DNA of 64,000 nt, from contig CAJXSL010000017.1 of NCBI GenBank assembly GCA_913060875.1, forward strand, positions 1 to 64,000, written 5' to 3'. Shown here piece after piece: positions 1 through 64,000 of the stretch (the stretch's first letter is position 1; every line of letters begins with the position of its first letter). The stretch comes from an uncultured Desulfobacteraceae bacterium (GTDB lineage Bacteria; Desulfobacterota; Desulfobacteria; Desulfobacterales; UBA5852). The notes under the pieces were generated by a model. It worked only from the letters and a program-made list of their open reading frames with translations, was not told where the DNA came from and made no database searches. Made by a program: the position numbers and the translations under genes.

Positions 1-110
1 CCATTGATCAATATCGTACTGTCGCTGCCGCTGACCCGCTGCAAAAGCCCGAACAACCGCTGCATGACGCCACTGGCACCGACGATGCCGTCAACCTCGA
101 TATCTGACAC
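1..110 (-). CDS. Sigma-54-dependent activator, N-terminal fragment
   Basis: Only the first 36 complete codons are in the window; the gene continues past base 1. The translation begins V-S-D-I-E-V-D-G-I-V-G and includes MQRLFGLLQRV and DSTILING, the opening of a sigma-54 AAA+ domain just before Walker A. The GTG start (108-110) follows AGAGGA at 8-nt spacing, and an in-frame TGA lies a few codons upstream. The protein therefore has no receiver or sensor domain in front of the ATPase, as in PspF-type activators. It would remodel sigma-54 RNA polymerase at an unknown promoter. The family call is firm; the target and C-terminal DNA-binding domain cannot be seen. Confidence 0.75.
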   Translation of the reverse strand, partial: MSDIEVDGIVGASGVMQRLFGLLQRVSGSDSTILIN

Positions 111-334
111 GAATAATGTCCTCTGAAAAACGTCTGCTAAGTGATGTTTGCGGCTACCAAATCAGGAAAAAGCATTGCCCTCGAATCCGGAAATGGTCCG
201 GATCGGAAACGAATGGCATCATGGTTTGCCCGCCTGTAGGCCCCTGTCCACATGGGGAATATAAAATTCAATCCCGGGTGTCAACACGGCAGCGCCATTC
301 CGCACGCACCGGGGCGCCCAAAACCTTCGAACCA

Positions 335-604
335 CTATTTATCCGGGAACCGGTGGCGCAACTGGCGAACAAGCCATTCGGCAGGGGCTTTGGAAATGGC
401 CCATCCGATGACCACGACGGTGATAAACATCACATAGCGTCCGATCCCCGTGCGGTCCAGCGGCAGAAGATGAGGGGCCAAAACAACAGCCATGGTTGTG
501 CCGAAAACAATCCGCCATGTATCGACGGATAACAGTACGTGAAACAGAAGGTAGGCCGGCGTAAGGCGTCTTTTGGGAGGGACAGGATCATGAGGTTGCG
601 TCAA
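335..604 (-). CDS. Small two-helix membrane protein, unknown function
   Basis: The protein is 89 residues. Two hydrophobic stretches (about 15-45 and 54-72) suggest two membrane helices, followed by a basic C-terminus. I chose the TTG start at 604 because GAGGAG stands 6 nt before it; the frame stays open upstream to a TTG at 724 that overlaps the preceding OmpA-like gene but has no ribosome-binding site. It lies downstream of that gene on the same strand, 109 bp away, so cotranscription is possible. I recognise no family. The frame has a plausible start signal and membrane topology, but it could still be spurious. Confidence 0.5.
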   Translation of the reverse strand: MTQPHDPVPPKRRLTPAYLLFHVLLSVDTWRIVFGTTMAVVLAPHLLPLDRTGIGRYVMFITVVVIGWAISKAPAEWLVRQLRHRFPDK

Positions 605-713
605 GAGGGTCTCCTCGTGTTGCAATCGTTTTGGTTTAAAGCTGAGCGCAGGCCCGTCAAGGCTTTGTAAAGGGCCTGTCGCTGCCAATCGGAAGGCCTG
701 TGCCGCTATTTCA

Positions 714-1502
714 TCATGGCGCAAGCGGCGCCAGAATAATTTCGATCCTTCGATTTTTGCGGCGCCCGCTCTCCTTTTCGTTGGAGGCCAGAGGACGGTG
801 GGAACTGAATGCGCTGGCGGTCAAAAGTCCGGGATCCATCCCGGCTTTTTCCTCCAGAAAGCGAACCACGGCAATCGCACGGGCCGCCGATAGCTCCCAG
901 TTGGTCGGGAATCGATCCGCCAGCACCGGACCGATGGGCACATTATCCGTATGGCCTTCCACAACGATCTGGTGGGAGGCACCCGCCTTGAGCGATTCGG
1001 CAATTTTCGACAGTGCCCCGCGTCCGGCCGCGTTGATCCTGTCACTGCCGGTGCTGAACAATATCTTATCCACAAAGGTCACTTTCAGTTTGCCTTCCAT
1101 CTCCTCGATCATGATATCTTTGGCGGCAATCTGTTCGCGCAGGCTTTCCTCGATTTTTTCCCGTGCGTGTTTGAAGTCTTCGATCACTTTTTCCTGAGTC
1201 TGGATGATCGTTTCATTTTTTTTCAGCCGATATTCCAGTTGCAGCACTTCTTCATGCAGCTCGTTGTTGATTTCGAGTACGTTCTCATGCCGCCGCTCAA
1301 GGTTTTCATTGGCGTCCCGCAATGCCAGAACATCGGCCGTCAGTACATCAATCCGGTCTTCAAGGCTTTTTTGCATTTGGGATGATTGAGCCTGTTCATC
1401 CGCCAGGGATTTCTGCAAGTCAAGGTATTGACTTTTGGAAACACAGCTGACCGTTCCTAAAAAAAACAGGACCGCTGCAATGAGAACGCTTGTTCGAACC
1501 AT
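714..1502 (-). CDS. OmpA-family peptidoglycan-binding lipoprotein with coiled coil
   Basis: The protein is 262 residues. It starts with a signal peptide ending LGTVSC, so it is probably a lipoprotein, although threonine at -3 is atypical for a lipobox. Residues about 25-125 are a heptad-rich charged coiled coil. The last 120 residues are an OmpA/MotB-type domain with GHTDNVPIG, the NWELSAARA segment and RRKNRRIEI, the features that bind diaminopimelate-containing peptidoglycan. The ATG at 1502 has GGAGGG at 5 nt; the frame is open further upstream but without a better start. It likely tethers the envelope to the cell wall. It lies 122 bp downstream of the tetR gene on the same strand. Confidence 0.85.
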   Translation of the reverse strand: MVRTSVLIAAVLFFLGTVSCVSKSQYLDLQKSLADEQAQSSQMQKSLEDRIDVLTADVLALRDANENLERRHENVLEINNELHEEVLQLEYRLKKNETIIQTQEKVIEDFKHAREKIEESLREQIAAKDIMIEEMEGKLKVTFVDKILFSTGSDRINAAGRGALSKIAESLKAGASHQIVVEGHTDNVPIGPVLADRFPTNWELSAARAIAVVRFLEEKAGMDPGLLTASAFSSHRPLASNEKESGRRKNRRIEIILAPLAP

Positions 1503-1624
1503 CACATCCCTCCAGGGTATTGCCTTTCGATTCTCATAGTGCTCCGGCGTCCTGCCGGCGCGGGGCTCTCGAACCTGACACGAAACGGGGTTGCCGGCAC
1601 GTCGGCCATCCATACCACCGCGCG

Positions 1625-2203
1625 TCAGATCGCCATGAGACTGCGCCGACAAAAATCGACAGCGGCCTGACGGGTCCGGATGATGCTGTCTTCATCCAAC
1701 AGCGAATGCTGTCGGCTCATACCATTGATGGTCGATATCAGCACAAAGGCGGTTTCCGCAACCGGAACATCTCGAAATTCACCGGAAATGATGCCTTTTT
1801 CCAGACACCGGGTCAAATAATCATAATGCCATTCGTAAATTCCGATCATCCGGTCATGACACACATGCTTGGGGTCTTTGATCCTGGCCGGGCAGGAGCT
1901 CATCACCAACCGTGTTCTGCGGGGCATGTCTTTGACAGCCTGCTGGGTGGCATGAATTAAATTTTCAATTTTGGTAAATTCATTGGGGGTTTCGCAGGGA
2001 AGCGCATCCATTCGGCCCATGTATTCGTCGAAGGCCTCGATCAAAATATGGGTAAACAGCTCTTCTTTGCCTTTGAAATGGTAATAGATGAGGGGCTCGG
2101 TCACGCCGGCTTCACGCGATATCTGCAGCGTTGTGGTACCGTCATAACCCTGCTCGGCAAACAATCGAACGGCCGTTTCGATCAAATTCTTTTTTTTTCC
2201 CAT
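1625..2203 (-). CDS. TetR/AcrR-family transcriptional regulator
   Basis: The protein is 192 residues. The N-terminal 50 residues carry a TetR helix-turn-helix, with ISREAGVTEPLIYYHF as turn and recognition helix. The rest is an all-helical ligand and dimerisation domain that I cannot tie to a ligand. Such proteins usually repress by binding palindromes and let go when they bind a small molecule. It is divergent from the MFS transporter gene at 2650, a common efflux-pump arrangement, and a near-perfect 19-bp palindrome lies in the intervening DNA at 2318-2336. The ATG at 2203 has only a weak AGGGAT site. Confidence 0.88.
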   Translation of the reverse strand: MGKKKNLIETAVRLFAEQGYDGTTTLQISREAGVTEPLIYYHFKGKEELFTHILIEAFDEYMGRMDALPCETPNEFTKIENLIHATQQAVKDMPRRTRLVMSSCPARIKDPKHVCHDRMIGIYEWHYDYLTRCLEKGIISGEFRDVPVAETAFVLISTINGMSRQHSLLDEDSIIRTRQAAVDFCRRSLMAI

Positions 2204-2649
2204 TGATGGTATCCCTATGGTAGAAAAACGCTAATGGCCGGTTTGGTCCGGCCCGTGGTTGGTGGATGTCCTGCAAGAAGGCCTGGTCCAAGGGGGCGGT
2301 TTCGACCGCCATCGCCTACCAAACGGACCGGTTGGTTACCCGTTTGATTTATCATTTTTTTCTTGCTAACGGAGACGTTTCTCAACCGCATCTCCACGTC
2401 GGACGCATTTTTGTTATTTACCCGGGTTTTTTCGCTTTAGTACAACTTAAGGGTTTAAGTGGAAATTAAAACATTCGGACGATGAATGCAAGTCGTAAAA
2501 TGGATCGTATTCATACGGAATGACCGAATCGGTTGAAGCACCGATTCCCCAGAGGCCTCGGCTATCCGGGAAACAATTCTTCGTGCCGGAACCGTTGGCC
2601 GCGGCAACAGGTCAATCGTTCCGGGAAAATGGCCGCTAAGGTAATGATC
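2204..2649. other. Divergent regulatory region, tetR/MFS
   Basis: No gene fits here. Besides the 19-bp operator candidate there is a UUCG-type hairpin at 2295-2310 (GGCGGT-TTCG-ACCGCC) and a 5-bp inverted repeat CGTAT-TC-ATACG at 2506-2517. A 7-bp stem GAATCGG/CCGATTC at 2526-2547 would fold in the leader of the transporter mRNA. I see no convincing -35/-10 pair. Confidence 0.5.
2318..2336. promoter_or_regulatory. Candidate TetR-family operator
   Basis: ACCAAACGGACCGGTTGGT reads as an odd-centred 19-bp palindrome with 8 of 9 positions paired. That is the usual size and symmetry of a TetR-family operator. It lies 115 bp before the regulator start and about 314 bp before the transporter start. 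Binding is inferred from symmetry and position only. Confidence 0.5.
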
Positions 2650-3879
2650 ATGCCACCGGATGACCCAAAACACCGGGATGCCCGCAGCCGCAGCGATGCA
2701 CTGGTCTTCGACTTGTTTCTTACCGGCGCCTGCCGTCTGGTTCTAAACACGGCTCGGCGCTTTGCCTACCCTTTTGCGCCTGCACTGAGCCGTGGTATGG
2801 GTGTTCCTCTGACCTACATCACGTCCATCATCGCTGCCAATCAGGCCAGTGGTGTTCTGGCCCTTTTTTTCGGCCCCCTCACCGATCGCCTGGGATACCG
2901 TTTCATGATGATGCTGGGGCTTTTTTTATTGAGCCTCGGGATGCTGGCAGCCGCCCTTTTACCCTTTTACGCTGTCGTGCTGATAGCGCTCTTTCTGGCC
3001 GGCCTGGGCAAAAATATTTTTGATCCCGCCATTCAGGCCTATGTTGGGGAAAGAGTCCCCTATGAACGACGCGGCCTGGCCATCGGTCTGATTGAGACCA
3101 GCTGGGCGGCCAGCACCCTTGTCGGCATCCCCCTGGCAGGGCTCCTGATTGAGTGGCATGGCTGGCAGGCCCCCTTCGTGGTGATGGGATTGGCCGCTCT
3201 GGCAGGCATGGGACTGATCGCCCTGCGCCTGCCGGTCGAATCATCGAGCGGAAAAGCCAGGCCGGAAATCGCCGATCTGCGCTATGCCTGGCGTCGTCTA
3301 TGGCAGAGCCGGACCGCCCGCGCCATGCTGGTGCTGGCGTTTCTGGTAAGCATGGCCAACGACGGCATCTTCGTTATTTTCGGCGCCTGGCTGGAGCATA
3401 AGTTCAACCTGAGCGTCGCCCAATTGGGCCTGGGCAGCAGTGTGATCGGACTCGCCGAATTACTGGGGGAATTCTTAACGGTCGGGCTGGCCGATCGCAT
3501 GGGCAAACGCCGCGCCCTTCTTCTGGGGGTCGGCCTGAGTATGGTCGGCTATGGTGTCCTTCCCTGGACCGGCAGCGCCCTTCCATATGCATTGGCAGGG
3601 CTCTTTGCGCTTTTCATCGCGGTGGAATTCACCTTTGTCACCGCCCTGTCCGTGGCGACGGAAATCCTCCCGGGCCATCGTGCCACCATGATGTCCGCTA
3701 TGCTGGCCGTGGCCGGCCTGGGACGGATGAGCGGTGCCGTGACGGGCGGATTGCTCTGGACCCAATATGGCGTCGCCGCCGTTGCGCTGGTATCCACAGC
3801 CCTTTGCGGCGGCGCAGCCCTTTCCATAGTTCTCGGCATGTGGGGACGGCATAGGTCCCGCCCGCCCTTCATTTTTTAA
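2650..3879 (+). CDS. Major facilitator superfamily transporter
   Basis: The protein is 409 residues with about 12 hydrophobic segments. Both halves show the MFS loop 2-3 signature, GPLTDRLGYR and GLADRMGKRR, confirming an internally duplicated transporter in the inner membrane. The substrate cannot be read from the sequence; drug or metabolite export is suggested by the divergent TetR gene. I chose the third of three nearby ATGs (2629, 2644, 2650) because AAGG stands 8 nt before it; the frame is open much further upstream. Confidence 0.85.
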   Translation: MPPDDPKHRDARSRSDALVFDLFLTGACRLVLNTARRFAYPFAPALSRGMGVPLTYITSIIAANQASGVLALFFGPLTDRLGYRFMMMLGLFLLSLGMLAAALLPFYAVVLIALFLAGLGKNIFDPAIQAYVGERVPYERRGLAIGLIETSWAASTLVGIPLAGLLIEWHGWQAPFVVMGLAALAGMGLIALRLPVESSSGKARPEIADLRYAWRRLWQSRTARAMLVLAFLVSMANDGIFVIFGAWLEHKFNLSVAQLGLGSSVIGLAELLGEFLTVGLADRMGKRRALLLGVGLSMVGYGVLPWTGSALPYALAGLFALFIAVEFTFVTALSVATEILPGHRATMMSAMLAVAGLGRMSGAVTGGLLWTQYGVAAVALVSTALCGGAALSIVLGMWGRHRSRPPFIF

Positions 3880-4008
3880 CGGCTTGCCAAGGGGCATCGA
3901 TCGCCCTACAATAATATGACGAACGTTGATTCGTATACCGTTCGTCCGATAACCGACGCCGTTTTCCCAATAACGTATGACTGTACATGAAACCAGGGAA
4001 ATTGACCG

Positions 4009-4611
4009 GTGAAACGTATCAGAAAAACAGCAGCGTCAATCGTTTGGCCCTGTTTAGCGGGACTGCTGCTCATCCTTGGTTGCGCCCAGGGGCCATCGCC
4101 TGCTCCATCTCGGCAACCCGTTGGGCCTGACAGCACCCAAGCGGGTTTTGTGCTGCCGGCCCCAGCGGATCCCGCCCAGCGCGCTTATCTCGGAATCGAT
4201 ACAAGCGGGACATTCACCCTCAATGATATCCAGGCCCAGGTCCTCGTCATTGAAGTCTTTAATTTCTACTGTCCCCATTGCCAGCGTGAAGCCCCGAACG
4301 TCAACCGGTTTTACCACCGCATTTCCAGCGATCCCGACCTCAGAGACCGCATCAAACTGATCGGGATCGGGGTCAGCAACACACGATTTGAGGTCAACCA
4401 ATTTCGGGAAGCCTTCGACATCCGGTTCCCTCTTTTCCCGGACCGCAGCCGCAATGCGGTCCGCTACTTAGACGTTCGGCAGACACCGACATTTATTGGC
4501 TTTGTCTGGAAAACGAAAGACATGCCGCAACGGTTTATGCACCTCGCCGGTGAAATGGGCAATGCGGACCAATTTCTTTCCGAAGTGCTGCGACGGTCCG
4601 AAATCCGATAG
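4009..4611 (+). CDS. Thioredoxin-fold lipoprotein (CPHC active site)
   Basis: The protein is 200 residues starting with GTG, with AGGGA about 10 nt upstream. A lipoprotein signal ends LILGC with the lipidated cysteine at 25. The mature part is a TlpA/AhpC-TSA-like thioredoxin fold: the strand VIEVFNFYCPHC supplies Cys88-Pro-His-Cys91, and RQTPTF supplies the expected cis-proline loop. CPHC is the dipeptide of oxidising DsbA proteins, whereas TlpA/ResA reductants usually have other dipeptides. It should act on thiols at the outer face of a membrane, direction uncertain. A second lipoprotein gene follows 81 bp downstream. Confidence 0.8.
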   Translation: MKRIRKTAASIVWPCLAGLLLILGCAQGPSPAPSRQPVGPDSTQAGFVLPAPADPAQRAYLGIDTSGTFTLNDIQAQVLVIEVFNFYCPHCQREAPNVNRFYHRISSDPDLRDRIKLIGIGVSNTRFEVNQFREAFDIRFPLFPDRSRNAVRYLDVRQTPTFIGFVWKTKDMPQRFMHLAGEMGNADQFLSEVLRRSEIR

Positions 4612-4692
4612 CGCCCCAACGGGTCCCCCGCCGGCGTCCCGATCCCATTTTTCCATGGCATTCGCCGGGACTTGCCGCTTTTTGAGGTTGCC

Positions 4693-6186
4693 GTGAAACG
4701 TGTCATTTTCCTCCTGATCGCCGCCCTTTTGATGATCACGGGGTGCCGGACACCGCCCAATACTGCGGTGCCCCTGGCCCCCCTGTCAAACATCGAAAAG
4801 TGTCGGCAATTATTGTCCCTGGTAGACCGGGCGGTGACCAAGGCGGCCGCGACCGATACGGCCGTGTTTCGCGTGGAAGGCTATCCTTACCTTCGGGCCA
4901 GTCGTTTCCTGGCGGGCATAACCCCGGAGGAAATGAACAGCGACGCTGTTGTTCAATGGTGGTTGGCGCACATGCACCAACTCGATCTGGAAGCGCGTGA
5001 AAAGGAAATCCTGAATCTTGGCAACCATCATTACCAGCAGCTTGTCAATCAATGCGAGGGTGTGGGTGATCGGCGTGATCTCATCGCACTGACGCGGGAA
5101 TGCTCGCACCACCTTTTCATTCACGCCCTGCAGACGCCCGGTCTTGCCGCCCATGTGCAGAAAGCCATCGCCATCCCCGACGAATACCGCTCATGGCGCC
5201 GGGTGGTCGGCCTTTATCCGCTTCTGGCACTTCCGGTGGCCTACGCCAGTGCCAACGCTTTCGACGGGTTCCGGGCCTGGCATGCCATGCCGCCGGAAGA
5301 CATCCCCACCATCGGCGCCCCGGTTGTCTACTGCCCCGGAGGCATTACCGACAACGAGCGCCTCGACCCGTCGGCCCTGTATCGGAAGGTTCCCAAAGAC
5401 GCCCTGGGGCTGCCGCGATTGACCTCCCGGGAAGAATACCGATTGGCCAATGCCCTGGCCCCGGTGATTGATCAGGACACGGTTGCCGGATATGATCGTA
5501 TCGGAAGCGTGCAATGGCATAACGGCAACGTGACGGTGGCACCGCAAAGGGCTACCGGATATTTTTATTTCAGCTATGGACGCTTCGATCACCAGCCCAG
5601 CCTGCAGATCAATTATGTCTTCTGGTATTCCCATCGCGCCGGGGACAACGCCCCCTGGATCGAGCGGGGCCGCCTGGATGGGTTCACGATCCGCATCAGC
5701 CTCGATCCTACCGGACAACCGGTCATGCTCGACATCATGAACAACTGCGGTTGCTATCACTTCTTCATACCGGACTACGCCCGCATCGGCAGCCTGAAAA
5801 CGCCCTTTATGGGTCTGGATCCTCTAGTGCCGGCCTGGCTGCCGGAACAATTCCCCGACCACCGCCTTTCCCTGACGGTCAATTCCGGATGGCACCAGGT
5901 TCAGCACATCGGAGTGACAGAACCACACGCCACCGTGACATTCTATGCGCTGCGCCCGTATCGTGAACTGGAAATGCTGCCGGACGAAAGCGGGCAGCAC
6001 CGCAGCATATTCGACCCTGAGGGCATTGTCTGGGGTTCCGGCCGCATCGAGCCCATACTGTTTTTTTCAATGGGCATCCCGGATGTCGGCAGCATGCGCC
6101 AGCGGGGCCACCACGCCATCAAATTGGTCGGGCGGGCGCATTTTGACCACCCGGGCTTGTTTGACGAAACCTTCACCTATCGGTAG
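4693..6186 (+). CDS. Large lipoprotein of unknown function
   Basis: The protein is 497 residues. The GTG at 4693 follows TTTGAGG at good spacing and opens a lipoprotein signal ending LMITGC (Cys18). The mature part is globular, has no membrane segment or repeat, and contains a cysteine pair in NNCGCYHFF near the middle, plus many aromatic residues. I do not recognise the family. The preceding gene encodes a thioredoxin-like lipoprotein and the following one an alpha/beta hydrolase, all on this strand with short gaps, so the three may form an envelope operon. The cysteine pair could be a substrate of the neighbouring thiol protein (speculative). Confidence 0.7.
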   Translation: MKRVIFLLIAALLMITGCRTPPNTAVPLAPLSNIEKCRQLLSLVDRAVTKAAATDTAVFRVEGYPYLRASRFLAGITPEEMNSDAVVQWWLAHMHQLDLEAREKEILNLGNHHYQQLVNQCEGVGDRRDLIALTRECSHHLFIHALQTPGLAAHVQKAIAIPDEYRSWRRVVGLYPLLALPVAYASANAFDGFRAWHAMPPEDIPTIGAPVVYCPGGITDNERLDPSALYRKVPKDALGLPRLTSREEYRLANALAPVIDQDTVAGYDRIGSVQWHNGNVTVAPQRATGYFYFSYGRFDHQPSLQINYVFWYSHRAGDNAPWIERGRLDGFTIRISLDPTGQPVMLDIMNNCGCYHFFIPDYARIGSLKTPFMGLDPLVPAWLPEQFPDHRLSLTVNSGWHQVQHIGVTEPHATVTFYALRPYRELEMLPDESGQHRSIFDPEGIVWGSGRIEPILFFSMGIPDVGSMRQRGHHAIKLVGRAHFDHPGLFDETFTYR

Positions 6187-6292
6187 AGTTGACGTCAATC
6201 CATACGGCCCCATCAAACGTTCAGCCGACGAAGCGAAGCCATTCCACGCGTCCCCCGATAGCGATGGGCAACGCCAACGGAGAGGGAGATAT

Positions 6293-7096
6293 ATGAACAG
6301 AAAGCCTACCCCGGACTTCACCATCCTGGACCGCCCCGACGTATTGTCCGTCCTTTTTCATCCACGCCCGGAACCCGGCAGTCCCTCTTCCGCTTTGGCC
6401 CGGGATATGATCATTCCCGTCGGAGAGAAGCATACCATTGGCGCCCGCTGGCATATGGGGCCTGCAAATGGTCCGAACCTTCTTTTTTTTCATGGGAACG
6501 GTGAAATCGTGGCGGATTACGATGATCTGGGGCCCCTGTACAATTCGCTGGGCCTCAACCTGATGGCCGTCGATTACCGGGGCTACGGGCGCTCCAGCGG
6601 CGAACCGAGTGTTGCCGCGATGATGGCGGACTGCCACCGAATCCTGCTATTTTCCAAAACCTGGCTGCAGCAGAACGGATACACCGCCCCCTTGATCCTC
6701 ATGGGGCGCTCTCTCGGCAGTGCTTCGGTCCTGGAACTGGCCGCAACCTACCCTGATCGCATCGACGGGCTGATTATAGAAAGCGGGTTTGCTTTTGCCG
6801 CACCGCTACTGCGCCTGCTGGGCATCGATCCGGAGCGGATCGGTTTCGACGAAAGCGCCGGCTTTGCCAACCTGGAGAAGATCAGGCACTATGCCGGCCC
6901 CACCCTTATCATCCACGCCGAACACGACCACATCATCCCTTATAGTGACAGCCAAGCGCTCCTGGCGGCTTCACCGTCGCCGAAGAAAACACGTGTCAAA
7001 ATACCCGGGGCCAACCACAATGATATTTTCCTCCGCGGGATGAAAACGTATCTCGAAGCGATTCAAACCTTCTGCCGGACCTGCACGAAATCCTGA
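6293..7096 (+). CDS. Alpha/beta hydrolase
   Basis: The protein is 267 residues, with the ATG preceded by GGAGAGGGAG. HGNGE at 67-71 forms the oxyanion strand-loop, GRSLGS holds the nucleophile Ser140 in a G-x-S-x-G elbow, and IIHAEHDHIIP and GANHND supply the likely acid and histidine of the triad. There is no signal peptide, so it is probably cytoplasmic. It resembles the broad BEM46/FrsA-like serine hydrolases; the substrate is unknown. It ends 35 bp from the convergent stop of a second, unrelated-looking hydrolase. Confidence 0.85.
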   Translation: MNRKPTPDFTILDRPDVLSVLFHPRPEPGSPSSALARDMIIPVGEKHTIGARWHMGPANGPNLLFFHGNGEIVADYDDLGPLYNSLGLNLMAVDYRGYGRSSGEPSVAAMMADCHRILLFSKTWLQQNGYTAPLILMGRSLGSASVLELAATYPDRIDGLIIESGFAFAAPLLRLLGIDPERIGFDESAGFANLEKIRHYAGPTLIIHAEHDHIIPYSDSQALLAASPSPKKTRVKIPGANHNDIFLRGMKTYLEAIQTFCRTCTKS

Positions 7097-7131
7097 CCCG
7101 GTTTCGCGGTTTGCGCCTCCGCCATCGGTCA

Positions 7132-8037
7132 TCAACCCGCCAGAAACCCGTCGAAGGCCTCCCAGAACAAGGCCCGTCGGTTATCCGTTTCCACCAGCAC
7201 TTCATGCCGGGCGCCCTCGATGCATGTCAAATGGCTGTCAGGTACATGACGGCAAAATTGCGCCTGTGCCCGCACGGAAACGATTCGGTCCTCCCCGGCG
7301 GTAACCATTAGAAGGGGTATGGGAAAGGCGCCGGCGAAGGTCGGGGCCGCCACGCGGTCGATGGAACGAAAGGCCGCCGCGAGCCAGCCATAGGTCACAC
7401 CGCCCACCGCCAACCGGGGATTGCGTTCGATCATGGCGATATTGCGTTCAAAACGCGCCCGGTCCGATGTCAGGGGGTTGCCATCGAAACAGCGTTCCCT
7501 GGCATTGAATCCCCCGGATCCCGGTACGTAAGCTCCCTGCAGGCCCCGCCCGACGGCCGTGCGAACCATCCAGCGAAGCAGGTATCGTGGAAGAAGAGCC
7601 GGCAGCTGAATATCGATCATCGGGGATGTCATCACCACGCGCGCAAACACATCCGGATGGCGCTCGAGAAAGCGGGCCGCGATGTGCCCCCCCATGGAAT
7701 GTCCCATGAGAATAAACGGCATAGGCGCCTGGCGGCGGTTCACGATCGCCATCAACTGCTCCAGATCCGCCAGATAGTCTTCAAAACTCCCGACGTAGCC
7801 TTTCTGGCCATCGGCCAGCAGGCGGTCCGAAAGCCCCTGCCCCCGCCAGTCGCAACTGAATACCGCAAAACCTCTCTGATTGAGCTCTTCGGCGACTTCT
7901 CCGTATTTTTCCATGTATTCGGTACGCCCGTTGAGCAAGATAACGGTCCCCCGGGCCGGGACAGCGGCCGTGGGGGCATGCCCCCAGCGAATCATAAGGC
8001 TGTCGGGGGTTTTGAAGTAATCGAAATGAAAGCCCAT
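7132..8037 (-). CDS. Alpha/beta hydrolase, lysophospholipase/monoacylglycerol lipase type
   Basis: The protein is 301 residues, ATG with GGGAGAA upstream. It shows the Hydrolase_4 pattern: RGTVILLNGRTEYMEKY near residues 29-45, CDWRGQGLSDR at 62-72, and nucleophile elbow GHSMGG with Ser114. VTAGEDRIV and EGARHEVLVE give the Asp and His of the triad. Proteins of this group (PldB, YtpA, monoacylglycerol lipases) hydrolyse lysophospholipids or monoglycerides, so a lipid ester substrate is likely but unproven. It is convergent with the hydrolase at 6293 and about 185 bp from a divergent small gene. Confidence 0.87.
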   Translation of the reverse strand: MGFHFDYFKTPDSLMIRWGHAPTAAVPARGTVILLNGRTEYMEKYGEVAEELNQRGFAVFSCDWRGQGLSDRLLADGQKGYVGSFEDYLADLEQLMAIVNRRQAPMPFILMGHSMGGHIAARFLERHPDVFARVVMTSPMIDIQLPALLPRYLLRWMVRTAVGRGLQGAYVPGSGGFNARERCFDGNPLTSDRARFERNIAMIERNPRLAVGGVTYGWLAAAFRSIDRVAAPTFAGAFPIPLLMVTAGEDRIVSVRAQAQFCRHVPDSHLTCIEGARHEVLVETDNRRALFWEAFDGFLAG

Positions 8038-8222
8038 CGTCGTGTTGTTCTCCCAAACCAGCGTCGAAAGGTCGCTTTAAGGCCTGGTGTTGCCGCCAGG
8101 CATTGACCGGGACCGGCGAGTGCTCTATGGTGGCCCCGTCGTATAGTGAGGTAAACTTGCCCCAAATAAACGCCCGTTAACCGGCATGCCCACCATCCAT
8201 TGGGAAGGGATCTATACCACAC

Positions 8223-8471
8223 ATGACAAAACACTCCCATCGATTTATCGAGGTGTTTGACGGATTCGTGGGGTTCGGGATGGACCGTGCGTCCGATGAA
8301 AAGGCCCTCATTTACTACCTGCAAAAAATCTCGGACGACACCCTGGCCGAAACCCTGATGCCGCGCCTGACGGAAGAGGAGCTATGCGAACTCTTCGACA
8401 TGCTGAGCGGCCTGCTGAAGGCCCATTTGAGCGAAGAAGAGTACCACCGGCTGTTCCTCAAGGATCGCTGA
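8223..8471 (+). CDS. Small acidic cytoplasmic protein, unknown
   Basis: The protein is 82 residues, highly helical and acidic, with leucine-rich amphipathic segments (EEELCELFDMLSGLLKAHL) and no signal or membrane helix. I do not recognise a named family. The compact frame and adjacency (56 bp) to the aminopeptidase gene on the same strand suggest it is real and possibly cotranscribed. No clear Shine-Dalgarno precedes the ATG at 8223. Confidence 0.65.
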   Translation: MTKHSHRFIEVFDGFVGFGMDRASDEKALIYYLQKISDDTLAETLMPRLTEEELCELFDMLSGLLKAHLSEEEYHRLFLKDR

Positions 8472-8527
8472 AAAAAATAAGTCCCGACCATTTGCAATTC
8501 GCCTAACGCTTACCAAAGGAGTCAACC

Positions 8528-9727
8528 GTGCTGACCGAAAAACAATGGCAGCGCTATGCCGATGTCATGATGTGGGCGCTGCAAACCGCCCGGAAAAACC
8601 GCTTCAGGAAAAACGATATCGTTCTGCTGCGCTACGATTTACCCGCCCTTCCGCTGGCGGAAATACTGCAAGCCCGGCTGCTGGCCAAAGGGCTTCACAC
8701 CGTCTTACGCGCCATGCCGACGCCCACCATGGAAACGGATTTCTACCGCACGGCCAACGCCCGGCAGTTGACCTTTGTCCCCCCCGGGGAAGAAACCCTT
8801 CTCAACCATCTGAATGGCAGCATTTTCCTTTATGCCCCGGAGTCCATCACCCATCTGAGCGGTATCGACCCCAAACGCATCGGGCGCGCGGCTTTAGCCC
8901 GCAAACCCCTGCGGGACATCCTGGATCGGCGGGACGAACAGGGATTGTTCGGGTGGACGCTGTGCATGGTACCGACCCCTGAACTGGCCCGCCAGGCCGG
9001 CCTGACATTGTCCGCCTATACCGCCCAGGTGGTCAAAGCCTGCTACCTGAACCGAACCCGCCCCCTGGAACACTGGCACACCATTTTTCGCAACGCCGCG
9101 ACCCTCAAACGCTGGTTGAACCGCATGGATGTCACATCGTACCACATCGAATCCGATACGACCGATCTATGGATAACACCCGGGGCCCAGCGCCAATGGA
9201 TCGGTTTGTCCGGACACAACATTCCCAGTTTCGAACTGTTCACCTCACCGGACTGGCGCGGAACCCGGGGGATCTACTTCGCCAATCAGCCGTCTTACCG
9301 CAACGGCAATTATGTGGAAAAAGTCCGCCTGGAATTCAAACGCGGGAGGGTTGTCTCCGCCCGGGCGGCGAAGGGGCAGGCTTTCCTGCGGCAGCAGCTT
9401 TCCATGGATCCGGGCGCCTCCCGGGTCGGTGAATTTTCATTGACGGACCGCCGGTTTTCCAAAATCACCCAGTTCATGGCCAACACCCTCTACGATGAGA
9501 ACTTTGGCGGTCGCCAGGGTAACTGCCACATTGCCCTCGGATCCTCCTACAGCGACACCTTTAGTGGAAACCCTGCCGATCTCACCGGCGACAAAAAAAA
9601 GGCATTGGGCTTCAACAACTCCGCCCTGCATTGGGACCTGGTGAACACCGAACGCAAACGGGTAACCGCCCGACTGAAAAATGGAACAGTTGTCACCATT
9701 TACGAAAACGGCCAATTCTGCAACTGA
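8528..9727 (+). CDS. M29-family aminopeptidase
   Basis: The protein is 399 residues, starting at GTG 8528 with AAAGGAGT 5 nt before. The sequence follows the thermophilic metalloprotease (M29) plan: FELFTSPD, RVGEFSLT, YDENFGG...HIALG and SALHWD contain the Glu, Glu, His, His-x-Asp residues expected to bind the two metal ions in AmpS/AmpT-type enzymes. It should remove N-terminal residues from peptides in the cytoplasm. Length matches the family (about 400-415). Downstream is 265 bp without a gene, then the inverted-repeat element. Confidence 0.9.
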   Translation: MLTEKQWQRYADVMMWALQTARKNRFRKNDIVLLRYDLPALPLAEILQARLLAKGLHTVLRAMPTPTMETDFYRTANARQLTFVPPGEETLLNHLNGSIFLYAPESITHLSGIDPKRIGRAALARKPLRDILDRRDEQGLFGWTLCMVPTPELARQAGLTLSAYTAQVVKACYLNRTRPLEHWHTIFRNAATLKRWLNRMDVTSYHIESDTTDLWITPGAQRQWIGLSGHNIPSFELFTSPDWRGTRGIYFANQPSYRNGNYVEKVRLEFKRGRVVSARAAKGQAFLRQQLSMDPGASRVGEFSLTDRRFSKITQFMANTLYDENFGGRQGNCHIALGSSYSDTFSGNPADLTGDKKKALGFNNSALHWDLVNTERKRVTARLKNGTVVTIYENGQFCN

Positions 9728-9986
9728 TGCCCGGCCTAAAGCCCTATAGGGAAGAAGGCTCGCCCTGCCATGGCGTGATGATCTGTTGTTGCGAGCCGGC
9801 GAGCACCCGAGCAGAGGTAAAAACACCGCATGGCGGCATGCGGCAATCAATCGCCCCAGGATCAACAGATCCTCTCCGGGGCCTTCACCAAAGATGGAAG
9901 TCTCAGAGCGATACGATAAACCGCTCGATAGGCAATGGCGGTGAGGTTTGTGGATGGACGCTACGGCAAGCAATCGCCGGGAGGAT
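9728..9986. other. Gene-free stretch before the inverted-repeat element
   Basis: No frame looks coding. A motif CGGCAAKCAATCGCC occurs twice (from 9841 and from 9964) in direct orientation, and GCTCGCC/GGCGAGC forms a weak inverted pair. I see no terminator with a T-run for the aminopeptidase gene. Nothing else is recognisable. Confidence 0.4.
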
Positions 9987-9992
9987 TAATTC

Positions 9993-10181
9993 GTGTTCGT
10001 CCAGAGATGGTAGATTTTGGTTCCGAACAAGGTCTGAGCGATTTTTCCCGCAAGACGGGACTTCCCGCCTGATTTATTCTCTGCGGTGGGGGGAAACCGC
10101 AGGAATAGGGGACTATTTCGAGGATTTCAAAAGAGCGAAAACGCCGCTCGGGGCCAAAAGATGCCATTTATGGATGGACAC
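9993..10181. mobile_element. MITE-like inverted-repeat element, copy 1
   Basis: This 189-bp, gene-less element starts GTGTTCGTCCAGAGATGG and ends CCATTTATGGATGGACAC, so the ends are imperfect terminal inverted repeats of roughly 28 bp. The flanking six bases are TAATTC (left) and GAATTC (right), a 5-of-6 match that looks like a target duplication. It aligns along its whole length with 48380-48588 at an estimated three quarters identity by eye. Internal hairpins GACGGGA-CT-TCCCGCC and CTGCGGT/ACCGCAG are shared. It sits exactly at the stop codon of the response regulator gene. Confidence 0.75.
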
Positions 10182-10185
10182 GAAT

Positions 10186-10560
10186 TCAGGCCTCAGGAAG
10201 GCCCCGCTTGATAAGCCCCTGGACCGATTCAAGCAAGCGGTGGATGGAAAAAGGCTTTTCAAGCACATGATCGAACCCCGCATCGGCCAGCAGCCATGGG
10301 GTTCCCGACATTCCGATCACCGGTGTTTGCCGCTTTTCAGAGGAACGAATCTTTTTGAGGACATCCCGTCCATCCATACCCTGCAAGAGGACATCCGTAA
10401 CCACCAGATCGAATCGGCCCCGTAAAAACTTCTGAAGGCCTTCCCGCCCGTCAGCGGCGGTTTCAACCGTAAACCCGCTCCGGGTCAGGGCATAGTCGAA
10501 TACCTGGAGAATGGACTGTTCGTCATCAATGATCAGAACGGATTCCATTGGGTGTCTCAT
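10186..10560 (-). CDS. Single-domain response regulator
   Basis: The protein is 124 residues and consists of a receiver domain only. It has the acidic pair Asp12-Asp13, phosphoacceptor Asp56 (VVTDVLL), Ser85 in GMSG and Lys102 in EKPF, so the phosphorylation site is intact. There is no output domain; such CheY-like proteins act by protein contact or in phosphorelays. No histidine kinase is nearby. Two starts are possible, ATG 10560 and ATG 10548, neither with a clear ribosome site. The stop codon overlaps the target duplication of the inverted-repeat element, so the insertion just spares the coding sequence. Confidence 0.85.
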   Translation of the reverse strand: MRHPMESVLIIDDEQSILQVFDYALTRSGFTVETAADGREGLQKFLRGRFDLVVTDVLLQGMDGRDVLKKIRSSEKRQTPVIGMSGTPWLLADAGFDHVLEKPFSIHRLLESVQGLIKRGLPEA

Positions 10561-10725
10561 GCTGGGATTAAGGGTGTGGGCGCGACTTGGGGACTGATAA
10601 CCGATTACAATCCGGCTGTCAACTATATATTGTGGGCTACAAATTAATCACTACCACATATGCCTTTGAATGACCAGCAGGCGGGCATCAAACGAATCCA
10701 AACAGGGGCGGTTCCAGCTCGGGGG

Positions 10726-11223
10726 TTAGACTTTATACTTGCCGAAATCCTCCGGTGAGAGCTTTTCGAGATACTCTTTCCATTTACGCCCTTCCTCACT
10801 GTCATCCGAAGCCTCGGCATCCGCTTCGAAGGGGCGGGCTTTGGCGATAACCTCCGTGTCAATAAATATGGGGGCTTCAAAACGCAGCGCAATCCCAATG
10901 GCATCGCTGGGACGGGCATCCATGCTGAACTGTTCGCCCTGGGACAAAAAATGGATCCGGGCATAGAAGGTATTATCCTGCAAATCGCAAATCTCGATAC
11001 TGCTGACCGTAGCCCCCCTCATCTCCACGAAGTTCTTGAAAAGGTCATGGGTCATGGGCCGATCGAACTTGACGTTTTGCAGCGCCGAGGCAATGGATGT
11101 GGCTTCCAGCAATCCAATCCAGATCGGCACGGCCTGGTCCCCTTCTTCGGTTTTAAGGATAATAATGGGGGTGTTCGTGGCCGGATCCATGGTCAGTCCG
11201 GCAATGACAGCTTTAAGCAGCAT
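10726..11223 (-). CDS. Bifunctional nuclease domain protein (DUF151)
   Basis: The protein is 165 residues. The N-terminal 130 match the BFN/DUF151 family: PIIILKTEEGDQAVPIWIG, the EATSIA helix, RPMTHDLF, and DARPSDAIGIALR. Members have been described as having RNase and DNase activity; the physiological role in bacteria is poorly known. An acidic C-terminal tail follows. Its start overlaps the 3' end of miaB by 11 bp, so the two are translationally coupled and cotranscribed, a frequent pairing in this lineage as I recall. Confidence 0.88.
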   Translation of the reverse strand: MLLKAVIAGLTMDPATNTPIIILKTEEGDQAVPIWIGLLEATSIASALQNVKFDRPMTHDLFKNFVEMRGATVSSIEICDLQDNTFYARIHFLSQGEQFSMDARPSDAIGIALRFEAPIFIDTEVIAKARPFEADAEASDDSEEGRKWKEYLEKLSPEDFGKYKV

Positions 11224-12628
11224 GGCACGTGTTCCCTTTTAGACCACCGTTTGAAAGTTCCTCCTGCATCAGGACACCCTGCAACGAGTGGGCATACGCT
11301 TTTTCAATGCACACGGGCACCACCTGGCCCACCGTGAACGCTTCCCGCGATGCCCTATTTCGATCGGTATTGATATTGACGATCTTGTTGCCGGGTGTGC
11401 GCCCCGTCCACTGGGGTCCCTCGCTCGCGTGTTCAGCCAGGCCGGGACGGTGGCTGCTGCCCTCCAGCAGGATTTCCTGACGCGACCCCACCAGGGCCCG
11501 GTTTTTGGTCAGCGTTATGGATTCCTGGGTCTTCAGAAGTTGCTGAAGGCGAAGTTTTTTCTCATCTTCACCAATTTTGTCGCTGAAACGGGACGCCGCG
11601 GCAATATGGCGATCCGAATACATAAAGGCGAAAATGCTGTCGAAAGCAACCGCTTTCACAAGGGTCAAGGTATCCTCGAAATCGCTGGGCGACTCTCCCG
11701 GAAAACCCACGATAAAATCCGATGTAACGGCAATGTCCGGCCGTATCCGCCGGAGGCGTTCGATCCGCTCAAGATATAATTGCCGGGTGTACTTGCGATT
11801 CATGCGTTTGAGGATACGGTCAGAGCCGGATTGTACCGGAAGATGGATATGGGGACAAAGCTTGTCCAGTTTGCCGAACGCCTCCATGAGGTCATCCGAC
11901 ATATCCTTGGGATGGGACGTCGTGAATCGAATCCGGTTTAGGCCCTGGATTTCGTTGACTTGCGCCAGCAGCTCGGCAAAGGATGGCAGGCCCTCCTTGT
12001 GGCCGTAGCTGTTGACATTCTGGCCCAGCAGTGTGACTTCACGCGCCCCAGCTTGGACAAGGGCCTCGATTTCCGCGATAATTCGTTCGGGCCGGCGGCT
12101 CATTTCAGGACCCCGTACATAGGGCACCACGCAGTAGGTGCAATAGTTGTCACACCCCTGCATAATCGTCACAAAACGGGATATCGGGCTATCGACAGGA
12201 AATCCGCCGCCGCCCTCGATTTCATCGATGGCCGTCGACTGGGCGACATCCACCACCCGGACACGGTCCTGTTTGACCCGACTGAGGATATGGGGCAGCC
12301 GCGCAATGGCATGGGTACCGAATACCAGATCAACATGCGGCATGCGGGAAAGAATGGCATCTCCCTCCTGCTGGGCCACACAACCGCCGACACCAATCAA
12401 AAGTTCCGGGTTATCACGCTTCATGCGGGCCAGGCGGCCGACAAAGCTGAACGCTTTCTGCTCCGCTTTGGCCCGGATGGCGCATGTATTGACGATAACC
12501 AGATCCGCGTCTTCGAGATTATGGGTTTTCCGGTAGCCGACGGGCTCCAGCACCTGGACGATCCGGTCGGAGTCATAGACGTTCATCTGGCAACCGATGG
12601 TATTGATATAGACATTCTGGTAGGTCAT
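11213..12628 (-). CDS. miaB: tRNA-2-methylthio-N6-dimethylallyladenosine synthase MiaB
   Basis: The protein is 471 residues. It methylthiolates i6A37 in tRNAs, a radical-SAM reaction. The N-terminal UPF0004 domain has Cys13 (GCQMN), Cys49 (NTCAIR) and Cys83 (GGCVAQ) for the auxiliary cluster; CDNYCTYC supplies Cys159, Cys163 and Cys166 for the SAM cluster; a C-terminal TRAM domain follows. Odd point: the segment usually reading YSPRPGTPA is YSDRHIAAAS here. Length and cysteine spacing fit MiaB rather than MtaB or RimO. The gene is in a leftward operon: DUF4911 gene, miaB, bifunctional nuclease, with a 4-bp ATGA overlap upstream. Confidence 0.95.
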   Translation of the reverse strand: MTYQNVYINTIGCQMNVYDSDRIVQVLEPVGYRKTHNLEDADLVIVNTCAIRAKAEQKAFSFVGRLARMKRDNPELLIGVGGCVAQQEGDAILSRMPHVDLVFGTHAIARLPHILSRVKQDRVRVVDVAQSTAIDEIEGGGGFPVDSPISRFVTIMQGCDNYCTYCVVPYVRGPEMSRRPERIIAEIEALVQAGAREVTLLGQNVNSYGHKEGLPSFAELLAQVNEIQGLNRIRFTTSHPKDMSDDLMEAFGKLDKLCPHIHLPVQSGSDRILKRMNRKYTRQLYLERIERLRRIRPDIAVTSDFIVGFPGESPSDFEDTLTLVKAVAFDSIFAFMYSDRHIAAASRFSDKIGEDEKKLRLQQLLKTQESITLTKNRALVGSRQEILLEGSSHRPGLAEHASEGPQWTGRTPGNKIVNINTDRNRASREAFTVGQVVPVCIEKAYAHSLQGVLMQEELSNGGLKGNTCHAA

Positions 12629-12939
12629 GGGTCTCCTAAGTCTGTATGGCCGCCACCGGGCAATGGTTCCATCAATATATGCTGCCTGACGCTCAGGTCC
12701 TGAAGTATAGCCATGACCAGTTGCTCGCAGCCGGGGGCGATCCGGATGGTGACGATACCCTCCCGCGGGGATAGGGTCGTCACGACGGCCACGCCTTCAT
12801 AGGCTTCCAGGATGAATCGCAGAAAGCTTATCTGCCGTCGGTCGATCCGGTAGTGGCGCTCGGTCACGGCTAAAGCGGTCGGGGGTTGGGTGAGATCTTT
12901 CGCTGTACTGGAATCTGTTGTCGGGTGTAACGGCGTCAA
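12625..12939 (-). CDS. DUF4911 domain protein
   Basis: The protein is 104 residues. The core (ITERHYRIDRRQISFLRFILEAYEGVAVV region and the VTIRIAPGCEQLV segment) matches, from memory, the small DUF4911 family found in Desulfobacterota, often next to miaB. The function is unknown. The second of two TTG codons (12939) is the best start, with AAAGGAAA about 6-8 nt upstream. The stop overlaps the miaB ATG as ATGA, implying translational coupling, so a role linked to miaB expression or tRNA modification is conceivable. Confidence 0.75.
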   Translation of the reverse strand: MTPLHPTTDSSTAKDLTQPPTALAVTERHYRIDRRQISFLRFILEAYEGVAVVTTLSPREGIVTIRIAPGCEQLVMAILQDLSVRQHILMEPLPGGGHTDLGDP

Positions 12940-13102
12940 AACCAATTTCCTTTAGGTCATAAAGGTTCCTGATTATAACCATGTGCCACCTGTTTGCAAC
13001 CTAAAACCCTGGCAGTATCACACGAATACCTCCCGGCAGCACGAGTGGTCTGTCGGAAGAAAAGGTTGCCCCTGATCAGGGAATGGGCTATACCGCGCAG
13101 CG

Positions 13103-14839
13103 ATGACGACGATCTGGGACATCATGGAACCTGACCCTGACAGGGTTCGACGACTGGCGGCCGCCCTGGTCATCGACCCCCTGGTGGCCACTGTCCTGAT
13201 CAACCGGCAGATCACCTCGGCCACGGCTGCCCGAGCCTTCCTCGCACCGTCTCTCCGCGATATCACGCCTCCCGAAATCATCACGGACATTGAACGGGCC
13301 GCCGAGCGTCTGGCTGGGGCCATCACCGCCGATGAAAATATCCTCGTTTTCGGTGACTATGACGTGGATGGCGTGACCGCCACGGCCGTGCTGTTGGAAT
13401 TTCTGAGGGACGCCGGTGGGCATGTCTCCCACTACATCCCCCACCGGCGCAAAGAGGGCTATGGCCTGCGGGCGGAGCATATTGAGCGGCAGATCCGGCA
13501 CCGGGGCTGCCGACTGGTCATAACGGTGGATTGCGGCATCTCCAGCCACGAAGCCGTCGACGTCGCCGCCGCCGGTGGCATCGACGTCATCATAACCGAT
13601 CACCACGAGCCTGCGGCCAGTCTGCCCGATGCGGTGGCGGTCATCGACCCGAAACGTGAGGACTGCAATGCCGGTCTCGACCATCTGGCCGGTGTGGGGA
13701 TGGCCTTCTATCTACTGATCGCTTTACGCCGCCGTCTTAGGGACATGGGGTTTTGGAAGCAGCGCCCCGAGCCAAACCTCAAGCACCTCTGCAATCTGGT
13801 GGCCCTGGGGACCATTGCCGACATGGTGCCCCTGGTTAAAGAAAATCGGGCTTTCGTCCAGGCCGGTTTGGCCACGCTGTCTTCACGGCCGGGGATTAAA
13901 GCCCTGATGGATGTCAGCGGCGTTTCTCCCCGCCGGGTCGAATCCGACGATGTAGCCTTTCGGCTGGCCCCCAGGCTCAATGCCGCCGGCCGGGTGGCCC
14001 ATGCCAGTCTGGCCCTGCGCCTGCTCACCACCCACGACGCCCGGCGTGCCGCCCGCATGGCCAAAACCTTGGATCGGCTTAACACCCGCCGCCGACAAAT
14101 GGAAAACATGATTGCCGATCAGATCCATCAGCGCATTGCCGCCCAGCCGGAAATCCTCGAACAGCACGCCCTGATCATGGCAGCCCCCGACTGGCACGAG
14201 GGGGTTTTAGGCATTGTCGCCGCCCGCCTGGCCCGCGCCTTTACCCGCCCCGTGATTCTTTTGGCCCAGAATGGAACCCATGCGCGGGGATCGGCCCGCA
14301 GTATTGCCGGTATCGACCTCTATGGTCTGTTGGCATCCTGCGCAGCACATTTGGAGCACTTCGGCGGGCATGCCATGGCCGCCGGTTTGACCCTGCCGAA
14401 CGATCAACTTACCGCCTTTACACAGGCGTTTCTACGCCACCTGGCCGACAGAACCGGGCCGCAAGATTACTGCCGGCGTTTGTCTCTCGATGCCGAAATC
14501 GCCCTGAGCCAAATCACACCGCGCCTGCTTGATCAGCTGGAAACATTGCAACCTTTCGGGCAAGGGGTCCCCGAACCGCTTTTCATCACCCGTGAAGTTG
14601 ACGTCGAAAGCCATCGCGTGGTGGGCGGTCACCACCGCCAAATGGTTCTCCGCTCCCGGCACCACGGCAATGGGCAACGCTATCAGGCCATCCAGTTCAA
14701 TATCGATCCGGATCAGGAACCACCGGCCTTTTTCAAACGAATGGCCCTGCATCTGCGCTGGAACCGCTGGAACGGATCCCGTCGGCCACAGGTAATGGTT
14801 GTTGCAACCGATCCTGAAACGGACCCGCGGCAGCCGTGA
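13103..14839 (+). CDS. recJ: Single-stranded-DNA-specific exonuclease RecJ
   Basis: The protein is 578 residues, the usual size. RecJ degrades single-stranded DNA 5' to 3' in recombination and mismatch repair. The DHH phosphoesterase motifs are intact: GDYDVDG (84-90), the VDCGIS segment, and ITDHHEP with Asp166-His167-His168. The DHHA1 part contains GGHAMAAGL, and a C-terminal OB-fold region closes the protein. The ATG at 13103 lacks a strong ribosome-binding site (GGGAATGGG is 13 nt away). It is divergent from the DUF4911-miaB operon across 163 bp. Confidence 0.95.
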   Translation: MTTIWDIMEPDPDRVRRLAAALVIDPLVATVLINRQITSATAARAFLAPSLRDITPPEIITDIERAAERLAGAITADENILVFGDYDVDGVTATAVLLEFLRDAGGHVSHYIPHRRKEGYGLRAEHIERQIRHRGCRLVITVDCGISSHEAVDVAAAGGIDVIITDHHEPAASLPDAVAVIDPKREDCNAGLDHLAGVGMAFYLLIALRRRLRDMGFWKQRPEPNLKHLCNLVALGTIADMVPLVKENRAFVQAGLATLSSRPGIKALMDVSGVSPRRVESDDVAFRLAPRLNAAGRVAHASLALRLLTTHDARRAARMAKTLDRLNTRRRQMENMIADQIHQRIAAQPEILEQHALIMAAPDWHEGVLGIVAARLARAFTRPVILLAQNGTHARGSARSIAGIDLYGLLASCAAHLEHFGGHAMAAGLTLPNDQLTAFTQAFLRHLADRTGPQDYCRRLSLDAEIALSQITPRLLDQLETLQPFGQGVPEPLFITREVDVESHRVVGGHHRQMVLRSRHHGNGQRYQAIQFNIDPDQEPPAFFKRMALHLRWNRWNGSRRPQVMVVATDPETDPRQP

Positions 14840-14963
14840 AGACCAAGGGTTGGCCCTGCTGACCGGAAAAAGACTTTTTTCTTGCAAATTCAAAAAGCTG
14901 TCTCTATTATTCGCATTTATCACTCAACGTTTCAGCGAAGGTTATCCGCATAAAGGAAAAACA

Positions 14964-15383
14964 ATGGCTAAAGTCTTTCGGCCCAGCACGCGCGAATCCA
15001 GCATTCTGTCCAAAATTGAATCTTCGAAAGAGTATGCCCGGCGCCGATCACTGAACGCGATTCAGGACTGCATCGATACAGTGGCCAACGCGATTGCCAT
15101 GAAGCTTGTGGAAAACAAGCTCGTGGAAACAACCAACAAAAACGGTCTGGAGGACCAGATCCATGGATGCCTGGACCGCCTGAGCCGGGCCGACGACTTC
15201 GACGTGGATTATTTGGTCGCGCCTTATCGCGCTCTGGTCCAGAATCCCCATGTGGTCACGCTCTATGTGACAGCGTTCGTCCTGGAAAAGGTGATTGACC
15301 ACAAAGACACCATCGACATCTTCGGCTCCGACGAAGAAATTTATCAATGTATTCATCAGCAGGTGCAGAAACACCTGCCGTGA
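14964..15383 (+). CDS. Conserved-looking protein, unknown function
   Basis: The protein is 139 residues, soluble and helical, with no signal peptide. I do not recognise the family. The start is chosen at ATG 14964, preceded by AAAGGAAAAACA, although the frame is open back to 14799. It ends 4 bp before the RNase Z-like gene, so the two are almost certainly one transcription unit. An ARRRSLNAIQDCIDTVANAI segment looks like a basic, then amphipathic, helix. The tight coupling suggests a partner or regulator of the hydrolase (inference). Confidence 0.7.
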   Translation: MAKVFRPSTRESSILSKIESSKEYARRRSLNAIQDCIDTVANAIAMKLVENKLVETTNKNGLEDQIHGCLDRLSRADDFDVDYLVAPYRALVQNPHVVTLYVTAFVLEKVIDHKDTIDIFGSDEEIYQCIHQQVQKHLP

Positions 15384-15387
15384 CGCC

Positions 15388-16428
15388 ATGGCGCCCCGTT
15401 TTCACCCCCGCCTGGTCAACGATCCCTTTGACGATCCGGCCCTTTACGTGGCCTTTGCGTTTGAAAAACGCGCCATCCTTTTTGACCTCGGCGACTTGCG
15501 TCGCCTGCCCCCGCGGGACATCCTCAAGATCTCCCATTGTTTCGTCTCGCACACCCATATGGATCATTTCTGCGGCTTTGACCGCCTGCTTCGTTTATGC
15601 CTCGGACGTGAAAAAAAGCTGCATCTTTACGGCCCCGAAGGCTTTCTGACCAATCTGGAAGGCAAACTTCGCGGTTACAACTGGAATCTCGTCAACCATT
15701 ACCGCTACCCGTTTGAAATAACCGCATCGGAAATCAGCCCGCAACAAATCCGCACCCGCCGCTATGCCTGCCGTGACGGGTTTAAGCCCGACCGTGAAAG
15801 AGACCAAAGGCACCCCTTTAACGGCCTGTTGCTCCAGGAGCCCTCCCTATGCGTTGAAGCTGAGATACTGGACCATGGCATCCCTTGTCTGGGGTTCAGC
15901 TTGTCGGAACCGATCCATGTCAATATCGACAAGGTTGCCCTGGACCAGTTGGCCCTGCCGACCGGTCCATGGCTCAAAACGTTCAAACAAGACGTGTATG
16001 GCAACCTCGATGCGACCAAAATGGTAACCGTGCCGACGCGTCATCCTCCCGGAGGTTGTCGACACTTCCGCCTGGATGAACTGGCCGCCAAAATCACCCG
16101 CACCACCCCCGGCCAAAAAATCGGCTACATCACCGACGCCGCCGGCCACGCAGACAATCGGAACGCGATCGTCCAGTTGGTCCGTAACGCCGACTATCTA
16201 TTCATTGAAGGGGCTTTTCGATCCAAAGATCATGGCATGGCAGCATCCAAACACCACCTGACTGCCCGCCAGGCAGGCGAAATTGCCGGTCGAGCCCGGG
16301 TCAAACGCTTTGCTATTTTTCATTTTTCACCACGATACGAGGCGGAGGTCGACCAGCTTCAGCAGGAGGCCTGGGAAGCTTACCGCCAGTTTTATCGCGC
16401 CGCCCCCCTGGGTAAAAACAAAATTTGA
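15388..16428 (+). CDS. RNase Z-like metallo-beta-lactamase-fold hydrolase
   Basis: The protein is 346 residues. SHTHMDHFCG is the metal-binding H-x-H-x-D-H motif. The C-terminal half has an RNase Z-like pattern, ASKHHLTARQAGEIAGRA followed by FAIFHFSPRY, where the conserved His residues of tRNase Z complete the two-zinc site. ITDAAGHADN occupies the position of the usual G-D-T/A motif. The middle has a longer insertion than the short bacterial RNase Z. It may process tRNA 3' ends or another phosphodiester. I choose the ATG at 15388 because the frame upstream overlaps the preceding gene. Confidence 0.75.
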   Translation: MAPRFHPRLVNDPFDDPALYVAFAFEKRAILFDLGDLRRLPPRDILKISHCFVSHTHMDHFCGFDRLLRLCLGREKKLHLYGPEGFLTNLEGKLRGYNWNLVNHYRYPFEITASEISPQQIRTRRYACRDGFKPDRERDQRHPFNGLLLQEPSLCVEAEILDHGIPCLGFSLSEPIHVNIDKVALDQLALPTGPWLKTFKQDVYGNLDATKMVTVPTRHPPGGCRHFRLDELAAKITRTTPGQKIGYITDAAGHADNRNAIVQLVRNADYLFIEGAFRSKDHGMAASKHHLTARQAGEIAGRARVKRFAIFHFSPRYEAEVDQLQQEAWEAYRQFYRAAPLGKNKI

Positions 16429-16453
16429 TGATCCCCTAACATCTTTTTTTTCC

Positions 16454-16481
16454 TTTACTTTATAGAGACTCAGCATATAAT
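16454..16481 (+). promoter_or_regulatory. Sigma-70 promoter candidate for the pilus operon
   Basis: TTTACT and a perfect TATAAT are separated by 16 bp in an AT-rich gap just after the RNase Z-like gene. Transcription would start near 16488, about 60 bp before the GTG start of the first pilus gene. It is the best -10 hexamer I noticed in an intergenic region of the window. Confidence 0.6.
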
Positions 16482-16550
16482 CGGAACGCGTAACGATTAT
16501 TTGTTGCTTTGGCCCTCAACGCCATCTACATGAAATGGAGATGTGCTCCG

Positions 16551-18428
16551 GTGAAACAAGACGAGATCTCTTCCACGGAGAAGCTTCTGGAGCAAATCCG
16601 CGGAAACAAATTATCCGGTGCTGTCCCGTCGCCCCCGGAAGCATTGCCCTCGCCCCCCCCCGATCGCCAAAGTCGGCCGCATTCTTTCTTACAATTCAGA
16701 AAGACCGTACAAATCGGCGTTGATATCGGGTATGATGACCTTCGGTTGGTCAAAATCGTGCCGTCCGGGGCAAATCGCCACCAAATCATTGATTACCGCC
16801 ATGTCCGCTTCGATCCGGGGCTGGATGCCCAGCATCTTTTGTTCCCCCAGTTCCTCCGGAATACCCTCGCCCGCTTCATTGGCTCGGAGGAAAACGTCAG
16901 CATTTGGACCACCATCTCATCAGCCCGGCTGGACACCCGCCTGCTGCGCATCCCTAAAGTGGCCCGACGACAGATTCCCAACGCCGTAATCTGGGCCTAC
17001 AAAAAGAAATCCCCCCATAATGATACGGAGCAGATTTTCGATTTCGAAGTTCGGGGCGAAACCACAGCAGCCGAAACACCGCAAATCGAAGTGCTTGCCT
17101 ATACCATTCCACGTAAGGAAATTGACACCGTCAAATCCTCCTTCACCCGCGCCGGTTACACCTTGGATGGTGTGAGCACCTATCCCTTTCTGATGCAAAA
17201 CCTGTTGCGCACCCGTTGGAAAATCATCGGCCAAGGAAATTTGTGTGCGCTCTACATCGGTCGCAACTGGTCGCGCATCGATATTTTCAACAATGGCAAC
17301 CTCATGCTTTCCCGCGGTATTCGTGCCGGCATGAGCAGCTTGGTCGAAGCCATTCGTACCGATCCGCGAATGGGTTCCGACACCGTTTCGGAAGCCATTC
17401 CGGCAATGGATTTCCGCCCCACGGCAGCGCCGTCCGATTTGCCCCACGGCGCCAACGGTGTGAGCCCAATGGCGGTATTATCCCGCCTGGTACCCGGTCT
17501 TTCGCCGGAATCGGGCCAGACGTCCTTGGACGACCCGGTAGCGGAAATCGAACCCGACGATATCTTTGCCATGATCCAGCCGGCCATCGATCGCCTGGTC
17601 CGTCAGGTGGAGCGCACGTTCAGTCATTATGCCATCAACTTTGAACAGCAGGAAATCGATCGCCTCTGTGTCGCCGGCACGATTTGTGGTAGCGAAGAGG
17701 TGCGCCGCTACCTATCCGACCAGCTCGGCATACCCCTTGTCGAATTGAATCCCTTTGAAGGCGAAACCCTCTCTGAACGGCCCGACACCCCGCAGGAGCA
17801 GTTCGCGTACATACCTTCCGTTGGCCTTGCATCCGCCGGAGGCACCCCGACGCCCAATTTTTTAGAAACCTACCACGATCGCGCCCAACGGGAGAAACGA
17901 CAGCTTTTTAACGCGGTACTGTTCGGTTTTTTCCTGCTCGCGATGTTCGGTTTGCTCGGCTATAACGGATGGCAAAAGCACCGTTTGCTGGAACGTCATA
18001 ACCACCTGATCCACCTTCAACAGGAACTGAAGGAATTCTCACCCCTGCTCAACCCTGAAACCGTGTTGGTTTTGGGGGCCAAAGCCAAAGAGGCCACCCG
18101 CCGATTGACGCAGTACAGCGATAAATATCGGGGAATGGCCATTATCGCCGAATTGTCCCGCACGACACCAGCCGATATTCGCATGACCAGGATTGCCATC
18201 CGGTTGCCCCGCCCGGTGGCGAATGCCGAGGACCCACCACGCCGGGTCCTTTCCATGGCCGCTATCATTCACGGGCCGCGGCTGGATCTGGAACCGGCCC
18301 TTGCCGCTTATATGGTTCAAATGAAGGCCTCACCCCTTTTTACCGCCCCCCGTATCGTCGATAAGTCTTTCGAAATGCAGGACGATCGGGAAGTGCTGCG
18401 CTTCACAGCAGAACTGGAGATTATCTGA
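16551..18428 (+). CDS. mshI: MSHA-type pilus assembly protein, PilM-PilN fusion (MshI-like)
   Basis: The protein is 625 residues. The N-terminal 430 residues are a PilM/FtsA-like actin-fold domain starting VQIGVDIGYDDLRLVKI, with a second half containing CVAGTICG and a glycine-rich segment. A membrane helix (about 453-475, AVLFGFFLLAMFGLLGY) and a periplasmic coiled-coil/ferredoxin-like tail correspond to PilN. In MSHA loci this fused arrangement is MshI, forming the inner-membrane platform with MshJ and MshK. The GTG at 16551 has GGAG 10 nt upstream; TTG 16509 and ATG 16530 are alternatives. First gene of the pilus operon. Confidence 0.82.
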   Translation: MKQDEISSTEKLLEQIRGNKLSGAVPSPPEALPSPPPDRQSRPHSFLQFRKTVQIGVDIGYDDLRLVKIVPSGANRHQIIDYRHVRFDPGLDAQHLLFPQFLRNTLARFIGSEENVSIWTTISSARLDTRLLRIPKVARRQIPNAVIWAYKKKSPHNDTEQIFDFEVRGETTAAETPQIEVLAYTIPRKEIDTVKSSFTRAGYTLDGVSTYPFLMQNLLRTRWKIIGQGNLCALYIGRNWSRIDIFNNGNLMLSRGIRAGMSSLVEAIRTDPRMGSDTVSEAIPAMDFRPTAAPSDLPHGANGVSPMAVLSRLVPGLSPESGQTSLDDPVAEIEPDDIFAMIQPAIDRLVRQVERTFSHYAINFEQQEIDRLCVAGTICGSEEVRRYLSDQLGIPLVELNPFEGETLSERPDTPQEQFAYIPSVGLASAGGTPTPNFLETYHDRAQREKRQLFNAVLFGFFLLAMFGLLGYNGWQKHRLLERHNHLIHLQQELKEFSPLLNPETVLVLGAKAKEATRRLTQYSDKYRGMAIIAELSRTTPADIRMTRIAIRLPRPVANAEDPPRRVLSMAAIIHGPRLDLEPALAAYMVQMKASPLFTAPRIVDKSFEMQDDREVLRFTAELEII

Positions 18429-18988
18429 TGAAGGTGCGTCGGCAATCCCTGCTGGCCCTTTTCCCGGAGCGGCGTATGTTTTTTGCGGTGGTGTGTTTCG
18501 GGGGATTGCTGGGCTTCTACCTGCTGAGCATTCTACCGCATCAGCAGGCGGCGGATCAGATCACGGACCAAATCGATGCATTGAAAACGCAAATCGACGA
18601 GCAGCGTCTACTGGGACCGATCTACCACCGCTTTACCGAGCTTCTGGTGGATACCCAACCTGAAGGTCTGGGAGATCTTCCCTTCCCGTCACCCGACCGT
18701 CTAAAACCCGAACAGGTTGCTGGTATTGAAGCACTTTTTCGGCAGCTGGCCGAGCAAAAGCGGCTCAACATCCGGCGTATCGGTTCGGATTTGAACTCCA
18801 TGATCAGTGAAACCGGTGAACTCAAACTCACCCTTGAAATTATCGGTGCTTTCAACGATTTGAGAGAATTTATGCTGAAACTGGCGGAATTGCCCTATTT
18901 GAATCATATTGACCGCATCGAAGTCCGCCGGGAACCCGGCGACCAGGGGCTGCATATGGAAATGGATATATGGTTGGCGCGACAGTGA
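18428..18988 (+). CDS. mshJ: PilO/MshJ-like pilus platform protein
   Basis: The protein is 186 residues with one N-terminal membrane helix (about 17-36), a coiled-coil segment QITDQIDALKTQIDEQ, and a periplasmic ferredoxin-like domain (GELKLTLEIIGAFNDLREFMLKLAELPYL is the PilO core pattern). It should dimerise with the PilN part of the preceding protein to align the secretin with the cytoplasmic motor. The start overlaps the preceding stop (TGATG), so translation is coupled. Confidence 0.8.
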   Translation: MKVRRQSLLALFPERRMFFAVVCFGGLLGFYLLSILPHQQAADQITDQIDALKTQIDEQRLLGPIYHRFTELLVDTQPEGLGDLPFPSPDRLKPEQVAGIEALFRQLAEQKRLNIRRIGSDLNSMISETGELKLTLEIIGAFNDLREFMLKLAELPYLNHIDRIEVRREPGDQGLHMEMDIWLARQ

Positions 18989-19033
18989 TTTCCACGCCCG
19001 GGACGGCCGGTCCCCCAAATCGGGGAGGTTCCC

Positions 19034-19552
19034 ATGTCCACGCGTGAAAAAATTCTTGTGGGACTTATGCTGGTATCGGTTTGCCTTGGCATGGTCATGC
19101 TGTTCGGCGATAATCCGGAACATCCCCCCGCAACACCGGCTGCGGATGAACCCCAGACGTTGATTCGCATGCTGACCAATCTGACCGCCCAGTTTGGCAA
19201 CGACAAATCTCTGGAAGGGGAACGTTACACGCTCTCCATGGCCCGTAAGCCCTGGCGGGATAAGCTCTTTCTGTCCAGTGGGGATCACCTGCCCACCAGC
19301 ATGACGAATCCGGCGACCGCCGAAATGCTGCCATCCAATCTTGCCCTGATTTACTCCGGATATATCGAAACACCCCAACGGCGCGTCGCCATCATCAACG
19401 GGATTGAATATGTTGAGGGTGAGATCGTGGACCAAAGCCGGCTGGTCGTTCGCCACATTGATACCCAGCGCGTGGTACTGGGTGCCTCAGCGAACAAGGT
19501 CTTCAGTGTCCCCCTGGCGGATGACTGGGAAGCGCAGACGCCCAAACCCTGA
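19034..19552 (+). CDS. mshK: MshK/PilP-like periplasmic protein
   Basis: The protein is 172 residues with a single N-terminal membrane anchor (8-24), a proline-rich linker and a small beta domain with NLALIYSGYIETPQRRVAIINGIEYVEGE-like strands. This GspC/PilP homology-region pattern, 'modulates signal from outer secretin to inner platform', is common to PilP and MshK. Identification rests mainly on topology, size and position between mshJ-like and secretin genes; sequence similarity alone would be weak. It starts 45 bp after the MshJ-like gene. Confidence 0.7.
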   Translation: MSTREKILVGLMLVSVCLGMVMLFGDNPEHPPATPAADEPQTLIRMLTNLTAQFGNDKSLEGERYTLSMARKPWRDKLFLSSGDHLPTSMTNPATAEMLPSNLALIYSGYIETPQRRVAIINGIEYVEGEIVDQSRLVVRHIDTQRVVLGASANKVFSVPLADDWEAQTPKP

Positions 19553-19571
19553 TTTACAGCGAGTGAATGCC

Positions 19572-21269
19572 ATGAAACGCAACACCAACTTCAAAACGAT
19601 AGGGATCGGCATGATGGCCATGCTGGCACTTCTGATGCTGGTGACCGCCTGTGCCGAAAAGGAAATCAAACCGCCTGAAGATAAATTTTTTACCGAATGG
19701 AAAGCCAAAGCGGAAACCTCAAAAGGGCAATCGCCGCCCCCGATCAAACGCACGCCGGCAATGCCGCCGTCGCAGCCCGAACAAGCCCCTGTGCCGGGAA
19801 GCACGACTGCGCCACCCTCGCGGCTCGCCACACAGAAGATATCCTTGACCATGCACGGCGCCGAAGTGCCGGCCGTGCTGCGCGCCCTGGCCCGGGCGGT
19901 TGATCAAAACATCATGATCAATGATCAGGTACGCGGCCGTATCGATGTCAGCCTCAAAGCGGTTCCCTGGGACCAGGCGTTTCTGGGCATCCTGCGCACC
20001 CACGGTCTGACCTATCTTTGGGAAGGCGACATCATCCGGGTCATTACCATCGAGGACAAAAACCGTGAACTGGAGGCATTGGAAACCAACCAGCGCATCA
20101 AGGCCAAAGAGCGTGAACTGAGGCTGGCGGAACCGCTGCTGACCCAGATCGTGGAAATCGAATACGCCGATGCCGAAGGGCTGCGGGAAAACCTGGAACA
20201 ATTCCTGATGCGCCTGGACGAAAAAACCCTTCTCGGTTCCGTGCTGGTGGACCGTCATACCAATTCCCTCATCATCCAGGCGGTCCGCTCGGACCTGGAA
20301 CGTATGCTGCCACTGATCGAGGCCCTGGATCGGCCCACGTCCCAGGTGCTGATCGAAGCCCATATCGTGGAGGCCACCAAAGATGCCGCCCGCAATCTCG
20401 GTGTCCAGTGGGGTGGGCTCTACGGCACGTCCATCAACAGCTACAATTTTTACAATACACCGGGAGACATCGCCAATCCGGCCGGCAGCGGCGTTACGCC
20501 CGGCAATGGGGAGTCGGTCAACCCCACGTCCGGAACCATGGGCAATTTCCCGGCCAGCCTGACCGCCACGGACGTGGCCGGCAACCTGTTGGGGCTGGAC
20601 CTGGGATTCATTCTGGAAAGCGGATCCGGGAACATTCTCAGTGTCCAGTTGCAGGCCCTGGAGGAGGAGGGACAACTCAACATCCTCTCCAGCCCCAACA
20701 TCACGACCCTGGACAACCAGCAGGCCTTCATCGAAAGCGGCCGGGACATCCCCTACCAGACGGTCGAGGACGATGAAGTCAAAATCGAATACAAGAAAGC
20801 CGTCCTGCGGTTGGAGGTCACGCCCCATGTCATCGACAACGAAACCATCAAGATGGATATTTTCGTCACCAAGGATGACGTGGATTTTACCAATGCGGTG
20901 GGCAACAACCCGGTCATTATCACCAAACGCGCCCAGACCGGTGTTATCCTGTTCAACGGCCAGACCACCGTTATCGGCGGGCTCAGCAAGGAATTGACCT
21001 CCGAGGACGAATACGGCGTGCCATATCTGAAAGACGTTCCCGGCCTGGGCAAGCTGTTCAAAGGTACCAATAACGACAACGGTCTGGAAGAGTTGCTGAT
21101 TTTCGTAACCCCGCATGTATTGAAGGAAAGAGCCCCGGCCCTTTCGAAAATTCAGCCGTCGCAGGCCGGCGGCCAGAAAAACCTCTCTCCGTCTGTGGAG
21201 GCAAATCCGACCGCTGCCGATACAGCAGTTCCCGAAAACGGTGCCACAGCGCCGGAAGAGGCCCCCTGA
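19572..21269 (+). CDS. mshL: MshL/PilQ-like outer-membrane secretin
   Basis: The protein is 565 residues, a lipoprotein with signal ending LVTAC. After a proline-rich linker comes a secretin short N-terminal domain (VPAVLRALARAVDQNIMIND, VPWDQAFLGIL), one N1-type domain with TNSLIIQA, and the C-terminal secretin channel domain (LSSPNITTLDNQQAFIESG, VIGGLSKE, VPYLKDVPGLGKLFKG, EELLIFVTPHVL). It forms the gated pore through which the pilus leaves the outer membrane. The single short N-domain set and lipidation suit MshL. The ATG at 19572 is chosen for the signal peptide; an upstream frame overlaps the previous gene. Confidence 0.92.
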   Translation: MKRNTNFKTIGIGMMAMLALLMLVTACAEKEIKPPEDKFFTEWKAKAETSKGQSPPPIKRTPAMPPSQPEQAPVPGSTTAPPSRLATQKISLTMHGAEVPAVLRALARAVDQNIMINDQVRGRIDVSLKAVPWDQAFLGILRTHGLTYLWEGDIIRVITIEDKNRELEALETNQRIKAKERELRLAEPLLTQIVEIEYADAEGLRENLEQFLMRLDEKTLLGSVLVDRHTNSLIIQAVRSDLERMLPLIEALDRPTSQVLIEAHIVEATKDAARNLGVQWGGLYGTSINSYNFYNTPGDIANPAGSGVTPGNGESVNPTSGTMGNFPASLTATDVAGNLLGLDLGFILESGSGNILSVQLQALEEEGQLNILSSPNITTLDNQQAFIESGRDIPYQTVEDDEVKIEYKKAVLRLEVTPHVIDNETIKMDIFVTKDDVDFTNAVGNNPVIITKRAQTGVILFNGQTTVIGGLSKELTSEDEYGVPYLKDVPGLGKLFKGTNNDNGLEELLIFVTPHVLKERAPALSKIQPSQAGGQKNLSPSVEANPTAADTAVPENGATAPEEAP

Positions 21270-22942
21270 TGGACTATTTCACCATATTGGACTTGAAGCG
21301 GGAACCCTTTTCCAATTCACCGGATCCCGACTTCTTCTACCAGTCGGCGCAACACACCGGATGCCTGCAGCAACTGGAACTGGCGATTCGCCTGCGCCGC
21401 GGTCTCAATGTCGTGATCGGCCAGGTCGGCACCGGGAAAACCACCCTTTGCCGGGAGTTGATCCGCCGGTTTGAGAATGAAACCCAATTGACCCCTTACC
21501 TGATGCTGGATCCGGGCATGGCGTCGGAAAGTGCCTTTCTTTCGGAAGTCGTGGCGCTCTTAACGGGTCAACGGCCTCCGGAAGACGGCCGCGACGATCG
21601 CAAAAAAGAAGCCATCAAGCAATTTCTCTTTGCAACCGGTATCGAAAAAAAGCACACCCCGGTCCTGATCATCGACGAGGGGCAGAAAATCGCGCCCGCC
21701 TGCCTGGAAATTCTGCGTGAATTTTTAAACTATGAAACCAACACCCATAAGCTGCTCCAAATCGTTATTTTCGCCCAGAAAGAATTCGATCAGGTGATTG
21801 CCGCGCACCCCAACTTCAGCGATCGTATCAACCTGCGCATTGATCTCAACCCGCTGGGATTTCGCGACACCATGGCGATGATTCGCTATCGCATTCAGGC
21901 ATCCGGAGGCGGAACCGCCGATCGGCTGTTCTCCCTGCCGGCGCTCATCGCCGTCTACCTGGCAACCCATGGATATCCCAGGCAGATTATTCATCTGTGT
22001 CATCGCATCCTCCTGACACTGATCATCCAAGACCGCACCCGGGCCGGATGGCGTCTGGTCCGTTCCAGTGCCCGGCGGGCCTCCGGGCATCGGGCTCCCC
22101 GCCGATGGCAATGGGCTGGCGCAGGCGGAGCGCTTGCTCTGATCACCGCACTGGTGCTAACCGTCGGCGGTTGGCTTCAACTCTTTCCAATCACAACCGG
22201 TATGGGCCCCGCTCCCAACAAACCCGTTGCCGAGACGGCCCGTGAAGCGGCACCACAAGCGGCCCGCACCGAAAAAACGCGACCGGCGAATCGCCCTGAA
22301 CCGGGGACAGCCATCGCCGCCCTCAGCCCAACGAAGGCTTTCGGATCGGCGATGCCCATGGCCGCATCCGCCGCACCATCCGCGGACGCCCCCGTCCTGG
22401 ATTCGCCCGCCAAGGCAACGCCCATGCCGGCCCGCCTGGGCCGTGTCACCATCAATCCCAACGACACGCTGGGAGGGCTTATCACCACGATTTACGGTCG
22501 CTTTGCACCCAGCCACCTTCAAGCCATTGCCGATGCCAACCCCCATATTCTGGATCCCGATGCCCTGAATGTAGGCGATATCATTCACTTCCCTGCTCTG
22601 CCGGCAGAGGTACGCCCGTTTCCGGTCCACGTCTGGTGGCTCGAACTGGCCACGCGCCAGCGGCTGGATGAGGCCCTGCACACTTATAAGGGGCTGAAAC
22701 AAAACCGTCTTGCGACACGCCTCATCCCATACTGGAACCCTGAGAGGGGGCTGGTGTTTTCCCTGGTGATGGCGGAATGTTTCTACGGCCGCCAGGTGGC
22801 GGAAAACGCTCTGGCGCAACTGGCGTTGAGGGATGCGCCCCATGCCCGGATCATTACTTTCGGACAGGATGAAACGGTCTTTTTCAGCGATCCCTTCCAG
22901 GCCGTTGCCCCCCTGGCCGCAGCCCATCCTGACAGGCGGTGA
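21269..22942 (+). CDS. mshM: ExeA/MshM-like ATPase with periplasmic LysM- and SPOR-like domains
   Basis: The protein is 557 residues. The cytoplasmic AAA domain of ExeA/GspA type has Walker A GQVGTGKTT (51-59) and Walker B VLIIDEGQ. A basic segment and membrane helix (about 280-303) follow, then a Pro/Ala-rich linker. A LysM-like unit (about 390-444: NPNDTLGGLITTIYG...NPHILDPDALNVGDIIHFP) comes next, and then a SPOR-like unit (about 448-520). ExeA uses peptidoglycan binding to place its secretin, so the same role is likely. MSHA loci usually have separate mshM and mshN; here the C-terminus may replace mshN. Start overlaps the secretin stop (TGATG). Confidence 0.82.
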   Translation: MDYFTILDLKREPFSNSPDPDFFYQSAQHTGCLQQLELAIRLRRGLNVVIGQVGTGKTTLCRELIRRFENETQLTPYLMLDPGMASESAFLSEVVALLTGQRPPEDGRDDRKKEAIKQFLFATGIEKKHTPVLIIDEGQKIAPACLEILREFLNYETNTHKLLQIVIFAQKEFDQVIAAHPNFSDRINLRIDLNPLGFRDTMAMIRYRIQASGGGTADRLFSLPALIAVYLATHGYPRQIIHLCHRILLTLIIQDRTRAGWRLVRSSARRASGHRAPRRWQWAGAGGALALITALVLTVGGWLQLFPITTGMGPAPNKPVAETAREAAPQAARTEKTRPANRPEPGTAIAALSPTKAFGSAMPMAASAAPSADAPVLDSPAKATPMPARLGRVTINPNDTLGGLITTIYGRFAPSHLQAIADANPHILDPDALNVGDIIHFPALPAEVRPFPVHVWWLELATRQRLDEALHTYKGLKQNRLATRLIPYWNPERGLVFSLVMAECFYGRQVAENALAQLALRDAPHARIITFGQDETVFFSDPFQAVAPLAAAHPDRR

Positions 22943-22948
22943 AGCACC

Positions 22949-24658
22949 ATGCGTGAAAAGAAAAAATTAGGTCGTATGCTGGTGGAATCCGGTTTGATGA
23001 CCGAGTTTCAACTCAACCAGGCCGTCCTCAATCAGAAAAAGAGCCATCTGCGGCTGGGGCAATACCTGACACGGGAAGGTGTCGTCAGTGAATCCCAGAT
23101 CGTTGACCTGATATCCCGCCAGCTTCGTATCGCAAAATACGACACCATCAGCTTTCCCATCGACGTCACCCTGGCGGGTCTCCTTTCGGCCGAAACGGCC
23201 CAGAAATATCAGATGGTGCCGATCCGCCGTGAAAACCGCCTGCTGACGGTGGCCATGATCGATCCGTTGGATATTGAAGCTCTCGACATTCTGGAAAACA
23301 GCACCGGCCTGGAGGCGGAAGCCATCATCTGCAGCGAGCAGGAACTCAACCAGATCATGGGCAGCCTCTACGGAACCTACGGCGGTATCGGCGATGTCCT
23401 GGAAGATATGGAGGAAATGCAGTACGACACGGAGTCCCTGGATGAAGTGGCCATTTCCATGGAGGATGTGGAGGTCAGTTCCCTGCAGGATATGGCCGAA
23501 GAAGCGCCGGTCGTCCGTCTCGTCAACTCCATTCTGTCCCAGGCGGTTCGCGAGGGGGCCAGTGACGTTCATATCAGCCCGGAAAAGGATTTTGTCCAGG
23601 TAAGGTTCCGGGTGGATGGCAAACTTCACAATGTTCCCGCCCCGCCCAAATCCATGCTGCTGCACATCATCTCCCGCTTGAAAATTCTGGCCAATATGGA
23701 TATCGCCACATCCCGGATTCCCCAGGACGGGCGGTTCACCGTCAAATTGAACAACAAGGAAATCAACATCCGGGCCTCCACCATCCCCACCATCTACGGG
23801 GAAAATATGGTGCTGCGGCTGCTGGATACCAGTGCCGGCATCCACACCCTGGAGACCCTGGGTATGGCCGATGGGGACCGCCGTAAAATCGAATCCGTCA
23901 TGTTCAAGCCCTACGGTATGATCCTCAGCACCGGGCCCACGGGCAGCGGGAAAAGCACCAGCCTTTATTCGATCCTGAAAAAAATCAACCAGACGGACAT
24001 CAATATTCTGACCGTCGAGGATCCGGTCGAATACCGCATCGAGAAAATTCGCCAGGTCCAGTTGAACCGCAAGGCCGGGATGACGTTCGCCAGCGGCCTG
24101 CGATCCATTTTACGCCAGGACCCCGACGTCATCATGGTGGGCGAGATCCGGGATCGGGAAACCGCCAACATCGCGGTGCAGGCCGCCCTGACGGGGCATC
24201 GGGTCCTCAGCACGGTGCACACCAATGATGCGGCCGGGGCCATTACCCGGTTTGTGGACATGGGCATCGAACCTTTTCTGGTCGCCTCGGTGATGCTGGT
24301 ATCGTTTGCCCAGCGTCTGGTGCGGCGGGTCTGCCCCAACTGCCGGGAACCCTATCGCCCATCGGACGAAGCGTTGTCGTTCTGGGGGCAGTCGATCCCC
24401 GAGGACGCCCGTTTCCAGCGCGGCAGGGGCTGTTTTCACTGCCAGGATACCGGATATCGGGGCCGGATCGGTATCTATGAAATCCTGCTCATCGACGATG
24501 CCATCCGCGACATGATTATCAAAAATCGGGCCTCCCATGAAATTGCCCGGGCCGCGCAGGCCGCCGGCCATCTTCGTCTTCTCAAGGAAGACGCTTTCGA
24601 TAAAGTGGCCCGGGGAATTACCACCATAGAGGAAGCGGCTTCCGCCGTCATGGTGTAG
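22949..24658 (+). CDS. mshE: MshE/PilB-type pilus extension ATPase
   Basis: The protein is 569 residues. The N-terminus carries two 24-residue LG-x2-L-x3-G...L...Q motifs (6-29 and 35-58) separated by five residues, the layout of the cyclic-di-GMP-binding MshEN domain. The ATPase core has Walker A GPTGSGKST (about 329-337), VEDPVEYR, Walker B VIMVGEIRDRET and the HTNDAAGA histidine box. A zinc tetracysteine motif CPNC...CFHC precedes GRIGIYEIL. It hydrolyses ATP at the cytoplasmic face to add pilins. It lies 6 bp after mshM and 6 bp before the platform gene. Confidence 0.93.
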   Translation: MREKKKLGRMLVESGLMTEFQLNQAVLNQKKSHLRLGQYLTREGVVSESQIVDLISRQLRIAKYDTISFPIDVTLAGLLSAETAQKYQMVPIRRENRLLTVAMIDPLDIEALDILENSTGLEAEAIICSEQELNQIMGSLYGTYGGIGDVLEDMEEMQYDTESLDEVAISMEDVEVSSLQDMAEEAPVVRLVNSILSQAVREGASDVHISPEKDFVQVRFRVDGKLHNVPAPPKSMLLHIISRLKILANMDIATSRIPQDGRFTVKLNNKEINIRASTIPTIYGENMVLRLLDTSAGIHTLETLGMADGDRRKIESVMFKPYGMILSTGPTGSGKSTSLYSILKKINQTDINILTVEDPVEYRIEKIRQVQLNRKAGMTFASGLRSILRQDPDVIMVGEIRDRETANIAVQAALTGHRVLSTVHTNDAAGAITRFVDMGIEPFLVASVMLVSFAQRLVRRVCPNCREPYRPSDEALSFWGQSIPEDARFQRGRGCFHCQDTGYRGRIGIYEILLIDDAIRDMIIKNRASHEIARAAQAAGHLRLLKEDAFDKVARGITTIEEAASAVMV

Positions 24659-24664
24659 GACGAT

Positions 24665-25885
24665 ATGCCGACGTACGCCTACCAGGCCATCAACGAACAG
24701 GGCCAAACCCTCAAAGGAATCATCGAGGCGGAATCCGCCGATGCCGCCGCCGATATTCTAAACGGACGCGGTGTTCTGCCTTCGCGGATCCAGGAACGCA
24801 GCCGCGGCAAAAAGCAACGCACGTTGCCGGTCCTTGACCGTTGGCTTCGCCATATCCCAACGGCGGATCTGATCTTGTTCACCAAGCAGTTCAGCACGCT
24901 GTTCAAGGCCGGGGTCCCCATGATGTCCATTCTCGACATCCTGGCGGCCCAGACGGAGCACCCCCGTTTAGCCGACGTCATCACCACCATGCGCCAGGCC
25001 ATCAAAGAGGGCGCGCCGCTTTACGACGCCTTCCGGCAACATCCCGGTGTTTTCACCCCTCTCTACTGTGCCATGATTCATGCCGGTGAGGTCAGCGGGT
25101 CGTTGCCCCGCGTCATGGAACGGCTGAAATATATCCTGGAGCACGAACAGAAAGTCCGCTCCGACATTCGCTCGGCCATGTTCTACCCCACATTTGTTCT
25201 CGGCCTTCTCGTGGTCGCCTTTGTCATTCTGCTGGGCTTTGTCCTGCCCAAGTTTGCCGCCATCCTGACCCGCAGCGGAGTTGACCTGCCGCTGCCGACC
25301 CAGATCGCCATGGGCATCTACCAATTCATGACCACCTATGGTGTTTTCATCCTGACCGGCCTCCTGGCCGTCTTGGCGGGCACCATTGTTTACCTGCGAA
25401 CCGATCAGGGGCGCTATATCAAAGATCGCCTGCTCATCCGCGCCCCCATTGTGGGACCAGTGCTCGTCAAATCGGCCATGTCGCGTTTTTCTTCCATTTT
25501 CAGCATTCTCCAGTCCAGCGGCATTGGCATCCTGGACGCCATGACGATCCTGTCCGGTACCATCGGCAATGCCGCCATCGCCCGGGAATTCGATCGGCTT
25601 CGCGAACTGCTCGAGGAGGGGCGGGGTATTGCGGCCCCCCTGCGAAAAGCGCGCTATTTCACACCCATGGTGGTCAACATGGTCGCTGTGGGCGAAGAGT
25701 CCGGCAACCTGGATGAAATGTTGGAGGAAGTTGCGTCGCATTATGACGAAGAACTGGAATATGCCATCCGGAAAATGACCAACGCCATCGGCCCCATCCT
25801 GATCATCTCGCTGGCGGTCATGGTCGGCTTCTTTGCCGTGGCTATATTTTTACCCATTGCCGACTTGACGAAAATGTACCATTAA
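24665..25885 (+). CDS. mshG: MshG/PilC/GspF inner-membrane platform protein
   Basis: The protein is 406 residues, the standard length. Two repeated GspF domains each contain the FTKQFSTLFKAGVPMMSIL-type opening (second: FSSIFSILQSSGIGILDAM) and IHAGEVSGSLP / VAVGEESGNLDEML signatures. Three membrane segments are visible (about 175-197, 220-245, 375-397). It is the polytopic platform that turns ATPase motion into pilin insertion. There is a 6-bp gap from the ATPase gene, so it is in the same operon. Confidence 0.94.
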   Translation: MPTYAYQAINEQGQTLKGIIEAESADAAADILNGRGVLPSRIQERSRGKKQRTLPVLDRWLRHIPTADLILFTKQFSTLFKAGVPMMSILDILAAQTEHPRLADVITTMRQAIKEGAPLYDAFRQHPGVFTPLYCAMIHAGEVSGSLPRVMERLKYILEHEQKVRSDIRSAMFYPTFVLGLLVVAFVILLGFVLPKFAAILTRSGVDLPLPTQIAMGIYQFMTTYGVFILTGLLAVLAGTIVYLRTDQGRYIKDRLLIRAPIVGPVLVKSAMSRFSSIFSILQSSGIGILDAMTILSGTIGNAAIAREFDRLRELLEEGRGIAAPLRKARYFTPMVVNMVAVGEESGNLDEMLEEVASHYDEELEYAIRKMTNAIGPILIISLAVMVGFFAVAIFLPIADLTKMYH

Positions 25886-25900
25886 CCCGGGATTTCAATT

Positions 25901-27238
25901 TTGGCGCTCAAAGACTACCGTTACCACATCAGTCTGTATATCATCGTTCCGATCATCTTCGCCGGAATCGCCTTTCTATCGGCTTTGCTGACCTTCCTGG
26001 TCGCCCAGCACTACCATCGCCTCGGCCAGGACGGCAGTCTGCAGGTGCATCTGTGGGCCTTGCTGTTTGCCCTGCTCAGCTTCATTTGCGGCCTGGTGGT
26101 CACCCGCCTGCTGCTCATGCCGGTGAAACGCTTTGTACAGCGGGCCAACGATATCCCCGTCATCTCACGACCCGAAGATGAAAAATATCACCGCAAACAG
26201 GTGGATGAAATCAAACATTTTGAAAACGTTTTCGAACGGGTCGAAGACGTCCTGTCCAAGCTGGATGCCCGCCAGCTATTCCCTGAAATCATCGGGGACA
26301 GCCGGGTTATGCGGGGGCTCCTGCGCCGGGTACAAATGGTGGCACCGACGGATTCCACGGTCCTGATTCTGGGGGAAAGCGGCACGGGCAAGGAACTGGT
26401 CGCCTCCAGCATTCACCATAACAGTCGTCGCAAACAGAATCCTTTCATCAAACTGAATTGTGTGGCCATCCCTCCCGATCTGCTGGAAAGCGAGTTGTTC
26501 GGCCATGAAAAAGGCGCTTTTACCGGCGCCGCCGCCCGCAAACCGGGAAAATTCGAATTGGCCCACGGCGGCACGATCTTTTTGGACGAGATCGGCGACA
26601 TGCCCCTTGGGCTGCAGGCCAAAATCCTGCGCGTCATTCAGGAAAAAGAATTCGACCGGGTCGGCGGAACCCGTACGGTCCGGGTGGATGTCAGGATCAT
26701 CTGCGCCACCAACAAGGATCTGTCCCAAATGGTCAAAGAGGGCACCTTTCGGGAGGATCTGTATTATCGGATCAATGTCTTTTCCCTGCCATTGCCGGCG
26801 TTGCGCGAGCGCAAAGAGGATATTCCCCTGTTGGTGGACAGTTTTTTATCCCGAACGACGCCTGAGATCGGTATTGCCTCACCGGCACTTCAAATGATGA
26901 TTGGTTACGCCTGGCCCGGTAACGTCCGCGAACTCCAAAACACGGTCGAGCGGGCCGCCGTTTTGAGCCAGGGCCAGGAAATCACAGTGGCCCACCTGCC
27001 GGACACGATCACGGAAATGTTTCATCAATCCTATATCGCCGGCGAAAACGATGAGGCCATGTCCATTGACGATAAACTCAAGGAAATCGAGAAGGGCATG
27101 ATCATCGAGGCCCTGAAAAAAACCAACGGCATCCAGGTCAGGGCGGCCGAATTGATCGGCATCAATCAACGCAGTCTATGGCACCGCATCAAAAAGTATC
27201 AAATCGATGCCGCCGCTTTTAAAACCAACAAAGGATGA
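25901..27238 (+). CDS. Membrane-anchored sigma-54-dependent activator
   Basis: The protein is 445 residues. Two N-terminal membrane helices (about 11-36 and 50-74) flank a short loop and lead to a HAMP-like linker. The AAA+ domain has Walker A GESGTGKE (158-165) and GAFTGA (205-210), the sigma-54-contacting loop, and the C-terminus is a Fis-type helix-turn-helix (VRAAELIGINQRSLWHRI). There is no receiver domain, so the signal may come from the membrane or from the pilus itself. The TTG start at 25901 lies 15 bp after mshG. A -24/-12 promoter stands downstream, before the pilin genes, making those the likely target. Confidence 0.9.
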   Translation: MALKDYRYHISLYIIVPIIFAGIAFLSALLTFLVAQHYHRLGQDGSLQVHLWALLFALLSFICGLVVTRLLLMPVKRFVQRANDIPVISRPEDEKYHRKQVDEIKHFENVFERVEDVLSKLDARQLFPEIIGDSRVMRGLLRRVQMVAPTDSTVLILGESGTGKELVASSIHHNSRRKQNPFIKLNCVAIPPDLLESELFGHEKGAFTGAAARKPGKFELAHGGTIFLDEIGDMPLGLQAKILRVIQEKEFDRVGGTRTVRVDVRIICATNKDLSQMVKEGTFREDLYYRINVFSLPLPALRERKEDIPLLVDSFLSRTTPEIGIASPALQMMIGYAWPGNVRELQNTVERAAVLSQGQEITVAHLPDTITEMFHQSYIAGENDEAMSIDDKLKEIEKGMIIEALKKTNGIQVRAAELIGINQRSLWHRIKKYQIDAAAFKTNKG

Positions 27239-27370
27239 GATTTTATCTACACAATTTGGAGTACAATACAAAACCAATTTTCAACAACAGGGTTGATATA
27301 ATTCATTTTTTCAACTATTGGGGGTTGAACAATTCGTCTTGGGGCTCTCTGCACTTCGTTTGACGATATC

Positions 27371-27386
27371 AGGCATATATTTTGCT
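27371..27386 (+). promoter_or_regulatory. Sigma-54 (-24/-12) promoter candidate for the pilin genes
   Basis: AGGCATATATTTTGCT matches the sigma-54 consensus TGGCAC-N5-TTGCW: GGCA at -24 and TTGC at -12, with 10 bp between the invariant GG and GC. Transcription would start around 27396, giving an untranslated leader of about 115 nt before the first pilin. The gene immediately upstream encodes a sigma-54 activator, which supports the call. Confidence 0.65.
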
Positions 27387-27512
27387 TCTGATCGTCTTCA
27401 AAGGCAACCTGAAGGCTTTTCCCGCCGTTTGCCATGGAATGCAAAGGGAAACAAGCCACCACGAAGCGAATGCCATCAACACCCAGGATTTTCATGGGGA
27501 GGCCAAAACATC

Positions 27513-27905
27513 ATGAAACGGCGACCAATCTTACGCGATCAATCCGGTTTTACCCTTATTGAAATTATTGCGGTTCTGATCATCCTAGGCATTTTGGCGG
27601 CTGTGGCCGTCCCGCGCTATATCGACCTGACCGCCAACGCCCAGCAGCGGGCGCTGGATGCCGGCATTGCCGAACTGAATGGACGCGAAACCCTGCAGTG
27701 GGCGGATGTCAAATTGTCGAACACCGGTTGGACGGCCGATACCGACGTATTTGGCGCCACCATCTACGATCTCGATACGCCCTATTCCTGGACTGTCGAT
27801 CCACCACCGGCAACAGGCGGTGAGCTCAACTATGGCTCCGGAGCCAGCGTAACCCTGACACGGACACCTTCTACCAGCACATCGCCCGGACGCTGGTCCC
27901 GCTAA
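27513..27905 (+). CDS. Type IV pilin, major-type, copy 1
   Basis: The protein is 130 residues, ATG with GGGGAGG 9 nt before. A class III signal MKRRPILRDQSG is cut before FTLIEI, leaving Phe1 and Glu5; the hydrophobic helix IIAVLIILGILAAVAVP follows and a small globular domain ends SPGRWSR. The mature pilin would be about 118 residues, short for a type IVa pilin and more like MshA or Geobacter-style short forms. It is the first gene after the -24/-12 promoter, so it is a good candidate for the main subunit. A paralogue follows 10 bp downstream. Confidence 0.88.
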   Translation: MKRRPILRDQSGFTLIEIIAVLIILGILAAVAVPRYIDLTANAQQRALDAGIAELNGRETLQWADVKLSNTGWTADTDVFGATIYDLDTPYSWTVDPPPATGGELNYGSGASVTLTRTPSTSTSPGRWSR

Positions 27906-27915
27906 GGCGCCGTTC

Positions 27916-28413
27916 ATGCATTTCAGCTGCTGCCTGAATAATGCCATTCTTAACGGGAACCGAACACGGAACTTGAATCTCAATTGCCGCTATTACCGAA
28001 CCAATCGCACCGTGTTTAAGAAAACCCTCCATGCCTCCCCGCTGCTGGCTAGCCAGGGAGGCTTTACCCTTATCGAGATTATCGCCGTACTCATCATCCT
28101 GGGCATTCTGGCGGCTGTGGCGGTGCCCAAATTCATCGATGTCGCCGCCAATGCCGATCAACGCTCCCTCGACCTCGGAGTGGCCGAACTGAACCAGCGC
28201 GAAAGCCTTGTCTGGGCCAATATCATGTTATCGGACAATGGCTGGTCAAATGACGCCGCCACCTTCGGTCAGATGAACGTCGATCTCGGCACGGGCTACC
28301 AATGGCCCGGCGCCGCCATTGCCAGCGGCGGCACCCTTCGTTTCGGCTCCGCTACGGCGGCCTTGTCGCGCGCCCCATCCACGGCGTTGTCGGCCGGCCG
28401 ATGGTCACGCTGA
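27916..28413 (+). CDS. Type IV pilin, major-type, copy 2
   Basis: It is a paralogue of the preceding pilin: GG before FTLIEIIAVLIILGILAAVAVP is identical, and residues such as the RES/RET-LQWA/VWAN segment and the C-terminal S-A-GRWSR are conserved. The start is unclear. ATG 27916 has AAGG at 8 nt but gives a 49-residue leader (165 aa in all), whereas GTG 28012 (MFKKTLHAS...) gives a normal 17-residue leader without a visible ribosome site. The mature protein is the same either way. Tandem duplication is the simplest origin; the copies may be alternative or mixed subunits. Confidence 0.82.
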   Translation: MHFSCCLNNAILNGNRTRNLNLNCRYYRTNRTVFKKTLHASPLLASQGGFTLIEIIAVLIILGILAAVAVPKFIDVAANADQRSLDLGVAELNQRESLVWANIMLSDNGWSNDAATFGQMNVDLGTGYQWPGAAIASGGTLRFGSATAALSRAPSTALSAGRWSR

Positions 28414-28607
28414 TCCTGGCCAGGTTCCACCCCGTTATTACCCGCCATGGCCCCCATTCAACATTCACCGGCCCAACCCCACCCGGGTATATCTGGAAAT
28501 ACAATGACATCGATGATAGAATAAGGTGGTTCATCCGGAAAATCGTTTTCCATCCAGGCATAATACGCACCGAGACGGCCGATGAGCGGTCCAAAGGGAA
28601 GACCCGA

Positions 28608-29072
28608 ATGGTCAGGGAACACCAGCCCACGATATGCGGCGATACAAAGCCAGCCCTTTCAGCCGGATTCACTTTGATCGAGGTGCTGGCCATGCTGATC
28701 GTCCTGGCCGTGGTCATAACCCTCGTGCTACGCCAAACCTCCAGTATTGACCGTGAGGCCTACGCCCAAGCAGCCATAATCCGATCCCACCTTCGCTTCG
28801 CCCAGTCATTGGCCATGAGCGACAACACCGCTAGCTGGGGAATCGCCTTCACCTCCAATTCCTACACCCTTTTTCAAAATGGTTTGCCGGCCGGCGTCAA
28901 CCTTCCCAATGACAGCACGGCGACCCATAATCTTCCCGACAACGTCGCCATCACGGGCGGCATCGGCACGGTTTTCTTTGACGAGTGGGGCAGCCCCGGG
29001 CCGGACACCATCACGATTACCGTCAATAGCGAAACCGTGACGATAACCCGCCTGACAGGATTTATTCCATGA
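28608..29072 (+). CDS. Minor pilin, GspH/FimT-like
   Basis: The protein is 154 residues, ATG with AAAGGGAAG upstream. Prepilin leader ends SAG before FTLIEVLAMLIVLAVVITLVL, with Glu5 present, then an AAIIRSHLRFAQSLAMSDNTASWGIAF segment typical of GspH/FimT (the 'R.....A.S..WGI' pattern). It likely belongs to the priming complex that starts pilus assembly. A 194-bp gap separates it from the pilin pair, and it overlaps the next gene by 4 bp (ATGA). Confidence 0.83.
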   Translation: MVREHQPTICGDTKPALSAGFTLIEVLAMLIVLAVVITLVLRQTSSIDREAYAQAAIIRSHLRFAQSLAMSDNTASWGIAFTSNSYTLFQNGLPAGVNLPNDSTATHNLPDNVAITGGIGTVFFDEWGSPGPDTITITVNSETVTITRLTGFIP

Positions 29073-29506
29073 GCGCCCCCCCCGACAATAACCGGGCGGG
29101 TTTCACCCTGGTGGAAATCGTCATCACTTTGCTGGTAGCCGTTATCCTGGGCGGCCTCATGGTGCAATATCTTGTCGGCAGCTTGGCCCGGAGCACCACC
29201 CCTATGAAACGGCTGTCGGCCGATACAGCCCTCCATGCGGTTGCCGACAACGTCATTGGGGCCTTTCGCCAGACCGCTCCGAGCGACAGCACCGCCTGGA
29301 TCAATTTCCAGGCCGGTATCGGAGCCGCCGGTACGGACCAGAACAACGCTTATGGGGCCTATCGTGTTTTGGCCAACACCTACATCCAATTCGACGCTTC
29401 CGGCATCGAACAAACCGATAGCTACGGCACGGCGCCGGAAAATATTCTCAAAATCGTCATCGCCGGACCCGACGGCGATCCCCTGACCTTTCTGCTGATT
29501 CGCTAG
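29069..29506 (+). CDS. Minor pilin, GspI/PilV/MshD-like
   Basis: The protein is 145 residues with an 11-residue leader (MSAPPDNNRAG) before FTLVEIVITLLVAVILGGLMV. Glu5 is present. The C-terminal globular domain is short and I cannot classify it by sequence, so the type assignment is by position between the H-like and J-like genes. It is translationally coupled to its neighbour by an ATGA overlap. Confidence 0.78.
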   Translation: MSAPPDNNRAGFTLVEIVITLLVAVILGGLMVQYLVGSLARSTTPMKRLSADTALHAVADNVIGAFRQTAPSDSTAWINFQAGIGAAGTDQNNAYGAYRVLANTYIQFDASGIEQTDSYGTAPENILKIVIAGPDGDPLTFLLIR

Positions 29507-29512
29507 AAGGAG

Positions 29513-30133
29513 ATGGCCATTCTGACCCTCTGCGCCCGATACGAAACGCTTCTCCCCCGCCCTGGAGGCCGTTCGACTCCGGCCGGTTTCACCCTGATTG
29601 AAATGATCGCCAGCCTGGCCATTGTCGGCATCCTGGCGGCCATCGCCGGTATCGGGCTGGTTCAGTTGACCGAGGGGTTTTTCCTATCCCGCAGCGGGGC
29701 CGGCAGCGCCCAAAAATCCCAGTTGGCCATGACCCGCATGGTCAAAGAATTTAACCATATCATCGATGTGACCGGTGGCAGCAGCCAATCCATTACCTTT
29801 GACAGCTTTCATGCCGATGAAGTCCTGGACAGCCGCCGTTCGTTTACCATTTCCTGGAACGGTTCGGCCGGCGATCCCCTGCTGTTGGCCTGTCTTGACT
29901 GTACCGGGGGGACGATCAGCGAACCGCTGATCGACAATGTCGTAACGTTCGACCTGGCCTATGTCTACTACGATCTCTCCGGCAATTTGGTCACGGCGGC
30001 GTCACGCACCCCGGAGTGGTATGCGGCCTTTACCAGCACGACCCCGCAGGCCGCCATCCGCCTGCGTCTGCAGTTGAATGACACCGATCAGGATCTGTTG
30101 GCGACAACGGTATTTCTGGGCAAACATGATTGA
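29513..30133 (+). CDS. Minor pilin, GspJ/PilW/MshO-like
   Basis: The protein is 206 residues. A 25-residue leader ends TPAG before FTLIEMIASLAIVGILAAIAGIGLVQ. Glu5 is present, and the following RMVKEFNHI segment and longer domain fit the J/W type. The pair of cysteines in LACLDCTGG could form a disulfide. The AAGGAG site abuts ATG 29513 directly, so the true start might be a nearby non-ATG codon. The stop overlaps the next start. Confidence 0.8.
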   Translation: MAILTLCARYETLLPRPGGRSTPAGFTLIEMIASLAIVGILAAIAGIGLVQLTEGFFLSRSGAGSAQKSQLAMTRMVKEFNHIIDVTGGSSQSITFDSFHADEVLDSRRSFTISWNGSAGDPLLLACLDCTGGTISEPLIDNVVTFDLAYVYYDLSGNLVTAASRTPEWYAAFTSTTPQAAIRLRLQLNDTDQDLLATTVFLGKHD

Positions 30134-31986
30134 TGCGCTCCAAGAATCACATGACGAAACAACACGATCATAACTTCCTTGCCAAGCTCGTGAAAACGGC
30201 TGCCGGCACGCGGCGGCATGGCAGGCCTATCCACCGCGACAACCGAGGCGCCCTTCTGGTCAGCCTGATTCTGACCCTGACGGTCATGGCCTCCCTCGGT
30301 GCGGCGATGATCTATATGTCGTCCTCCTCCGGATATGGTGTATTGACCACCACGAGCCGGCAAAGGGCCTACTATTTAGCCTACGCCGGTTTGGCCTACT
30401 ATGATGCCCAACCGGTCAAACCCACCCTGCCCCAGACCTATCAGATGGCCAACGGCGACCGGTTCGTTCTGGATGTGGAAGGCCTTCCGCAACGCCTGAC
30501 GTCCACCGGCATCGTCGACGGTCCCTTTGGTGACAGCCATGTGAAGCTGACCGCACGGGGCTCCGGCGGAACAGCCGAGTGGGTGGATACCATGGACGAT
30601 ACGGACAACTGGCTGCCGGACGAACGTACCCAGGGCGAATTTGCCACCGAAACCATCGGCGGTGATGCGGCCCTGCAAACGGGGGGCGAGGGCCTGAGCC
30701 TTCCCGGTGCCGGCAGCCCCGTATCGCTGCAAACCGCTATCGACGATGCCGCCGACATTCGGGACGACTATGAAAACCAGCGCAGCAGCTCCGCCCCCTT
30801 CAGCCTGGAATGGTTTCGCAATGATTTTTATGCCGACTACTGGTCGGCGGTCGTGATCGCCCTGGAGGACGCACGGGCCATCCTGGTCGGGGCCGGGGTA
30901 ACCGACGACACCGTGACCCTGCCGGAGGAACTCGCCCAGCCCCGGATTTTCGGTATTTTTGACTGGCGAACGTTCAATGGGGGCAGCGCCATTCCTTTCT
31001 TCGACTATTGGAACAGCACGGTCTATGATAATGTCGCCCATGACGCCAACAGCCTGAGCTACGACATCCAGGTCAAAACGGCTGTCCTTCCCGACGCCGA
31101 CGACTATCTCAGCGGCCTCTCCCTGCGATTGGACAATACCCCCGCCAACGGCGGCAATCTGCTGGGCTTGTCCATTGTCCGGGGGCAACAGGGCAACCGG
31201 CTGCCGGACCGCCTCCTGCCCGAAGACGACGCATCGACGCCCCACATCATTCTGTGGACCCAGAAGGACCTCAATGGAGACGGCCTCATAACGCCGCTGT
31301 GGGAATACACGGTGATGCCCTCGGGGCCCACGTTGATCTTGTGGCCTGAAGAACGGGAAGTCCTGGCGTATGCCGAATTGCCACTGGACTACTGTCTGCT
31401 TCAGACCTCCCCACGTAACTTCGAGCCATGGTTGACCCTGCTCGTCCGCCTGGAAGAACGGGCTGTGCGTCCGGAGGAGGCCGGCGGTGCCTTTTCGGCC
31501 GGCGAGCGTGTCAATGCGGTCAAAGTCTTTGTCGCCAGCCCGTTTTTGTGCAACGGCGGGGGCAGCATCAGCGGGTCCGCCCCCAACTTCATGCTCGACA
31601 ACCGACGAGGATCCAATCTGCGTCTGGCCCCTTTCAGTGCCTTTACCAACTGGCCGGTCTTCGACCGCACGAATTTCCGGGTGACCAACGACGTCTTCAG
31701 CCTGCTGGGCGGCAGCACGATTCAAATTGACTGGACGTTTGTCAGCAGTTCTCCGTCCCCGACCATGGGCTTCCGGATTGAAAAAACCGGCAGCAGCGGG
31801 CGATGGGAGCAGGATGCCGTCATCCTGACCGATGCCTTCACGACGGACGGTTACAGTACGGAGGTCGACAATTGGCCGGAAGAATTGGGATTGCATGCCA
31901 TGGGGCAGTTCGCCTCGGATCCATCGGTCATTTACTTCGACGACTTTGCGATTCGCCTTAAAGGGCAGGATCCGGGATTGCGCTAA
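30133..31986 (+). CDS. Large minor-pilin-like protein, GspK/PilX/MshP-MshQ region
   Basis: The protein is about 617 residues. The N-terminus has a basic leader and NRGALLVSLILTLTVMASLGAAMIYMSSS, a pilin-like helix lacking the Glu5 found in the other pilins, as is typical of GspK/PilX tip proteins. A large extracellular beta-rich domain follows, with many Asp/Gly and aromatic residues. It is far bigger than PilX and could combine the roles of MshP and the adhesin-like MshQ. The start could be ATG 30133 or ATG 30151. Pilus-tip location is an inference. Confidence 0.72.
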   Translation: MRSKNHMTKQHDHNFLAKLVKTAAGTRRHGRPIHRDNRGALLVSLILTLTVMASLGAAMIYMSSSSGYGVLTTTSRQRAYYLAYAGLAYYDAQPVKPTLPQTYQMANGDRFVLDVEGLPQRLTSTGIVDGPFGDSHVKLTARGSGGTAEWVDTMDDTDNWLPDERTQGEFATETIGGDAALQTGGEGLSLPGAGSPVSLQTAIDDAADIRDDYENQRSSSAPFSLEWFRNDFYADYWSAVVIALEDARAILVGAGVTDDTVTLPEELAQPRIFGIFDWRTFNGGSAIPFFDYWNSTVYDNVAHDANSLSYDIQVKTAVLPDADDYLSGLSLRLDNTPANGGNLLGLSIVRGQQGNRLPDRLLPEDDASTPHIILWTQKDLNGDGLITPLWEYTVMPSGPTLILWPEEREVLAYAELPLDYCLLQTSPRNFEPWLTLLVRLEERAVRPEEAGGAFSAGERVNAVKVFVASPFLCNGGGSISGSAPNFMLDNRRGSNLRLAPFSAFTNWPVFDRTNFRVTNDVFSLLGGSTIQIDWTFVSSSPSPTMGFRIEKTGSSGRWEQDAVILTDAFTTDGYSTEVDNWPEELGLHAMGQFASDPSVIYFDDFAIRLKGQDPGLR

Positions 31987-32009
31987 CAATCACAGGAGCA
32001 TGGCATTCA

Positions 32010-33257
32010 ATGATGGACAGCTTCCACGCAATGATCCAGAAAGGACTCAGTCTGGGATGGTCCGACATCCACATCACCGGCGGCCACCCACTGGTTTTTC
32101 GGCAAAACGGGAGTCTGCATTTCGAGAAAAGCCTGCGGTGGCCCCATCAGGAAGTGGACAAGCTGGTGCAGGGTATGTTGGATGCGGGTGAACTGGAAAT
32201 CCTGAATCAGCAGATGTCGGTGGACATCGCCCGCAGCATCGGGCATGTACGTATCCGGGTCAATATCTTCAATACCCTGCGAGGCCTCAGCCTGGCCATC
32301 CGCCTCCTGCCGGGGCAGCCCCCGGAATTGGCCAAACTGAACCTGCATCCTTCCATTGCCGATTTCTGCCGATTGAAGTCAGGCCTTATCCTGGTGGGCG
32401 GGGCGGCCGGAACCGGCAAATCCACCACGATTGCCGCCATGGTGGAAGAAATCAACCGCACCCAGAGCCTTCACATCATCAGCCTGGAAGCGCCGGTGGA
32501 ATACCGTTTCCGATCCAAGAAATCCTTTATTGAACAGCGTGAGCTTTGCACCCATTTTCCCGATTACAGCCAGGGTTTACAGGATGTACTCCGGGAAGCA
32601 CCGGATCTGATCGTCGTGGGTGAACTGCGGGAGCCGGAAACCATCCGTCTGACGGTCAACGCGGTGGAGGCCGGCCATCTGGTCATCGCTTCGATCCATG
32701 CCACGAATACGGAAGACGCCCTCTACCGCCTGTGCAATGCCTTTCCTGCCGATATTCAGGATCTGGTTCGCAACCAACTGGCTTCCAGCCTTTCGCTGCT
32801 GGTGATCCAAAAGCTGATCCATCTCGACGCCCACGGCTTCCGTGTGCCCTTGTTGTCCATTCTGCGGGGCACCCCGGCAATGCGAAGCATGGTGCGCGAA
32901 AACCGCCTGAGCCAGATTGAAACCACGATGCAAACCGGAAGCCGGGAAGGTCTTTTCACCATGGAAACCTATTACACCGGTTTCATCGCCCCGCAAACAC
33001 GGTTCGTTTCGCCCCTAGAAACCTTCCGCCCTTCCCACGAAAAAAGCACGGAGACACCGTATCAATCTCCTCTGTTGCACCGCTCCCGCCAGAAGCCCCT
33101 CTCCGGGCGCGATGCACGGTTGCCGGACAGCCCCCCCTATGTCGGCGACCGTCCCACCAGCTATGAGATTCAGGAAGAAGCAACCATGCTTGAACTGATC
33201 GAAGAACTGAAACGTGAGGAGAAACGCAAGACCAGCTCCGAGCCCGCATCCGGTTGA
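32010..33257 (+). CDS. PilT-like ATPase
   Basis: The protein is 415 residues. An N-terminal PAS-like region starting SDIHITGGHPLVFRQNG is typical of PilT. Walker A GGAAGTGKST lies at about 130-139, the Asp box ISLEAPVEYRF and Walker B LIVVGELREPET follow, and the His box reads HATNTED. The last 80 residues are a polar tail absent from standard PilT. It would power pilus retraction. Usual PilT signatures are AIRNLIRE and HTNS; here the latter is altered, so activity should not be taken as certain. It is 23 bp after the tip-like gene, the last pilus gene. Confidence 0.85.
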   Translation: MMDSFHAMIQKGLSLGWSDIHITGGHPLVFRQNGSLHFEKSLRWPHQEVDKLVQGMLDAGELEILNQQMSVDIARSIGHVRIRVNIFNTLRGLSLAIRLLPGQPPELAKLNLHPSIADFCRLKSGLILVGGAAGTGKSTTIAAMVEEINRTQSLHIISLEAPVEYRFRSKKSFIEQRELCTHFPDYSQGLQDVLREAPDLIVVGELREPETIRLTVNAVEAGHLVIASIHATNTEDALYRLCNAFPADIQDLVRNQLASSLSLLVIQKLIHLDAHGFRVPLLSILRGTPAMRSMVRENRLSQIETTMQTGSREGLFTMETYYTGFIAPQTRFVSPLETFRPSHEKSTETPYQSPLLHRSRQKPLSGRDARLPDSPPYVGDRPTSYEIQEEATMLELIEELKREEKRKTSSEPASG

Positions 33258-33615
33258 GCTTTCAACGCACCCCAAACCTATCGTTTGCCATCTCGGTAAG
33301 GGGTTCTCCGCCAGGAAGGGGACCTTTTCGCTAGCCCGAATATGGCATGAAATTTTTCTGTGAAATAAATTTTATGCAAATATATCTGCGAGATAAGCGC
33401 TACTCAAGGCGCGATTTCCCGGTGACCGTTTGTTATCTGCGCCGATTTCCAAAAAGGCAGAAGAATTTTCACCCTGCGGGCGCGCCCGCGATGTCCCTTG
33501 GCTGCGTTATCAGGGGCTTGCGGTAGCAAAAGTACAGCAGCGCCCCGGATGCCTTACCAATGAACATCTCGAACACGTGACATATCCGGGAGAGGCCCCC
33601 CTTGAACGAAACGGT
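33258..33615. other. Gene-free stretch between convergent pilT-like and dnaE genes
   Basis: There is no plausible gene. It holds a perfect 14-bp palindrome GCGGGCGCGCCCGC (33476-33489), and from about 33494 a structured-looking block with GGGGC/GCCCC arms around 33513-33547. The first 150 bp are AT-richer than the surroundings. It may be a dispersed repeat or the junction between two transcription units; no T-run terminator is evident. Confidence 0.4.
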
Positions 33616-36600
33616 TCAGGACCGTTTCCCGGCCCACCGCGGCCGCCCGTTGCCGTTGGCCGTCAGCGCGGCCGGCGAACAACGCGTTTCCACGGCGGCC
33701 CACCCCAACAGGCCGTTGACGTCCCGTGTCAACATAGCACCCGCCTTGAGGCGCAGGGTGTCATCAACGGCAATTATGGTCTCGGTTCGGTTCCCATCCA
33801 CCAGATGCAAAAAAGTACGGCAAGTTCCGGGATGGCGCGCCAGCAGGGATTGGAGTTCCGACAAACGTTCACTGGATACACGTGCGGTATCCAGGGTGAT
33901 GTGGACACTGGCGGTCCAGACCTCTTCGGCCTTTTCCATATCGATGATTTTATCCGCCACCACCCGCACCGCATTCTCCTCCTTCTGGGCCTGACCCTGT
34001 ACGAGCACAGGATTGTCTTCCTTCAGGAGTTCCTCACACTCGGCGTAGGTGTCGGGAAAGACGATCACTTCGGCCGTGCCCTGGAGATCTTCCACCTGTA
34101 CAAAGGCCATGAGGTCGCCTTTCTTGGTGCGCAGGGAGCGCACGCCGCTGATCAAACCGCCGATTCGGACAGCGGCTTTATCGGCGATTTCACTGAGAGA
34201 CAAAGCACTGGCATTGGTGAATTTGGCCACGATGTCTTCATAGCGCTCCAGGGGATGTCCGCTGAGATAAAGCCCTAACGCTTCCTTCTCCAAAGCGAGC
34301 GCCTGGCGGGGCTCCCATTCGGTGATATCCGGCAGAGCGGGGGCATTGATCTCCGGGGCCGATGTCTCGGTGGTGCCGAAAAGCCCCAGCTGAGGGTCGG
34401 CTTTTTCTTTCTGGATACGCTGACCATATTCAAGGGCCTCCTCCAGAGCCGCCATCATCTGGGACCGTCGATGCCCCAGACTGTCGAAAGCGCCGCATTT
34501 TATCAGGCTTTCCACCACGCGTTTGTTCACTTTGCGCAAATCCACCCGGGCACAAAAATCCAGCAGAGACTGATAGGTACCGTTGGCTTCCCGCTCCGCC
34601 ACAATGGCTTCGATGGCGGCTTCACCAACGTTCTTGACCGCCACCAGACCATACCGGATTTTCCCGCCGTCGACCTCAAAGGTGGTGCCGCTGTGGTTGA
34701 TATCGGGCGGCAGGATGTCGATGGCATGGCTGCGGCACTCGGCCATGAATTTAACCACCCCATCCGTAGAGTGCATTTCGCTGGTGAGCAGGGCGGCCAG
34801 AAATTCCACCGGATAGTGGGCTTTGAGGTAGGCTGTCTGGTAGGCGATCAGGGCATAGGCGGCGCTATGGGATTTATTGAAGCCGTAGCCACCGAATTTT
34901 TCCATGAGGTCGAAGATGGTTTTGGCTTTATCCTCGGGGATCTTGTTCTCCCGGGCCCCGGCCATGAAAGTGTCCCGGTGCTCGGCCATCTTTTCGGCGA
35001 TTTTCTTGCCCATGGCCTTGCGCAAGTCGTCCGCTTTGGCCATGGAGTAGCTGGCCAATTCGGCGGAAATTTTCATGACCTGTTCCTGGTACAGGATCAC
35101 ACCATAGGTTTCCTTGAGGATCGGCTCCAGTTCCGGGACAAGATAGACAACCGGTTTGCGGCCGTGTTTGCACTCCACGAAATCATCCACCATGCCGCTG
35201 TCCAGCGGACCGGGACGATAGAGGGCCACCAGGGCGGTGATATCGGCAAACGAGGCGGGCTTCAAGCGGACCAGCAGGTCTTTCATGCCCGAGCTTTCCA
35301 GTTGGAACACCCCGGTGGTATCCCCGCTGCACAGCAGGCTGTAGGTTTCGCGGTCGTCCAGGTCCAAATTGACCATGTCGGGAACCGGTTTGCCCTGGTT
35401 CTCCAGCAGTGACAATGTCTTTTCGATAACGGTCAGGTTGCGCAATCCCAGGAAATCGAATTTGACAAGTCCCGCCTTCTCGACATGCTTCATGTCGAAC
35501 TGGGTCACCACTTCCCCTTTTTTACCGCGATAGAGGGGCAGGTATTCCACCAGGGGTTTGTCCCCGATCACGACGCCGGCCGCGTGGGTGGACGCATGCC
35601 GCGGCAAGCCTTCGAGCACCTTGCAAATCCGCAGGAGATCGGCCACTTCCGGTCGGGAGGCGGCCAGCTCAGTGAACTTGGGTTCCTGGGCGATGGCATC
35701 CTCTAAGCTGATGTTGAGGACATCCGGCACCATTTTGGCAATGGCATCCACCTCCCGCAGCGGAATGTCCAGGGCCCGCCCCACGTCGCGGATGACCGCG
35801 CGCGTCTTGAGCTTTCCGTAGGTGATGATCTGGGCGACGTAGTCACCGCCGCCGTAATGGTCGACGACATACTTGTAGACCTTGTCGCGGCCGTTGATGC
35901 AGAAATCCACATCGATATCCGGCATGCTGATACGGGCCGGGTTCAGAAACCGCTCGAAGATCAGCCCGTGTTCGATGGGATCCAGATCGGTGATGCGCAT
36001 GGCATAGGCCACCATGCTGCCGGCCGCCGAACCCCGGCCCGGCCCCACGGGCACGCCGTTTTCCTTGGCATAACGGATAAAGTCGGCCACGATCAGGAAA
36101 TAGGCGGGGAACCCCATTTCCTTGATCACCGAAATCTCGTAATCCAGCCGCTGGTCATAAACGGACTGGTCCAGATCCGGTTGTTTTTCCCGGATTTTTT
36201 CCATCCGGCGGGCATATCCGTCGCGCACGGTCTGCTCGAACAACTCGTCGGTGGACAAGTTCTCCGGCGCAGGAAAAGTGGGGAAGTGATAGGAAAAATC
36301 AAATTCGTATTCACATCGCCGGGCAATGGCGAGGGTGTTGTCAACGGCATCGGGATAATCTTGGAAGGAGGCCGCCATCTCCGCGGGCGATTTGAAGTAA
36401 AGCTGATCCGTGCTGAACCGGAAGCGATTGGCCTCATGGACGGTCTTGCCAGTCTGGATACACAGCAGGACGTCGTGGGCCCGGACGTCTTCTTTCTTGA
36501 GGTAATGGCAGTCGTTGCTGGCCACCAGGGGGATGGAGAGTTTGGCACTCATTTCCCGCAAAGCGCGGTTGACCGTCTCCTGGATCTCGATGCCGTTGTT

Positions 36601-37143
36601 CTGCACTTCGAGATAAAAATTATTCTCGCCGAAAAGCTGCTGGAACCAGCGCGCGGATTCTTCGGCCTGGTCGATGCGTCCGGCCTTGATCCGCATGGGA
36701 ATTTCACCGTGCAGGCAGGCGGATAGCGCGATGAGGCCTTCATGATATTCGGTCAGAAGCTGCTTGTCGATCCGGGGCCGATAGTAAAATCCTTCCATTT
36801 GGGCGATGGATGCCAGACGGCAAAGGTTGCGGTAGCCGGTTTGATTCTCGGCAATCAGAACCAGGTGGGTCAGTCCTTTGGCATCCAACGGCGTTCGATC
36901 CTGAATGGTGCGCGGCGCCACATAAATCTCACAGCCGATGACAGGACGCAGACCGGCTTTTTGGGCCTTCGTGTAGAACTCGAGGGCCCCAAACATGGTC
37001 CCATGATCGGTGATCGAAACCGCCTCCATGCCGAAAGCCTTGGCCTGGGACAACAGGGAATCAATGCGGATGGCCCCGTCGAGCAGACTGTACTGCGTAT
37101 GGACGTGCAAGTGGACAAAGGGACTGGTTTCGACATCATTCAT
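33616..37143 (-). CDS. dnaE: DNA polymerase III alpha subunit
   Basis: The protein is 1175 residues, the normal size for the replicative polymerase. The N-terminal PHP domain starts FVHLHVHTQYSLLDGAI; the polymerase core has GPGRGSAAGSMVAYAM and the catalytic aspartates in PDIDVDF; a helix-hairpin-helix region (YGFNKSHSAAYA) and a C-terminal OB domain (VRIGGLISGVR) follow. ATG 37143 is preferred, with AGAGAG 9 nt before, over the TTG at 37152. It lies 42 bp downstream of guaB on the same strand, so it may be cotranscribed. Confidence 0.97.
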   Translation of the reverse strand: MNDVETSPFVHLHVHTQYSLLDGAIRIDSLLSQAKAFGMEAVSITDHGTMFGALEFYTKAQKAGLRPVIGCEIYVAPRTIQDRTPLDAKGLTHLVLIAENQTGYRNLCRLASIAQMEGFYYRPRIDKQLLTEYHEGLIALSACLHGEIPMRIKAGRIDQAEESARWFQQLFGENNFYLEVQNNGIEIQETVNRALREMSAKLSIPLVASNDCHYLKKEDVRAHDVLLCIQTGKTVHEANRFRFSTDQLYFKSPAEMAASFQDYPDAVDNTLAIARRCEYEFDFSYHFPTFPAPENLSTDELFEQTVRDGYARRMEKIREKQPDLDQSVYDQRLDYEISVIKEMGFPAYFLIVADFIRYAKENGVPVGPGRGSAAGSMVAYAMRITDLDPIEHGLIFERFLNPARISMPDIDVDFCINGRDKVYKYVVDHYGGGDYVAQIITYGKLKTRAVIRDVGRALDIPLREVDAIAKMVPDVLNISLEDAIAQEPKFTELAASRPEVADLLRICKVLEGLPRHASTHAAGVVIGDKPLVEYLPLYRGKKGEVVTQFDMKHVEKAGLVKFDFLGLRNLTVIEKTLSLLENQGKPVPDMVNLDLDDRETYSLLCSGDTTGVFQLESSGMKDLLVRLKPASFADITALVALYRPGPLDSGMVDDFVECKHGRKPVVYLVPELEPILKETYGVILYQEQVMKISAELASYSMAKADDLRKAMGKKIAEKMAEHRDTFMAGARENKIPEDKAKTIFDLMEKFGGYGFNKSHSAAYALIAYQTAYLKAHYPVEFLAALLTSEMHSTDGVVKFMAECRSHAIDILPPDINHSGTTFEVDGGKIRYGLVAVKNVGEAAIEAIVAEREANGTYQSLLDFCARVDLRKVNKRVVESLIKCGAFDSLGHRRSQMMAALEEALEYGQRIQKEKADPQLGLFGTTETSAPEINAPALPDITEWEPRQALALEKEALGLYLSGHPLERYEDIVAKFTNASALSLSEIADKAAVRIGGLISGVRSLRTKKGDLMAFVQVEDLQGTAEVIVFPDTYAECEELLKEDNPVLVQGQAQKEENAVRVVADKIIDMEKAEEVWTASVHITLDTARVSSERLSELQSLLARHPGTCRTFLHLVDGNRTETIIAVDDTLRLKAGAMLTRDVNGLLGWAAVETRCSPAALTANGNGRPRWAGKRS

Positions 37144-37185
37144 GCGTGGCAACTCTCTGGGGATCGATCGGTCGTCCCCTTCTTC

Positions 37186-38847
<1,662 letters not shown>

Positions 38848-38863
38848 TCATTTATTTAGTACC

Positions 38864-38892
38864 TTGACATCATCCGCCACCCGATATATTAG
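38864..38892 (+). promoter_or_regulatory. Sigma-70 promoter candidate for the Sua5/YciO gene
   Basis: A perfect TTGACA is followed by TATTAG at 17-bp spacing (or TATATT at 15 bp). It lies in the guaB/Sua5 divergent region, and transcription would begin about 100 bp before the gene. Confidence 0.5.
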
Positions 38893-38996
38893 GTGCTCTT
38901 TGCAAAACGGCCTGAATCATTGCCTTTTCCTTTAACGCTGACTCGATGAAAGGGCAGCCGGGCCATGCGGTCTGGCGGTATGCGGAGGAACCGTTC

Positions 38997-39605
38997 ATGC
39001 TCCTTAAAATCAATCCCTACAATCCCCAGCAGCGCCTGGTCGACAAAGTGGTCACCATTCTCCGTCAGGGCGGCATTGTGGCTTATGCCACCGACACATT
39101 CTACGGCATCGGTTGCGATATCACGAACAAGAAGGCGATCGAAAAAATCTACCAAATCAAACAGCGGGACAAGAAAAAGCCGTTTAGTTTCATGTGTTCC
39201 GATCTAAAAAACATCAGCCACTATGCCAAGGTTTCCAACTACGCCTACAAAACCATGCGTCGCCTGCTGCCCGGCCCCTATACCTTTGTACTGGAAGGGT
39301 CCCGCGCGGTACCCCGGATGATGCTGACACCCCGCAAGACAGCGGGCATCCGCGTACCGGACCACGCCCTGTGCCTGGCGCTGGTAAGGGAACTCGGAAA
39401 CCCCATCCTGACCACCAGCGCCACCAAAACCGATGGCAGCGTATTTGCCGATGCCACCCTTATCCACGACCATTTCGGTCCCCGCATCGATGTCGTTATC
39501 GACAGCGGTTTGGTACCGGGCCAACCCTCCAGCGTCATTTCGCTTATCGACGACATACCGGAAGTCATCCGGGAGGGCGCCGGAGATATCAGCCTGTTCG
39601 CTTAA
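38997..39605 (+). CDS. Sua5/YciO/YrdC-family protein (threonylcarbamoyl-AMP synthase-like)
   Basis: The protein is 202 residues, ATG with GGAGG 8 nt before. The YrdC fold is recognisable: GGIVAYATDTFYGIGCDITNKKAIEKIYQIKQRDKKKPFSFM contains the KxR and SxN-type substrate-binding pattern in its YciO form, and the segment AGIRVPDHALCLALVRELGNPILTTSA is diagnostic. Sua5/YrdC makes threonylcarbamoyl-AMP for t6A37 in tRNA. YciO proteins are close relatives with lower or uncertain activity; this one is single-domain and looks more YciO-like, so the exact function is open. Confidence 0.87.
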   Translation: MLLKINPYNPQQRLVDKVVTILRQGGIVAYATDTFYGIGCDITNKKAIEKIYQIKQRDKKKPFSFMCSDLKNISHYAKVSNYAYKTMRRLLPGPYTFVLEGSRAVPRMMLTPRKTAGIRVPDHALCLALVRELGNPILTTSATKTDGSVFADATLIHDHFGPRIDVVIDSGLVPGQPSSVISLIDDIPEVIREGAGDISLFA

Positions 39606-39640
39606 TGTTCCAACAGCAGAAAAGCGTTACATAGGGGGCA

Positions 39641-40552
39641 TTACTGGCGGGATGGTGTATAGATATAAGCGGCCGACATTTCCGGACGGGTGACGCGGCC
39701 AAGCAGATCTTTCAAAGCGGATTCCGATAAAAGTCGCAGTAACGACATCCTTTTCTCGGGTGGATAGACGGTGACAATGTCACCTTCAATGCCGGCCAGG
39801 CGGCCCGCCCATTGAATGGCATCTTCCAGGTTGCCGATACGGTCCACCAATCCGATATCTTTGGCATCCTCACCGGTGTAGATGCGGCCGTCCGCAAGGG
39901 CCTGAACCGCTTTCAGTTCCAACCGGCGGCCTTCGGCAATGGCCGCAACAAACTGGCCGTGCAAGCGCCCCACAAATTCCTTCAGAAGGCGCTCTTCTTC
40001 CGGTGTCATATCGCGGACCGGAGACCCCGCATCCTTGAACTTACCGCTTTTGATGACCACCGGGGAAAGGCCTATTTTATGGAACAACTCCTGGAAATTG
40101 GTGTATTCCATGATCACACCGATGCTGCCGGTAATGGTGCCCGGATTGGCAACAATGCCGTCGGCCCCGGCAACCACATAGTAGCCCCCCGATGCGGCGA
40201 CCGCCCCCATGGAGGCCACCACCTTCTTGGTCGCCTTGGTGCGGACGATTTCACGGTAAATTTCCTGGGAGGGCCCCACCACACCACCCGGTGAATCCAC
40301 CCGAACGACGATGGCCCGGATATCGTCATCTTCGCGGAACCGCTTGAGCTGTTCAATCGTTTCGCGGGAATTGGCGATAACCCCGACGATTTCGACAACG
40401 CCCACTTTCTCGCCGTCGCGCATATCCAGTCCGGCCAAATCGGATCCCCGCATGCCAAATGCGATGATCAGGGAGAGGAGAAGCAACGTCGCAGCAGAGA
40501 TGGTCATAAACATCAGGAAAGAAAACAGGAATGGATGTCTGCGGGAAAACAT
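39641..40552 (-). CDS. sppA: Signal peptide peptidase SppA, short form
   Basis: The protein is 303 residues with one N-terminal membrane anchor (about 12-33). The protease domain is ClpP/crotonase-like: RVDSPGGVVGPSQEIY forms the oxyanion region, Ser121 in ASGGYY the nucleophile, and Lys173 in SGKFKD the general base. The 52-residue Ser-Lys spacing equals that of the Bacillus short-form enzyme as I recall. It degrades signal-peptide remnants in the membrane. It lies downstream of rpsA, separated by a strong terminator-like hairpin. Confidence 0.93.
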   Translation of the reverse strand: MFSRRHPFLFSFLMFMTISAATLLLLSLIIAFGMRGSDLAGLDMRDGEKVGVVEIVGVIANSRETIEQLKRFREDDDIRAIVVRVDSPGGVVGPSQEIYREIVRTKATKKVVASMGAVAASGGYYVVAGADGIVANPGTITGSIGVIMEYTNFQELFHKIGLSPVVIKSGKFKDAGSPVRDMTPEEERLLKEFVGRLHGQFVAAIAEGRRLELKAVQALADGRIYTGEDAKDIGLVDRIGNLEDAIQWAGRLAGIEGDIVTVYPPEKRMSLLRLLSESALKDLLGRVTRPEMSAAYIYTPSRQ

Positions 40553-40605
40553 GGCCTTCGCATTCCTTCAAAGGTGGGGTGGTCAAACGGTTGGTTGAAA
40601 CGAAG

Positions 40606-40638
40606 GTAAACAAAGGGCCCGGAGGATCATCCGGGCCC
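40606..40638 (-). terminator. Rho-independent terminator after rpsA
   Basis: On the minus strand GGGCCCGGA and TCCGGGCCC pair perfectly over 9 bp around a 6-nt loop and are followed by TTTGTTT. It begins 13 bp beyond the rpsA stop, so it should end most rpsA transcripts before sppA. Confidence 0.75.
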
Positions 40639-40651
40639 CCTTGTGCAATGG

Positions 40652-42481
40652 TTATTTTTCTTCGCCGGGCTCCTGCTCGTCTTGTTCCTGAGCCTGATCC
40701 TGGTCCTGGTCCACCTCGTTAAATTTTTCCTGAAGATTTTCGCGCAGGATTTCACCAAAGGTGGAGGTCGCCGGCTTCATGCTGTTCACGTATTCGCTCA
40801 AAATGGACTGTTCGTCTTCCATTTCCAGGCGTTTGATGGACAACCCGATCCGCCGTTCGTCACTGTTGATGTTCATCACTTTGGCCGTGATGACATCCCC
40901 GATATTGTACATACCGACCGGTGTCTTGATTTTTTCCTTGCTGATCTCGGAAACGTGCACCAACCCTTCAATGCCTTCTTCCAATTCGATAAAGACACCG
41001 AAATCGGTCAGATTCGTAATAGTACCCGTGATCTCCTTACCGACCTCATAGCGTTCGGCCACGGTCCGCCAGGGATCCTGCTGCAGTTGCTTGACACCCA
41101 GCGAAAACCGTTCGTTCTCTTTTTCGATATCCAATACGATGGCTTGCAGCACATCCCCTTTTTTGTAAACTTCGGAAGGATGTTTGATGCGCTTGGTCCA
41201 GGAAATGTCCGATATGTGGACCAACCCGTCAATGCCTTCGTCGATACCAATGAACAAACCGAAATCGGTAATATTTTTAATTTTCCCCTCGATGGTCGTA
41301 CCAACGGGATATTTCTCGGCAATGATATCCCAGGGATTGGGCTTGACCTGCTTCATGCCGAGGGAAATGCGTCGGCTGTCCGGTTTGATGTCCAGCACCA
41401 CGGCATCCACTTCTTCGCCCACCGAAACCACTTTGGACGGATGACGCACTTTGCGGGTCCAGGACATTTCGGATACATGGATCAGCCCTTCGATACCTTC
41501 CTCCAGTTCGACAAACGCACCGTAATCGGTCAGGCTGACAACCCGTCCCGTGACATGCGTACCCACGGGATAGCGTTCGGCGGCATGGGTCCAGGGATCT
41601 TCGGTGAGCTGTTTCATCCCAAGGGAGACACGTTCCTTTTCGAGATCGAGATTGAGAATTTTGACCGTAATTTCGTCTCCGATGGTGAAAAGCTCGGAGG
41701 GGTGTTTCACCCGACCCCAGGAGATATCCGTAATATGCAGCAGACCGTCAACACCGCCCAGGTCCACGAAAACACCGTACTCGGTGATATTTTTGACCGT
41801 TCCGGGAACGACCTTGCCGTCATGAATGGACGCCAGAGTGGCGGCCCGTTTGGTCTCCCGTTCCTTCTCCAGAATAACCCGGCGGGACAGGACGATATTG
41901 CTGCGCTTGCGATTGTACTTCAAAACTTTAAACGCAAACGTCTTTCCGACCAGATCATCCAGGTTGCGAATCGGACGCAGGTCCGCCTGAGAACCGGGCA
42001 AAAAGGCCTGAACGCCTATATCCACGGAAAAACCGCCTTTGACCCGGGATTGAATGGTCCCGTCGATGGTTTCGTCGGCATCGTAGACCCGTTTGATTTC
42101 TTCCCAGACCTTCACATTGGCCGCTTTTTCCTTGGACAGGACGACCCGCTCTTCTTCATCGTCCCACCATTCGACCATCACTTCGACTTCATCACCGATT
42201 TCGGCTTTGATCGCGCCGGTCTCATCCCGGAATTCATGAATCCGGATTTGACCTTCGGATTTGTAACCGATGTCCACCAGGACGTGATCTTTGTCGACCG
42301 AGATGATATGGCCTTTGACGACTTCACCTTCGGCGAAACGCTTGAAGCTTTCCTCATAAAGACTCATGAGGTCTTCCATGCTTTCGCTTTCTTCCGGATC
42401 TTGATCGCTGTTGGCCTGCTCGTTGATGCTGCCAGTTGGATTGATGTCTTCGTTTGCGTTGTTTTCCACTAGATTTTCCAT
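40652..42481 (-). CDS. rpsA: 30S ribosomal protein S1
   Basis: The protein is 609 residues with an acidic N-terminal extension of about 45 residues and six S1 (OB-fold) domains, starting near 52, 137, 222, 307, 394 and 481. Domains 3-6 carry the clean G-x-V/I-x-x-x-T-D/E-[YF]-G-x-F-V-x-L/I pattern and [IV]H[VI][ST][DE][IM]S, while the first two are more diverged, as usual for ribosome-binding domains. It recruits mRNA to the small subunit. The acidic C-terminal tail (DQDQAQEQDEQEPGEE) is unusual in length. It is leftward after cmk with a 130-bp gap. Confidence 0.97.
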   Translation of the reverse strand: MENLVENNANEDINPTGSINEQANSDQDPEESESMEDLMSLYEESFKRFAEGEVVKGHIISVDKDHVLVDIGYKSEGQIRIHEFRDETGAIKAEIGDEVEVMVEWWDDEEERVVLSKEKAANVKVWEEIKRVYDADETIDGTIQSRVKGGFSVDIGVQAFLPGSQADLRPIRNLDDLVGKTFAFKVLKYNRKRSNIVLSRRVILEKERETKRAATLASIHDGKVVPGTVKNITEYGVFVDLGGVDGLLHITDISWGRVKHPSELFTIGDEITVKILNLDLEKERVSLGMKQLTEDPWTHAAERYPVGTHVTGRVVSLTDYGAFVELEEGIEGLIHVSEMSWTRKVRHPSKVVSVGEEVDAVVLDIKPDSRRISLGMKQVKPNPWDIIAEKYPVGTTIEGKIKNITDFGLFIGIDEGIDGLVHISDISWTKRIKHPSEVYKKGDVLQAIVLDIEKENERFSLGVKQLQQDPWRTVAERYEVGKEITGTITNLTDFGVFIELEEGIEGLVHVSEISKEKIKTPVGMYNIGDVITAKVMNINSDERRIGLSIKRLEMEDEQSILSEYVNSMKPATSTFGEILRENLQEKFNEVDQDQDQAQEQDEQEPGEEK

Positions 42482-42611
42482 GTAAAAATGATTTCCCCCT
42501 TAGCCAATTTTATTGCAACAACCGATTTCGGTTGGCATAACCAAAGTTAAATATCAGATCATATTTATAATTACAATATTTAATTTGTCCAAATCGGGAC
42601 GACGATCACGA

Positions 42612-43289
42612 TCAGCTCCGGTCGTCCAAGGTTTCGATTTCTTGCAGCATACGCTCCACGACCCCTTCGGGGGTATAGCGCTCCGAAGGGATGACGATTG
42701 CATCCGCCGCCGGCTTGAGCGGTGCAAGTTCGCGGGTTTGATCATTATGATCCCGCAACTGCATGTCTTTTAGAACCCCCTCCAGGGTCTGGTCGCAACG
42801 GTCGGCCAACTCCAGGTGGCGCCGACGGGCACGGACCGACAGGGGGGCATCCAAAAAAAATTTAACATCCGCATCCGGGAACACCACGGTTCCCATATCC
42901 CGCCCCTCGAAAACCGCGCCTTTTTCGCGGCCGAAGCGCCGCTGAACCTCCAGCAGGTAACGGCGCACCACGGCGCGGGCCGAGATGGCGGACGCCAGCA
43001 TGGATATTTCCGGGGTACGGATTTTGTCTTCGATGTCTTCATCGCCATTATAGAGCCGACAGCCGGCGTCATCGCGCATGAACCTGAGCTCCTGTCGCGC
43101 ACAAAGCGCCGCCAGGGCGGCATCATCATCCATGGCAATGTTGGCGTTGCGCGCCGCCAGAGCCACCCCGCGATACAAAGCGCCGGTATCGATATAACGA
43201 TACCCCAGCCGTTCGGCCAAAGCGCGACTCACCGTGGTCTTGCCGGCACCAGCCGGCCCATCTATGGTTATCACCCACTTAGGCTTCAT
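42612..43289 (-). CDS. cmk: Cytidylate kinase
   Basis: The protein is 225 residues. It phosphorylates CMP and dCMP. P-loop GPAGAGKTTVSRALA, RYIDTGALYRGVAL, GRDMGTVVFPDADVKFFLDA and the LID RARRRHLEL are all standard. It is in the frequent hisC-cmk-rpsA order of this lineage; the start has GAGGG about 11 nt upstream. hisC ends 55 bp before it. Confidence 0.96.
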   Translation of the reverse strand: MKPKWVITIDGPAGAGKTTVSRALAERLGYRYIDTGALYRGVALAARNANIAMDDDAALAALCARQELRFMRDDAGCRLYNGDEDIEDKIRTPEISMLASAISARAVVRRYLLEVQRRFGREKGAVFEGRDMGTVVFPDADVKFFLDAPLSVRARRRHLELADRCDQTLEGVLKDMQLRDHNDQTRELAPLKPAADAIVIPSERYTPEGVVERMLQEIETLDDRS

Positions 43290-43344
43290 ACGATACGTTG
43301 CCCTCGCCGCCTGCCGAGAGTGAGGTTGGGTCGGCGATAAAACG

Positions 43345-44436
43345 TTAAGGATTTAACACCATCTTCAGTGCTTCGATAAACCGTTGGTTTTCCGCCGGGG
43401 TACCAACATTGACACGGATATAACGGGGAAACCCGTACCCCTTCATGGAGCGTACGATGACCCCCTGCCGCAGCATGTCCTGGAAAACCGCTTCCGCATC
43501 ACGGGCCACATCGATCAGGAAAAAATTGGACTGGGTCGGATAAAAGGCCACCCCCATATCCGTCAAGGCCTGGTAAAGGAAAGTCAGCCCCGTATGCACG
43601 ACGTCGAGGGTACGCTCAACATGGGCATGATCCTGCAGGGCGGCACGGGCCGCAACCTGGGCCAGGGAATTGACGTTGAAAGGCTGCCGTATGCGATTGA
43701 GATACCCGGCCAGTTCTTCGGGCATGACCCCGTAGCCCACCCGCAGACCGGCCAAGCCGTAAAGTTTGGAGAAGGTACGCAGGGTAACGATCGAAGGCCC
43801 GGATCCCCAATGGGAACTGCTTTGCAGACAGTCAGCATCCCGCACGAATTCAATATAGGCCTCGTCCACCACCACGACGATGTCGGTGGGCAGATCCGCC
43901 AGAAAATCATCGAACGCATTGCCGGAAATGATGGTTCCGGTGGGATTGTTGGGGTTGCACAAAAAGACCAGACGGGTCTTTTCATCCACGGCCCGGCGCA
44001 TGTCTTCCAGATCGATGGCAAGATCCTTCAACGGAACAAACACCGGCTCCCCCCCCACCGTTCGGACGGCAATCTCATACATCAAAAATGAGGGGCGGGG
44101 CATGACGGCCCGCTCCCCCGGACGCAGGAGGGTATTGGCCAGCAGGGCGATGATATCATCCGATCCGTTGCCCATAACAATCGCCCCGACAGGACAGTCC
44201 AGATGGCGGGCCAACGCCGTGACCAACGCATGGCCGGCCCCGTCCGGGTAACGATGCAGTCCCGCAAGCGCCTGGCGAACAGCTTCCATGGCCATGGGGG
44301 AAGGCCCCAGGGGGTTCTCGTTGGACGCCAGTTTGATGGAACGGGTGATGCCCAGTTCACGTTCCAGTTCCTCAATGGGCTTGCCCGGCACATAGGGCTC
44401 GATCGCCCTGATATTTTTCGGGATACGAATCGACAT
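43345..44436 (-). CDS. hisC: Histidinol-phosphate aminotransferase
   Basis: The protein is 363 residues, a fold-type I PLP enzyme. SNENPLGPSP, NPNNPTGT, VDEAYIEF and RTFSKLYGLAGLRVGYG (the Schiff-base lysine is in FSKLYG) are the class I/II aminotransferase motifs in the HisC form. It converts imidazole acetol phosphate to histidinol phosphate and may also serve aromatic amino acids. No other his gene is nearby. GGGAAG precedes the ATG. Confidence 0.93.
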   Translation of the reverse strand: MSIRIPKNIRAIEPYVPGKPIEELERELGITRSIKLASNENPLGPSPMAMEAVRQALAGLHRYPDGAGHALVTALARHLDCPVGAIVMGNGSDDIIALLANTLLRPGERAVMPRPSFLMYEIAVRTVGGEPVFVPLKDLAIDLEDMRRAVDEKTRLVFLCNPNNPTGTIISGNAFDDFLADLPTDIVVVVDEAYIEFVRDADCLQSSSHWGSGPSIVTLRTFSKLYGLAGLRVGYGVMPEELAGYLNRIRQPFNVNSLAQVAARAALQDHAHVERTLDVVHTGLTFLYQALTDMGVAFYPTQSNFFLIDVARDAEAVFQDMLRQGVIVRSMKGYGFPRYIRVNVGTPAENQRFIEALKMVLNP

Positions 44437-44524
44437 GAATGCTTCCCTAAACCTTTAGCCCCGGCCGGATTTCAATGCCACCGAAAGCGGAGCGATCCTT
44501 TCCGTGCGTTGTGTGCAAGATACG

Positions 44525-44551
44525 GATCGGTGACGGGTTGGGTCACCGATC
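44525..44551. repeat. Hairpin between oxidoreductase operon and hisC
   Basis: GATCGGTGA and TCACCGATC form a perfect 9-bp stem with a 9-nt loop. It lies in the 233-bp gap between the oxidoreductase gamma-subunit gene and hisC. No T-run follows on the minus strand, so it may slow or process the transcript rather than terminate it. Confidence 0.45.
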
Positions 44552-44669
44552 ACAGGTTTTGCTCCGATACGTCGGGCGCCGTCAGAATGGCCAAAAGCGG
44601 GCAGGGTTTCGTAATTGTTACCAAGCCACACAGCGGTTCGCGGTGGAGCCGAAGGTGACCGTACCGCAG

Positions 44670-45209
44670 TTAAGCGTTTTGGGCCGCCTCGATCCCTCTG
44701 TCCATGGCCTCCATGTTCAACGGGATGAGTTTGGCTTTGCGGGCGAATTCTTTTTTGACGGATTCCCGCAGATCGTCGATGGACAAAACGCCGCTACGGG
44801 CCACAAAAGCCGACAGGGCCACGATATTGGCCGACCGCACACTGCCCGCCTCGATGGCCATGTCGTTGACCGGAATCGCAAGCTCATCCACATCATCCCG
44901 CTGGGAGCGGACGGGAATCAGGGAACTGTTGATCAGGACCACCCCTCCCGGCTTGACCACGGGGGCGAATTTTTCCAGGGACGGCCGGTTCATGGCCACC
45001 AAATGCATTGGATTTTTGACGATCGGGGAACCGATCGGCCGATCACTCATGATGACCATGCAGTAGGCCGTTCCGCCCCTCATTTCCGGTCCGTAGGATG
45101 GAATCCAAACCACTTCATAGCCGGCCTCCATGGCAGTGTAAGCAAGAATTTTGGCACTCAGCAAAATCCCCTGGCCGCCGAACCCGGCAAACATGACTTC
45201 ACTTTGCAT
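44670..45209 (-). CDS. 2-oxoacid:ferredoxin oxidoreductase, gamma subunit
   Basis: The protein is 179 residues and shows the POR/KOR gamma-domain opening VMFAGFGGQGILLSAKILAYTAME and the PSYGPEMRGGTAYC motif. It joins alpha and beta subunits to make acyl-CoA from a 2-oxoacid, CoA and oxidised ferredoxin, or the reverse. It overlaps the beta-subunit gene by 1 bp (TGATG-like junction). Whether the substrate is 2-oxoglutarate or a branched-chain 2-oxoacid cannot be decided from the sequence. Confidence 0.92.
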   Translation of the reverse strand: MQSEVMFAGFGGQGILLSAKILAYTAMEAGYEVVWIPSYGPEMRGGTAYCMVIMSDRPIGSPIVKNPMHLVAMNRPSLEKFAPVVKPGGVVLINSSLIPVRSQRDDVDELAIPVNDMAIEAGSVRSANIVALSAFVARSGVLSIDDLRESVKKEFARKAKLIPLNMEAMDRGIEAAQNA

Positions 45210-45961
45210 TACGCCTCCTCGCGCGGTTCAGGTGTTTTGCAGTCTCCCAACTGGTAGTAGGGCAACAGGGTGTTTTCCGTCCATTCAACGGCATCCAGGG
45301 GTGTCATTCCCCAGTTGGTGGGACAGGTGCTCACCACTTCCACAAAACTAAAGCAACGGTTTTCCATCTGGTAGGAAAAGGCTTTATGAATCGCCTTCTT
45401 GGCCCGGTTGATGTATTTGGGTTTGATAACGGACTGGCGTGTTATGTAAGCCGGCGTCTGGAGAGCCGCCAGCAATTCAGCCATTTTGACCGGCATCCCC
45501 ACCGCCTGCACATCACGCCCGAAGGGTGAAGTGCTGGTGCGCTGGTCCGGCATGGTGGTCGGCGCCATTTGCCCTCCCGTCATGCCGTATACAGCGTTGT
45601 TCACAAAAATCGTGGTGAATTTTTCCCCCCGGTTGGCCGCATGGATGATTTCTCCCATCCCGATGCTGGCCAGGTCGCCATCCCCCTGATAGGTGAACAC
45701 CATCAGGTCCGGCCGAACCCGCTTGATCCCGGTGGCCATGGCCGGGGCACGCCCGTGGGCGGCTTCCTGAAAATCAACATTGAAATAGTTATATGCCAGC
45801 ACCGCACACCCCACGGGGGCGATGCCAACCGTACGACCACGAATCCCCAACTCATCGATGACTTCGGCCACCAGCCGGTGGATGACGCCATGCGTACATC
45901 CCGGGCAGTAGTGGGTGGGGTTATCTTTCAGCGCTTCAGGGCGCTTGAACGTTTTTCCCAT
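45209..45961 (-). CDS. 2-oxoacid:ferredoxin oxidoreductase, TPP-binding beta subunit
   Basis: The protein is 250 residues. HYCPGCTHG supplies the cysteines near the proximal cluster and VGCAVL follows, while the TPP motif is GDGDLASIGMGEIIHAANRGEKFTTIFVNNAVYGMTGGQMAPTT read as the usual GDG...NN pair. It is the catalytic subunit with the alpha subunit. Its position is third-last in a leftward delta-alpha-beta-gamma operon. Confidence 0.93.
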   Translation of the reverse strand: MGKTFKRPEALKDNPTHYCPGCTHGVIHRLVAEVIDELGIRGRTVGIAPVGCAVLAYNYFNVDFQEAAHGRAPAMATGIKRVRPDLMVFTYQGDGDLASIGMGEIIHAANRGEKFTTIFVNNAVYGMTGGQMAPTTMPDQRTSTSPFGRDVQAVGMPVKMAELLAALQTPAYITRQSVIKPKYINRAKKAIHKAFSYQMENRCFSFVEVVSTCPTNWGMTPLDAVEWTENTLLPYYQLGDCKTPEPREEA

Positions 45962-46019
45962 GGCAAGGACTCCTCAATCCGCTTATCCTTATGTCTCAGA
46001 CGCCATCCGCGGCAGGGCA

Positions 46020-47093
46020 TTACCCTTTCAGCATGCCGCGGACCACATCCATGATTTCTTCCGGGGTCGGCACTTCGCCGCCGCACTTCCCATACCACTC
46101 AACCGGGCAACGTCCCTGGATGCTGCGCTCCACATCTTCGACCATCTGCCCCATGCTCATTTCAATGCTGACCGCCACCTGGCAGCCCGCTTTACCGGCA
46201 GCGTCGCGCACAGCCTCTTCCGGAAACGGAAAAAGTGTCTGGGGACGGATCATAGCGACTTCCAGCCCCTCTTCCTTAAGGAAATCGATGGCCGTACGGC
46301 AAACCCGGCTCATGGTCCCGTAGCTGACAATAAGGGCGCGATAGTCACCATCGGTATTGTAAGCTTCATAGCGCACGTCCTCCCGTCGCATACGGTCGTA
46401 TTTCGCTTTCAGCATCAGATTGTGGCTGTTGAGCTGGACCGGATCCAGGAAAAGCGATTTGACCAGATTGGGGGAATCATCGGAACGGTTGCCGATTCCG
46501 TTGGTGGCCCATTCGTCCTTGTTGGTCGGTTTTACAACCAGATCCTCTGGGAATTCCACCGGCTCCATCATCTGGCCGATCAGCCCGTCGCCCAGGATCA
46601 TGACCGGGTTGCGGTATTTTTCTGCAATGGGGAAGGCTTCCATAACCATCTGGACGGCTTCCTGAACGCTGGCCGGGGCCATGACAAAAAGGCGATAGTC
46701 TCCATGTCCGCCGCCCTTGGTGGCCTGGAAGTAATCGCCCTGGGAGGGTAATATGCCTCCCAACCCCGGTCCTCCGCGCATGATGTTGACAAAAACGGCC
46801 GGGCACTGGGCGCAGGTGATGTAGCTCAACGCCTCACTCATCAAACTGATCCCCGGGCTGGAGGACGTGGTAAAAACCCGGGCACCGCATCCGGCCGCCC
46901 CAAAAATCATGTAGCCAACCGCGACTTCACTTTCCCCCTGAAGAAAAACACCCCCGACCTCGTCCATCCGACGGGAGAGGTATTCGGCCACTTCAGACTG
47001 GGGCGTAATCGGATAAGCGAAATAATTCAGGCATCCCGCCCGAATGGCCGCTTCGCCGATGGCCTCGTTACCTTTCATGAGAACTTTGCCCAT
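46020..47093 (-). CDS. vorB: 2-oxoacid:ferredoxin oxidoreductase, alpha subunit (VorB-like)
   Basis: The protein is 357 residues. GNEAIGEAAIRAGCLNYFAYPITPQSEVAEYLS is the typical alpha-subunit opening, and TSSSPGISLMSEALSY and MRGGPGLGGILPSQGDYFQA follow. Closest in memory to VorB of 2-oxoisovalerate oxidoreductases, though 2-oxoglutarate enzymes (KorA) are very similar. In sulfate reducers these enzymes feed branched-chain or aromatic acid catabolism or reverse TCA steps. ATG follows a GGAGG-containing leader shared with the small ferredoxin gene. Confidence 0.9.
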   Translation of the reverse strand: MGKVLMKGNEAIGEAAIRAGCLNYFAYPITPQSEVAEYLSRRMDEVGGVFLQGESEVAVGYMIFGAAGCGARVFTTSSSPGISLMSEALSYITCAQCPAVFVNIMRGGPGLGGILPSQGDYFQATKGGGHGDYRLFVMAPASVQEAVQMVMEAFPIAEKYRNPVMILGDGLIGQMMEPVEFPEDLVVKPTNKDEWATNGIGNRSDDSPNLVKSLFLDPVQLNSHNLMLKAKYDRMRREDVRYEAYNTDGDYRALIVSYGTMSRVCRTAIDFLKEEGLEVAMIRPQTLFPFPEEAVRDAAGKAGCQVAVSIEMSMGQMVEDVERSIQGRCPVEWYGKCGGEVPTPEEIMDVVRGMLKG

Positions 47094-47108
47094 CTTACCT
47101 CCTGATCA

Positions 47109-47339
47109 TCAACTAGCGGCTTTGTCTTCCGCTATTTCCACGATTGAAATGGCAACATCCGGGCACATGACACAACAGATCGCGCAGTAAATACAATCTT
47201 CCGGACGTGCCTGATACGCAGGGAAATATCCCTTGGCATTGAGCTCCTTCGTCAGTTCCAAAACGTTTTTGGGACAAACCGCCACACACAGACCGCAACC
47301 TTTGCATCTTTCACTGTCAATTTGGTGTAAATAGGCCAT
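47109..47339 (-). CDS. Two-cluster ferredoxin, delta subunit of the oxidoreductase
   Basis: The protein is 76 residues and carries two 4Fe-4S motifs, CKGCGLCVAVCP and CIYCAICCVMCP. The second has an additional cysteine. It passes electrons from the TPP-site clusters to soluble ferredoxin. It is directly upstream of the alpha-subunit gene (15-bp gap), matching the four-subunit VOR/KOR arrangement. Confidence 0.92.
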   Translation of the reverse strand: MAYLHQIDSERCKGCGLCVAVCPKNVLELTKELNAKGYFPAYQARPEDCIYCAICCVMCPDVAISIVEIAEDKAAS

Positions 47340-47351
47340 TCAATTCACTCC

Positions 47352-48116
47352 TTATATGGAACCGGGCGCCCTGCCGGGTTCATCGGGCTCCCCGTCTGTA
47401 ATCGTTTCCGCCTTTAGCCAGGGGGGTACGAGCTGTCGCTGGATCGGCAGGACCGGGCAATTGATGGGCCTGTCGGACAGGGCGCCGATCAGGGCGCCCG
47501 GCGCGGTGATGAATGCCAGCGGTAACCCGCTGGCGCTACTCAGTTCCGCGACGAATTCATAGCCGTCCCAAACCGTCTGGGGCGTGGTCGCCTCCATCAG
47601 ATGGGCGTTGCCGATCCAACCCGTAACCTCCATTTTGGCGGCCGCTTCGATTTCCGCACGCATGGCCAGACAACCGGGAACAGAATCCGTGTTGGGGCGA
47701 TGCGGGTTGACCACCTGCAGCATTTGAATCGTCTGCCCGCGAAAAGCATCGGCCAGCGAGGCCAACACGGTGGCGCCGACATCATCCCCCCCGACATCCA
47801 GGATGGTCAAGTGACCGGCCCCTCGGATGGCACCGGCAACCGCCGGACTTAGAATCGGCAGATCGGCGTGCAGGTAAGTTGCCGGGGGCAGAATCAGCTC
47901 GATTTGATGCCCGGCCAAAAGGGCCCGGGCCTCTCGGGTGCGAAAGTAGGGATTGACGAGGTCAAGGTCGACCACCCGGACGGCGTCCGCCTTTGGCCGG
48001 CAGGCCAAGGCCAGGTTGATGGCGACTTCGGTCTTGCCGCTGCCATAATTGCCGACGATAACCACAATGCCTTGAAATTGAATATCCAACAGGTTCCCCG
48101 CATCCGGATCCATCAT
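47352..48116 (-). CDS. P-loop ATPase linked to the oxidoreductase operon
   Basis: The protein is about 254 residues. IVVIVGNYGSGKTEVAINLAL is a deviant Walker A, VRVVDLDLVNPYFRTREAR follows like the switch region of MinD/ArsA-type (SIMIBI) ATPases, and ILDVGGDDVGATVLASL is a Walker B. The family has no function I know. It starts the leftward oxidoreductase operon, 12 bp before the ferredoxin gene, so a role in cofactor or cluster loading or in control of the enzyme is plausible. Starts ATG 48116, ATG 48113 and TTG 48143 are all possible. Confidence 0.8.
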   Translation of the reverse strand: MMDPDAGNLLDIQFQGIVVIVGNYGSGKTEVAINLALACRPKADAVRVVDLDLVNPYFRTREARALLAGHQIELILPPATYLHADLPILSPAVAGAIRGAGHLTILDVGGDDVGATVLASLADAFRGQTIQMLQVVNPHRPNTDSVPGCLAMRAEIEAAAKMEVTGWIGNAHLMEATTPQTVWDGYEFVAELSSASGLPLAFITAPGALIGALSDRPINCPVLPIQRQLVPPWLKAETITDGEPDEPGRAPGSI

Positions 48117-48379
48117 CCCCCGAGACGGATGTTCTTTCCACAAGCCACCCGCCCGACGATTTTCGACAAGAGTGCTGTGTATTGGTTATTGGTTGAATTG
48201 TCAAGCCACTCCAGGGGCTTTTGACCGGTTCCGGCCCATGGGAAAATGCCCCCTTCACCCTGTCATAGGAGGGCACGAAAATTTAAAGTTGACGGCATCG
48301 GGCCAGGCCTCATCGTATTGAAAAATGCCGGGGGTTCGGCTATGAAGACTTATCGATGATAATGGAACGCCCCTAAGTA

Positions 48380-48588
48380 GTGTCCGTCCATAAATGGTAG
48401 ATTTTGGTTCCTGGCAAGGCCCGAGCGCGTTTTCCCGCTCCGCGGGATATTATCCCGCTAGACGGGACTTCCCGTCTAATCAATCCCGGTCGGTGGGTTT
48501 CAACCGGAGGAATAGTCCGCTATTGCGAGGATTGAAAACGAGCGCGAACGCCGCCAGGGGCCGAAAGATGCCTTTTATGGATGGGCAC
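48380..48588. mobile_element. MITE-like inverted-repeat element, copy 2
   Basis: This 209-bp gene-less element begins GTGTCCGTCCATAAATGG and ends CCTTTTATGGATGGGCAC, and is flanked on both sides by the identical hexamer TAAGTA (48374-48379 and 48589-48594), a clear target-duplication candidate. It aligns with copy 1 at 9993-10181 but has about 20 extra bases forming a hairpin GCGGGAT-ATT-ATCCCGC between two CCCGC words. The GACGGGA-CT-TCCCGTC hairpin is perfect here. Its right edge is directly before the ribosome-binding site of the NamZ-like gene. Confidence 0.82.
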
Positions 48589-48607
48589 TAAGTAAGGAAT
48601 ACCCGTG

Positions 48608-49786
48608 ATGGCACATGTGAAAACCGGTCTGGAAGTGCTCATCCGCAACGGCCACCCGTGGACAACGGACACCCGACTGGGGCTGCTCTGCAATCCCGCT
48701 TCGGTAGATGCGAATTTTCAACATGCCCGGGACCTGTTGGTCCAACGTTTCCCCGGTCAGGTCAAAGCGCTTTACTCCCCCCAGCATGGGTTTCATGCCG
48801 AAAAACAAGACAATATGGTCGAATCCGACCACTTGGTCGATGCCGTCACCCGTCTGCCGGTCTACAGTCTTTATGGTGAAACAAGGATCCCCACCCCGCA
48901 AATGCTGGCCCCCATCGACGTCCTGCTGGTGGATCTCCAGGATGTCGGCACCCGGGTCTACACCTTTATCTACACCTTGGCCTATTGCCTGGAAGCCGCG
49001 TCGGCAGCCGGCAAACGGGTGCTGGTTCTGGATCGGCCCAATCCGGTGAACGGCCGTGATCTGGAAGGCAATATACTGGAAACCGAATGGGCCTCGTTTG
49101 TGGGGCGATTCCCCATTCCCATGCGCCACGGCATGACCATCGGGGAAATTGCGCGGTTGTTCAACGACCGTTTCGGGGCAGGTGCGTCCTTGGAGGTCAT
49201 CCCCATGGAGGGCTGGCAACGGACCATGTGGTTCGAAGATACAGGCCTGCCGTGGGTGGCGCCCTCACCCAATATGCCCACGCCGCAAACCGCCATGGTC
49301 TACCCCGGGCAGGTCATCTGGGAAGGCACCAATGTTTCCGAAGGCCGCGGCACGAGTCTTCCGTTCGAGATCTGTGGCGCGCCCTTTTTGTCTCCTTCCC
49401 AAATACTGGACTTCATCGGGGGCTCCCGGGTGCCGGGGGCGATCCTGAGACCGTGCCTGTTCGAACCCACCTCCGGAAAACACGCCGGCAGGCCATGCCA
49501 CGGCTTCCAGATTCATGTCACCACACCGGATCAATATCGTCCCTACACGACGTCACTGAAAATCCTGCAAGCCATCCTGCATCACCATGCAGATGCTTTC
49601 CAATGGAAATCAGATCCTTATGAATACGAATTTGAAAAACCGGCCATCGATCTGATTCTGGGGAGCCAAGCCGTCCGGGAGCGTATCCAGGCGATGGAAT
49701 CCATTCCGGCCCTGGAAGCGTCATGGCAATCCGACTTGGCCGCTTTTCGCTCCCTGCGCCGCCCCTATCTCCTGTATCCCGATTAA
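48608..49786 (+). CDS. DUF1343 / NamZ-like exo-beta-N-acetylmuramidase family protein
   Basis: The protein is 392-393 residues, start ATG 48608 (or GTG 48605) with AAGGA upstream. It shows the family signatures YSPQHGF (58-63), YGETRIPT, DLQDVGTRVYTFIYTL, LDRPNPVNG and PSPNMPT. NamZ (GH171) members release MurNAc from the non-reducing end of peptidoglycan. There is no signal peptide, so a cytoplasmic or unusual location is likely. The first signature usually reads PEHG, so Gln60 here replaces a conserved Glu. An element insertion lies just upstream and a terminator downstream. Confidence 0.87.
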   Translation: MAHVKTGLEVLIRNGHPWTTDTRLGLLCNPASVDANFQHARDLLVQRFPGQVKALYSPQHGFHAEKQDNMVESDHLVDAVTRLPVYSLYGETRIPTPQMLAPIDVLLVDLQDVGTRVYTFIYTLAYCLEAASAAGKRVLVLDRPNPVNGRDLEGNILETEWASFVGRFPIPMRHGMTIGEIARLFNDRFGAGASLEVIPMEGWQRTMWFEDTGLPWVAPSPNMPTPQTAMVYPGQVIWEGTNVSEGRGTSLPFEICGAPFLSPSQILDFIGGSRVPGAILRPCLFEPTSGKHAGRPCHGFQIHVTTPDQYRPYTTSLKILQAILHHHADAFQWKSDPYEYEFEKPAIDLILGSQAVRERIQAMESIPALEASWQSDLAAFRSLRRPYLLYPD

Positions 49787-49819
49787 TCGGGCCGCGCCAA
49801 AAACGATACAGGCGCAAAA

Positions 49820-49859
49820 AAAAAGCTCCACATCCTGAAAAAAGGATCCGGAGCTTTTT
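49820..49859. terminator. Bidirectional Rho-independent terminator
   Basis: AAAAAGCTCC and GGAGCTTTTT pair over 10 bp, extended inside by CATCC/GGATC, with T-runs on both strands. It separates the convergent NamZ-like gene and the small membrane-protein gene. Confidence 0.85.
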
Positions 49860-49875
49860 AAAAACCAGCGTGTAC

Positions 49876-50154
49876 TTAAGCGCTTTTCAGATTCTCAATT
49901 TCCTGCTTGAGATCGTCAATTTCCTGTTTGTACTTATCCACATCGTCTTCCGATCCCACCGGGCTTCCGATCGAATCGTCTTTTTTCCAGCTGTCCTTCA
50001 ATTCGTCGAAACCAAGGTAAATTGCCAAGCCGCCACCCAGAAGCAGCATCAAAGGAATGGCACCGGCCAGGAGCGTCAAGAACGGTGACCACCATACGAC
50101 CAGACCGATAAGACCGAGAACTGCGGCTGCCGCACCACCTACTAACGTTTTCAT
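49876..50154 (-). CDS. Small membrane protein with coiled-coil tail
   Basis: The protein is 92 residues. Two hydrophobic helices (about 8-24 and 26-48) lead into an acidic linker and the heptad KYKQEIDDLKQEIENLKSA. AAGGAGG stands 10 nt before the ATG, an excellent site, and the gene ends at a strong terminator, so a small monocistronic unit is likely. I know no function; size and charge resemble stress- or envelope-associated YtxH-like proteins, but that is only a resemblance. Confidence 0.75.
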   Translation of the reverse strand: MKTLVGGAAAAVLGLIGLVVWWSPFLTLLAGAIPLMLLLGGGLAIYLGFDELKDSWKKDDSIGSPVGSEDDVDKYKQEIDDLKQEIENLKSA

Positions 50155-50643
50155 ATGGAATTTTCCTCCTTAGCAAAATAGTTTTCAGATTCGAAACTTT
50201 CTTGAGTTGGCGAGCCTCCGAACCAGATGGATTCGATCAGGCCGTCTAACAACGACAGCCCAAATGATGAGGGATCGACCATGATTACGATTACTGGGTT
50301 CGTTGGTAACGAACGAAAAGATAAAGATAGAAGAAATTGATTCTGCTGGCAAGCATTCAAAATCTGGTTCCGGATAACACATCCCTTTGGTTTTAACAAG
50401 CTTAATTTTTGCCGGTTTCACAGGGCGAAACAGCTCTGACCCCAGCCGCAACCGCCATTTGACAGAAGTGTAAAAACGCCAGCGGACTTAATCATTGCAA
50501 CCCTTTAGGGGTTCTGTTAGTTTTCGTTTTTTGATGCGTATTGCGGGGATCCCTTCCCCAACCCAATTGTCGATCAGATACCATTGCCGGCTTTCTAATG
50601 CCGCCACAGCGCGACATACATACCGTTCAGAACAGGATGACTT
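50155..50643. other. Gene-free divergent region before plsB
   Basis: This stretch, between divergent genes, holds no convincing frame. A short hairpin AACCC-TTTAG-GGGTT (50499-50513) is followed by a T-rich stretch, and GGGGATCCCTTCCCC lies at about 50545-50559. AT content is higher than in flanking genes. Promoters for both neighbours should lie here, but I could not pick them reliably, and no known riboswitch pattern was seen. Confidence 0.4.
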
Positions 50644-53280
50644 ATGGGCATCACCAGGAATGAAAAATGGGCTCGCATCCAATCCCGACTGAATCGCTGG
50701 GTCCAGCGCCTTCTCAAGGGCACCTATCACTACTATGCCTGCTTTCTACCGGAAAACCCGGGCCATCTATTGTCTTGGGGGCTCAAACTTTTTTACCGGG
50801 GCATCACCCTGGCCCCCAGCCAGGCGAACGTACTCAAGCAATTGCCCCGCAACGCTATTCCGGTCTATGTCACCAAGCGCAAAAGCGTTTTCGAACGTCT
50901 GTTTTACCATACCCGCTATCGGGATACCCGTCATCCGGTCCCGACCCTGGCCTTTGACTATGCCCTGTTCCTGTGCCAGCCCCTATCGAGAATTTGCAGA
51001 ATGCTGCTGGCCCGCCTGGATTATTTTTGCCGCCATTTCAATTTTCCGAATGCATATGCCAGTGGGTACTATGCCGAGGCACTGCGCAGCGGGCAGGCAG
51101 CCATCCTTTCTCTTGTGGAGCCACGCGGGTTTCACCGCCGTTTTGTGAAAGAGAAAGAAGATCCCATCCGGTACCTGCTGGAAGTTCAGAAAACAACGGA
51201 TCGTCCCATCTTTCTGATTCCCCAGTTGATGATCTATAAAAAGGATCCGGAAAAGGCCAATCCCTCGTTGTGGGATCTGCTCACCGGACCTGAACGCCCC
51301 CTGGGAGGCTGGCGGCGGGTGATGATGCTGATCAAAAAGCCGGGGCGGACTTTCGTCGAAATCAGTGCGCCGCTGAATCTCAAAACGTTCCTGGCGCATC
51401 CGGACATTCAACATCGCGACAGCACCTATCAGGCGCTGGCCCTGCGGCGTAATCTGCTGCTCCAACTCCATCGTCACCGGCAAAGCATCATGGGGCCGAT
51501 TTTGAAAACCCGGCTGGAAATCAAGGAAAACGTTCTTACGGGTGCCGCTCTCCAGGAATTCATCCGGCAACAGGCGGCGGCCGAGGACAAACCGGTCACA
51601 CGCCTGCTGAAAAAGGCCGATCATTACTTTGAGGAAATCGCGGCGAACTATCGGCCCTGGACCATCAAAATTTATGAAGCCCTGCTCACCTGGATTATCA
51701 ATACCATGTTCGATGGCTTCATTGTGGACCAGAAAGGACTGGATCGCCTGAAGGCAATGTCCCAGAAGGGCCCGCTGATTTTGCTGCCCTGCCATAAAAG
51801 CCACATCGACTACCTCATGCTCTCCTATGTCATGTACCGCAACAACATGCCTTGCCCCCATATTGTCGCGGGGAAAAACCTTTCGTTCTGGCCCATGGGG
51901 CCTATTTTCAGAAGCGCCGGGGCTTTTTTCATGCGCCGGACCTTCAAGGGCGCGCCCCTGTATGCTCGTGTTTTCGCAGCCTATATCTACAAACTTCTCC
52001 AGGAAGGGTTTAACATCGAGGTCTTCATCGAGGGCGGCCGCAGCCGCACCGGCAAATTGCTCTCTCCCAAGACCGGCCTGTTGTCCATCCTGTTGGACGC
52101 CCATCGCAAAGGGGCCTGCGACGACCTCATTCTGGCCCCGATTTTTATCGGATATGACAAAGTCCCGGAGGAAAAGGCCTACCTGCATGAACTTGAGGGC
52201 GGCAAAAAAGAACCGGAAAGCCTGTCCCAGGTGATCAGGGCGCGCAAGGTGCTGAAAAAACGTTTTGGCAAAATCTACATCGAATTCCACGATCCCCTGT
52301 CTTTGCAATCGCTTCTGGCACGCAACGACCTTTCCCTGGACACCATGGACAAAGAGGCCACCAGCGCCTTTTGCCGCAACATCGGTCACCGTGTCATTCA
52401 TGCCATCAACAACATCGCCATCATCACGCCCCACGCGCTGGTGGCGGCCTCGGTGCTGAATCAGCCGGCCGCCACCTATACCTATGAGGCTGTCGCCGCC
52501 ATTGCGAACACCTATTTAAGGCAGCTCAATTTCCAGGGCTACAAGCTGGCCGATACGCTGATCATGGCGCCCGATCACGCCCTGGAACAGGCGTTTGAAT
52601 CCTACGTTCAGCGAAAATTCATCGAACCGGTATCCAAAGGAGATACCACCGAGCATGATGAGACCCGCTATCGCACCAATGCCGACAAACGCCCCAGCCT
52701 GGAGTATTACAAAAACAACTGTGTGGCCTGCTTTGTTCCGGTGGCCCTCACGGCCCTGGCCATCCTCGAACGCGACGCTTTCCAGTTCATTTCAACCGAT
52801 CTGCATGGGAGCTATCGTTTCCTCCAGGACTTCTTCAAGTACGAATTCGCCTATGATATCGAGAAACCGGCCGAATTTTACATCCGTAAAAGTATCAAGG
52901 CCTATATTGACGATGCGGTTTTAATGCCCCACCCGACGCTCCCCGACACCTACAACATCACATCGGCAGGACTCCGCAAGCTAAGGCTTTACGCGGGATT
53001 CCTGAAAGCCTATTTTGAAGCTTACCGGGTGGTTCTGGCCCAGTTAGGCATGCAAAAAAGCAGTGATGTCGGCTACAAGGAGCAGGCCAAGAAAATTGCC
53101 GCCACAGGGTCCCGCATGCTCAAGCAGGGCGAGATCACGTGCCCCGAAGCACTGTCCCGGGTCACCTTCAGCAATGCGGTAAAATTCTTTAACAGCCGGG
53201 ATATCGCCTGCAACGAAGACGATCAAGAGGCCCGTCCCTATGCCGAGGCCATCCGACGCTATCTGGGCCTGTTGCAGTGA
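50644..53280 (+). CDS. plsB: Glycerol-3-phosphate acyltransferase PlsB
   Basis: The protein is 878 residues, a full-length PlsB. It acylates sn-glycerol-3-phosphate at position 1 at the inner membrane. The acyltransferase core has HKSHID (H-x4-D, near residue 384), FFMRRTF, VFIEGGRSRTGK (about 462) and LAPIFIGYDKVPEE. The start ATG 50644 lacks a strong ribosome site (AGGATGACTT is 3-11 nt before). It is 10 bp from the fused sugar-nucleotide gene, so they are cotranscribed. Confidence 0.94.
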   Translation: MGITRNEKWARIQSRLNRWVQRLLKGTYHYYACFLPENPGHLLSWGLKLFYRGITLAPSQANVLKQLPRNAIPVYVTKRKSVFERLFYHTRYRDTRHPVPTLAFDYALFLCQPLSRICRMLLARLDYFCRHFNFPNAYASGYYAEALRSGQAAILSLVEPRGFHRRFVKEKEDPIRYLLEVQKTTDRPIFLIPQLMIYKKDPEKANPSLWDLLTGPERPLGGWRRVMMLIKKPGRTFVEISAPLNLKTFLAHPDIQHRDSTYQALALRRNLLLQLHRHRQSIMGPILKTRLEIKENVLTGAALQEFIRQQAAAEDKPVTRLLKKADHYFEEIAANYRPWTIKIYEALLTWIINTMFDGFIVDQKGLDRLKAMSQKGPLILLPCHKSHIDYLMLSYVMYRNNMPCPHIVAGKNLSFWPMGPIFRSAGAFFMRRTFKGAPLYARVFAAYIYKLLQEGFNIEVFIEGGRSRTGKLLSPKTGLLSILLDAHRKGACDDLILAPIFIGYDKVPEEKAYLHELEGGKKEPESLSQVIRARKVLKKRFGKIYIEFHDPLSLQSLLARNDLSLDTMDKEATSAFCRNIGHRVIHAINNIAIITPHALVAASVLNQPAATYTYEAVAAIANTYLRQLNFQGYKLADTLIMAPDHALEQAFESYVQRKFIEPVSKGDTTEHDETRYRTNADKRPSLEYYKNNCVACFVPVALTALAILERDAFQFISTDLHGSYRFLQDFFKYEFAYDIEKPAEFYIRKSIKAYIDDAVLMPHPTLPDTYNITSAGLRKLRLYAGFLKAYFEAYRVVLAQLGMQKSSDVGYKEQAKKIAATGSRMLKQGEITCPEALSRVTFSNAVKFFNSRDIACNEDDQEARPYAEAIRRYLGLLQ

Positions 53281-53290
53281 GGACCGCCCC

Positions 53291-55009
53291 ATGATTGCCC
53301 TTGTCTTGGCGGCGGGTTTCGGAACCCGTCTGCGGCCCTACACCGATCATACCCCCAAGCCACTGTTCACCCTGAACGGCCGGCCGCTGCTGGATATCAT
53401 GATCCGCCGCCTAACGGCCGCCGGCGCCGACACCGTGATCGTCAACACCCATCATCACCATCGACAAATCGAAGACTTTCTGCACGGACAGTGCTATGCC
53501 GCGAATATCATCACACGCCACGAACCCGTCATCCTCGGTACGGGAGGAGCCATCCGCAACACAGCCGACATCTGGCGTTCACACCCCCTCCTGGTGGTCA
53601 ACAGCGATATCGAAACGGACATCGACTTTCAGGCCCTCTATCGGTTTCATCTGGATCAGGACCGTCCGGCAACGCTGGCCCTGTGCCGTCATCCGGCGTT
53701 CGATTCGGTGGCTGTCGATCATCAGGGCCATGTGATCGGTTTCCAGGAAGCAACGGATACCGACGGCCGCCGACCCTCTGACCTGATGACGTTCACCGGC
53801 ATCCAGGTGCTGACCGACACGATTCTCCCCTATATTCCTTCGGAAGGATTCGCCAGCAGCATCGATGCCTACAGGGCCATGCTGGCCGACGGCCACCGCC
53901 TTTCGGCCTATATCCCCGATCCGTTGCGCTGGTCGGACCTGGGCACACCGGAACGCTACCAGACCGCAGCCCGCGACATCATGACGGCGCACGTGTTGGG
54001 ACGAATCGATCCAAGCCATCGATCAGCGCCTGCCGAATGGCAGCCGCTGCCAGGAGACGGCTCCGATCGCCGCTGGTACCGTCTGCGCGGGGGGCCAACC
54101 CGCATGGTGGTGGCCGACCACGGCATCAAGCCTTCGGCCGACACATGCGAAGCGGAGGCCTTTGTCGCCATTGGAAGCCATCTCCACCGCCAGGGCCTGC
54201 CCGTCCCCCGGATATACCTGGAAGACACCTTTGCCGGACTCGTGTTCATGGAAGATCTCGGGTCTGAAAATCTTCAGACACGTGTGCAGGCATCATCCCA
54301 TTTATCCACCATCGAAACGGATTATCGTCGCCTCATCGATATCCTGCTGGATATGGCGATAGCAGGCGGCCAGGGGTTTAATCCCGACTGGGCCTACCAA
54401 ACCCGGCGCTATGACCGAAATGTGATTCTCGAAAAGGAATGCCGCTATTTTGTGGAAGCCTTCCTCAAGGGCTATCTGGGCATAACGGCCGCATATGACA
54501 CGGTGGCGCCCGAGTGCCGGCACTTGGCGGATGTCATCATGGCCATTGAGCCGGTGGGGTTCATGCACCGCGACTTTCAGTCCCGCAACATCATGGTGCG
54601 GGCAGACCGGTTCTACCTGATCGATTTTCAGGGTGGCCGGATCGGTCCGCCCCATTATGACCTGGCCTCGCTGCTCATTGACCCCTACGTCGATTTACCG
54701 CAGGCGTTGCAAAATACCCTTCTGGTCTACTTTGCCGACCAACTCCAAAAACGCACCGGCCTATCCGCCGGGCTGACGCAACGCGTTTACCGGTATTGCG
54801 CCCTCGCCCGCAACCTGCAAATCTTAGGCGCCTACGGCTTTTTAACCCGCACCAAAGGCAAACATCAATTTTCCCGCTACATACCGGCGGCCGTGGAAAG
54901 TCTGCAACATGGGCTGGCGATGTTCGACCGGGGTGAATTCCCCCGTCTGACAACCATCGCGAACCAAACCATTCCGGAAAACCTGACGCTGAGAACATCC
55001 CGTCACTGA
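53291..55009 (+). CDS. Fused nucleotidyltransferase-sugar kinase, MurU-AmgK-like
   Basis: The protein is 572 residues, ATG with TGAGGA 7 nt before. Residues 1-235 form an NTP-transferase domain: LAAGFGTRLRPYTDHTPKPL, VNSDIETD, MTFTGIQVL and RWSDLGTPERY, all in the order found in MurU (MurNAc-1-P uridylyltransferase). Residues about 245-570 form an APH-type kinase: FMEDLGSENL, Brenner motif MHRDFQSRNIMV, and IDFQGGRIGPPHYDLASLL, as in AmgK (MurNAc/GlcNAc anomeric kinase). In pseudomonads these are separate adjacent genes. The fused pair would convert MurNAc to UDP-MurNAc. Other sugar substrates are possible. Confidence 0.85.
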   Translation: MIALVLAAGFGTRLRPYTDHTPKPLFTLNGRPLLDIMIRRLTAAGADTVIVNTHHHHRQIEDFLHGQCYAANIITRHEPVILGTGGAIRNTADIWRSHPLLVVNSDIETDIDFQALYRFHLDQDRPATLALCRHPAFDSVAVDHQGHVIGFQEATDTDGRRPSDLMTFTGIQVLTDTILPYIPSEGFASSIDAYRAMLADGHRLSAYIPDPLRWSDLGTPERYQTAARDIMTAHVLGRIDPSHRSAPAEWQPLPGDGSDRRWYRLRGGPTRMVVADHGIKPSADTCEAEAFVAIGSHLHRQGLPVPRIYLEDTFAGLVFMEDLGSENLQTRVQASSHLSTIETDYRRLIDILLDMAIAGGQGFNPDWAYQTRRYDRNVILEKECRYFVEAFLKGYLGITAAYDTVAPECRHLADVIMAIEPVGFMHRDFQSRNIMVRADRFYLIDFQGGRIGPPHYDLASLLIDPYVDLPQALQNTLLVYFADQLQKRTGLSAGLTQRVYRYCALARNLQILGAYGFLTRTKGKHQFSRYIPAAVESLQHGLAMFDRGEFPRLTTIANQTIPENLTLRTSRH

Positions 55010-55094
55010 AGAAGTCTGGAAGATAACCCCGATCCATGCTATGGCCTACGAAATCAATCTACCCAGGCACTCCCCTTTTCAACAGGAGGCATGA

Positions 55095-55925
55095 ATGAAT
55101 CCCATCAAAGTCATGGTCAACGGCCTTCCCGGCAATGTGACGCAAATGATTGCCACCCACATCCTTCGCGACGATGCCCTGGCATTGTTGCCCTATTCCC
55201 TTACCGGCCCTGACATTGCGTCTGACCAGGTTGTCGTCGAAAATGAAACCATCGAACTGATCCGGCCCGATCGTCGGGACGCCTCCATCATGGCCATCAA
55301 GGACACTTACGGCCCGTTCATCAGCATCGACTTTACCCATCCTGCGGCCGTCAATTCCAACGCCCGGTTTTATTGCACCCATGGCTTGCCGTTTGTCATG
55401 GGGACCACCGGCGGCGATCGCCAGGAACTTCACGATACCATCACCAAATCTTCTGTTTCGGCTGTGGTCGCGCCCAACATGGCCCGACAGATTGTCGGGC
55501 TGCAGGCCATGCTGGCCCATGGGGCCGAGAATTTTCCGGAACTTTTTCAGGGGTACACGCTGGAGGTTCGCGAAAGTCATCAGCAGGGCAAGGCCGATAC
55601 CAGCGGAACGGCCAAAACCGTGGTCGGCTATTTCAACGCGATGGGGGTTGATTTTTCAGATGACCGGATTCAAAAAGAACGCGATCCTGAAGTTCAGAAA
55701 CAGCAGTGGGGCATCCCGGAAGCCTATCTGGGCGGCCATGGCTGGCATACCTACACATTGACGTCACCGGACGGCACCGCCGTGTTCGAATTGAAACACA
55801 ATATCAATGGCCGGGAAATCTATGTCGAGGGAACGGTGAGGGCCATTCGTTATCTGGAAAAGCAGATACGCGAGGGCGTTCAGGGCCGCATATTTACCAT
55901 GATCGACGTGTTGAAAGCCACCTGA
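55095..55925 (+). CDS. dapB: Dihydrodipicolinate reductase, plant-type DapB
   Basis: The protein is 276 residues, ATG with AGGAGG 5 nt before. It reduces dihydrodipicolinate to tetrahydrodipicolinate in lysine and diaminopimelate synthesis. IKVMVNGLPGNVTQMIATHIL is the nucleotide-binding opening; SIDFTHPAAVNSNARFYC, VMGTTGGDR, VAPNMARQI and ESHQQGKADTSGTAKT follow. The DFTHPAAVNSN and GTTGGDR segments and the length correspond to the plant/chloroplast form rather than the E. coli form. It is 85 bp after the fused sugar gene, on the same strand. Confidence 0.9.
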   Translation: MNPIKVMVNGLPGNVTQMIATHILRDDALALLPYSLTGPDIASDQVVVENETIELIRPDRRDASIMAIKDTYGPFISIDFTHPAAVNSNARFYCTHGLPFVMGTTGGDRQELHDTITKSSVSAVVAPNMARQIVGLQAMLAHGAENFPELFQGYTLEVRESHQQGKADTSGTAKTVVGYFNAMGVDFSDDRIQKERDPEVQKQQWGIPEAYLGGHGWHTYTLTSPDGTAVFELKHNINGREIYVEGTVRAIRYLEKQIREGVQGRIFTMIDVLKAT

Positions 55926-55926
55926 G

Positions 55927-55959
55927 TTTTTCCCCGCCCACAAAGCGGGAGGGGAAAAA
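55927..55959. repeat. Inverted repeat between convergent dapB and alaS
   Basis: TTTTTCCCC and GGGGAAAAA pair over 9 bp with partly pairing interior. On both strands the 3' arm ends in A rather than T, so it lacks the uridine tract of an intrinsic terminator, though it may still act as a barrier or protect mRNA ends. Confidence 0.5.
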
Positions 55960-56003
55960 CAAATACGGGCGAAGCCCCGGCAGCCGTCAATCCATCTCCC
56001 GTG

Positions 56004-58640
56004 CTACCCCTTCCCGATCAGATCACCGGCCTGGGCGATGGCCTCGTTCAATTTCTCCGGACGGCTCCCGCCCGCCTGGGCCAGGTCGGCCTTACCGCCG
56101 CCGCCGCCGCCGACGATGGCGGCCAGCGCTTTGACGATTTTCCCGGCATGATAGCGATCCGTCAAATCCGAAGTGACCCCGACGATCAAAAGGGCTTTAC
56201 CATTACTGGCCGCCCCCAGAACCACGATCCCCGACTCCAGTTTGTCGCGGAAGCGGTCCACCATGTCCCGCAGGTCGGCCGGGTTGTCCACGTCAACCTT
56301 GCGGGCCAGAACCTTCACCCCCTCCACCAGGCGAATGTCCTCCTCGGCCTGGGCGACCGACTGGGAGGCCATCGCCGATTTGAGCCGCTCCACTTCCTTT
56401 TCAAGCGCCTTATGGTCGGCCAGAAGTTTATCGATCCGTGTCGTCACATTCTGGGGAGCATCCTTGAGCCGAATGGCCGCCGCCTGCAGCGCCTGTTCCG
56501 TCTTTTGAACATGGCGCAAGGCACTTGGACCGGTCAGGGCCTCGATCCGCCGCACTCCTGCGGCCACACTGGATTCGCCGATGATCTTGAAAAAACCGAT
56601 ATCGCCCGTTTGGCGAACATGCGTACCACCGCAGAGTTCTTTGCTGAATTCGGCCAGGGAAACCACCCGCACGCGATCGCCGTATTTCTCTTCGAAAAGA
56701 GCGGTTGCGCCTGACTGAAACGCCTCTTCGGCATCCATCTCTTCGGTCTCGGCCGGCATATTTTTCTGGATTTGCTGATTCACGCGGGTTTCGATAGCCG
56801 CCAGCGTTTCCGGTGCGATCTGAGAAAAATGGGTAAAATCGAATCGCAGACGGTCCGGCGCCACCATTGATCCGGCCTGTTTGATATGATCGCCCAGGGT
56901 TTCCCGCAGGACCGCATGCAGGATATGCGTTGCTGTGTGATTGCAGGCCGTGGCTTGGCGCGCTTCGGCGCTTACCGACAACCGAATGGGGGCGTTTGGG
57001 GCAATGCCGCCCGCTAGAACCCGACCTTTGTGGATAATCAGGCCGGTAGGATCCTTCACCGTTTCCTGAACGTCCACGGCCAGTTCACCGCCGTCCGGAT
57101 CGGTAATACGACCGATATCCCCGACCTGACCACCGGCCTCACCATAAAACGGCGTCGCTTCAGCCACGATCTCCACCACATCACCGGCGGACGCGCTTTC
57201 AACCGCCTGCCCCTCTTTAACCAACAGCAAAACTTTGCTGTCGGCCGTCAGGGCATCGTAGCCTTTAAAGTCCGGCTTGAACCCCTCCGCCGAAAGAGTC
57301 CGGTAGGCCTCGCTGGTGGTCGTAAATGAGACCACCGACCGGGATTGTTCCCGCTGCCGGTCCATGGCGGCATCAAATCCGTCCATATCCAGCGTCAGCC
57401 CCTCATCCCTTACCACGTCACGCACGATATCCACGGGGAATCCAAATGTGTCGTAAAGTTTGAAAATCACCTTCCCCGGCACCACGGTTTCGCCCTTGGC
57501 CCGCAAATCCTCCAGGGTGTCGTTCAAAACCCGCAGGCCATGATCGAGTGTTTCCGAGAAGCGCACCTCTTCGTTCTCGATGACGCTGGTGATATAGGCT
57601 TCCGCCTCCAGCAGCTCCGGATAAGCCGGTTTCATGATGGCCATGACTTCCCGGGCGGTAACGTTCAGGAAGGGTTTCGTCAATCCGATATTGCGGCCGT
57701 AGCGAATGGCCCGGCGCATGATCCGGCGCAGCACGTAGCCCCGCCCCTCGTTGGACGGCAGCACACCGTCGCCAATGAGAAACGCTGCCGCGCGGCTGTG
57801 GTCGGCAATCACTTTCATGGCCACACCGGTTTCCATGGATTCGTCCACGGAGCGGCCGGCCAGTTCCTCCGTGCGTCGGATGATGGGAACAATCAGATCG
57901 GTGTCGAAGTTGGACGCCACATCCTGCAGAACCGACACGATGCGCTCCAGCCCCAGACCGGTGTCGATGCTGGGCTTGGGCAGCGGCTCCATTTTCCCGG
58001 ACGCATCGCGGTTGAACTGCATGAAAACCAGATTCCAGATCTCCAGAAAACGGTCGCAGTCGCAGTCGACACCGCAATCCGGATTGTTGAGTTCACAGAC
58101 GCCGCCCCGATCCAGATGGATTTCCGAGCAGGGCCCGCAGGGACCTGTATCCCCCATGGCCCAGAAATTGTCTTTCTCCCCCAGACGCACGATCCGATCC
58201 TCAGGCACGCCGATACGCTCACGCCAGAGGTCATGGGCTTCATCGTCATCCAGATAAATCGAGATCCAGAGTTTATCGGCCGGCAGGCCGTATCCGTTGG
58301 TCAACAGATCCCAGGCGAATTCAATGGCTTTTTCCTTGAAGTAGTCCCCGAAGGAAAAATTGCCCAGCATTTCAAAAAAGGTGTGATGACGTGCTGTGTA
58401 CCCCACATTCTCGAGATCGTTATGCTTGCCGCCGGCGCGCACACATTTTTGAGATGTGACGGCGCGGTTGTAATTCCGTTTTTCTTCTCCCAGGAAAGTT
58501 CGCTTGAACTGGACCATGCCGGCATTGGTAAACAGCAGAGTGGGGTCGTCTGCCGGCACCAGCGAAGAACTTCGTACGGTCTGATGATGATGTTTGGCAA
58601 AATAATCGATGAATAGTTTTCTGGCTTCGTTTCCCGTCAT
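56004..58640 (-). CDS. alaS: Alanyl-tRNA synthetase
   Basis: The protein is 878 residues, the normal size. The class II core opens ARKLFIDYFAKHHHQTVRSSSLVP, with FTNAGMVQFK and motif 2 and 3 regions (GLGLERIVSVLQ). The editing domain has HTATHILHAVLR and CGGTHV zinc-binding histidines and cysteine; a DHHA1 C-terminal domain ends with GGGGGGKADLAQAGG. AGGAGAG precedes the ATG by 7 nt. It is the last gene in the leftward M23-DUF39-thpR-recA-alaS series. Confidence 0.97.
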   Translation of the reverse strand: MTGNEARKLFIDYFAKHHHQTVRSSSLVPADDPTLLFTNAGMVQFKRTFLGEEKRNYNRAVTSQKCVRAGGKHNDLENVGYTARHHTFFEMLGNFSFGDYFKEKAIEFAWDLLTNGYGLPADKLWISIYLDDDEAHDLWRERIGVPEDRIVRLGEKDNFWAMGDTGPCGPCSEIHLDRGGVCELNNPDCGVDCDCDRFLEIWNLVFMQFNRDASGKMEPLPKPSIDTGLGLERIVSVLQDVASNFDTDLIVPIIRRTEELAGRSVDESMETGVAMKVIADHSRAAAFLIGDGVLPSNEGRGYVLRRIMRRAIRYGRNIGLTKPFLNVTAREVMAIMKPAYPELLEAEAYITSVIENEEVRFSETLDHGLRVLNDTLEDLRAKGETVVPGKVIFKLYDTFGFPVDIVRDVVRDEGLTLDMDGFDAAMDRQREQSRSVVSFTTTSEAYRTLSAEGFKPDFKGYDALTADSKVLLLVKEGQAVESASAGDVVEIVAEATPFYGEAGGQVGDIGRITDPDGGELAVDVQETVKDPTGLIIHKGRVLAGGIAPNAPIRLSVSAEARQATACNHTATHILHAVLRETLGDHIKQAGSMVAPDRLRFDFTHFSQIAPETLAAIETRVNQQIQKNMPAETEEMDAEEAFQSGATALFEEKYGDRVRVVSLAEFSKELCGGTHVRQTGDIGFFKIIGESSVAAGVRRIEALTGPSALRHVQKTEQALQAAAIRLKDAPQNVTTRIDKLLADHKALEKEVERLKSAMASQSVAQAEEDIRLVEGVKVLARKVDVDNPADLRDMVDRFRDKLESGIVVLGAASNGKALLIVGVTSDLTDRYHAGKIVKALAAIVGGGGGGKADLAQAGGSRPEKLNEAIAQAGDLIGKG

Positions 58641-58734
58641 TGCGATCTCTCCTTAACCGTCTGACAACCGGTTACCCCGCTTCCGTCCCTCCGGAATGCA
58701 GCTATTGCCGGCAACCGCACCCGGCTGTAACCAT

Positions 58735-59769
58735 CTATCCGTTATCGGCCTCTTCCGTGTTTTCTGCGGTTACTTTTTCAAACCCGAGTTTCTGGCGAAT
58801 GCTGTGTAAAACCTCGGCATAAATGTCTTCGTTGGCGGCAAAAAATTTTTTTACATTGGCTCGGCCCTGACCGATGCGTTCACCATTGTAGGAATACCAC
58901 GAACCGCTTTTATCGATGATGCCGCACTCCACACCGACATCCAGGATTTCGCCGGTCTTGGATATGCCTTCGCCGTAAATGATATCGAATTCGGCTTCCT
59001 GGAAGGGGGGCGCCAGCTTGTTTTTAACCACCCGCACACGGGTGCGGCTGCCGGTGACTTCCTGGCCCTCCTTGATCGCTCCGGTCCGGCGGATATCGAG
59101 ACGCAGGGAGGCATAAAATTTCAATGCATTCCCGCCGGTGGTGGTCTCGGGATTGCCGAAAACAATACCGATCTTCATCCGAATCTGGTTGATAAAAATG
59201 ACCGACGTGTTGGTTTTCCCGATCGTGCCGGTCAGTTTACGCAACGCCTGGGACATGAGCCGGGCCTGGAGCCCCATGTGGGAATCGCCCATCTCGCCTT
59301 CGATTTCCGCCCGGGGGACCAAGGCCGCCACCGAGTCGATGACAATGATGTCCACCGCCCCGCTACGCACCAGCATGTCGGCGATTTCCAGAGCCTGCTC
59401 GCCCGTGTCGGGCTGGGAAACGAGCAATTCATCGCAATTGACGCCCAGATTACGGGCATAGCTCGTATCCAGCGCGTGTTCGGCATCGATGAAGGCGGCG
59501 ATGCCGCCCTGTTTCTGGAATTCCGAAACGGCATGCAACGCGAGAGTGGTCTTACCGCTGGACTCCGGTCCATAGATTTCGATCACCCGCCCCCGCGGCA
59601 ACCCGCCGATACCCAGCGCCCGGTCGAGGGCCAGGGAGCCACTGGAAACAGCGGGCACCTTGACGATCGCCTGGGTGCCCAGCCGCATGATGGAGCCCTT
59701 ACCGAATTGGCGCTCGATCTGGGTCATTGCCGAAGCTACCGCTTTTTCTTTATCCGGTGTAATCGCCAT
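58735..59769 (-). CDS. recA: Recombinase RecA
   Basis: The protein is 344 residues. RecA coats single-stranded DNA and drives strand exchange and SOS induction. Walker [10 protein letters not shown], the [25 protein letters not shown] signature, and [28 protein letters not shown] are canonical. The ATG at 59769 follows GGAGGATTTT. The recX gene often found between recA and alaS is absent; only 94 bp separate them. Confidence 0.98.
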
Positions 59770-59917
59770 AAAATCCTCCTGGTAGTGTAACACACGCAAC
59801 AATTTATCGAAGTCGAGCGACAGATATGGCGGCAATAGGATTCTGCGGCCATCGCTCCGATCGGGTCATCATTCCATTATCTTTTTTTTACGCCCCAATA
59901 CCTTCAGAGCAGCGCCT

Positions 59918-60517
59918 TCAGGAGGCCGCGTCATGCAGGTCCCACTGGCGGAGCGCCTCATACACGGCCCCCGTGGGCCTCAGGTGGCTGCGGTACAAAA
60001 CCAGACGAGCGGCTGTAAATGGAACGACGCCCTCCGGTTCGCACTGTTCGATCGTATCGGCCATGTTCCTGGCCAAGGGGCGCCGCCCTTTGGCCCGGGC
60101 CAGCGTCAGGTGCCCTCTGAAAGGCCGCTTTTCCGCCAACCATCCCAGCGGCATCAGGGCGCTCTCCAGATGCCGCTGTAAATCCGCCAGGCGTGCACTC
60201 TGGCCGCCAATCCCCACCCATAAAACGCGGGGTCGGCTGCGGTTCGGGAATCCCCCGAGGCCCTGGGCCGTCAGCTCGAGCGGTGTGTAGCTACGAACCA
60301 CCGCGTCCACGGCAGCGGCAAGGTCGTCCATCTTTTCCGGCGGAAGGCCGCCCAGAAATTTCAATGTCAGGTGCATGCCCTCCGGCCGCACCCAGCGGGC
60401 CCGGACCCCCTCCTTGACAAGGCAATCCTGTACCCGTTTCAGGAAATCGGTTACCGCCGGCGGCAATGCCAGCGCGATAAATGCGCGATACGCATCCGAC
60501 ATGGTCGATGGGCTCAA
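59918..60517 (-). CDS. thpR: RNA 2',3'-cyclic phosphodiesterase
   Basis: The protein is 199 residues and belongs to the 2H phosphoesterase superfamily: two H-x-T-x motifs, HLTLKFLG and HLTLARAK, 80-90 residues apart, form the active site. ThpR opens 2',3'-cyclic phosphates at RNA ends (formerly called LigT). I prefer TTG 60517 because GGAGGGGGC stands at ideal distance; ATG 60502 is the alternative. It lies 35 bp after the DUF39 gene and 148 bp before recA, same strand. Confidence 0.9.
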   Translation of the reverse strand: MSPSTMSDAYRAFIALALPPAVTDFLKRVQDCLVKEGVRARWVRPEGMHLTLKFLGGLPPEKMDDLAAAVDAVVRSYTPLELTAQGLGGFPNRSRPRVLWVGIGGQSARLADLQRHLESALMPLGWLAEKRPFRGHLTLARAKGRRPLARNMADTIEQCEPEGVVPFTAARLVLYRSHLRPTGAVYEALRQWDLHDAAS

Positions 60518-60552
60518 GGCAGCCCCCTCCCGATGGCCAAAACTGGCGGGCG

Positions 60553-61722
60553 TCAGTTGGACGGCAGGGTGGCCTGGGGTTCTCCAATGAAAAATTTGCC
60601 TTTGGCGATCCATTCCTTCAGCATCGCGGCAATCTCACGGGCCCGGACCATGCTGGACAGCGGGACGGTCTGGATGGTCTTGCCATCCAGTTCGATGTGC
60701 CCCTGTCGGAGGTCCGCATAACTTGCCTGACCCAAGGTTTTCCCGGTCCCCTGCGGATAATCGTGGCTGTAGTCGACAATGGGCGCAAAAAGATCTTCAT
60801 CCGAAACCGCCGTATAGCCGGCCATTTCTTCATTGAGTATGGGAATCGGCACCCCCAGTCCCACCGACAAAGAGCAGCCGTACCCCTGGATGCTGGCGCC
60901 CACAAGCCACTTGCCCGACATCCGTTTTAAATCCCCCATGACACTGATGGTGCCGGCCGGCGTCACCGGAACGCCTTTCGGTGTGCGTTTAGCCGATGGT
61001 TTGTGCTGGGTCCCGGCCCCAGTGACATAACCGACCCCGCCGCCCAGAAAAATACGGGTGCCGATGCCGATCGTTCTATAGAGGGGGTCATTGAAGAGTG
61101 GACTCAACTGCCCGGCCGAGCAGAAGTTGGCATTGGCCGCCCGGGGTTTAAGTGTCCCCATATAGGTATAAATGGTCTTATTGGAAAGATTGACAGCGCA
61201 GTTGTAGTTCTGGTAGCCGTTGCGCGGGTTGAACAGGGAAGCATAGGGGAGATCCTTGAGGGCAATTTCCTTTTCAAGGTACGTGCGCGGGTAGCAGTCG
61301 GTGCCATACCCCGTGGCTTTCAGGTGGACGGTTTTGCCGGCCACAAGATCCTGGAGGACATGCCCTCCCCCATAGCGGAATTCCCCGGGATAAACCCGGT
61401 TGAGCGGATCGTCTTCGCAGGGCTCCGTGACACCCAGATAGCAATCCACAGCGGCGATCCCCCCGTAGGCCGGCACATTGTTGAACCACACTTTGGACGC
61501 CTTTATCGTCGGCGCGGCATGGCCGAGGTTGAGAAACGCGCCCGAAGAGCACATGGGGGCAAACGTGCCGGTGGTCACGACATCCACATGGCGGGCCGCC
61601 TCTTCGGCCCCTTCGTCACGTACGATGTCGATCATTTCCTCGGCGGTAACCACCACCACATCTCCGGATTTGATTCTCTGATTGATTTCTGCGTATGTTT
61701 TGGTGACTTTGTGTTTCCGCAT
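60553..61722 (-). CDS. DUF39 homocysteine-biosynthesis protein (aspartate-semialdehyde sulfurtransferase type)
   Basis: The protein is 389 residues. YAEINQRIKSGDVVVVTAEEM, FAPMCSSGAFLNLGHA, KVWFNNVPAYGGIAAVDCYLG and RTIGIGTRIFLGGGVGYV are signatures of the family first studied in methanogens. That protein, with a ferredoxin-like partner, converts aspartate semialdehyde and sulfide to homocysteine. Cys58 (APMCSSG) and Cys143 (GTDCYP) are candidate catalytic residues. No CBS domain is attached and no partner gene is in view. It suggests O-acetylhomoserine-independent sulfur assimilation in a sulfide-rich organism. Confidence 0.85.
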   Translation of the reverse strand: MRKHKVTKTYAEINQRIKSGDVVVVTAEEMIDIVRDEGAEEAARHVDVVTTGTFAPMCSSGAFLNLGHAAPTIKASKVWFNNVPAYGGIAAVDCYLGVTEPCEDDPLNRVYPGEFRYGGGHVLQDLVAGKTVHLKATGYGTDCYPRTYLEKEIALKDLPYASLFNPRNGYQNYNCAVNLSNKTIYTYMGTLKPRAANANFCSAGQLSPLFNDPLYRTIGIGTRIFLGGGVGYVTGAGTQHKPSAKRTPKGVPVTPAGTISVMGDLKRMSGKWLVGASIQGYGCSLSVGLGVPIPILNEEMAGYTAVSDEDLFAPIVDYSHDYPQGTGKTLGQASYADLRQGHIELDGKTIQTVPLSSMVRAREIAAMLKEWIAKGKFFIGEPQATLPSN

Positions 61723-61842
61723 GGCGCGAAGAAGCCCCTTTCTCCTATTTCGAAGGGCCGAGGTAACGAATCCCGATTTTTTGAAATTCCCGGCGGGTCG
61801 AGCCGCCGCCGGGTTCCCCTGAGAAAATGCCCGCGGCCCAGG

Positions 61843-63237
61843 CTAATTTTTAGAACCGGCAGCACGGGCCACCAGTTTCATTTTGTTCAGGATATTGTTC
61901 TTGATCCAGTGGCTATCCCACCATTCGACCGGATTCACAAAGGTATCATTGACCATGATGCCGAAATGCAGATGGTCGCCCACGGCCAGCCCTGTAGCAC
62001 CGGTGTTGCCGATAATGTCGTTTTTATTCACCCGATCACCCGCCGCGACCGCCATCGAACTCAAATGGGCGTATTGGCTGAACAGGCCAAATCCATGATC
62101 GATGACAACGACATTCCCATAGATACCCACCCGGCCGGCAAAGACCACCCGCCCATTGTTGGCCGCCGGAACGGGGGCCTGTTGCAGGGACGCCAGATCG
62201 GCCCCCAGATGAACCTGGCGATCGATCACGGCCCCTTTATAACGGTAGACCCGATGATCTGCGAAACGCGCACGATTGGCCGCTTTGGGCAACCTTGTAA
62301 AAGCACCGTCCCACATCATCTTCGGCACCGTTTGATGCCCCAGGCCAGTCAGGAGGACATAGTTGTCTTTGCGCATGTCGCGATTGACCGCCAGGAAAAC
62401 GTCCTTCGGGTCTGTTGCGGATTTTCCTTCCGCCGCCAAAAGCGGTTTCATTCGATCCTGAATGAAGGTGTCGGATATTTTCAGGACGTCCTGGCGGAAA
62501 GATTTCGACCGGATACGGCAGTGAAAGCCCATCTTGGTTTGATTGCCGGCCAGATCGGTCGCCGATGCCAGAACCGCCGTATCGGTGCCCTGGTTATAGG
62601 CCACCGCAAAAAAGGCGCACATGAGTTTGGGATCTTTGTCCCCCGCGGGATATCCCGGGTAAAAGTGGCCGCCCACCTCGACCCCGTGGCGCGTACAGGT
62701 CTCTGAAAGCCGGTAGACGACGACACCGCTACCGCCCTGGTTGACATAGTGCAGACGGCTGAGGACTTCGACTTGCGGTGCGCGGGTATCCACCACCATG
62801 GGCAGTTCCACGACCGCCAAGTTGCCATGCCACCAGTTGCGCCAGGAAAAATCGCGGACTTCGATACGCATCTGGGCTTCGCCGTCCTTCAGGGAAAGAC
62901 GCGCCGCGTCGATGGACACGGGAAGCTGATGGGCCATGATACCACTGCCGCCCCCTAACATGGACCCTTCAAATTGGAAGTCCTCCAAAAGGGTTTCATG
63001 TCCGTTCTGGGTCAGGGTGACGCGAATGCGCTGCAGACCGCGGCCGCGTTCGGAAATATCCAGCACGATGTCCCGCGGTGCGCCGATAAAAGGTTCCGTC
63101 ATGTTGTGGGTCACTTCCGGCGTACGGCCCTCCAGCCGCATGGCGACAAGGGTTCCCGCCCCAATCAAAGGTACGAGAAGCACCACCAGAAGTACCCAGC
63201 GAATTGTCGATTTCTGTTTCGATTTCACGCCGTTCAC
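61843..63237 (-). CDS. M23-family peptidoglycan endopeptidase, membrane-anchored
   Basis: The protein is 464 residues starting at GTG 63237. One N-terminal membrane helix (about 12-32) precedes a long beta-rich periplasmic region of about 300 residues. The C-terminal M23 (LytM) domain has HLGAD near 341, the zinc His and Asp, and HLHFG near 420, the second metal His, so the site looks active. It should cut peptide cross-bridges in the cell wall. The first two-thirds are unlike common LytM regulators. It is followed by the DUF39 gene 120 bp on. Confidence 0.87.
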   Translation of the reverse strand: MNGVKSKQKSTIRWVLLVVLLVPLIGAGTLVAMRLEGRTPEVTHNMTEPFIGAPRDIVLDISERGRGLQRIRVTLTQNGHETLLEDFQFEGSMLGGGSGIMAHQLPVSIDAARLSLKDGEAQMRIEVRDFSWRNWWHGNLAVVELPMVVDTRAPQVEVLSRLHYVNQGGSGVVVYRLSETCTRHGVEVGGHFYPGYPAGDKDPKLMCAFFAVAYNQGTDTAVLASATDLAGNQTKMGFHCRIRSKSFRQDVLKISDTFIQDRMKPLLAAEGKSATDPKDVFLAVNRDMRKDNYVLLTGLGHQTVPKMMWDGAFTRLPKAANRARFADHRVYRYKGAVIDRQVHLGADLASLQQAPVPAANNGRVVFAGRVGIYGNVVVIDHGFGLFSQYAHLSSMAVAAGDRVNKNDIIGNTGATGLAVGDHLHFGIMVNDTFVNPVEWWDSHWIKNNILNKMKLVARAAGSKN

Positions 63238-63375
63238 ACCATTCCAAGGTTAATTTTAAGGCGTTAAGCTAACAGGTAACGTATCGATAATCAAGGCAAA
63301 GTTTCGATTCTTGACTTTTAGCACCCCCCGGGGTAAAGGGAAGCTTCGATCGATTTTCGGCCCCTGACGAATGGG

Positions 63376-63397
63376 GGGAATGCCGCTGGGCATTCCC
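63376..63397. repeat. Perfect hairpin in the M23/lptC divergent region
   Basis: GGGAATGCC-GCTG-GGCATTCCC is a 9-bp perfect stem with a four-base loop. It is in the 290-bp gap between the M23 gene and lptC. No T-run follows on either strand. It would fold in the lptC leader, about 130 bp before its start. Confidence 0.5.
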
Positions 63398-63527
63398 TCG
63401 GGCAACGCATCTCACACCCCATTCGAAACCAAGCCCAACAAGGTCCAGCGAAGTTGCGGTCCCGTCTAAAAAGCACAGCGGGCCGGATATAGAAAACACC
63501 AGGCCGTATCGCCGGAAAAAAGGGGTC

Positions 63528-64000
63528 ATGTTACCCGCTAAAAAGCTATTGAAAACGATTCTGGTGATTGGCATCGCCCTGATTTTAGGCCTGCTGATCA
63601 CCGTTTTTTTGAAATACCGGGAATATTCCGATAACCCGGCCAAGCTGGTGGAAGCCATCCCGGAAGGTACGGACATCGCTCTTGATGACATCCAGCACAC
63701 CGCCGTAAAGGACGGCCGCAAGGAATGGAGCCTGAAGGCTGCTTCCGCCCGCTATAGCGACGATGCCAAAGAAGCCCGATTCGACGATGTGGAGGTCATT
63801 TTCTTTATGGAAAACGACCGCCAGGTGATGGTAAAAGGCCGCCAGGGAAGCTTGGATACCCAAACCAACAATATCGAAATCTCCGGTGATGTCATCGTCC
63901 GGGATGCGGATTACCAGCTTGAAGCACAAACACTCTTTTACGACCACGGCCAACGCAAGCTCAATGTGCCGGTGCCGGTAAAAATTTCGGGACAGGCCTT
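63528..64000 (+). CDS. lptC: LptC, LPS export protein, partial (cut by window end)
   Basis: The first 157 codons are present. The protein starts MLPAKKLLKTILVIGIALIL with an AAAAAGGGG site before it, has one membrane anchor (about 9-29), and then the LptC beta-jellyroll pattern: DIALDDIQHTAVKDGRKEWSLKAASARYSDDAKEARFDDVEVIFF, then GRQGSLDTQTNNIEISGDVIV. It bridges LPS from the LptB2FG extractor to LptA across the periplasm. The rest lies beyond the window. Confidence 0.92.
   Translation, partial: MLPAKKLLKTILVIGIALILGLLITVFLKYREYSDNPAKLVEAIPEGTDIALDDIQHTAVKDGRKEWSLKAASARYSDDAKEARFDDVEVIFFMENDRQVMVKGRQGSLDTQTNNIEISGDVIVRDADYQLEAQTLFYDHGQRKLNVPVPVKISGQA

Follow-up and report, generated by a model that had tools for sequence, protein, structure and literature searches.

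In the window, by which we mean the whole analysed stretch of 64,000 nucleotides from a bacterium of the sulfate-reducer type, the forward strand carries at 53291-55009 a MurU-AmgK fusion gene that runs from an ATG to a stop codon, has no internal stop and encodes 572 residues. The N-terminal half (residues 1-230; 53291..53980, forward strand) resembles MurU-type sugar-1-phosphate uridylyltransferases, while the C-terminal half (residues 248-545; 54032..54925, forward strand) resembles the anomeric sugar kinase AmgK, both assignments being drawn from NCBIfam models, PDB matches, trees and individual residues. Pfam searches gave the same division, with NTP_transferase spanning residues 3-230 (80 bits) and APH spanning residues 250-484 (81 bits), both far above the cut-off. 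Residues 231-247 (53981..54031, forward strand) form a variable linker, recognizable by its low identity to congeners and by a dip in model confidence. Across these 17 residues the identity to congeners amounts to 18-24%, as compared to 55-71% in the domains, and in the AlphaFold model of the fusion (mean pLDDT 92, pTM 0.89) the pLDDT falls to 77-80 around residues 241-260. In both halves, dN/dS against congeners is about 0.15-0.24, with dS near saturation. An alternative longer ATG frame begins at 53240; an AGGA box lies some 8 bases ahead of the start at 53291, and relatives begin at the equivalent M(K/I)AL. The single 572-residue chain proposed in the initial annotation is thus real, as the reading frame is intact and about 50 genomes of the order Desulfobacterales share the fusion. 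The same 50 or so separate genomes rule out an assembly or frameshift artefact as its origin, and a reverse-strand reading of the frame is ruled out by its many stops.

The fusion gene is embedded in a conserved set of neighbours. A PlsB-type glycerol-3-phosphate acyltransferase gene (50644..53280, forward strand; PF19277, PF01553) precedes it in 20 of 20 loci, and its stop codon lies 10 bases before the fusion start, a spacing from which co-transcription of the two genes appears probable. The conserved downstream neighbour (55095..55925, forward strand; PF05173/PF01113) encodes the dihydrodipicolinate reductase DapB. Further upstream, at a distance of 3.5 kb from the fusion, lies the sole copy in the genome of a gene for a NamZ exo-beta-N-acetylmuramidase (48605..49786, forward strand; likely start ATG 48608), with PF07075 (280 bits) and PF20732 (170 bits) both over the cut-off. 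By inspection, neither this protein nor the N-termini of its relatives exhibit a signal peptide, and NamZ is therefore probably cytoplasmic. Between NamZ and PlsB, the reverse strand contains a 91-residue open reading frame (49876-50154) without Pfam match, having a hydrophobic first half and a charged, coiled-coil-like tail, and being 53-98% identical in most of the 20 Desulfobacterales loci. In all 20 of these loci, which were picked from genomes carrying NamZ and the fusion on one contig, the block NamZ-PlsB-fusion is kept in order and strand.

Distribution of the fused chain and its linkage to NamZ

The fusion is peculiar neither to this genome nor to its lineage but is the standard form across Desulfobacterales, where about 50 of the 58 genomes analysed contain it, in one copy each and at full length or nearly so. 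A scan of GTDB species genomes returned 483 relatives, and the best 80 of the 483 were full-length matches, the record names of which mostly read Desulfobacterales, Desulfobacteraceae or Deltaproteobacteria. In the other orders of the phylum (148 phylum genomes), the two proteins are mostly encoded by separate genes, often adjoining in the order murU to amgK. Fused chains outside the order were found in genomes G070 (L160 6119-9326) and G118 (L169 6069-7796), both with longer spacers, and, in divergent form, in G193 (L167 6083-7687); these three possibly represent independent events. Apparent fused frames of about 650 residues in G071, G108, G137 and G154 turned out to be two open reading frames with an intervening stop.

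Parsimony required three changes between the fused and split states on the tree of N-terminal halves and two on the tree of C-terminal halves, suggesting independent fusion events, with a single fused clade not being rejected on either tree (p-AU 0.158 and 0.070). Because the separate genes of the phylum already lie in the order murU to amgK, the fusion arose most simply by the joining of neighbouring genes. The "reverse order" pointed out in the initial annotation is correct insofar as MurU precedes AmgK in the chain, but given this pre-existing gene order it poses no puzzle.

The neighbouring NamZ gene, which the initial annotation did not mention, is the best evidence for the pathway and a probable source of MurNAc. 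Both NamZ and the fusion are present in 52 Desulfobacterales genomes; in 33 of them they share a contig and then always lie within 15 kb of each other, and in the other 19, mostly fragmented assemblies, they reside on different contigs. Within the order this linkage partly reflects inheritance, since the wider region is syntenic as well. Outside the order, NamZ directly adjoins the MurU/AmgK genes in two further families: the NamZ and MurU genes touch in G059, and in G070 the fusion begins about 10 bases after NamZ. When the 148 phylum genomes were classified, 72 had both kinase and NamZ, 13 only the kinase, 14 only NamZ and 49 neither (Fisher p 1e-14, uncorrected for ancestry), and 54 of the 56 genomes with the strongest kinase matches carried NamZ.

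As for other genes related to the pathway, this genome contains AmpG, MurA and one GH3 enzyme of the NagZ type. MurQ, the etherase of E. coli-type MurNAc recycling, the absence of which had been proposed as a check, indeed did not exceed the cut-off in any of the 58 Desulfobacterales genomes. Likewise, none of the 58 yielded AnmK, a component of the Pseudomonas-type pathway, over the cut-off, control genomes being positive; over the phylum sample, AnmK was found in 13 of 148 genomes.

Affinities of the two halves and their likely substrate

For the N-terminal half, the top NCBIfam models were the mannose-1-phosphate guanylyltransferase (GMPP) exception model, with 113 bits, and MurU, with 112 bits. 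As the latter score misses the equivalog cut-off of NF045761 (250 bits), we term this half MurU-like rather than an NCBI equivalog; the same cut-off is also missed by the MurU proteins of Parabacteroides (146) and Legionella (238). A PDB sequence search placed two MurU structures on top (PpMurU 4y7t, E 8e-22), followed by GMPPB and HddC, and the N-terminal part of the AlphaFold model superimposed on MurU 4y7u with Z 25.7 and 2.0 Å over 220 residues. In a tree of 60 rows, LicC not being among them, the N-terminal half fell into a supported clade (99/95) of 40 rows that comprises PpMurU and PaMurU (4y7t, 8hhd), the Bacteroidales MurU and other Desulfobacterota MurU-like proteins, with GMPPB, HddC and paralogues from the phylum itself lying outside. 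The heptose-type clustering that the initial annotation had named as a possible refutation was thus not seen, and LicC (1jyk) matched the N-terminal half only weakly and partially (E 4e-8, residues 3-64). In some Desulfobacterales genomes we observed a second group of MurU-like nucleotidyltransferases (L190, L191, L193, L195, L202), which has N52 but Y104, N168 and L214 and adjoins the MurU clade in the tree.

The C-terminal half scored 71 bits with the NCBIfam AmgK model, well short of the NF045759 equivalog cut-off of 550 bits, and is for this reason called AmgK-like; the Parabacteroides and Legionella pairs miss the NCBI equivalog cut-offs, too. Its only convincing PDB match by sequence was 3csv (E 3.5e-22), the second match reaching just E 0.43. 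The C-terminal part of the AlphaFold model aligned with this AmgK-family structure at Z 25.1 and 2.4 Å over 303 residues, and in the C-half tree the kinase grouped with AmgK. Taken together, the NCBIfam, PDB and tree data bear out the MurU-like and AmgK-like identities that the initial annotation had assigned to the two halves, the trees of the two halves supplying the phylogeny it had put forward as a check. AmgK-like domains also occur in other fused arrangements. In Bacteroidales, the kinase (L179 6001-7431; L187 6001-7431) is fused to a domain of the RapZ C-terminal type, RapZ being a regulator of the hexosamine pathway, and an annotation reading just "RNase adapter RapZ" may hide an AmgK. 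In Rhizobium (L188 1323-2837), an AmgK-like domain and TsaE share one open reading frame that is annotated as tsaE only.

The initial annotation had the enzyme pair convert free MurNAc (or GlcNAc) to UDP-MurNAc, which is loose chemistry, as GlcNAc would yield at most GlcNAc-1-P or UDP-GlcNAc. That the fusion salvages mainly GlcNAc, via GlcNAc-1-phosphate to UDP-GlcNAc, with MurNAc as a minor substrate, would fit the NCBIfam name of AmgK, a MurNAc/GlcNAc kinase, and the NagZ-type GH3 enzyme of the genome, which would free GlcNAc. However, the hydrolase that is linked to the fusion and co-occurs with it is NamZ, a MurNAc releaser, and the N-terminal half belongs to the MurU clade, with GlmU models scoring far lower than MurU models. 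We therefore regard a predominant GlcNAc function as unlikely.

Alternatively, the likeness to MurU and AmgK might hold at the family level only, the fusion activating another sugar, such as heptose, mannose or a sugar of an envelope polysaccharide, with GTP, CTP or UTP. The tie between the mannose-1-phosphate guanylyltransferase and MurU models is in line with such a role, as are the nearly equal fold similarities of the N-terminal half to GMPPB (Z 25.4) and P. putida MurU (Z 25.7) and the presence of Glu78, a guanine contact in HddC, although PpMurU also carries Glu78. What sets the N-terminal half apart from GMPPB and HddC is its position in the tree together with the pair Asn52/Phe168. Asn52 holds UTP in P. 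putida MurU (PMC6981941), and every one of the 40 rows of the MurU clade, the fusion included, has N at position 52, whereas GMPPB and HddC have A or S; at position 168, the MurU clade has F or Y (F168 in the fusion) in place of the N of GMPPB and HddC. Moreover, the kinase half is without a significant PDB relative other than AmgK, and the NamZ link indicates MurNAc. A different sugar substrate thus seems quite improbable.

Besides Asn52, the N-terminal half keeps GxGxR, Lys23, Asp106 and Asp216, and the kinase half keeps H426-R-D428-x4-N433 (HRDxxxxN) and D445-F-Q. These catalytic motif residues show no variation across alignments of 29 and 40 fusions, which, together with a dN/dS of about 0.2, makes it very hard to believe that the fusion acts as a regulator sensing MurNAc, its catalysis being weak or lost.

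A putative MurNAc salvage route and its relation to known systems

According to these data, we consider it likely that the fusion protein serves MurNAc salvage as a bifunctional enzyme, converting MurNAc to MurNAc-1-P and further to UDP-MurNAc. In the proposed route, cell wall fragments would enter the cytoplasm through AmpG and be trimmed by leaderless NamZ and by NagZ, whereby NamZ would free MurNAc in the cytoplasm. With ATP as donor, the AmgK-like C-terminal half would then phosphorylate MurNAc at its anomeric hydroxyl group, yielding MurNAc-alpha-1-phosphate, and the MurU-like N-terminal half would transfer UMP from UTP onto MurNAc-1-P, yielding UDP-MurNAc and bypassing MurA/MurB. Homology underlies the predicted kinase and uridylyl transfer steps, and gene content and linkage underlie the suggested import and NamZ steps; the substrates of the fusion and the NamZ step in vivo are what we infer from them. 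Channelling between the two active sites, which the initial annotation took such a fusion to show, is no more than a possibility suggested by the fusion itself; the linker is short and variable. Given the absence of AnmK, the proposed route leaves anhydroMurNAc from lytic transglycosylases unaccounted for. More tentatively, most Desulfobacterota might follow a third MurNAc salvage route, working without AnmK/MupP or MurQ. Fragments would come in via AmpG, NamZ in the cytoplasm would cleave MurNAc off their non-reducing ends, and MurU and AmgK would turn it directly into UDP-MurNAc. The latter two would have become joined in the ancestor of Desulfobacterales and perhaps on one or two further occasions within the phylum, and the fusion would hand MurNAc-1-P from one of its sites to the other.

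Most of what is known about wall recycling comes from Pseudomonas, E. coli, Bacillus and Tannerella. Compared to Pseudomonas, where AmgK and MurU act together with AnmK and MupP, the same two reactions are to be expected from the homologous kinase and uridylyltransferase with their conserved catalytic residues. However, Pseudomonas uses two proteins instead of one chain, and here AnmK is missing and NamZ is linked instead. The gammaproteobacterial pairs that we examined have the kinase first, in contrast to the MurU-AmgK order of the fusion. Bacillus NamZ is secreted and its operon is catabolic. The Desulfobacterales NamZ resembles known NamZ proteins in having both domains (PF07075/PF20732) complete, but differs from the Bacillus protein in showing no signal peptide on inspection and in its linkage to MurU/AmgK. 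Tannerella possesses an AmgK/MurU route with free MurNAc (PMC7670621), and its NamZ1 and NamZ2 are cited in PMC10465942. A MurNAc-to-UDP-MurNAc route and NamZ enzymes coexisting in one organism are what this Tannerella/Bacteroidales system would have in common with Desulfobacterales. In the kinase tree, Bacteroidales homologues sit among those of Desulfobacterota, and in the N-half tree they belong to the clade that also holds the Desulfobacterota proteins, but the Bacteroidales loci examined have separate genes with the kinase first, the kinase carrying the RapZ-like C-terminal domain, and no NamZ was seen alongside.

The open-access literature that we found contained no mention of a MurU-AmgK fusion or of AmgK in Desulfobacterota, nor a description of an enzyme activity for any Desulfobacterota member; as the search covered open-access papers only, this silence is weak evidence of novelty. 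The chemistry is already known from Pseudomonas AmgK/MurU and from the anabolic route of Tannerella. New is the single chain that is conserved over an order and tied to a leaderless NamZ, without AnmK and MurQ. From the fusion one would expect a degree of intrinsic tolerance to fosfomycin wherever MurNAc can be had. It could also serve as a one-protein means of producing or labelling UDP-MurNAc, and it provides a natural test case for whether channelling results when kinase and uridylyltransferase are joined. In an entire order of anaerobes, the two-step shortcut to UDP-MurNAc would reside in a single polypeptide with genetic ties to NamZ.
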